IMG/VR virus record: IMGVR_UViG_3300020183_000395
Span: 1 to 26,438 of that record
Direction: 5' to 3' (one strand)
Source: a virus
DNA length: 26,438 nt
Part shown: positions 1 to 26,438 of the stretch, piece after piece
Layout of the letters: each line of letters starts with the position of its first letter
How positions within the stretch are numbered: the stretch's first letter is position 1
Made by a program: the position numbers and the translations under genes
Notes under the pieces: model-generated
Database searches by the model: none
What the model was told of the DNA's origin: nothing
What the model saw: only the letters and a program-made list of their open reading frames with translations

Positions 1-510
1 CTCTTTCTTCTGTTGAACCAAGTTTTCCAGGAGTTAGAATTACTAATTGTGGTGGAATTTCGTGTCCCATCACAATATTTTTTTCAACCATATCTTGCAA
101 CATAATAAATCTATCATCACTATCTGACAATTGTATTGGGGTAAGTGAAGGTTCTTGTTCTTTACCCTCGCTGTAAGTTATTATAATTTTTCCTGCGTTT
201 CTTGCACCCTCATAATTTCGTTTGAAGTCGCGGTAATAGTCATCCATTTCTTCCACTGACGGAACACCTGTTGCAAAATTCAAAATAAAAGATGGGGCAA
301 AACCTTGTTTGACTTGATTTAGATGAAACTTACTTATTTCATAATCCAATTCAATCCAATTTAGTGAATTAGAATACTGTGGGATTGGGTATATGTCATC
401 TGCTTGTGGGTTTGGTTCAATATAATAAAATAATTGTTTTCCTTCACGGATGTCTTTATCAAACCTTCTAATCATTTTAGGGTGATAATCAGGTTTTTTT
501 ATTTCCTTCC
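1..510. repeat. Terminal repeat, left copy (pairs with 25929-26438)
   Basis: These 510 bases match the last 510 bases of the window base for base without any indel, apart from 12 substitutions at positions 113, 201, 260, 296, 311, 332-334, 377, 380, 383 and 386. Both copies lie inside the portal gene in the same frame. The repeat is what remains when a circular or circularly permuted genome is written as a linear contig. The mismatches imply that the two ends come from two slightly different phage variants. Confidence 0.95.
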
Positions 511-967
511 AATTTTTAGAATACCAAAAATGTGGATAATCTATTTCTTTTGTTTCAATACCTTTTCTAATTCTACTAAAAGGCATATAATGAATATCAA
601 AAGTGGAACCATCATTTGACCATATTACCTCAAAACAAAATCCACCAAATATTTCAAAATCAACATCACACTTTTTTAACACATCATCCAATTTGTTCTT
701 CTTTACAAATGCTTCCAACTCTGGTGTAATACACTTTTTAACCCCATATCCCGACGATAGACGAACTTTCTTGTTGATAATGGACTTATGGGTCGTTGAA
801 CCATAATGATTGTATAAATCAAGCAAATATTGGGGGTATAAATTGTTGTGTCCCCAATGAACAAAACCATCTTTTGCATCAAATTTATAAACAGGGGCAA
901 CATATTCTGCTCCAAAGTGCATGACTTTGAATAAATGTTTTGATGTTTTTTCTTCTTCTTTTTCCAT
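1..967 (-). CDS. Phage portal protein, N-terminal part (runs off the left edge)
   Basis: The portal forms the dodecameric ring at the capsid vertex through which DNA is packaged and ejected. The ATG at 967 follows an A/T-rich leader, 3 nt after the preceding gene stops. The frame is open to base 1 (322 codons) and continues without a break at the right end of the window; joined at the repeat it gives 448 aa, a normal portal length. Visible features are an acidic/lysine-rich start (MEKEEEKTSKH), a segment with a W-G-x-N-N-x-Y-P-x-Y pattern near residue 40 as in many Bacteroidota phage portals, and a GHEIPPQL segment in the C-terminal half, typical of the clip/stem region. It precedes the connector gene. 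It does not sit next to terL, as portals usually do. The family call rests on overall character rather than a catalytic motif. Confidence 0.85.
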   Translation of the reverse strand, partial: MEKEEEKTSKHLFKVMHFGAEYVAPVYKFDAKDGFVHWGHNNLYPQYLLDLYNHYGSTTHKSIINKKVRLSSGYGVKKCITPELEAFVKKNKLDDVLKKCDVDFEIFGGFCFEVIWSNDGSTFDIHYMPFSRIRKGIETKEIDYPHFWYSKNWKEIKKPDYHPKMIRRFDKDIREGKQLFYYIEPNPQADDIYPIPQYSNSLNWIELDYEISKFHLNQVKQGFAPSFILNFATGVPSVEEMDDYYRDFKRNYEGARNAGKIIITYSEGKEQEPSLTPIQLSDSDDRFIMLQDMVEKNIVMGHEIPPQLVILTPGKLGSTEER

Positions 968-970
968 ATT

Positions 971-1339
971 TTAATAAAATGTATATTCTGTTGTTGATGT
1001 ATTGTAGGTTGAACCCGTTGGTATAAGTGGAACATTACCAATAACCTTACACAATCCCGTTTCAACCACATCATTTATGGTAAGAGCACTTGTTGATAAG
1101 GTATTTCCTGTTGTTTGCCATACCTTATAATCATATGTTCCACCTGAAACTGCTATATTTACGGGGAAATAATTAAATCTTATGTTGTTTGTGGTTGTAT
1201 CCCCTGTTAAAAAAAACAAAAAATGGTTATGATTTTGGTTAGAAAATAAATCCATAATGTATGTCGCTCCTGATAGGGTTGTTTTTTCAAACAAAGTAAG
1301 GGGAACTAATGTCGTAGTATTTGCACTAATTGTAATCAT
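971..1339 (-). CDS. Small virion-associated protein of unknown role (122 aa)
   Basis: A 122-aa beta-rich protein with no catalytic motif, signal peptide or membrane segment. Its pattern (an N-terminal beta strand rich in T/L, a G-TYDYKVWQT stretch near residues 87-95, and a VETGLCKVIG segment near residues 111-120) resembles a family of short proteins seen between tail tube and portal genes in Bacteroidota phages and prophages, which I know only as structural or hypothetical. It follows a strong terminator that closes the tail-tube gene and lies 3 nt before the portal start, so it is probably co-transcribed with the portal from a promoter in the short gap at 1340-1385. A neck or tail-decoration role is possible but unproven. 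Confidence 0.7.
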   Translation of the reverse strand: MITISANTTTLVPLTLFEKTTLSGATYIMDLFSNQNHNHFLFFLTGDTTTNNIRFNYFPVNIAVSGGTYDYKVWQTTGNTLSTSALTINDVVETGLCKVIGNVPLIPTGSTYNTSTTEYTFY

Positions 1340-1385
1340 AAATGTTTTACATTAAATATACACGGATGGTTTTTGTTTATTAAAC

Positions 1386-1421
1386 AAAAAACCCCCCGAC
1401 TGCTACGACACAGGGGGGGGT
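1386..1421 (-). terminator. Intrinsic terminator after the tail-tube gene
   Basis: Read on the minus strand, an A plus a run of C (1421-1413) and a run of six G (1397-1392) form a GC-only stem around a 15-nt loop, followed directly by six T (1391-1386). It lies 50 nt past the stop of the 171-aa gene and 47 nt before the next start, so it separates the capsid/tail-tube transcript from the portal segment. Confidence 0.8.
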
Positions 1422-1471
1422 CAATAGGGTTAAAACAGAAAAAGGATAAATAAAAACCCTAATATCCTTTA

Positions 1472-1987
1472 TTATGGTGCTATAGGAAGGGAAGTTCCAA
1501 TCAATGCTCCATCAATCAAGTAAATTCCGTTTGCTGATTTCCAAGTGACTTCAAGGGTTGCACCATTCATATCACCTAATGCGATACCTAATGACATAAC
1601 ACCAGCGGTTGCTCTACCTGCACTTTCAACTCCGGCTGCGTAAAATGCACCTGCATTTGATTTTACAACAGCAAAAATTGGTGCTCTACCAAGAGCCACA
1701 ATTAAATTCCTTAAATCACAAGTTAATTCAATAAATTTTAATGACAAGATACTTTCATAAAATACTGTTCCGTTTTCTCTGGAAAATTGTCCATTTTGGT
1801 TAATTCCAGCATATTCAATATCTTGTTCTATTTCGTATAGGGTAATACCTGATGTTACACCCGTAATGATATTACAAGCGTCAAAAGTATAGGCTTGGTC
1901 GTAACTCCAAGTTCCAATCCATACTTTCTCAACTCCTCCTACGGTTGCACATCCTAATTCATACCCATCGTTGATTATACACGACAT
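1472..1987 (-). CDS. Probable major tail (tube) protein
   Basis: A 171-aa soluble protein rich in beta-branched and small residues, without signal or membrane segments. It begins MSCIINDGYELGC and contains a VEKVWIGTW segment at residues 20-28. Size and position directly downstream of the major capsid gene fit a tail-tube subunit, which polymerises around the tape measure. GC-rich hairpins flank the gene on both sides (2028-2051 and 1386-1421), as expected for a highly expressed structural mRNA. The leader before the ATG is A/T-only. It could instead be a capsid decoration protein; I see no motif that settles this. Confidence 0.6.
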   Translation of the reverse strand: MSCIINDGYELGCATVGGVEKVWIGTWSYDQAYTFDACNIITGVTSGITLYEIEQDIEYAGINQNGQFSRENGTVFYESILSLKFIELTCDLRNLIVALGRAPIFAVVKSNAGAFYAAGVESAGRATAGVMSLGIALGDMNGATLEVTWKSANGIYLIDGALIGTSLPIAP

Positions 1988-2027
1988 ATTTTATATTTTT
2001 TAATTTTGTTTATTTTATTCTTTATAA

Positions 2028-2051
2028 GGGGGGTGTATTTTGACACCCCCC
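2028..2051 (-). terminator. Perfect 9-bp GC-rich hairpin after the capsid gene
   Basis: GGGGGGTGT (2028-2036) and ACACCCCCC (2043-2051) form a perfect 9-bp stem with a 6-nt loop, 18 nt past the stop of the major capsid gene. On the minus strand the stem is followed by TTATAAAG rather than a clean T tract, so it may be a weak terminator or a 3'-end stabiliser that uncouples capsid from tail-tube mRNA levels. Confidence 0.6.
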
Positions 2052-2069
2052 GTGTTTCACAATATTAGA

Positions 2070-2999
2070 TTACAATTTGAAATAAACTACATAATCAGGG
2101 AAAGCGAACATAACCCCTTGCTTCCACTTACTTCTAAATCTTACTTCGTCAAAGTCATAAGAATAAAAGATTTGGAATTCTTCTGCGTCTGATAGTAAGT
2201 CAGTTCCGAAGTAGAAATTGGATGCTGATGATAAGAACATTTTGTTTGTTCCGTTCAATCCACGAACCGCAACCGCTTTAATATTGGTGCCAGGTATCAT
2301 TTGTGAATAATCTTCACCTTGATTTTCAGCCCCAGTATAGTGGAATAGGTTTGCGTTTCTAAGTGCTAAACTATACAATCTGTAAGTATCATAACCCATA
2401 AACAAAAGTAAGTCATCTTGACCCCAAATGTTTGTAGGAACTACTGATGTGATGTCATCAACAACAGAAACAATGTTTGATGATGTTAAAGCAGTTACAC
2501 CTTGAACATTACCATTAACAACAGAACCTGAAAAATTCACATCTGCCAATACGATAAATCCATCACATAAAGCCAAGTTACCAACACCCGAAGCAACATC
2601 TCCTTTCCAAATTAAATCATCAATAAGTGCTGAAATTTGGTCGGCTTTTTCAGATGAATAAACTTCTTCAAAAGGGATTTGTTCGTTATATGAACCTGGA
2701 CGCATCAATTTTTGTGTGTAGTAGTTTTCAAGCGTGTTCAAACAGATACTTTCGTTTATTTTTAAAGGACACACAGACAAATCTTGTTGTGTCAAGATTG
2801 TTGTGCCCGCATCGTTCCAACCACAAGCGTTTGCTTGTGCAACAAGGTTAGAATTGATAATGTTAATTGTTGCTACACTTTTGATATCAGGTTGAACTGT
2901 GATATATCTTAAAGTTCTTCCACCCAAAATCATTTTTTTAATTAAAGCCATTTTGTTTTCATCAACATATTGGCTCAAACCTGCGACATTTAATGACAT
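2070..2999 (-). CDS. Major capsid protein
   Basis: A 309-aa protein placed after the protease and scaffold genes, the classic position of an HK97-fold capsid subunit. The C-terminal third carries the layout typical of HK97-like capsid proteins of Gram-negative phages: an IPGTNIKAVAVRGL strand near residues 228-241, then a segment reading the assembled protein's surface loop (FYFGTDLL), then an aromatic FDEVRFRSKWKQG stretch ending in a short beta strand at the C terminus. The N terminus is short, so a separate scaffold (next gene upstream) is expected. The start follows an A/T-rich leader 32 nt after the scaffold gene. The assignment rests on context and C-terminal pattern, not on a sequence search. 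Confidence 0.8.
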   Translation of the reverse strand: MSLNVAGLSQYVDENKMALIKKMILGGRTLRYITVQPDIKSVATINIINSNLVAQANACGWNDAGTTILTQQDLSVCPLKINESICLNTLENYYTQKLMRPGSYNEQIPFEEVYSSEKADQISALIDDLIWKGDVASGVGNLALCDGFIVLADVNFSGSVVNGNVQGVTALTSSNIVSVVDDITSVVPTNIWGQDDLLLFMGYDTYRLYSLALRNANLFHYTGAENQGEDYSQMIPGTNIKAVAVRGLNGTNKMFLSSASNFYFGTDLLSDAEEFQIFYSYDFDEVRFRSKWKQGVMFAFPDYVVYFKL

Positions 3000-3031
3000 A
3001 GTTTAATGTTTTTTATTTTTTGTTTATTTTT

Positions 3032-3790
3032 TTATCTTGCGAAAAATTTAATTTTTTCATCTCTTTCTAATGTAGAAAATTTTGGTGAATGTTTTGTAGG
3101 TTCTACTGATGGTGCTTTAGAAAAAGCGTTGAAGTTATTTTTCATTTCAGTATTTTCTTTTTTGATTTTTGAAACTTCCATTTTTAACTTTTTCATTTCT
3201 TCAACCAATTTACCAAATGCATCATACATTTCTCTTAAGTTTTCTTCTGTGTTTTTCTTTGTATCAGGAGTTTCAATTTCGTTGATTAGTCCTTGAGCAT
3301 CAACATAGATTACTCTACCATCTGCCAAGTTGTGTTGTCCTTCTGGTGCATTTACATATTTACCCTCAACTTCAACCTCAACTTTTGCTCCAACTTCTAA
3401 TTTACCACCAATTACTCTAACTTTTGTTCCATCTTGTAGAGTTGTGTCTAAATCCGTCATTCTTTCTCTTTTATTCATTTTATCTTTGTAGTCCGTCATC
3501 TCTTCATCCGTTCCATTTTCATCTTCATCTTCTTCTTCCATACTTGTTGCTTCTTCTATTTCTGTAACAACACCTTTAACAACTGAAATAACCAAACCAT
3601 CTTTCAATACATAATCCCCATCTTCAATATCCACTTCACCTTCTGCGGTGATTTCTTTAACTTTAGCACCAACTTCAAGTGCATCACCATAACAACGAAT
3701 TATTTTACCATCTTCGGTAGCGTAATCGCCAGCAAACATTTCAACTGCAAATAATTCTTTAATTTTATTTAAAATTCCTTTCTTATTCAT
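3032..3790 (-). CDS. Probable capsid scaffolding protein with a duplicated beta-motif
   Basis: A 252-aa acidic protein directly between protease and capsid genes. Residues about 22-80 and 114-173 are two copies of one motif (DG-x-x-I/V-R-x-x-G-x-x-LEVGAKV ... L-x-DG-x-V-I-x-V ... G-x-x-x-EIE), separated by a highly acidic linker (residues 84-100). Residues about 178-222 form a charged coiled coil (EENLREMYDAFGKLVEEMKK region), followed by a basic tail ending KFFAR. Coiled coil plus a basic C terminus that could contact the capsid fit an assembly scaffold degraded by the neighbouring protease. The repeated domain looks like a small beta-barrel module; its function is not known to me. Confidence 0.65.
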   Translation of the reverse strand: MNKKGILNKIKELFAVEMFAGDYATEDGKIIRCYGDALEVGAKVKEITAEGEVDIEDGDYVLKDGLVISVVKGVVTEIEEATSMEEEDEDENGTDEEMTDYKDKMNKRERMTDLDTTLQDGTKVRVIGGKLEVGAKVEVEVEGKYVNAPEGQHNLADGRVIYVDAQGLINEIETPDTKKNTEENLREMYDAFGKLVEEMKKLKMEVSKIKKENTEMKNNFNAFSKAPSVEPTKHSPKFSTLERDEKIKFFAR

Positions 3791-3837
3791 AATTTTTTTT
3801 TGTTAAATATAGTTTATTTTATTGTGTTTAATGTCTT

Positions 3838-4335
3838 TTATTTACCTAACCTATCCTTATAGTCCATAGAGGTTTTAAAAATCGTTTTAAACCCCCTTAC
3901 AAACTTAATTACCTTATCTGTAATACCTTCACCTTTTACCCATTTTACCTTTTCATCTATACTTGTATATTCAATCCACACAAAAAATGCCGTCCAAAAT
4001 CTTGTGAATGCAAAATCAAACCATAAATAGTTTCTTGTAATTTCATTAATTATAAATTTGTCAATCAAAAATGAAAATAATATGATTGATAAATAGATAA
4101 TTAACTTGGTGCATAGTCCCCGTCTTGTAATACCACTAGAAATAACTTTTCCTGTTTTTTTAGCATACCACCTTCCCACAAATGTATCAAAAATAACAGC
4201 AATTGTTATAATCAACATCAAGGGAAATAGGGGTGTCATAAACATCAAAAACCCCATCCAAAAATTATTTAGTAATGTCTTCATTTTTTTTGTGTTTTTC
4301 TTTTCTTGTGTATTTTTTTTTATTGACATATACAT
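3838..4335 (-). CDS. Holin-like membrane protein (phage_holin_4 type)
   Basis: A 165-aa protein with a Lys-rich N terminus and at least two or three hydrophobic segments (about residues 25-52, 77-95 and 106-122). The first is followed by D-T-F-x-G-R-W-x-A-K-K-x-G-K and an SSGITRRGL segment, which matches the layout of phage_holin_4-type holins (D-x-x-x-G-x-x-x-A-x-K, then S-x-x-x-x-x-G). Holins permeabilise the inner membrane at lysis. The listed start is the first ATG; the ATG at 4284 (148 aa) has a longer A-only leader like its neighbours and may be the true start. It is inserted between protease and scaffold genes, far from the lysin candidate at 19.6-20.1 kb. Confidence 0.65.
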   Translation of the reverse strand: MYMSIKKNTQEKKNTKKMKTLLNNFWMGFLMFMTPLFPLMLIITIAVIFDTFVGRWYAKKTGKVISSGITRRGLCTKLIIYLSIILFSFLIDKFIINEITRNYLWFDFAFTRFWTAFFVWIEYTSIDEKVKWVKGEGITDKVIKFVRGFKTIFKTSMDYKDRLGK

Positions 4336-4383
4336 TAGGACGGGTTGCCATCCTTATTTCTTCATATGTAACTTGAATTGTTT

Positions 4384-5325
4384 TCACAACCCCAATAGTT
4401 TTTTAACATGCAAGGTTATGTCTTCGTCAGGTAGATTTGAAAATACAAGATTTTTAACTGATGAAAATAGTTTTTCTACCATAAGGTTTTCATATTGTTC
4501 GTCAAAAAATCCTTCCAAACTAAACCCTGTAAATCCATTATTTTTTATTTCCTTCCAATATTCTTTATCTTCAATATAAAATGACGCCATCCAACTACCT
4601 TTTGGTATATCGGGGTATAATTTACTCTCGGCTCTGTCCCCAACAATAAAACTTTCAATCATATAAACACCATCAGCTACTCTTTTAGGGTCGTGTTCTT
4701 CATTTACCTTATGTATTTTGTTTTCTTTAAAATACTTTTTCATCATTTTTAAGATGGTTTCTTCAGTAAATTTTACAAAGTATTTACCTATTGTGGGGTT
4801 ATATCTTAAAATCTTGGTTTCTGCTAACATAACAGGAGCGGTAATAATTCGTTTTTCTTCATTCAAACTGAACTCCATACTTGACATATTGTTATTCCAC
4901 ATATTGCGATTAGCCCATTCCATCTTTCTCAAAGCCCAATCAATACCTTCATCACCACCCCATGCGTCCCACATCAATCCACCACACCCTTCATCATAGG
5001 GAACATCCTTATTTTTTTGATGTCTTTTAAATGATGCCATGCGACCGATGGTTTCTAATGAAATATTTTCTTTATTACACAACTGATTGGCTCTTTTCCA
5101 CCCAACGGGGGTTCCACAATCTACTTTTTCCTTATCCCTGTATTTGATTGCTCTACAAGCGTTTTCACTTGCGGCTTTTGGATAATCTTTGAATGTATCA
5201 TTTAACACACTAAACATAGTCCATTCTAATTTAGTGGCGGGTTCTGATACAAATGAAATAGCATCAACGCCCGATTTCATATCATTTTCATCTATTTCTA
5301 AATAAAAAACTGGTAAATCTTCCAT
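4384..5325 (-). CDS. XkdF-type prohead serine protease with an extra N-terminal domain
   Basis: A 313-aa capsid maturation protease of the XkdF family. The N-terminal strand (FYLEIDENDMKSGVDAISFV) and the C-terminal block from residue 157 onward follow the family: ITAPVMLAETKILR, an EEHD motif with the likely catalytic His211, an IESFIVGD segment, a PKGSWMASFYI segment and a GFSLEGFF motif with the likely catalytic Ser269. Between them, at about residues 45-138, lies an extra domain with A-x-x-N-A-x-x-A-I, CGTPVGWKRA, a T-I-x-R-M-x-S-F-x-R-H segment and GLMWDAWGGD. That module recurs in phage head proteins but its function is unknown to me. The gene lies upstream of the scaffold and capsid genes it would process. 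Confidence 0.85.
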   Translation of the reverse strand: MEDLPVFYLEIDENDMKSGVDAISFVSEPATKLEWTMFSVLNDTFKDYPKAASENACRAIKYRDKEKVDCGTPVGWKRANQLCNKENISLETIGRMASFKRHQKNKDVPYDEGCGGLMWDAWGGDEGIDWALRKMEWANRNMWNNNMSSMEFSLNEEKRIITAPVMLAETKILRYNPTIGKYFVKFTEETILKMMKKYFKENKIHKVNEEHDPKRVADGVYMIESFIVGDRAESKLYPDIPKGSWMASFYIEDKEYWKEIKNNGFTGFSLEGFFDEQYENLMVEKLFSSVKNLVFSNLPDEDITLHVKKLLGL

Positions 5326-5359
5326 AATGGTAAATATATTATTTTATTTTAGTTGAATG

Positions 5360-7936
5360 TTAGAATTCTGCACTTTGTTTAATTCTATTTACCCTTTTTT
5401 GTGTATCTGATATTTCTGTTTCTACAACATAAGCACGGACAGGTTGAGGTTTGTTTTCATTAAACACATTCCCTGATGAAACATTGGGGTCTTGTGCAAA
5501 GGATGGGAGTAAGTTTTGACCCCCACCTGCTCTATTTATTAAATCTAATGTCTGTGGAAACATAGATGTTGAACGGGCATTTATCACCGCTTCACCAGGA
5601 GCCAACATCGCAGGGACACTATCTACATCGGGAGAGCCATTACCAGGAACAATACCCCCACGAGCCGCTGTAAAGTTCTGTGAAGCAATTGTTCCAATTT
5701 GAACTGCTGATGCAATACCTGCCATACCTGCTAAAATAAGGGAAAGGGGGAATGGGGCGCTTGCAAGAGCGTTCAATACTGCTAAGGCTCCCGCTTGAAT
5801 TGCGTTTGCTATATTTAACGCCTTTTGTCTTCTAAATGACTGAACTTGTAATTTCTTTGTTTCGGTCTCTTGTTTAATTTTATCTTGTTTAACCAACGCA
5901 TCATATTCTGCTTGGGTGATTTGTCTATTTTCAAGTTGGGATTTTAACATTTCTTCTTCAACTCTACCCTCTTCCATAATTTGATTTACTCTACTTGCAG
6001 TCCTTTGGTTTTGTGCTTCATTGATTGCACTTACAATTGCCATAGTGGCATCACCCCACATTTGAACTTCTTGGGCTATTTTTTTAAATTTTTCTTGTTG
6101 TTTCTTAAATTCTTCCTCCGCTTTCTTCTTATCAATTTCTTTTAGTTTATCATTATATTTTTGTTGAGCTAAAAGTGATAATTTATCATATTCTTCTTGG
6201 TTGATTTTCTTTTCTTCTAATAGAACTTTGTAGGCGTCTAAATCATCTTGATATGCGTTTTCTGCTAATTTGATTTGTTTTGCAAACCCCTCTGCCATCA
6301 ACTCGGTTTCTTTATCCCTCAACGCCTTTTTTTGTGCCAATAATTCTTCATTTGACTTTTTATCAATTTCAAGTAAGGCATTATCAAGTTCAATTTTCTT
6401 GTTTGATAAAATTTCTTTTTCTTGTTCGGTTAAAGTGTTTATAGAATTTAACCTTAATTGAGCCAATTTTTCGTTATAATCCTTTTCACTAATTTGTCGG
6501 GATATAAATTGTTCGTCTAATGCCTTTTTTTCATCGTCAATTCTTTTTTCCAAGAAGTCCTCCACATATTCTTTATTTGCCTGAATTAAAACTTCTTTTT
6601 GTTTTTGTTTTTCATCAGTCATAATTGCAATTCGTGACTTGGCTTGTTCTCTTTCTTTTGCTAAATTATCAGTAAAATCTTTATCCATTTGGGCTACCAA
6701 ATCTTGTCTTCTTTTTTCTTCTTCCTTGTTTGCTTCCTCTTGTATTTTTTTCTTATCTTCTGCGGACTTTTTAGCGGCAGCATTTCTATTGTCAGCTGCG
6801 GTTTTATCAATCGCCTTCAAATCAAGTTCGGCTTGGGCTAATTTTTCTTTTAGAGCCGATTGGGTTTTTTCCAATTCTTTAATTGTCTCCTCTCCTTTTG
6901 CTGCCACTTCATCGGGGTCAAATACTTGTTTGGCAATCCAAGATGTCATATCTTCTCTTAAACTTGTTGATTTTTCAATAACCCCAAGGTATTCTAATGC
7001 TTTTGTGATTTCATCAATCGTTCCTAAAATTAGTTGGATTGGTGCAGTTAAAAACATAATAAAACCTTCTAAAATTGCTTTGTTTCGTCTTGACGCTTCA
7101 ATCTGACTTTTTAATGTTTTCTTTTCATTCTCCAATTGCACATCCCCTTTTTGAATTTCTTGTTTGTATGATTTGATTTTCAAAAGTAAGATTTCTCTTT
7201 CACTTTTTCCTGCAAGTTTTAATTGGGCAACACTACCTTCAAGTGCTTCGGTTCTTTCGTGTGCTGCTTCAACATCCTTTTTTGATAATTCATTTAACTT
7301 TTTTTGTTCTGCTGATACACCACTAATCGCTCCTTTGATGTCATCCCAATATGCAACAAGGGCCCCAACAGCAATAAGTAATACCCCTATACCTGTGGCG
7401 GCAATACCTGTCTTTACACCTTGTAATGCTGCCTTGGCACTTTTACCAAAAGCATTAAATGAAGATTTCATATTGTCAATTTCATCACCCATACTTCCAA
7501 GTGCTGTAATGGATTGGGTAAATGCCATTGCCGCTTGTAGTTTCATCATCATTTTTTGGGTGTCTTCACTTTCAGACCCAAATAATGCCATACTAGAAGT
7601 GACTGCTTGGAACCCATTAGCCCCAATTTTAAGTGCAGAACCTAAACCTTTACCCAAGTTTTCTACGGGGGAACCAGCGGTTGCTTGAATTTGTGCTGCA
7701 ACATCCCCCATTGTATCTTTTAATTCACCCGCTCTTCTATTTAATGCTTGATATTTTGCCGATGAGGTGTCCCCTGCCGCTGCCAATTGTTGCATTTGCA
7801 TGGTAACCTCCTTCAATTGTTTTCTCAGAGGTATTGCACTCTCGTTTGCTTTTTGGATGTCGTCAGATATTTGTCCTACGGTTTCTTTGGAGTTCCCTGC
7901 ATTTACATTTATATTTACTTGTGCGGTAGTAGCCAT
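5360..7936 (-). CDS. Tail tape measure protein
   Basis: An 858-aa tail-length ruler. Residues 1-90 are helical with heptad-like repeats; a hydrophobic segment lies at about 175-196 (TGIGVLLIAVGALVAYW); residues about 210-640 are long K/E-rich coiled coils; a second hydrophobic block lies at about 717-757; then comes the glycine-rich G-I-V-P-G ... DSVPAMLAPGEAVI motif diagnostic of tape measure C termini in Gram-negative siphophages. By the usual 0.15 nm per residue rule the tail would be around 130 nm. It follows the distal tail genes instead of preceding them, which is unusual. The start MATTAQVNIN has an A/T leader and 11 nt separate it from the gene upstream. Confidence 0.95.
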   Translation of the reverse strand: MATTAQVNINVNAGNSKETVGQISDDIQKANESAIPLRKQLKEVTMQMQQLAAAGDTSSAKYQALNRRAGELKDTMGDVAAQIQATAGSPVENLGKGLGSALKIGANGFQAVTSSMALFGSESEDTQKMMMKLQAAMAFTQSITALGSMGDEIDNMKSSFNAFGKSAKAALQGVKTGIAATGIGVLLIAVGALVAYWDDIKGAISGVSAEQKKLNELSKKDVEAAHERTEALEGSVAQLKLAGKSEREILLLKIKSYKQEIQKGDVQLENEKKTLKSQIEASRRNKAILEGFIMFLTAPIQLILGTIDEITKALEYLGVIEKSTSLREDMTSWIAKQVFDPDEVAAKGEETIKELEKTQSALKEKLAQAELDLKAIDKTAADNRNAAAKKSAEDKKKIQEEANKEEEKRRQDLVAQMDKDFTDNLAKEREQAKSRIAIMTDEKQKQKEVLIQANKEYVEDFLEKRIDDEKKALDEQFISRQISEKDYNEKLAQLRLNSINTLTEQEKEILSNKKIELDNALLEIDKKSNEELLAQKKALRDKETELMAEGFAKQIKLAENAYQDDLDAYKVLLEEKKINQEEYDKLSLLAQQKYNDKLKEIDKKKAEEEFKKQQEKFKKIAQEVQMWGDATMAIVSAINEAQNQRTASRVNQIMEEGRVEEEMLKSQLENRQITQAEYDALVKQDKIKQETETKKLQVQSFRRQKALNIANAIQAGALAVLNALASAPFPLSLILAGMAGIASAVQIGTIASQNFTAARGGIVPGNGSPDVDSVPAMLAPGEAVINARSTSMFPQTLDLINRAGGGQNLLPSFAQDPNVSSGNVFNENKPQPVRAYVVETEISDTQKRVNRIKQSAEF

Positions 7937-7947
7937 ATCAATTTATA

Positions 7948-8520
7948 TTATTTTTCTTTATTTTTGGGATGTCCCTTTGGTAATAAATCATTATCACCAA
8001 CATATTTTTTGTTTTGGGGTCGTCCTTCTTTAACCAAGTAAAGAAATGCATTAACTCTTGCTTGTGCCCATTGTCCTGCGGATTTAACAACAGGTGAATG
8101 GGACACATTATATGCCCCAATACCTCTTTGATAAACCGACTTTAACATACCAAGATTAACCCCATAACCAAGTTTATCTTTATATTTTTCATTAAAATCA
8201 TCTGACTTTTTTTTCAAACTTTCTTCCACTTCTTTTGTAACCTTTGCTCCCCTTGTTGAAGATGCTTTACCTTTTGCGGTTCCTACCCCTTTTGGATTTG
8301 GATTTGGTGTATCTGACTTGGGGGCTTTTTTTGATTTGGTTATACCACCCCTTTCACCTACTTTTGCAAAATAATCACCTGTGGCAATTCCTTGAATGAT
8401 TGCTGATTTTTTTGCGTTTCTTCTTTCACCTTCATTATCGGGGTTATAGGTATAACATTTACCTTCATCACCCCATTTATAACCTGGCTTTTTATTTTCT
8501 TCACAACTTTTTATTGGCAT
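7948..8520 (-). CDS. DUF5824-like phage protein
   Basis: A 190-aa two-part protein. Residues 1-46 carry the motif C-x4-K-P-G-Y-K-W-G-D-x-G-K-C-Y-T-Y followed by a basic helix (RRNAKKSAIIQGIA), seen in many phage structural-region proteins. A low-complexity K/P/S linker (about 62-95) joins this to a C-terminal domain (about 115-186) with S-V-Y-x-R-G-x-G-A-Y ... S-P ... W-A-x-A-R-V-N-A-F-L-Y ... D-N-D-L-L-P-x-G-H-P, which I recognise as the DUF5824 pattern found in Bacteroidota phages and large viruses. The biochemical role is unknown. The position between a fibre gene and the tape measure gene suggests a virion-associated or assembly function. Confidence 0.7.
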   Translation of the reverse strand: MPIKSCEENKKPGYKWGDEGKCYTYNPDNEGERRNAKKSAIIQGIATGDYFAKVGERGGITKSKKAPKSDTPNPNPKGVGTAKGKASSTRGAKVTKEVEESLKKKSDDFNEKYKDKLGYGVNLGMLKSVYQRGIGAYNVSHSPVVKSAGQWAQARVNAFLYLVKEGRPQNKKYVGDNDLLPKGHPKNKEK

Positions 8521-8534
8521 AATCTATATTTTTT

Positions 8535-9752
8535 TTATTGTTTAATCATCATAATACCTGGACTATTCAATGGCGCAGCACCTGCTCCATTTGTTTGATA
8601 AATCATTCCTATTGTTAATCCATTCAAAGACGCATCAGCATCATCTGCAAATGCTGGAATATTTTGTAATGTTAAAAATAAACCGACTTGGGGATTTATA
8701 AGAACACCAAATTGATTTACTTCTACTTTTGGTTGTAATGATAAATTATCACCAATCATAGAAACAGAACCATTACTTACTATTTGCGTAAATGAAGCTG
8801 AATTCATACTTATTGCTCCATCACTTGCTGTCATATTGATATTACTACCAGGTGAATTGGTTTTACTATCAACTTGTATTTGAGCAAAATGTCCGTATGC
8901 TAAACTTTCAGTTTTTATAGTGTGTTGAATATTATTTCCCACACTATCATATTGTTTTGTATCAGTCAAAATCCAATCCGTTGGTTGTTCTATTGTTAAT
9001 ATTGCAGATTTATCATCATATCGTTCTTGTGTAAATCTTGTAGTATTAAAATCATCAAATCTAACCCCAATTGCAGGACTTGAAGTCATATCATCTATGA
9101 AGAATTTGGCACTTTGGTTTGCATCACTAGTAGAAATTGTTTGTTGAAATCCAGCAACATCATAAGAAGACACAAAGTTAGTTTGCAAATCATTTTTAGT
9201 CATAAATGAATTTAAGTTAGGGTCAGATGTTAAAATCATATCCATAATGCCATTATTTCCCGTAACCAAACCCCCAACTATTGAATGACCAAAAGGGTCA
9301 GCACTTCGTAATAAAAATTCACTCTCATTTAAAGTTACAGTGTCTTTTGCTTTCAATTCAATAATATCTTGGAAAAGTGATGTTCCAAATGATAAAGTAT
9401 TGTCGTATTGTCCCCCACTTTGATTTCTATAAAGTTTATCTGTAATCGTTTCAAAATCATCGTGTAATGTTATTGGGGAACACCCGTGTAAATTGGTGAT
9501 ATACAAGTCCGAAATACAACTACCAGTACCTCCTGTAAATGTTGAACCTGATACTAAAATTGGAATTTGTCCGTTCTGTGTTCTAATCCATAAACTATCG
9601 TCTTGTGTATTTAAGAAAAATTCACCAATAAAAGTATCAGTTGGGGTAAATTGTGTTAAACCAAAGCTTGGGTTGCCAGGTATGGTGGGGAATATCCCCG
9701 ATTGATTTGTTCGTTTAATCAATAATCTTGAATATTCTGTTTTATCTGCCAT
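8535..9752 (-). CDS. Tail fibre / receptor-binding-like structural protein
   Basis: A 405-aa beta-rich protein. The N-terminal 70 residues (LLIKRTNQSGIFPTIP, then FIGEFFLNTQDDSLWIRTQNG) form the attachment module often seen at the start of tail fibres, in which a G-E-x-x-x-N-x-x-x-x-x-L-x-x-R-x-x-x-G pattern links the fibre to the tail. The rest is rich in N, S, T, D and alternating strands without a catalytic motif, consistent with a fibrous shaft and tip. It follows the two large distal tail genes. It has no intramolecular chaperone or lyase motif that I can see, so host-surface binding is inferred from layout only. Confidence 0.6.
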   Translation of the reverse strand: MADKTEYSRLLIKRTNQSGIFPTIPGNPSFGLTQFTPTDTFIGEFFLNTQDDSLWIRTQNGQIPILVSGSTFTGGTGSCISDLYITNLHGCSPITLHDDFETITDKLYRNQSGGQYDNTLSFGTSLFQDIIELKAKDTVTLNESEFLLRSADPFGHSIVGGLVTGNNGIMDMILTSDPNLNSFMTKNDLQTNFVSSYDVAGFQQTISTSDANQSAKFFIDDMTSSPAIGVRFDDFNTTRFTQERYDDKSAILTIEQPTDWILTDTKQYDSVGNNIQHTIKTESLAYGHFAQIQVDSKTNSPGSNINMTASDGAISMNSASFTQIVSNGSVSMIGDNLSLQPKVEVNQFGVLINPQVGLFLTLQNIPAFADDADASLNGLTIGMIYQTNGAGAAPLNSPGIMMIKQ

Positions 9753-9791
9753 ATTATTTTATTTCTAAATATATTTTTATTTTATTTGTTT

Positions 9792-12700
9792 TTACATCGG
9801 GTAGTCCTGACTTTGTAAATCACCACCATCAATAATGGGACGAGCCTTGCTGTCCCCTTCATAGTTTCTGACATTGTTGAATGTTCCGTCCATTTTATCA
9901 ATAAGATTGGTTTTATTTATTTTCATAACCTCATCTAGTCCCCCATCAATTAAATAAACTTCATTTAATTTTATTCCATCTTCACCACTTATCTTAAATT
10001 TTCCAACAAATATTGATGTATTTTCATTTGGGGTAATACCATCACCCACAATAATTACCTTATCATAGGAGTTTGAACTTCCTGTAATACCTGTCAAAGA
10101 TAAATCAAATGGGGGTTGTGATGGAACGGAATTATAATCTCCAAGAATAAGTCCTGATTTAACACCCAATCCTACATTGTTATTATCCCCTCTAACGATG
10201 TAATTTCCACTTCCAATACTATTGTTACCACCACCTAAATCTAATGTCCTAGAAATAGAAAATGGGGTTGCAGTTGTTGCTCCTTTAATAACAAGAGCCC
10301 TTGTTTCGTTTCCATCTCTATCAGTCAAGTAAGGAATTAGTTGGGTTCTTGCCCAACACACACCATTTGTGTATTGTCCCCCAAGAGCATTACAGGTGTC
10401 TTCAGTTATAAAGTCCCCACTTTTAGAAATATATGCTGGGCCTTGTGGTGTATCTTGTATTACCAAGTCATTTGTAAGTCCTGCAGTTTGAACGCCAACT
10501 TTTATATTGTCGGGATTTGAAATATTTATATTATTTATTTTGAATAATTCTACCTTCGTTGTCTTGTCATTTCCAACGGGGTTGTAATCAGCGATTTTAT
10601 TTATCCTCCAATATGAATTATCAATTAAAATAATGTCCCTAAAATCTAAATCAGCAATATCAATGGGTTTCAAAACAAATTTTGCTTCCAACAATTTGGA
10701 ATTTCTATCAATAACATCTAGTAAGGTATTTTTATGGAACTGCTCAAATAGAGTATTGACAGGATATTGTGTTGTAGTCCAATATATTTTATCTGTTGGA
10801 GCAAACCCCAAGTCATAAGAAGGGGAAAATGGGTCATCCCACATACCACAATATGCATATTGATTTAATGTAAAACCTGAACTTTGTGGTTGTCCCACAT
10901 AATCTTTAAGAACATAGGGATAATTTGTGTTTTTAAGTCCATCATAAAATAAAATTCGTAGATTGACACTTAAAGGTTTGTAGGTATTCCCATCCATTTT
11001 AACAAATTGGGGAGCAACTCTATCTGCAATTGTAAAATTACTATCTGGTGTTGGGGAAAAAAGTAATTCAAGTTTTTCCACCTTGTTTGAAAAATCATTA
11101 TCTACCCCAAGTTCAAAATCCCCATAAATTCTGTTTGTTTCTTTTGTATATTCTTCGTTAAAATAATCTTTATCTGCTTTGTAAGTGTAGTAAAACTTAT
11201 AAGCATCCAATTCTGACATAGGGGTTATTTGTATTTCGTCTGATTGGTCTAGTTTATAAGTCCAATCTAAAACCCTTAACCTTGAATTGTAAAAGTCATC
11301 ACGGGGTTCTATATTCACTTTAAGGGGGTTTGATATATCTTGCCATACCACAAGGTTAAACATCTTCAAAATGTTTGTAAAAAAGTCCTTAATTGCAATA
11401 TCAGGTAATATTTGGTTCATATCAATTGGGTCATTTACACCCTGAACCAAGTTAGATGAAGGTATGACTTCAAACTTTGTGGTTTGTTGGTTATAACTAT
11501 CTGGTAATAAACAAGCGGCAAATACATTTTTATCCTCCCCATCAAAATCTACATTAGCAAATTCAAAAGCAAATTCTATGAAAAGAATATCACCCGTAAG
11601 TAAATAAAAATTTGATTGTGCCATATCAATTGGTATGGGCGCATTTAAGTCAAGCCAAGGTGATGAATGGGATTGAGCATCACTTGGATAGAATGATGTA
11701 GGAACTGATGTTTCAGCAATATTTGTTGTTGTGTTCCCCCTTTTATGTTTGATACGAGCATATAATTTAAGTTCATTGTCATTCCATTCTATTGGAAAAC
11801 CAAGTGCATGATAATATTTTATAAATACATTTGCAGTTAAATTGATGTCATAATAACCATCATTTGCACAGGTGTATCTTGCTGTTGAAGTTGATGGGGA
11901 GTTTCCTGATGTAAAAAACCATTCACCATTAGGGTTTTGAAAATCTACACCTACAAACGAACCTGATGTTCTTTCAAATGGAACATAATAACTTACCAAT
12001 GAATTATTATACCAAGATGGGGATGTTGAAACATTTTGTCTAATTGTGGTTGTTGCTTTGAACCCCGTATTTGTTGAAGTATCAAGTGATTGAAAAGGGC
12101 CCATAGCAAATGGGGAATTAAAGGTTGCACCTGTGCCAGTCACCCCAACTCTTGTAATTCTATTTTGATAATCATTTTGGGTAAGTTGCAAGTTGTCTTT
12201 TGCAAAGGGGATAATTAGTTTTTTAAAATAATCGGAGTTAAAAAAGTTTGAACTATATTCATATCCCGCTAACTCAAACGCCTTATCAATAATTGTTTTG
12301 ACATATACAGCAGGGTAAAGATTAAAACAATATAATTTATCGTAATAGTCGTTTGTTTGCCCATTTACAATATAGGGATATACATATCCAATACCAGATG
12401 GGCCCACATAAGTTTGATTTCCGAATGATGTAATGGTATAATTCCAACTATCAGCAATTACACTTTTACTTCTTGTGTGGTTGTATTCACTTAAATCAAT
12501 ATTTGCCAATGTTAAATCCCCCCATTCATCAGTTAGGGTTTTCAACTGCCCAAAAACTGCCACTTCATAATCAACACTAAAATCAAGTCGTTTGACATTT
12601 AGTAGTTGAAGATTACCAACCATAAGTTCTTGTTCCCCACAACGAATAATTGCTGGCATTGTTGCCTTGGGGTTAAAGGTAATGGTGTCAATATTTACTT

Positions 12701-12881
12701 CAAAATATTGTTTGAAGAATTTATTGTTAAATGGTGTCCCTGGCAAAGTAATTGTCTTGGAAAAGTTGGTATTTTTTTTGGTGATATTTAATATATCTTC
12801 AACCTGATAGTTCAAAGATATACCCACATCTTCGTAAGTATCCAACATTTTACCATTAACTTGTAATTGAAATTGGTTCAT
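9792..12881 (-). CDS. Large distal tail / baseplate hub protein
   Basis: The largest gene, 1029 aa. The N terminus has the segment KKNTNFSKTITLPGT followed by NNKFF near residues 35-55, an arrangement typical of a tail-tip protein family in Bacteroidota phages and prophages. Residues about 80-770 are mixed beta domains with many aromatic and Asn residues, as in tail hubs. Near residues 815-840 is a Cys pair (EDTCNALGGQYTNGVCWA). After it comes a stretch with SIGSGNYIVRGDNNNVG and a GLGVKSGLILGD segment, resembling the left-handed parallel beta-roll of YadA-like heads and suggesting a trimeric C-terminal needle or fibre. No peptidase or glycosidase motif is visible. The gene sits 3 nt after the 647-aa tail gene, implying one complex. 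Confidence 0.65.
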   Translation of the reverse strand: MNQFQLQVNGKMLDTYEDVGISLNYQVEDILNITKKNTNFSKTITLPGTPFNNKFFKQYFEVNIDTITFNPKATMPAIIRCGEQELMVGNLQLLNVKRLDFSVDYEVAVFGQLKTLTDEWGDLTLANIDLSEYNHTRSKSVIADSWNYTITSFGNQTYVGPSGIGYVYPYIVNGQTNDYYDKLYCFNLYPAVYVKTIIDKAFELAGYEYSSNFFNSDYFKKLIIPFAKDNLQLTQNDYQNRITRVGVTGTGATFNSPFAMGPFQSLDTSTNTGFKATTTIRQNVSTSPSWYNNSLVSYYVPFERTSGSFVGVDFQNPNGEWFFTSGNSPSTSTARYTCANDGYYDINLTANVFIKYYHALGFPIEWNDNELKLYARIKHKRGNTTTNIAETSVPTSFYPSDAQSHSSPWLDLNAPIPIDMAQSNFYLLTGDILFIEFAFEFANVDFDGEDKNVFAACLLPDSYNQQTTKFEVIPSSNLVQGVNDPIDMNQILPDIAIKDFFTNILKMFNLVVWQDISNPLKVNIEPRDDFYNSRLRVLDWTYKLDQSDEIQITPMSELDAYKFYYTYKADKDYFNEEYTKETNRIYGDFELGVDNDFSNKVEKLELLFSPTPDSNFTIADRVAPQFVKMDGNTYKPLSVNLRILFYDGLKNTNYPYVLKDYVGQPQSSGFTLNQYAYCGMWDDPFSPSYDLGFAPTDKIYWTTTQYPVNTLFEQFHKNTLLDVIDRNSKLLEAKFVLKPIDIADLDFRDIILIDNSYWRINKIADYNPVGNDKTTKVELFKINNINISNPDNIKVGVQTAGLTNDLVIQDTPQGPAYISKSGDFITEDTCNALGGQYTNGVCWARTQLIPYLTDRDGNETRALVIKGATTATPFSISRTLDLGGGNNSIGSGNYIVRGDNNNVGLGVKSGLILGDYNSVPSQPPFDLSLTGITGSSNSYDKVIIVGDGITPNENTSIFVGKFKISGEDGIKLNEVYLIDGGLDEVMKINKTNLIDKMDGTFNNVRNYEGDSKARPIIDGGDLQSQDYPM

Positions 12882-12884
12882 AAA

Positions 12885-14828
12885 TTAAAATCTATATTCG
12901 TTTGATGCAAAGATAAAGTTAAAGGAGTAAGCAAATAAATCTTCGTTGATTTGTTTATACACTTCTATCTTTTTTTCTTCTAATGCCCCACCATATAACT
13001 CACCATCGGGGGTTTGCAAATATACAAATGGTGATTGTATTAAATCTTCCATCAAGTCCCTTTCAAATTCATACAACCAACCTGAATTTACTATAATTGA
13101 TTTTCTGCTTCGTAAGAAAAAGTTTTTATCCCCCCTACCATAACTATCATAACCAAAGGAATTGTTTTCCCAATTACCTTCTTGTTGGTAATATGTCTTG
13201 GTTTCACTTTCTATATTGTCCCTTGATACATATTTGAAGGGGTAAGACAACCAACTTCCCAACTTATCCTTCCATAGAATATGGTATATTTCGTATTTGG
13301 TGCATTCTGTATCCACTTCAAAACAAATGGTGTTAGATAATTGTGTTGGACTTGACACCCCGTTGTCTGCCGCATACACACAATAAGATGTAATCCCACT
13401 TGAATAGGATGAAAATGGGACTGAAAAGTTATTGGTTGGGGTAAGTTGTGCAATTTGGTTTATTCCACAAGCCACATAACAATCGTCTGTAAATCCACTA
13501 AAAAATAAATGCCCCAAGATATTTCCGTTATTGTAAAAGGTATATCCCTGTCCTGTGTTAGTTACTAGGGGGTCGTTGTGTTGTAATAACCACCATAATG
13601 TTTCAGGTAAAATTCTATATTCTTGTTGTTGATTACAAATGGTAGAAAAATTATTTAGTGTAAATGCCCTTAATTGAATTGTATATTTGTCGTATTCTGT
13701 TAGGGTATATTCGTCTTTATTAAGGTGAGCGTTAAAAACACATAGTCCCGTTAAAACCACATCATTTAAACTTCTTGTTATTCTGTTATCAGCAAATGAC
13801 ATTTCACCAGGAATAATTGGGGAAGCCCCCGCAAAAGTTTTGTCCGTTACGATGATTAAATAACCTAGTATAGGGTCAATATACATATTGATAATATTAC
13901 ACACCCCATTATAAGATGGTTGTGGGACACCATAAATTACACCAGGTTCGACAGGGGACGAGTTTAGAAATAGTTTTGCAGTTTCTAATTCATTCGGATT
14001 GGGGATTGAAACAAGTGTTGTAAATCCGTTATATGAAGGGTTTGTAACTTGTCCCGTTACATTTATTGTTGCACCGATTGGGAAGGGAACAGAGGTTGCC
14101 CCTGTAAATCCAACTGCTCCTGCTATGAATGTATTATCCAAATAATTCCACCCATATAAATCTTGTTCTATATTGATTGTATCCCCGATTGAAAAACATA
14201 TATCATTTAGGTTTGTAATACCTGTAAAGGCGAAACCTAATGCTCCCCCAACAAAGATATTATCGTCAAATCTAACGACACATCTTCTTTCGTTCCCCAA
14301 GAATAATTCATAACAAAATCTTGTATCGGGCCCATCAAAAGATAAATGAAATTGTTGTGTTTGTCCCGTTAGATTGTGGGACACAAAATCTTTTAACACA
14401 TTTGATAAATCTGCTTTTGCATTCCCATCAACATCGGGGTTAAATTTATATTTGATAAACTTTTGAAGGGTGAAGTCCCCCGAACCAAATGGAACAGATG
14501 GAACCAAGTCAATTACAAAGTTTGTGGAGTTGATTATTTTTTTGACAATATAATATCCCGTATATTGATTAAAGTTATTTGTGTCATCTAATAATAGGTA
14601 ATCCCCAAGTTCATAAGGGTGTGGGGATGAGGTTGTTATTTGAGTGAAGACATTTCCATAAATAGCATATGATTGTGGGGGTGATGTAATATTCGTCTTA
14701 TCATAACATATATTTACGACATATTTATAATCATTTGACACAAACACATCAGTATCAAAAATCTTTATTGGGACGGCAGAATAGGCTGCCATATATGTAT
14801 CAGGGGTTGTAAGTGCTGTTATTGACAT
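12885..14828 (-). CDS. Tail tip / baseplate structural protein
   Basis: A 647-aa beta-rich protein of tail character: abundant N, T, Y, F and G, no membrane segment, no signal peptide. The start (MSITALTTPDTYMAAYSAVPIKIFDTD) matches a pattern seen at the N terminus of tail proteins of Bacteroidota phages. Two internal segments with F-x-G-A-x-G-F-(A/T)-G-(I/A)-T near residues 190-205 and 233-245 look like an imperfect duplication within a beta domain. It is packed between the tail-completion gene (2-nt gap) and the 1029-aa hub gene (3-nt gap), so translation is likely coupled. A Dit-like adaptor role is plausible by position only. Confidence 0.6.
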   Translation of the reverse strand: MSITALTTPDTYMAAYSAVPIKIFDTDVFVSNDYKYVVNICYDKTNITSPPQSYAIYGNVFTQITTSSPHPYELGDYLLLDDTNNFNQYTGYYIVKKIINSTNFVIDLVPSVPFGSGDFTLQKFIKYKFNPDVDGNAKADLSNVLKDFVSHNLTGQTQQFHLSFDGPDTRFCYELFLGNERRCVVRFDDNIFVGGALGFAFTGITNLNDICFSIGDTINIEQDLYGWNYLDNTFIAGAVGFTGATSVPFPIGATINVTGQVTNPSYNGFTTLVSIPNPNELETAKLFLNSSPVEPGVIYGVPQPSYNGVCNIINMYIDPILGYLIIVTDKTFAGASPIIPGEMSFADNRITRSLNDVVLTGLCVFNAHLNKDEYTLTEYDKYTIQLRAFTLNNFSTICNQQQEYRILPETLWWLLQHNDPLVTNTGQGYTFYNNGNILGHLFFSGFTDDCYVACGINQIAQLTPTNNFSVPFSSYSSGITSYCVYAADNGVSSPTQLSNTICFEVDTECTKYEIYHILWKDKLGSWLSYPFKYVSRDNIESETKTYYQQEGNWENNSFGYDSYGRGDKNFFLRSRKSIIVNSGWLYEFERDLMEDLIQSPFVYLQTPDGELYGGALEEKKIEVYKQINEDLFAYSFNFIFASNEYRF

Positions 14829-14830
14829 AT

Positions 14831-15286
14831 TTAATCTTCGGTATTTTCTTTATTATCTTCTTCTATTTTTTTAATTATTTGTTCCACAACTGCTTTTTCC
14901 CACTTTTGTTGTAGTTGTGGGTCTGTATCAAAAGCGTTTATTGTCTTTGGTATTACATTAGTGGGGGGTATTCCAAACTTATAAATACTTTTTTGTATTG
15001 CATATGCTGCCGATTTAGGAAGTCCCTTAACACTAACCCACTGAAGTAAGGGTCTGATTGGGGGATATGTTCCCCTCTTTCTACCACTATCTACAAATTT
15101 TAGGTAATCTTCACTCTCCAAGATGATTGCAATATTTTGTCCGTCATCTTTTAGTTTATAATTTAAACTATTAATCAATCTACCTGTTGCAATTTTTCCT
15201 GCTTTTAGTAGTTCCCTTGTCAATATTTTTACATAGTCCCTACCAAACTCCTGTAATTTTTGTCTTGTGATTAGTGGTTCTTCCAT
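14831..15286 (-). CDS. Tail completion protein, HK97 gp10-like
   Basis: A 151-aa protein with the pattern of HK97 gp10-like head-tail joining proteins: a basic helix ending in ATGRLINSL (about residues 34-42), then a strand/turn EDYLKFVDSGRKRGTYPP at residues about 59-76, then W-V-x-x-K-G and a C-terminal helix. Such proteins cap the tail or join it to the connector. The acidic C terminus (KKIEEDNKENTED) overlaps none of its neighbours; only 2 nt separate it from the following tail gene and 9 nt from the preceding one. Confidence 0.75.
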   Translation of the reverse strand: MEEPLITRQKLQEFGRDYVKILTRELLKAGKIATGRLINSLNYKLKDDGQNIAIILESEDYLKFVDSGRKRGTYPPIRPLLQWVSVKGLPKSAAYAIQKSIYKFGIPPTNVIPKTINAFDTDPQLQQKWEKAVVEQIIKKIEEDNKENTED

Positions 15287-15295
15287 AATTTGTTA

Positions 15296-15784
15296 TTAAG
15301 CCAATGGTATTATACAATTTAAATGTTTTACCTTCAGTGGAAATTGAGCCACCCATCCACATACCTTATCAGGTGTTTCATCAACGGCGGGGAAACAAGA
15401 TGTATCCCCATCTATTTTAAGTCCATAGATGTGCCAATTTACTTCTATTTCTGTAATCAAATCTTGAAGATATTGTAGGGTATCTGATAATATCTCTTGT
15501 GAATTGTCTGAATTAACCCCATTTATATCAAGGTAATTTTGTTGGATATTTATTTTATCCATTAACAAAACTGTAATCCCATATCGGGGGACTGCTGTTT
15601 TATTTGTTACGCTAATGGTTGATTGTTGGTCTAGTGACAACCACAAATAAGGAAACTCCATTTGTCTTGATGTCCCTATATCAGAAGTGGGCCCGAAACC
15701 AAAATCTTTAATGAAGAAATGGTTTTGGGCAAACGAACTAAATAAATTTATTAGCTGATTTAATGTTATAATATTTACACTCAT
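15296..15784 (-). CDS. Probable tail terminator / minor tail protein
   Basis: A 162-aa protein with alternating strands and one long helix (SDNSQEILSDTLQYLQDLIT, about residues 91-110). Its size, an FPYLWLS strand near the N terminus and the position next to the gp10-like gene fit tail-terminator proteins of Bacteroidota phages. The start ATG overlaps the stop of the frameshift extension upstream (ATGA), so its translation is coupled to that product. There is no catalytic motif. The role is inferred from neighbours. Confidence 0.6.
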   Translation of the reverse strand: MSVNIITLNQLINLFSSFAQNHFFIKDFGFGPTSDIGTSRQMEFPYLWLSLDQQSTISVTNKTAVPRYGITVLLMDKINIQQNYLDINGVNSDNSQEILSDTLQYLQDLITEIEVNWHIYGLKIDGDTSCFPAVDETPDKVCGWVAQFPLKVKHLNCIIPLA

Positions 15785-16589
15785 AGGGCACCTGTTTTAG
15801 TTTGTTGTTCTATTTGGTTTTTTTGATAAAAGTAAGACACCCAATTTAGACACGACACATAATTCTTTTCGTAAATCTCTACATCGGTGCAGTTAAGTTC
15901 CTTCATTAACATATGAACTAACCCCAACCATACATACTTATCATCCATCTTAAACCTTGTTTTTATTTTGTTAAACCTATCTTTTGTTTTCTCTTCTGTT
16001 TCGGAGGGTTTCCTAAAGATTGGTTCGTATTGTTTTGTAATATAAACCCTCCATCTAAAAAAAAATTAAATATGTTAAATACCTTTGATACTGGTAGTTT
16101 AGCAAATGTGGGGGCTCTATCTAAAAAGTCCCCCTTGAAACTTTCCAAATTACCCTTATTAGTTTTCTTTCTTAGAAAGACACATAACAACTTATCCATC
16201 ACAAGGAATAGATTGTTGTTTGATTGGGCTAAAAGTGTTTCTATTGATATGATTTCCCCCATAGTAAATTTACTAAAATCCTTTTTAAAGAAGTAGGTTT
16301 CTCCTTCTATATCAACCCCTTCACCTAAATCTTCTGGTATCATTTCCGTATTAACAAACTCCATAGCTTGTGCTAATTTACTAAACTCTTCATAGGGGAG
16401 TTGGTATATTATGTCTTTATCAATCGACCCTAATAGTGATATGGCATCAATTGCCTGTTCTAATACGGGTTGATTATCACGGGGGACACTAAATAGTTTA
16501 GCGAACTCCTGTATAGACACCTCATCCCAATTAGTAGGTAGGGTGAAGCTGGTTACCTCATCGTCAATTTCAACATTAACTTCTAACAT
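15781..16589 (-). CDS. Tail assembly chaperone, long form made by -1 frameshifting (269 aa)
   Basis: Predicted fusion of the first 178 codons of the 208-aa gene with a 91-codon frame entered by a -1 slip at the heptamer 16062-16056. The -1 frame is closed by TAA immediately before the T run, is open from the slip site to TGA at 15781, and has protein-like content: a W-R-V-Y strand, a charged K/E helix, then a hydrophobic helical segment starting MDDKYVWLGLVH and ending near NYVSCLNWVSYF. This is the lambda gpG/gpGT arrangement, in which the rare long form recruits tail tube protein to the tape measure. An independent start at 15948 (55 aa) is the alternative. The stop overlaps the next gene's start as ATGA. 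Confidence 0.75.
15963..16589 (-). CDS. Tail assembly chaperone, short form (gpG-like, 208 aa)
   Basis: A 208-aa acidic, mostly helical protein. It starts with a beta hairpin (LEVNVEIDDEVTSFTLP) and a W-D-E-V-S-I-x-E-F segment, then an LLGSIDKDIIYQLP helix and a central FFKKDFSKFTMGEIISIE stretch. This layout is typical of tail chaperones of Gram-negative phages, which coat the tape measure during tail assembly. Normal decoding past L178 adds a 30-residue basic tail (ending KRKQKIGLTK). A -1 slip at codon 178 would replace that tail with 91 residues. The gene lies just upstream of the tail-completion genes, but the tape measure gene is 8 kb further on. Confidence 0.7.
   Translation of the reverse strand: MLEVNVEIDDEVTSFTLPTNWDEVSIQEFAKLFSVPRDNQPVLEQAIDAISLLGSIDKDIIYQLPYEEFSKLAQAMEFVNTEMIPEDLGEGVDIEGETYFFKKDFSKFTMGEIISIETLLAQSNNNLFLVMDKLLCVFLRKKTNKGNLESFKGDFLDRAPTFAKLPVSKVFNIFNFFLDGGFILQNNTNQSLGNPPKQKRKQKIGLTK
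16003..16062 (-). other. Programmed -1 ribosomal frameshift signal (slippery heptamer plus stem-loop)
   Basis: On the minus strand a run of nine T (16065-16057) then A gives the heptamer T TTT TTA (16062-16056) exactly in the X XXY YYZ frame of the 208-aa gene; its last codon is codon 178. Three bases later GGAGGGTTT (16052-16044) pairs perfectly with AAACCCTCC (16011-16003), a 9-bp stem with a 32-nt loop, extendable by a U-G pair. The 3-nt spacer is shorter than the usual 5-9 nt, so the lower stem may open at the ribosome. The nine-T run could also allow transcriptional slippage. Confidence 0.75.
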
Positions 16590-16617
16590 ATTTATCCTTT
16601 TTATTTGTTTTATTTAT

Positions 16618-16779
16618 TTATCTTTTAGATAAGATACTCCATATCCCACCTGTTAGGGTAAGAACGGCTCCTGTTATTTCTGATACAAGGGTTTCATCTA
16701 ATAGTCCCTTTGTAATTAAAATACCACCCACGAATGTAAGGGTGTGTCTAATAAGTCCTAATACAATTTCTTTTTTCAT
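16618..16779 (-). CDS. Small holin-like membrane protein (53 aa)
   Basis: A 53-aa ORF between TerL and the tail chaperone. It starts MKKEIVLGLIRHTLTFVGG; one hydrophobic helix covers about residues 5-24, a short charged turn (KGLLDETLVSE) follows, and a second helix covers about 33-50, ending WSILSKR. The R-H-x-L-T-x-x-G-G ... G-x-x-x-T-x-x-G-x-x-W-S-x-L-S-K-R pattern is that of small two-helix putative holins of the Pam3-gp28 type. It would oligomerise in the inner membrane. The leader upstream of the ATG is A/T-rich. This is the second holin candidate in the genome, and neither is next to the lysin candidate. Confidence 0.7.
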   Translation of the reverse strand: MKKEIVLGLIRHTLTFVGGILITKGLLDETLVSEITGAVLTLTGGIWSILSKR

Positions 16780-16822
16780 AATAATATAATTTTAATTAAA
16801 TATAATTCCCCCTGATTTGTTT

Positions 16823-18136
16823 TTAGATAAACCTATAAACTTTAGTTGGTGGGGTTTTGATTTCAAATATCATTCTATATGCCATAGCATCACTAAAATC
16901 GGGGGAACGCCCCAATGTTCTTTTAACATCCCCTTTTGATACCATACTAATCTTCCCCACTCTATCGGTGGGTTTATGTTTAACCTGTTGTAATTCTTCT
17001 ATTATCTTGTCATTGTAAATGGTTGATAAAACCTTTACTTTTCCACCATTGATATAATCTGCTAGTTTAAAATATAATTGGGTTTTAAGGTTTTCATAAT
17101 TTTCCCCCTTTAATGCTTTACCATTATTGACAATGGGTCTGGCACTTTTAAGATAATTCATAAGATACTTACCAACCCCATCACTATCATAACTTATATT
17201 AGATGGGGATACACCATATTGTTTTGCTTTTTGTTGAATTACATCTTCTATTTTATCTGGTGTATTTACAATTATTTCTATTAGGGTTAAATCTTCCCAC
17301 ACCATAATCACACTATTATCACTAGTAAATGCAATATCTGCACTTATGTAATACTTACTTGTGTCCCCTCTTGAATGATTGTCTATAAATATCTTTAATA
17401 TTGTTTCATAATCAATCAACTGACTTGGGTCACTATCATAGTTCCAATTCCCTTCTATTAGTCGTTCCCTATCAAGTGGGGATAAGGTGTTATACATATT
17501 TTCTTTATATGTGTCAGATATAAACGGGTTGTCTGTTATAAGAGCAGAGATAAACTTTTTATGTTGGGGTAATGTGTCATCTTGACTTGGTAGATAAAAG
17601 TCCCTATAAAGAAAGTTCTTTGATGGATTACAAGTCATTAGTAAGAAGGGTTTAAGGTTAAGTTCCGTATTTAACCATCTACCTAAACGGGATTGATATA
17701 TCTGTTTTCCTTTTTCTTCTATCTCACCGGCTTCGTCTATGACCCCGATTGTGAGCAATTGTCCCCCCAATCTTGTATAATCAGGGTCTGATGGTAAAAA
17801 CCTTAATTCCAATAAAATTATCTTAGAACCATTTGTAAAGGTAATTTCACCCGATGTGGAGTTATATCTATAATGTTCTTCAATTTTTAACCCCCAATCG
17901 TTCATCACTTCAAAAAGGGATACAATTGTGGTTTTTTTAAGTGTTGTTAGTTCATTTCTTGCAAGTCCAATACGAATTTGTGGATATTTCAAACACATAA
18001 TAATCATAAAAGCACAACTTCCATAGGACTTTCCACCAGCGGCTGCTCCTCCATATAACACTTCTGTTGTTATATTATCATCAAAGTATTCAAAGATTAA
18101 ATCTTGTTTGATTGATGGACTAAAATGTATATTCAT
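16823..18136 (-). CDS. terL: Terminase large subunit
   Basis: A 437-aa DNA-packaging motor. The ATPase half has Walker A GGAAAGGKS (29-37), Walker B ending in IDEAGE with D134 and E135, and a coupling motif LLMTCNPS (165-172). The RNase H-fold nuclease half has acidic residues in SADIAF (D267), YDSDG (D317/D319) and SPDFSDAMAYR (D413/D416). The ATPase cuts concatemers and drives DNA through the portal ring. Its start overlaps the stop of the metalloprotease-like gene as ATGA. The circularly permuted ends of the window are consistent with a headful-type terminase, but the packaging mode cannot be read from sequence alone. Confidence 0.97.
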   Translation of the reverse strand: MNIHFSPSIKQDLIFEYFDDNITTEVLYGGAAAGGKSYGSCAFMIIMCLKYPQIRIGLARNELTTLKKTTIVSLFEVMNDWGLKIEEHYRYNSTSGEITFTNGSKIILLELRFLPSDPDYTRLGGQLLTIGVIDEAGEIEEKGKQIYQSRLGRWLNTELNLKPFLLMTCNPSKNFLYRDFYLPSQDDTLPQHKKFISALITDNPFISDTYKENMYNTLSPLDRERLIEGNWNYDSDPSQLIDYETILKIFIDNHSRGDTSKYYISADIAFTSDNSVIMVWEDLTLIEIIVNTPDKIEDVIQQKAKQYGVSPSNISYDSDGVGKYLMNYLKSARPIVNNGKALKGENYENLKTQLYFKLADYINGGKVKVLSTIYNDKIIEELQQVKHKPTDRVGKISMVSKGDVKRTLGRSPDFSDAMAYRMIFEIKTPPTKVYRFI

Positions 18137-18561
18137 TCAACCATTTTTTGTGATTGGTAATACCTATAATTCACATACCTTCTAATTTCAGGGTAAAACT
18201 TATTATACATATCTTCCCCATATTGTATTATTTCTTCTTCACGCGAAACATCCCATGCATATTGTTTAAAACCTGCATGTGTAAATTCGTGTTGAACTAA
18301 ACCATTATCCTTGTGGTTTCTTTGAAATGCTTGTAGATTAAAAAATACAAACCATTTAGAATAATCATAATGACAAGGGTTATTATAGATAGGAACAAAA
18401 TTACATAATCCATCAATATAAGTTCCACCCTCTTTCATTCTTTTAACACAATCCCTAAAATTCAGTCCATGCATTTCAGATACATTATAATATTCAAATA
18501 GGGTTGCTGCATCATCACCTATTAAAACTTCAAATTCATCACTCTTGTGTATTATCTCCAT
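18133..18561 (-). CDS. HExxH zinc metalloprotease-like protein between terS and terL
   Basis: A 142-aa protein with a clear zinc-peptidase signature: LVQHEFTHAGF, with H91 and H95 as zinc ligands and E92 as the general base, followed at 13-15 residues by three glutamates (E108-E110), one of which could be the third ligand. There is no signal peptide or membrane segment, so it would act in the cytoplasm or as a virion component. The first 22 nt of the frame overlap the end of terS and its stop overlaps the start of terL, so all three are translationally coupled. The substrate is unknown. A scaffold or terminase-related protein, or a host factor, is possible. An inactive metalloprotease fold cannot be excluded. 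Confidence 0.65.
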   Translation of the reverse strand: MEIIHKSDEFEVLIGDDAATLFEYYNVSEMHGLNFRDCVKRMKEGGTYIDGLCNFVPIYNNPCHYDYSKWFVFFNLQAFQRNHKDNGLVQHEFTHAGFKQYAWDVSREEEIIQYGEDMYNKFYPEIRRYVNYRYYQSQKMVE

Positions 18562-18988
18562 CCTTTTTGTTTTTGTCTTCTGGTTTTAGATAATTGATTA
18601 CAATTCCCCCATTTACATCGTGTTCGTGTTTTTCGGCAGAATAAAACCCCATCATTTTATTTAACATATCTAATCCCTTGATTATGTTATTTCTGTCTGT
18701 TGCAGTATCATTTTTACATTCATAGATTAAATCAACAACTTCTTTAACAATCTTTTCTTTGCTGATGTTATATTTTAGTTTTAATTCATCTTCTTTGAAC
18801 TGAATATACTTCTTTACATTTTCATTGTTTTTAACTCTATAAACAGCCCTTCTTGCTAAATCAGGGTTTTCTACTTCATATATTTGCATATATGCTCTTG
18901 TCCAATTGAACCCATTTGCAAATGCCGCATCAACAATTAGTTTTTGTTTTGCGAAGTTTGTTTTATATGTCATTCCTTTTCGTCCCAT
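18539..18988 (-). CDS. terS: Terminase small subunit
   Basis: A 149-aa DNA-recognition subunit. Residues about 10-58 follow the terminase small subunit pattern (KQKLIVDAAFANGFNWTRAY as a helix-turn-helix, then a helix with A-R-R-A-V-Y-R-V-K-N-N, then VKKYIQFKEDE). A central helical oligomerisation region (about 65-120) and an acidic, disordered C terminus (PEDKNKKDGDNTQE) that could contact TerL complete it. The gene lies two genes upstream of terL. Its binding site on DNA is not evident. Confidence 0.8.
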   Translation of the reverse strand: MGRKGMTYKTNFAKQKLIVDAAFANGFNWTRAYMQIYEVENPDLARRAVYRVKNNENVKKYIQFKEDELKLKYNISKEKIVKEVVDLIYECKNDTATDRNNIIKGLDMLNKMMGFYSAEKHEHDVNGGIVINYLKPEDKNKKDGDNTQE

Positions 18989-19013
18989 TATTTCTTCTTT
19001 TTACAAAAAATAT

Positions 19014-19094
19014 TTATTTTTTTTTATCACACCAACCAAAACAAACTTTACCAAATGTTAAAGTTTTGATTAATAAACATAATTTTCTTTTCAT
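19014..19094 (-). CDS. Possible 26-aa basic Cys-containing peptide
   Basis: A short frame filling the gap between the 88-aa Cys-rich gene and terS, with 21-nt and 25-nt spacers and an A/T-rich leader like its neighbours. The product begins MKRKLCLLIKTLTF and ends CFGWCDKKK. Its CxxxC plus lysine end resembles the CSSCKKKK end of the preceding gene. It is too short for a family call and may be non-coding. Confidence 0.35.
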   Translation of the reverse strand: MKRKLCLLIKTLTFGKVCFGWCDKKK

Positions 19095-19115
19095 AATAAA
19101 TTTTTTACTAATTCG

Positions 19116-19382
19116 TTATTTCTTCTTTTTACAACTTGAGCAACCCTTTTTAACTTGGGGTTGAACATAAATATTTATTTGTTCTTCTTGTTGGACTTGT
19201 GAATTATAAAATTCTTTTAATCTTCGTTGAGCGAACTTGATTTGAGCCACACAATTGGAACAACAGGTAAATGTATCATCTATATTATTTCTAATAATTG
19301 TTGTCATGCTTTGCACATCACTTGGGATTGTCATCTTTAAATTGAGTAACCTTGTTATTTCATCCTTTAATACTTGTTCCAT
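19116..19382 (-). CDS. Small Cys-rich protein of unknown function (88 aa)
   Basis: An 88-aa mostly helical protein. It carries a CCSNC cluster at about residues 40-44 and a second C-x-x-C pair at the end (GCSSCKKKK). Four or five closely spaced Cys could bind one metal ion or a disulfide-linked cluster, but the spacing matches no zinc-finger family I recognise. It begins 2 nt after the 54-aa ORF upstream, so the two are probably co-translated. Position just before terS suggests expression with packaging genes. Function unknown. Confidence 0.65.
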   Translation of the reverse strand: MEQVLKDEITRLLNLKMTIPSDVQSMTTIIRNNIDDTFTCCSNCVAQIKFAQRRLKEFYNSQVQQEEQINIYVQPQVKKGCSSCKKKK

Positions 19383-19383
19383 T

Positions 19384-19548
19384 TTATTTTCTTTTATATT
19401 TTATTTGTTGTCTTGGGTCAAATAAGATTTCTTCCACCTTCGGTTTTTCAATTGGTTTCTTTTTGGTTGTTTTTTTTATTTCAACCTTAACTTCTTCTTT
19501 AAGTTCGTGGGTAATTCCCTTTTCCTTTAATTTTGTTTCTAATGCCAT
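19384..19548 (-). CDS. Small Lys/Glu-rich protein of unknown function (54 aa)
   Basis: A 54-aa ORF that fills the gap between the lysis candidate and the Cys-rich gene exactly: its start lies 2 nt below the upstream stop and its stop lies 1 nt above the downstream start. The product begins MALETKLKEKGITHELKEEV, has a run of Lys and Thr (EIKKTTKKKPIEKPKV) and ends DPRQQIKYKRK. It is highly charged and probably disordered, with no membrane segment. The tight packing is the main support. Confidence 0.55.
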   Translation of the reverse strand: MALETKLKEKGITHELKEEVKVEIKKTTKKKPIEKPKVEEILFDPRQQIKYKRK

Positions 19549-19549
19549 A

Positions 19550-20131
19550 TTAAAATTCTTTTATTAAACAATATGATACTGATGGTTGTGTTTTAACCAA
19601 ATCAATAACTTTTTTATAGTTTTGAATGTCATTTGATACTTGACATCCAGCACTCCATCCATTTATTTCTACTTTTTTTATCTTGGAAGTCAAATCATAA
19701 TTATTTGAATGAAAATTTATTCCATAAAATCCTTCTGTAATATTTCCAACCTCTTCACTTTTTTTATCCTTATCACCATCACGGAATACTTTAATTTTGT
19801 TTCCAAGTTGAAGAAGGGCTGGCATCTTACCCTGATGTAATCCATATTTCCATAAGTTATAATACCATTCGTCTGACTTTACTACTGCTGCCCCTTGTTT
19901 ATTGTATTTCAAAAACCCACCTTCTAAAATTGGGGTTCCAGGATTTGTTGTTCCACTAATAACCATTATAAATACTTCACCCTTGAATAGATAAAACTTA
20001 TCATCAAACACATTCGGGGTGTCTTCTAATGACCGAACACCCAATATCCAATACCCTTCTGGTATTGATTTGAATGTTGAAAGGGATTTAACCCTATTTA
20101 ATAATTCTAAATCTGTGTATTTTTTAACCAT
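19550..20131 (-). CDS. L,D-transpeptidase-like peptidoglycan enzyme, lysis candidate
   Basis: A 193-aa protein. Its C-terminal part carries GINFHSN (His141) and, 18 residues later, NGWSAGCQVSND with Cys163 in a S-A-G-C context. This mirrors the H-x(14-20)-(S/T)-x-G-C catalytic pattern of L,D-transpeptidases (YkuD fold), which act on peptidoglycan stem peptides; in phages, proteins of this type are lysis candidates. The N-terminal half has strands such as YWILGVRS and VFIMVISG. No signal peptide is visible, so it would need a holin. The ATG at 20131 avoids overlap with the sigma-like gene; an in-frame TTG at 20191 would overlap it by 32 nt. It could also be a virion-bound cell-wall enzyme. Confidence 0.55.
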   Translation of the reverse strand: MVKKYTDLELLNRVKSLSTFKSIPEGYWILGVRSLEDTPNVFDDKFYLFKGEVFIMVISGTTNPGTPILEGGFLKYNKQGAAVVKSDEWYYNLWKYGLHQGKMPALLQLGNKIKVFRDGDKDKKSEEVGNITEGFYGINFHSNNYDLTSKIKKVEINGWSAGCQVSNDIQNYKKVIDLVKTQPSVSYCLIKEF

Positions 20132-20159
20132 TTTGTGTGGTTTTTCTATAAATATAAGT

Positions 20160-20693
20160 TTATTTGGTTTGTTTTTTATTGATTTCTTCAATCAATCTGT
20201 CTTTTACCTTTTTAACATTCAACCAAACTAACGAATGGTCTAGTCCATATTCTGCTTCAATTTGTCTGTATGTCTTATTTTTGATAAAATATTCTTCAAA
20301 CATAGCATTTTCAAACCAAGATTTTTTAATCTTTTTATATGTTGTGTATATTGTATCAAGTTTATATTCAAATTCTTCTTTTAGTTCAATATCATCATTA
20401 TCAAATTGCATGTTGGCATTGTCAATATATTCAAAATCCATAATTCTATTGTTTTTATGGAATGGGGATGTTGAAGAATGAATTTGATTGCGACATGCAT
20501 TTATAAAATAGTATTTAAAAAACCCATCTTTATAGATGGTTTCAATCTTTTTGCGATTTTCTAAAAATGAAATTGATAATTCTGATATTAGTTCAGGTTT
20601 CAAGTCATATCTTGGTGTAATTATATTGTCCATAATTTCGTCATATAACGAGCCTGGTGTTGTTATTTCTGTTAGTATAGTATTTATATCCAT
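20160..20693 (-). CDS. Sigma-70-like transcription factor (leftward unit)
   Basis: A 177-aa protein with the two-part layout of ECF-like sigma factors. Residues about 30-80 resemble region 2 (a helix ELISELSISFLENRKKI, then KYYFINACRNQ and a TSPFHK turn, a pattern seen in Bacteroidota phage sigma-like proteins). Residues about 136-170 form a region 4 helix-turn-helix (T-Y-R-Q-I-E-A-E-Y-G-L-D-H-S-L-V-x-x-x-V-K-K-V-K-D-R-L). It may direct host RNA polymerase to late phage promoters. It lies in the first third of the leftward unit, 1 nt past the 127-aa gene. Promoter specificity cannot be told from the sequence. A non-sigma regulator with the same fold is possible. Confidence 0.6.
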   Translation of the reverse strand: MDINTILTEITTPGSLYDEIMDNIITPRYDLKPELISELSISFLENRKKIETIYKDGFFKYYFINACRNQIHSSTSPFHKNNRIMDFEYIDNANMQFDNDDIELKEEFEYKLDTIYTTYKKIKKSWFENAMFEEYFIKNKTYRQIEAEYGLDHSLVWLNVKKVKDRLIEEINKKQTK

Positions 20694-20694
20694 A

Positions 20695-21078
20695 TTATTG
20701 TGTTATCTCTTTATATGCAATTAACAATTTATCAACTACATCTTTATATCTTTGGGTATTATCTAGATTTGGGTAGATTTCATCATAAATCAGAAGAAAT
20801 GTCGTTAAACATTCTTGGTGTAGTTCGTGTGTGTATTCATATGCTTCACACTTGTTGTATAAAAACATAAGAGCCACTGCTGAACCCAATATATTATACA
20901 TCTGTTCTTGTTCTTCTATTATGAATTGGTGCTTATAAACACCATCTATTTCATTATATTCGGTGTAAATTTGTAATTTATATTGTAATTCTGTATTATA
21001 ATCAATCATTTCTTGCATCAACCTGTCGTGATTTGGTTGAATTTTGTTTTTATCAAAATTTAATATTGCTTCTAACAT
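20695..21078 (-). CDS. Hypothetical protein (127 aa)
   Basis: A 127-aa acidic, helical protein (E/Y/D-rich, several amphipathic helices such as QEQMYNILGSAVALMFLYNK), without membrane or catalytic motifs. I do not recognise its family. Its start overlaps the 88-aa gene by 7 nt and its stop lies 1 nt before the sigma-like gene, so it belongs to the same early leftward cluster. Confidence 0.6.
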   Translation of the reverse strand: MLEAILNFDKNKIQPNHDRLMQEMIDYNTELQYKLQIYTEYNEIDGVYKHQFIIEEQEQMYNILGSAVALMFLYNKCEAYEYTHELHQECLTTFLLIYDEIYPNLDNTQRYKDVVDKLLIAYKEITQ

Positions 21079-21338
21079 AATTTATTTTGTTTTTCTTTTA
21101 TGAACTCTGGTATAACTTCGTAAAGTTCTATTAGTGTGTCTAACGATATAGGTTCGTTTAGACGATGTCTTGTCTTGGTGGTGATGACTTTATATGTTAT
21201 ATCACTTGAAAGTCCCTTAAAAACCATTAAAAACAATCTATCCTTTTGTTTTTTCATCATTTCGTCTGATGTTTCAATACTTTCCATATAATCAAACCTC
21301 ATCCAAATATATCTATCAAACCTGTTTAATCTTTCCAT
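21072..21338 (-). CDS. Hypothetical protein (88 aa)
   Basis: An 88-aa basic protein, Met- and Arg-rich at the N terminus (MERLNRFDRYIWMRFDYMES) with a predicted helix and a C-terminal helix (SLDTLIELYEVIPEFIKEK). It has no recognised motif. It overlaps the upstream nuclease gene by 13 nt and the downstream gene by 7 nt, so it is co-expressed with the nuclease and could be a partner or regulator. Confidence 0.6.
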   Translation of the reverse strand: MERLNRFDRYIWMRFDYMESIETSDEMMKKQKDRLFLMVFKGLSSDITYKVITTKTRHRLNEPISLDTLIELYEVIPEFIKEKQNKLC

Positions 21339-21805
21339 AATGTTGTGTCTTTTTCTATTTTATAAACCTTGAATTTATCTTTGAATAAATTGCGATGAAC
21401 CAAAAAGCCTTCCGTCCTTCCACCATCACCACTTAATTCTGCTCTTTCTATATCTTCGTTGCTTACAAGTAATCTTAATTCATCCATAGGTATAATGTAA
21501 AATTCTTCAAAATCGGGGTAATAATATACGAAGTGTTCTGCTTTTGAAGATAATATACCACTTGGTTTCCCACTACAACTTATTTCAATAAACATATTAT
21601 ATGTCCGTTCTTTAGTGAAGTATTCATATCTATCGGTTTTAACCTCAAATGATATTTCTTTACCCTGTTTAATTCCTTTGAAGTCCCATTCTTTACCTTC
21701 ACCCCTAAAAATGATGTCTTCTAAACCGAACTTCTTGTTGAAAAAGGAAGCAATTATTTGTTCCCCTAATTCACCTTGTTGTAAATCTTTTTTAAATTTT
21801 TCCAT
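21326..21805 (-). CDS. PD-(D/E)XK superfamily nuclease (resolvase / recombination nuclease type)
   Basis: A 159-aa protein with the core of the restriction-endonuclease fold: helix GELGEQIIASFF with E15, strand-turn WDFKG with D41, then strand SFEVKTDRY giving the E54-x-K56 pair, and a following strand FIEISCSG. This is the layout of small Holliday-junction resolvases and phage-encoded PD-(D/E)XK nucleases. It would cut or resolve branched DNA in the host cell during replication or packaging. It is the first gene of the leftward unit, starting at the edge of the divergent control region. A restriction-like or anti-host-DNA nuclease is equally compatible with the motif. Confidence 0.75.
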   Translation of the reverse strand: MEKFKKDLQQGELGEQIIASFFNKKFGLEDIIFRGEGKEWDFKGIKQGKEISFEVKTDRYEYFTKERTYNMFIEISCSGKPSGILSSKAEHFVYYYPDFEEFYIIPMDELRLLVSNEDIERAELSGDGGRTEGFLVHRNLFKDKFKVYKIEKDTTLWKD

Positions 21806-22052
21806 TTTTTCTATTTACTTATACAAATAAATAGTTTGGTTTTTAGTAAAGTTATCTTTTATAGAAAAATAATATGTTAATTTTTTGTTAAATATTATAA
21901 TAACCTCAACTTTTGCAAATGTCTGTATATTTATTAAATGTAGTCGTTGATATAATCTGAACGATGAAGGCATGAGATGTAAGCGTGGTCTAGGACTGAT
22001 AAAAAGTTATATGATTATATTTTCCCTTAAATGTTAGTGATTGGTGTTCTTC

Positions 22053-22102
22053 TGACTTATTTCCTACTAACAGCCTCTTGAATAGTTGGTGTGGATAAGT
22101 CA
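22053..22102 (+). promoter_or_regulatory. Long imperfect hairpin A in the divergent region
   Basis: TGACTTAT (22053-22060) pairs perfectly with ATAAGTCA (22095-22102). The stem continues inward with C63-G93, then a C64/U92 mismatch, and a seven-pair helix (UACUAAC at 22065-22071 with GUUGGUG at 22085-22091, allowing two G-U pairs), closing a 13-nt loop. It uses the same bases as hairpin B, so only one can form at a time. Confidence 0.55.
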
Positions 22103-22135
22103 TACTTCTTTTAGGGGGTAGGGGGTATGACTTAT
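22095..22135 (+). promoter_or_regulatory. Perfect 11-bp hairpin B in the divergent region
   Basis: ATAAGTCATAC (22095-22105) and GTATGACTTAT (22125-22135) form a perfect 11-bp stem with a G-rich 19-nt loop that could add five more pairs (four G-U or A-U, one G-C) at its base. There is no T tract after it, so it is not a normal terminator. Its left arm is shared with hairpin A. The 8-mer TGACTTAT thus occurs three times in 83 bp in alternating orientation. Confidence 0.6.
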
Positions 22136-22205
22136 TTATTCCCACCTTTGAATAGAAATATAAAAACAAACTATAGAAAAATATAATTAAATTAAAAAAA
22201 ACAAT

Positions 22206-22859
22206 ATGGATTATAATGAATTATACAAATATATCAATAAGTTATTTTCTACTTATTTTTATACTTACAAATTAGATGATGATGAAAAAAATGATGCAAT
22301 ACAGGATTGTATTCTAAAAGTATTGGAAAAAGAAAAATCGGGTATTTTAGAACCTTCAATAGAAAAAAATAAGAATTATATTTTTATCACAATCAAAAAT
22401 TATTTAATTCATTTTAACACTCAAAAATTCAAAAAAAAAACTTATCAATTAAATGATAATATGGTTGCATATTATGATTATAATTTAGAAGATGAAATAA
22501 ACAGGCAGTTTGAACTAAATTCAATAAAACAATACCTAAATTCTAATAATACATCTGCTGTTGTTAAATTGATTATATTTAGAATTCTCAATGATTTTAC
22601 TTGGACTGAAATAGCAGATGAATTAGAATTATCTGAGCGACAAGTCAAACAAAAATTATACAATTTTATCCAACGAATAAATAGAAAAACCAACTATAAA
22701 TATAAAATAATCTTCAACGACGGAAGGGAGCAAAATATCATAAATAAAAAAAAACTATTACAGACAATCAAAATGTCCCCCGATACATTCAATGGGTATG
22801 CTAAACTAAATAAAACGACTTTCAAAAATTATAAAATAGAATTTTTAACAAAAAATTAA
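22206..22859 (+). CDS. Second sigma-70-like protein (rightward unit)
   Basis: A 217-aa protein with sigma-factor layout. Residues about 25-80 resemble region 2 (KNDAIQDCILKVLEK, then NYIFITIKNYLIHFNTQKFKKK), and residues about 129-157 form a region 4 helix-turn-helix (F-T-W-T-E-I-A-D-E-L-E-L-S-E-R-Q-V-K-Q-K-L). About 50 extra residues follow, with a second short basic helix region (NKKKLLQTIKMSPDTF) that could be another DNA-binding element. It is transcribed away from all structural genes and is very A-rich even for this genome. The ATG follows a pure A/T leader. It may activate the leftward unit or its own promoter; a DNA-binding regulator without sigma activity is possible. Confidence 0.6.
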   Translation: MDYNELYKYINKLFSTYFYTYKLDDDEKNDAIQDCILKVLEKEKSGILEPSIEKNKNYIFITIKNYLIHFNTQKFKKKTYQLNDNMVAYYDYNLEDEINRQFELNSIKQYLNSNNTSAVVKLIIFRILNDFTWTEIADELELSERQVKQKLYNFIQRINRKTNYKYKIIFNDGREQNIINKKKLLQTIKMSPDTFNGYAKLNKTTFKNYKIEFLTKN

Positions 22860-22878
22860 CATAATATTTTCAATATTT

Positions 22879-22910
22879 TTGACTTTTGCTTTTTTCTTAG
22901 ATATTTATTA
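22879..22910 (+). promoter_or_regulatory. Candidate promoter upstream of the 70-aa gene
   Basis: TTG at 22879 is followed after 20 nt by TATTTATT (22902), loosely like the Bacteroidota TTG-N(19-21)-TAnnTTTG promoter. The segment shares ACTTTTGC and ATATTTATTA, spaced 11 nt apart here and 10 nt apart in the divergent region. Support is by pattern only. Confidence 0.3.
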
Positions 22911-22947
22911 TTATACGAAAACAATTAAACTTAAAAAAAATAGAAAA

Positions 22948-23160
22948 ATGGAAAACAATGAAGAAGACAAAAGAACAAAAATTGAAGTTAAATTCACTGA
23001 TGTAATGAGAATTATCGCAGATGACAGAACCCCTAATGATACAAAAAAGGTTTATATTTTTTTGTTAAACGCAATTATGGATTTAGATGAAGTGGTTGGT
23101 AAATTAGAACACCAATTAGAACAACTTACACCCAAGTTTGACCCTGAGATAGACGAATAA
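22948..23160 (+). CDS. Hypothetical acidic helical protein (70 aa)
   Basis: A 70-aa protein beginning MENNEEDKRTKIEV. The ATG at 22948 follows an A-rich leader; an in-frame TTG at 22879 would add 23 hydrophobic residues but lies in the likely promoter. Two helices (TDVMRIIADDRTPND region and KVYIFLLNAIMDLDEVVGKL, about residues 17-52) and an acidic end (PKFDPEIDE) are visible. It has no recognised motif. It is the last gene of the rightward unit and is followed by a terminator. A small regulator or sigma partner is possible by position only. Confidence 0.6.
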   Translation: MENNEEDKRTKIEVKFTDVMRIIADDRTPNDTKKVYIFLLNAIMDLDEVVGKLEHQLEQLTPKFDPEIDE

Positions 23161-23183
23161 TATGTATATGTAAATTTTTATAG

Positions 23184-23222
23184 CCCCGTTGAAGTATTGC
23201 TCCCACTTCTTCGGGGTTTTTT
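23184..23222 (+). terminator. Intrinsic terminator between the convergent units
   Basis: CCCCG (23184-23188) pairs with CGGGG (23212-23216) and, across a 2x2 T-T internal loop, GAAGT (23191-23195) pairs with ACTTC (23205-23209) around a 9-nt loop. Six T follow (23217-23222). It ends the rightward unit; its T tract touches the stop codon of the convergent propeller gene. On the minus strand the same hairpin lacks a T tract. Confidence 0.85.
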
Positions 23223-24543
23223 AATATACAATAACTGCTCTTGCTCCCTGAAAGTCCAACGGACTTGTAAGAACTTGTGTCCAAGTTGAACCTTCGTCAT
23301 CAGAATAATTATATTTTATCGTTAATCCTGGATTATTATTAAAAGTTAAAAATCTTCCAAATGGTGCAATATCAGGGATACAAACAATATGTCCCAAATT
23401 GTCATTAACATTACTTACCTGAACCCAATTATTTCCACCATCATAAGAAACATAGGTATTTGAATTTGTATCCAAACAAAGCATTATAGTATTTGTTTGT
23501 GTGTTTATCGCACTATCAGTTACCCTTATACCAATTGTCGGTGGGAAAGTATCAGTCCAATTTATACCATCAGAAGAAATAAATACTGCCCCTCCTTGAA
23601 CTCCACTATCAAAAAAGGTCGCAACAAATACATTTGGCCCTTCATAAAATTTCAAACTTGTTATTGGGTTTCCAATTGGCATAGAAGTATGTGCATTACA
23701 ATAGTTCCAAGTGGTGCCTTGGTCTAGTGAATATAAAAATCTTTCAATATTACTACCATATCCACCTATAACCATCACATTTCCTGTGCTATCATAAGCA
23801 ATTTTTCCACCTCTAAATGTTGGACTTAAAGTTGATGTTGTAAATGTTAAACCACCATCAGTAGATTTTGATATGTTATTTGTTGCATTGACATTTGTTG
23901 TATAAAATAAATTTGAATTAACCCATAACAAACCATCAATTCTTCTACCTGGCCCTGAAAACTCAAAAAATTCTGTCCATTCTTTTGTTGCAAAATCAAA
24001 TTTATAAATATAACTTTTTGACGGAATTGTGCTACTTACACCACTTCCAAAATATGCTTCAGAAATATTTTGTGTTTGTGAGCGTTCAATAATGTGTAAT
24101 GCTGCTCCAACTGGTAATGGTGTTGGAATTGTAATTGATGTATTATCAAATGTTGCCCCACTATCACTTGAATAAAATGCTTCGGTATTAATATTTCCAA
24201 ATACCGCAATATTAAATGGTGGTGCTCCACAATTACCACCTAAATAAGACGCTGCATTTTGCCAAAATGTTCTGTAATCATAAATATTGGGGTCATTTGT
24301 ATATTTATAAAATTGATATTCACCATAGATATCATCATCAAATTGTTGGTAATGTTTGAATAATCTATATCTATCACCTCCAAATCCCTGATAATCACAT
24401 AGTTCTTTCATATTATACACATAAGAACCATCTTGCATAAGAAGTCCGTTCTTGAAGGTTGTATATTCGTCAAATGCTGTTGTGTCCCCTGACACAACTT
24501 GCCAATCACACCAAAAGGTATTCATATCAACTTGATAAGGCAT
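23221..24543 (-). CDS. Asp-box (BNR-repeat) beta-propeller, candidate receptor-binding protein
   Basis: A 440-aa protein with six Asp-box motifs (S-x-D-x-G-x-x-W/F) at about residues 125, 226, 271, 322, 365 and 413, e.g. KSTDGGLTF, YSLDQGTTW and YSDDEGSTW. Such spacing fits a six-bladed propeller, the fold of sialidases and many glycan-binding proteins. The N-terminal 100 residues (W, Y, F-rich, no Asp box) could anchor it to the virion. I see no sialidase R-I-P motif or arginine triad, so binding rather than hydrolysis is more likely. It is the last gene of the leftward unit when the circle is closed. It has no signal peptide. Confidence 0.7.
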   Translation of the reverse strand: MPYQVDMNTFWCDWQVVSGDTTAFDEYTTFKNGLLMQDGSYVYNMKELCDYQGFGGDRYRLFKHYQQFDDDIYGEYQFYKYTNDPNIYDYRTFWQNAASYLGGNCGAPPFNIAVFGNINTEAFYSSDSGATFDNTSITIPTPLPVGAALHIIERSQTQNISEAYFGSGVSSTIPSKSYIYKFDFATKEWTEFFEFSGPGRRIDGLLWVNSNLFYTTNVNATNNISKSTDGGLTFTTSTLSPTFRGGKIAYDSTGNVMVIGGYGSNIERFLYSLDQGTTWNYCNAHTSMPIGNPITSLKFYEGPNVFVATFFDSGVQGGAVFISSDGINWTDTFPPTIGIRVTDSAINTQTNTIMLCLDTNSNTYVSYDGGNNWVQVSNVNDNLGHIVCIPDIAPFGRFLTFNNNPGLTIKYNYSDDEGSTWTQVLTSPLDFQGARAVIVY

Positions 24544-24562
24544 ATTCTATTTTTTTTATTTT

Positions 24563-24931
24563 TTATATTATTGTTCCCCCTTTTTTATATTTAACTCCCG
24601 CTTCAACCAATTTTTCATATACGGCTGCTCCAACACTTGGGGACTTCCCTATCTTCCATCTGCCGTATTGATTTTGACCCGTTGTTATACAGACACCATT
24701 TCCATTTTTAATGTCGTCAAACAACCTTAAAGACACATCAAAATAGGTATAAGTTGAACCATCGTTAAATCTAATAACCATTTCTTTTAACACATCATTA
24801 TAAGACACCGCATCCACATTAGAAGAACGGACATATTCAGTTGTGATAAAGAATTTTAATTTTTCAATTTTATAATCATCACTTAATTTAGGATGAAATA
24901 CAAGTTCTTTTATTTCGTTTAATATTTCCAT
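24563..24931 (-). CDS. KTSC-domain protein
   Basis: A 122-aa protein. Residues about 35-108 fit the KTSC domain: an S-S-N-V-D-A-V-S-Y-N start, then V-I-R-F-N-D-G-S-T-Y-T-Y-F-D-V as two beta strands, a helix with a D-D-I-K-N-G-N-G turn, and a last helix (VYEKLVEAG). KTSC domains occur alone or fused to nucleases and lysyl-tRNA synthetases; their role is not settled. A short helical N-terminal extension (about 30 residues) precedes it. The gene lies between the connector and propeller genes, 12 nt after the connector stop. Confidence 0.7.
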   Translation of the reverse strand: MEILNEIKELVFHPKLSDDYKIEKLKFFITTEYVRSSNVDAVSYNDVLKEMVIRFNDGSTYTYFDVSLRLFDDIKNGNGVCITTGQNQYGRWKIGKSPSVGAAVYEKLVEAGVKYKKGGTII

Positions 24932-24943
24932 TTCAATATGTTT

Positions 24944-25549
24944 TTAACAACCTCCCCAACATCCACCTCTTGACCCATAACAATCATATCTATCACCAAC
25001 ATAGGTGGGAGCATCTTTAAATAAGTCCCTACCTCGTCTTGCTAAATATACTCCGTTAAAATATGATTTGGAATTTGCTGGTAGATTTTCATAAGGATTT
25101 GGATTTTGATATTCAGGGAATAAATAACCAAAATCACAAAGATAAGCATTCAACCTTTTTAGATAAAATTGAGCTAAATCCCTAATTGCGTTTCTTAAAT
25201 ATTTTATTTCGTCCAAATCTGATGGTTGGGAAAATTCACTACTTTCTTTTGACACCGCTTTATTAGTTGTCTTATAGTTTAAAAAGGGGTATGCTTCATA
25301 GAATACCCACTGTGCTAAACAAGGTTGCACATAGTCCCTTAAAAAGTCATCTTCTAATGTCGTAAGGTTATTTAGTGTTACCCCCGATTTTAACCTATTA
25401 TAAAAATTTGTTCCAAGTGCTTGTTGAATATGTGTGTCTTGTGCCGTATAAATAAACGGAACCAATTTGTTGTCATCAACATTTTCTTCTATAGTTGTAT
25501 TTTCTTTTAGATAAATTGTTGAAATAAACTTAACTTTCAAATTTGCCAT
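24944..25549 (-). CDS. Head-tail connector-like protein
   Basis: A 201-aa, mostly helical protein directly after the portal, with stop and start sharing one base (TAATG). The early segment VPFIYTAQDTHIQQALGTNF followed by a Y-x-x-L helix, a mid-protein W-x-F-Y-E-A-Y segment and a helix FYLKRLNAYLCDFG are typical of connector proteins (ring below the portal) in Bacteroidota phages. It ends in an unusual Cys/Gly tail with DCYGSRGGCWGGC, which might form disulfides or bind metal. Its role would be the adaptor between portal and tail. Confidence 0.7.
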   Translation of the reverse strand: MANLKVKFISTIYLKENTTIEENVDDNKLVPFIYTAQDTHIQQALGTNFYNRLKSGVTLNNLTTLEDDFLRDYVQPCLAQWVFYEAYPFLNYKTTNKAVSKESSEFSQPSDLDEIKYLRNAIRDLAQFYLKRLNAYLCDFGYLFPEYQNPNPYENLPANSKSYFNGVYLARRGRDLFKDAPTYVGDRYDCYGSRGGCWGGC

Positions 25550-26438
25550 TATCCATTTATTATTTGTGGTTTATTTACAGGGGTTGGAGTTGTTGAATAA
25601 CCTGTAATAAGTTTTTCTGCCGTTTCTTCATTATAACCAAATATATTAACAAGCATTTGAATACCACTTTCTTCGGTTGTAATACTATCCCTGATTGCTG
25701 TTTGTATTCTAATAATACCATCAATACCCGATAATGAACCACGAAGTTCGGCTTGTTTCTTTTCTGTAATTATTTTATCATCTTCTTCAACCATAATTAT
25801 TTCCCCGTATTCTAATAATTTAATATCTTCTTTGATATTTATTGTTTTCAAAACATCGTTGAATGCACCCTCTAATTGATATTGACGGGGTGTAATATAG
25901 TATGACTGAAATTCTGCAAGGAGTTCCTCTCTTTCTTCTGTTGAACCAAGTTTTCCAGGAGTTAGAATTACTAATTGTGGTGGAATTTCGTGTCCCATCA
26001 CAATATTTTTTTCAACCATATCTTGCAACATAATAAATCTTTCATCACTATCTGACAATTGTATTGGGGTAAGTGAAGGTTCTTGTTCTTTACCCTCGCT
26101 GTAAGTTATTATAATTTTTCCTGCGTTTTTTGCACCCTCATAATTTCGTTTGAAGTCGCGGTAATAGTCATCCATTTCTTCCACTGATGGAACACCTGTT
26201 GCAAAATTCAAAATAAAAGATGGAGCAAAACCTTGTTTTACTTGATTTAGATGAAACTTGGATATTTCATAATCCAATTCAATCCAATTTAGTGAATTAG
26301 AATATTGGGGTATGGGGTATATGTCATCTGCTTGTGGGTTTGGTTCAATATAATAAAATAATTGTTTTCCTTCACGGATGTCTTTATCAAACCTTCTAAT
26401 CATTTTAGGGTGATAATCAGGTTTTTTTATTTCCTTCC
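25549..26438 (-). CDS. Phage portal protein, C-terminal part (runs off the right edge)
   Basis: The same portal gene as at 1-967. The frame is open to the right edge, so the first 152 residues are missing here and the ATG at 26403 is internal. It supplies the C-terminal half, ending TTPTPVNKPQIING, and joins seamlessly to the left copy. In the shared 510 bases it differs from the left copy at two residues only (E for D, K for R). Its stop overlaps the connector start. Confidence 0.85.
   Translation of the reverse strand, partial: KEIKKPDYHPKMIRRFDKDIREGKQLFYYIEPNPQADDIYPIPQYSNSLNWIELDYEISKFHLNQVKQGFAPSFILNFATGVPSVEEMDDYYRDFKRNYEGAKNAGKIIITYSEGKEQEPSLTPIQLSDSDERFIMLQDMVEKNIVMGHEIPPQLVILTPGKLGSTEEREELLAEFQSYYITPRQYQLEGAFNDVLKTINIKEDIKLLEYGEIIMVEEDDKIITEKKQAELRGSLSGIDGIIRIQTAIRDSITTEESGIQMLVNIFGYNEETAEKLITGYSTTPTPVNKPQIING
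25929..26438. repeat. Terminal repeat, right copy (pairs with 1-510)
   Basis: The right partner of the repeat at 1-510, offset 25928 bases, with 12 substitutions and no gaps. Ten of the twelve are synonymous in the portal frame, including a three-base AGT to TCC serine change and four third-position changes in a row spaced 3 nt apart. Both copies are therefore functional alleles and not assembly noise. Confidence 0.95.

Follow-up and report, generated by a model that had tools for sequence, protein, structure and literature searches.

The window, a stretch of 26,438 nucleotides from a virus (IMG/VR record IMGVR_UViG_3300020183_000395), encodes on its minus strand a 208-residue protein (16589–15963), whose residues 1–177 form a conserved N-terminal domain and would correspond to a gpG-like product. 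Towards its 3′ end, the gene contains a homopolymer of nine Ts, the putative slip site (T9; 16065–16057), read in frame 0 as AAT TTT TTT TTA. This run contributes to the in-frame heptamer T TTT TTA (16062–16056; codons 177–178, with TTA as codon 178) and, as it is nine nucleotides long, also contains T TTT TTT in frame one codon earlier. The −1 frame is closed by a TAA immediately 5′ of the run (16068–16066) and is then open for 91 codons, followed by a TGA (16056–15781). This TGA (15783–15781) forms an ATGA overlap with the start codon (15784–15782) of the next gene, also on the minus strand, which encodes a probable tail or neck protein of 162 residues (15784–15296) with 77–85% identity in the window's two nearest relatives, L003 and L006. 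Past the heptamer, a 3-nt spacer, GAT (16055–16053), leads into a 9-bp stem formed by the arms GGAGGGTTT (16052–16044) and AAACCCTCC (16011–16003), while the gene for the tape measure protein (5360–7936, minus strand; match to PHROG_24676, E-value 4.2e-17) is located about 8 kb downstream. The original prediction had combined these elements into an HIV-type −1 frameshift signal within a tail chaperone gene at a great distance from that of the tape measure protein, and heptamer, stem, reading frames and distance are all as it described them.

A −1 shift at the run would append the tail, the gpT-like part, to the N-terminal domain, giving a predicted fusion of 178 + 91 = 269 residues. In line with the prediction, the first 36 codons of the tail contain no ATG, GTG or TTG, and the −1 stretch stays open in only 2 of 5,000 dinucleotide shuffles. 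We collected homologous loci, numbered up to L239, by searches with the terminase, with the gene itself and with its alignments, some of these loci being overlapping stretches of one contig. The N-terminal domain is present in 239 sequences, and wherever both halves could be placed (232 of 232 loci), the tail follows in the −1 frame; among these, L003 and L006 share 49–56% identity with the fusion. Computed over 358 pairs of related sequences, the synonymous fraction of changed codons just past the run is 0.42 in the −1 frame, compared with 0.17 in frame 0 and 0.08 in the +1 frame, and it reaches 0.64 in the −1 frame beyond the frame overlap. The tail thus bears the mark of purifying selection in the −1 frame, and as the synonymous excess is found right past the run, this frame is translated from the run onward. 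The comparison shows that the gene makes two products, the 208-residue protein and the 269-residue fusion of its N-terminal domain to the −1 tail, and it supports the frameshift as well as a comparison can.

Two simpler accounts of the split gene were considered. The tail might be a separate small protein initiated within the −1 frame, for instance from the ATG of a 55-residue open reading frame (15948–15781, minus strand) that the window does contain. However, this codon is replaced by isoleucine in both L003 and L006, the run marks the beginning of the conserved protein, with purifying selection already evident there, and the common methionine of clade B (in FGVM) falls into the middle of the domain. 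As the start of the 55-residue frame is not conserved, it is not the way the tail is expressed, and we rejected internal initiation as highly improbable. Likewise, homopolymers are prone to sequencing and assembly errors, which could split one ordinary gene, but 232 loci, drawn from many metagenomes, share this frame relation, and a T9 run with a −1 tail is also found in the isolated Nonlabens (Persicivirga) phages P12024L and P12024S. Within the window, the T9 run is not an assembly error, since a separately assembled contig from another metagenome (L002; 99.8% identity over 6,019 nt) carries the identical nine Ts. These independent assemblies led us to reject an error as well, as the least probable of all explanations.

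The family is found mostly in uncultured phages. When the window, clade-A, clade-B and clade-C proteins were compared with cultured phages by tblastn, only the clade-B query reached a match, namely P12024L/S, and the search of genome contigs returned no locus for clade A and one for clade B. Pfam and PHROG scans with both halves of the window's gene gave no usable match.

At the junction, the homologues conserve the T run instead of the combination of heptamer and stem that had been proposed as the signal. Among the 232 loci, the run comprises nine Ts in 191, ten in 22, eight in 14 and five in 5, the last forming a single lineage outside of which no run is shorter than eight. While all 232 loci keep the tail and 227, that is, every homologue with at least eight Ts, keep an in-frame T TTT TTN within the T8–T10 run, the run sits in three different codon phases. 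These counts did not bear out the refuting outcome named with the prediction, namely homologues devoid of the heptamer or with a −1 frame interrupted by stops. The window's group reads AAT TTT TTT TTA and the majority GTT TTT TTT TGG or TAC, whereas CGG TTT TTT TTT GTT represents the phase seen in 11 of 114 tree rows and GAT TTT TTT TAA the group with eight Ts. The predicted T TTT TTA is retained in close relatives, but its place is taken by T TTT TTT, read in a different codon phase, in most of the family. On the tree of these 114 rows, a quick one with many unresolved branches, the phase changed at least 15 times. In the 11 rows in which the next codon does not begin with T, the run is invariably lengthened leftward instead (TTT TTT TTT), and this extension holds it at nine in all six independent pairs (p = 0.031). 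Furthermore, NNT TTT TTT is found at all 112 non-redundant junctions with at least eight Ts, whereas Phe-Phe is encoded by TTTTTT in only 42% of cases elsewhere in these phages. Together, these patterns suggest that the T run itself serves as the signal.

Such a run could be used in two ways, between which the junction alone cannot discriminate, since a nine-T homopolymer always includes an in-frame U UUU UU. In the first, RNA polymerase would slip on the T run and insert one U, so that a minority of the mRNAs would carry U10 and be read directly into the tail. Nine A or T residues are the usual threshold for such slippage in many bacteria, and the transcript of Shigella mxiE gains one U at its run (PMC1088944); the Escherichia coli polymerase requires at least seven Ts and restores the frame at 5% with seven and 10% with eight (PMC6260861). 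These values lie within the range required for a GT-like product. A junction homopolymer of eight to ten Ts is present in 227 of 232 homologues, independently of codon phase. In the second, the ribosome would undergo a programmed −1 shift on U UUU UUA or U UUU UUU, assisted by the stem near the window, and the T9 run would be a by-product of the heptamer and the required flanking codons. The in-frame T TTT TTN in each homologue with at least eight Ts agrees with this, but six to seven Ts suffice for the ribosome, and yet the runs have eight or more everywhere except in the T5 lineage and stay at nine while the codon phase shifts. Conversely, hydrophobic residues needed in both frames can explain part of the run length, and some of the phase-0 junctions may have spread by recombination, as suggested by several of them being nearly identical in DNA; both points weaken the case for the polymerase.

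Two groups of homologues also speak for the ribosome. The T5 lineage (L126:3513-3806, L134:1163-1456 and L135–L137) keeps the −1 tail with a junction of TAT or CAT followed by TTT TCA, which offers only the tetramer T TTT; we looked for a start codon in its tail and found none, and no strong stem is present (z about −1). With a run too short for the bacterial polymerase, this lineage must shift by means other than a T8–T10 run. In the T8 group (L145–L158, of which L151 has nine Ts), a frame-0 TAA lies directly past TTT TTT, so that the short product terminates at the slip site, a layout that looks ribosomal. Given these lineages and the constraint on the flanking amino acids, it would be too strong to conclude from the nine-T length by itself that slippage is transcriptional.

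The stem of the window has a predicted energy of −13.0 kcal/mol (z −3.0), equalled by 1 of 200 shuffles. Contrary to what an HIV-type signal would lead one to expect, it is confined to the window's subclade. L006, L096 and L099 have a GC core of 6 bp at the corresponding position (z −2.3 to −4.1 across these three and the window) and one compensatory pair, A-U in the window and C-G in the other three, but this covariation, a single pair in four sequences, does not exceed that of shuffles. Weaker stems are found in L003 and L101. We sought 3′ RNA structure in the clade-A loci L098, L100 and L102–L111 and found no excess, nor is there any, on either side of the run, in the average over 59 non-redundant clade-B sequences; the in-frame X XXY YYZ heptamer extends to all homologues with at least eight Ts, but a conserved 3′ stimulatory structure does not. 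Being restricted to close relatives, the stem is a local addition. It would most simply act on ribosomes, and slippage of the polymerase gives it no evident function, although the great majority of homologues do without it. The family-wide T run and the restricted stem could also be reconciled by an ancestral polymerase slippage to which the window's lineage added a stem-assisted ribosomal shift, so that polymerase and ribosome now contribute comparable shares in this phage, but we consider this unlikely.

The other genes of these phages provide a separate line of evidence. In 908 of them, runs of at least nine Ts or As occur at only 0.15 and 0.18 times the frequency expected from synonymous shuffles, respectively, and for T the avoidance begins at a length of seven. 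Runs of at least seven Ts are avoided both with an in-frame heptamer (observed/expected 0.47) and without one (0.30), and the depletion of T6 slippery sites is no greater in frame (0.80) than out of frame (0.82–0.84), which counts against the ribosomal route. Intergenic A/T runs of six to nine, by contrast with those in genes, occur at expectation. A cost of this kind, independent of phase and limited to genes, is more readily explained by slippage of the polymerase than of the ribosome. Part of the depletion in coding sequences could nevertheless stem from selection against slippage in replication. As separate observations, intergenic A/T runs of at least ten are absent from all loci (0 vs 11 expected), which could reflect either assembly or biology, and a 217-residue gene on the plus strand of the window (22206–22859), sigma-factor-like by eye only, carries an A9 (about 22746–22754) and an A10 (about 22431–22440), which is unusual given that coding runs of at least nine As are rare in these phages.

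On balance, we tentatively favor transcriptional slippage, yielding a U10 mRNA, as the main route across the family, but would put its chances at slightly below even. Programmed ribosomal frameshifting ranks close behind as a serious contender; it can draw on the TAA of the T8 group, on the T5 lineage and on the stem, and frameshifting in GT genes is known and has been treated as ribosomal (PMC5009743; PMC10885494). Under transcriptional slippage, a −1 shift of the ribosome on U UUU UUA or U UUU UUU can contribute too, and in the window's subclade the 3′ stem would be added on top. The broader proposition, that this tail-assembly gene family sets the ratio of its short and long products at transcription via polymerase slippage on T9 and that some lineages switched to ribosomal slippage or added it, seems to us about evenly balanced between true and false.

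The proposed fusion resembles gpGT of phage lambda in that two overlapping frames are joined by a conserved −1 shift, in 232 of 232 loci and with frame-specific selection, linking a small N-terminal domain to a T-like tail; a role in tail assembly is probable here. In lambda, however, the shift is ribosomal and uses another slippery sequence instead of a T8–T10 run. Moreover, a defining feature of G/GT pairs, a location directly before the tape measure gene, is not seen here; the gene adjoins the terminase, and about 8 kb with several genes separate it from the tape measure gene. AlphaFold2 modeled the N-terminal domain (177 residues) with a pLDDT of 93.6 and the tail (91 residues) with one of 79, which corresponds to moderate confidence. 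The tail model has no clear fold match, and fold and profile searches of the PDB returned no credible one. The fold of the N-terminal domain is matched by 41 viral proteins in BFVD at E-values of at most 1e-3, nearly all of them uncharacterized, which include the sequence homolog from P12024S, a protein from Flavobacterium phage 6H and one labeled 'Tail assembly chaperone protein' (E-value 6.8e-4). Pfam family PF10109 (Phage_TAC_7) is matched weakly in 2 of 46 members (E-value 0.016). Mainly because of the two-product architecture, we consider the product to be probably a tail-assembly chaperone; of the originally predicted gpGT-like fusion, the frameshift is borne out, while the chaperone label is only probable. 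By analogy to lambda, coating of the tape measure protein would fall to the short form, and the fusion would bring in tail tube subunits at a set ratio.

The 191-residue match in phage 6H probably stems from gp10 (L240:10047-10927, minus strand), which lies in the module preceding the tape measure gene and is followed, in a 305-nt gap, by an unannotated open reading frame of about 100 codons in another frame. We rejected it as an instance of the same system, as its junction differs.

Other known systems share individual features. Shigella mxiE has a coding-strand T run (T9), at which one inserted U would join two frames just as proposed here, but it encodes a regulator in a bacterium, and its slippage has been measured, whereas slippage is inferred for the phage genes. 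HIV-1 gag-pol shares the heptamer U UUU UUA and a 3′ stem with the window's own subclade; here, however, the phase of the heptamer and the stem vary within the family, the spacer measures 3 nt and the homopolymer nine. As GT frameshifting itself is known, the T-run signal is presumably a variant on it; our literature search for transcriptional slippage in tail assembly chaperones, which was incomplete, returned only a review and two prediction papers, and we do not claim priority.

If the favored reading is true, a homopolymer drifts between codon phases while the same two-protein output is maintained, which would mean that it is the ratio of the products, as opposed to the machinery, that is under selection, in a frameshift that is otherwise a classic conserved ribosomal event. 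The natural variants, with runs of five, eight, nine or ten Ts and with or without a stem, would be useful to separate slippage of the polymerase from that of the ribosome. Furthermore, hundreds of phage genomes hold a gene that ordinary annotation splits into two. The cultured counterparts, genes 40/41 of P12024L (L012:9980-10674) and 38/39 of P12024S (L013:2980-3674), have the T9, the −1 tail and a position directly downstream of the terminase gene; they are about 29% identical to clade B and are annotated as two hypothetical proteins with no frameshift, but resemble one frameshifted gene. Lastly, a metagenome-assembled genome labeled Pseudooceanicola contains two copies of this gene family, one on PAPR01000004.1 (L094) and one on a second contig of that assembly, which are probably phage contigs binned with their host.
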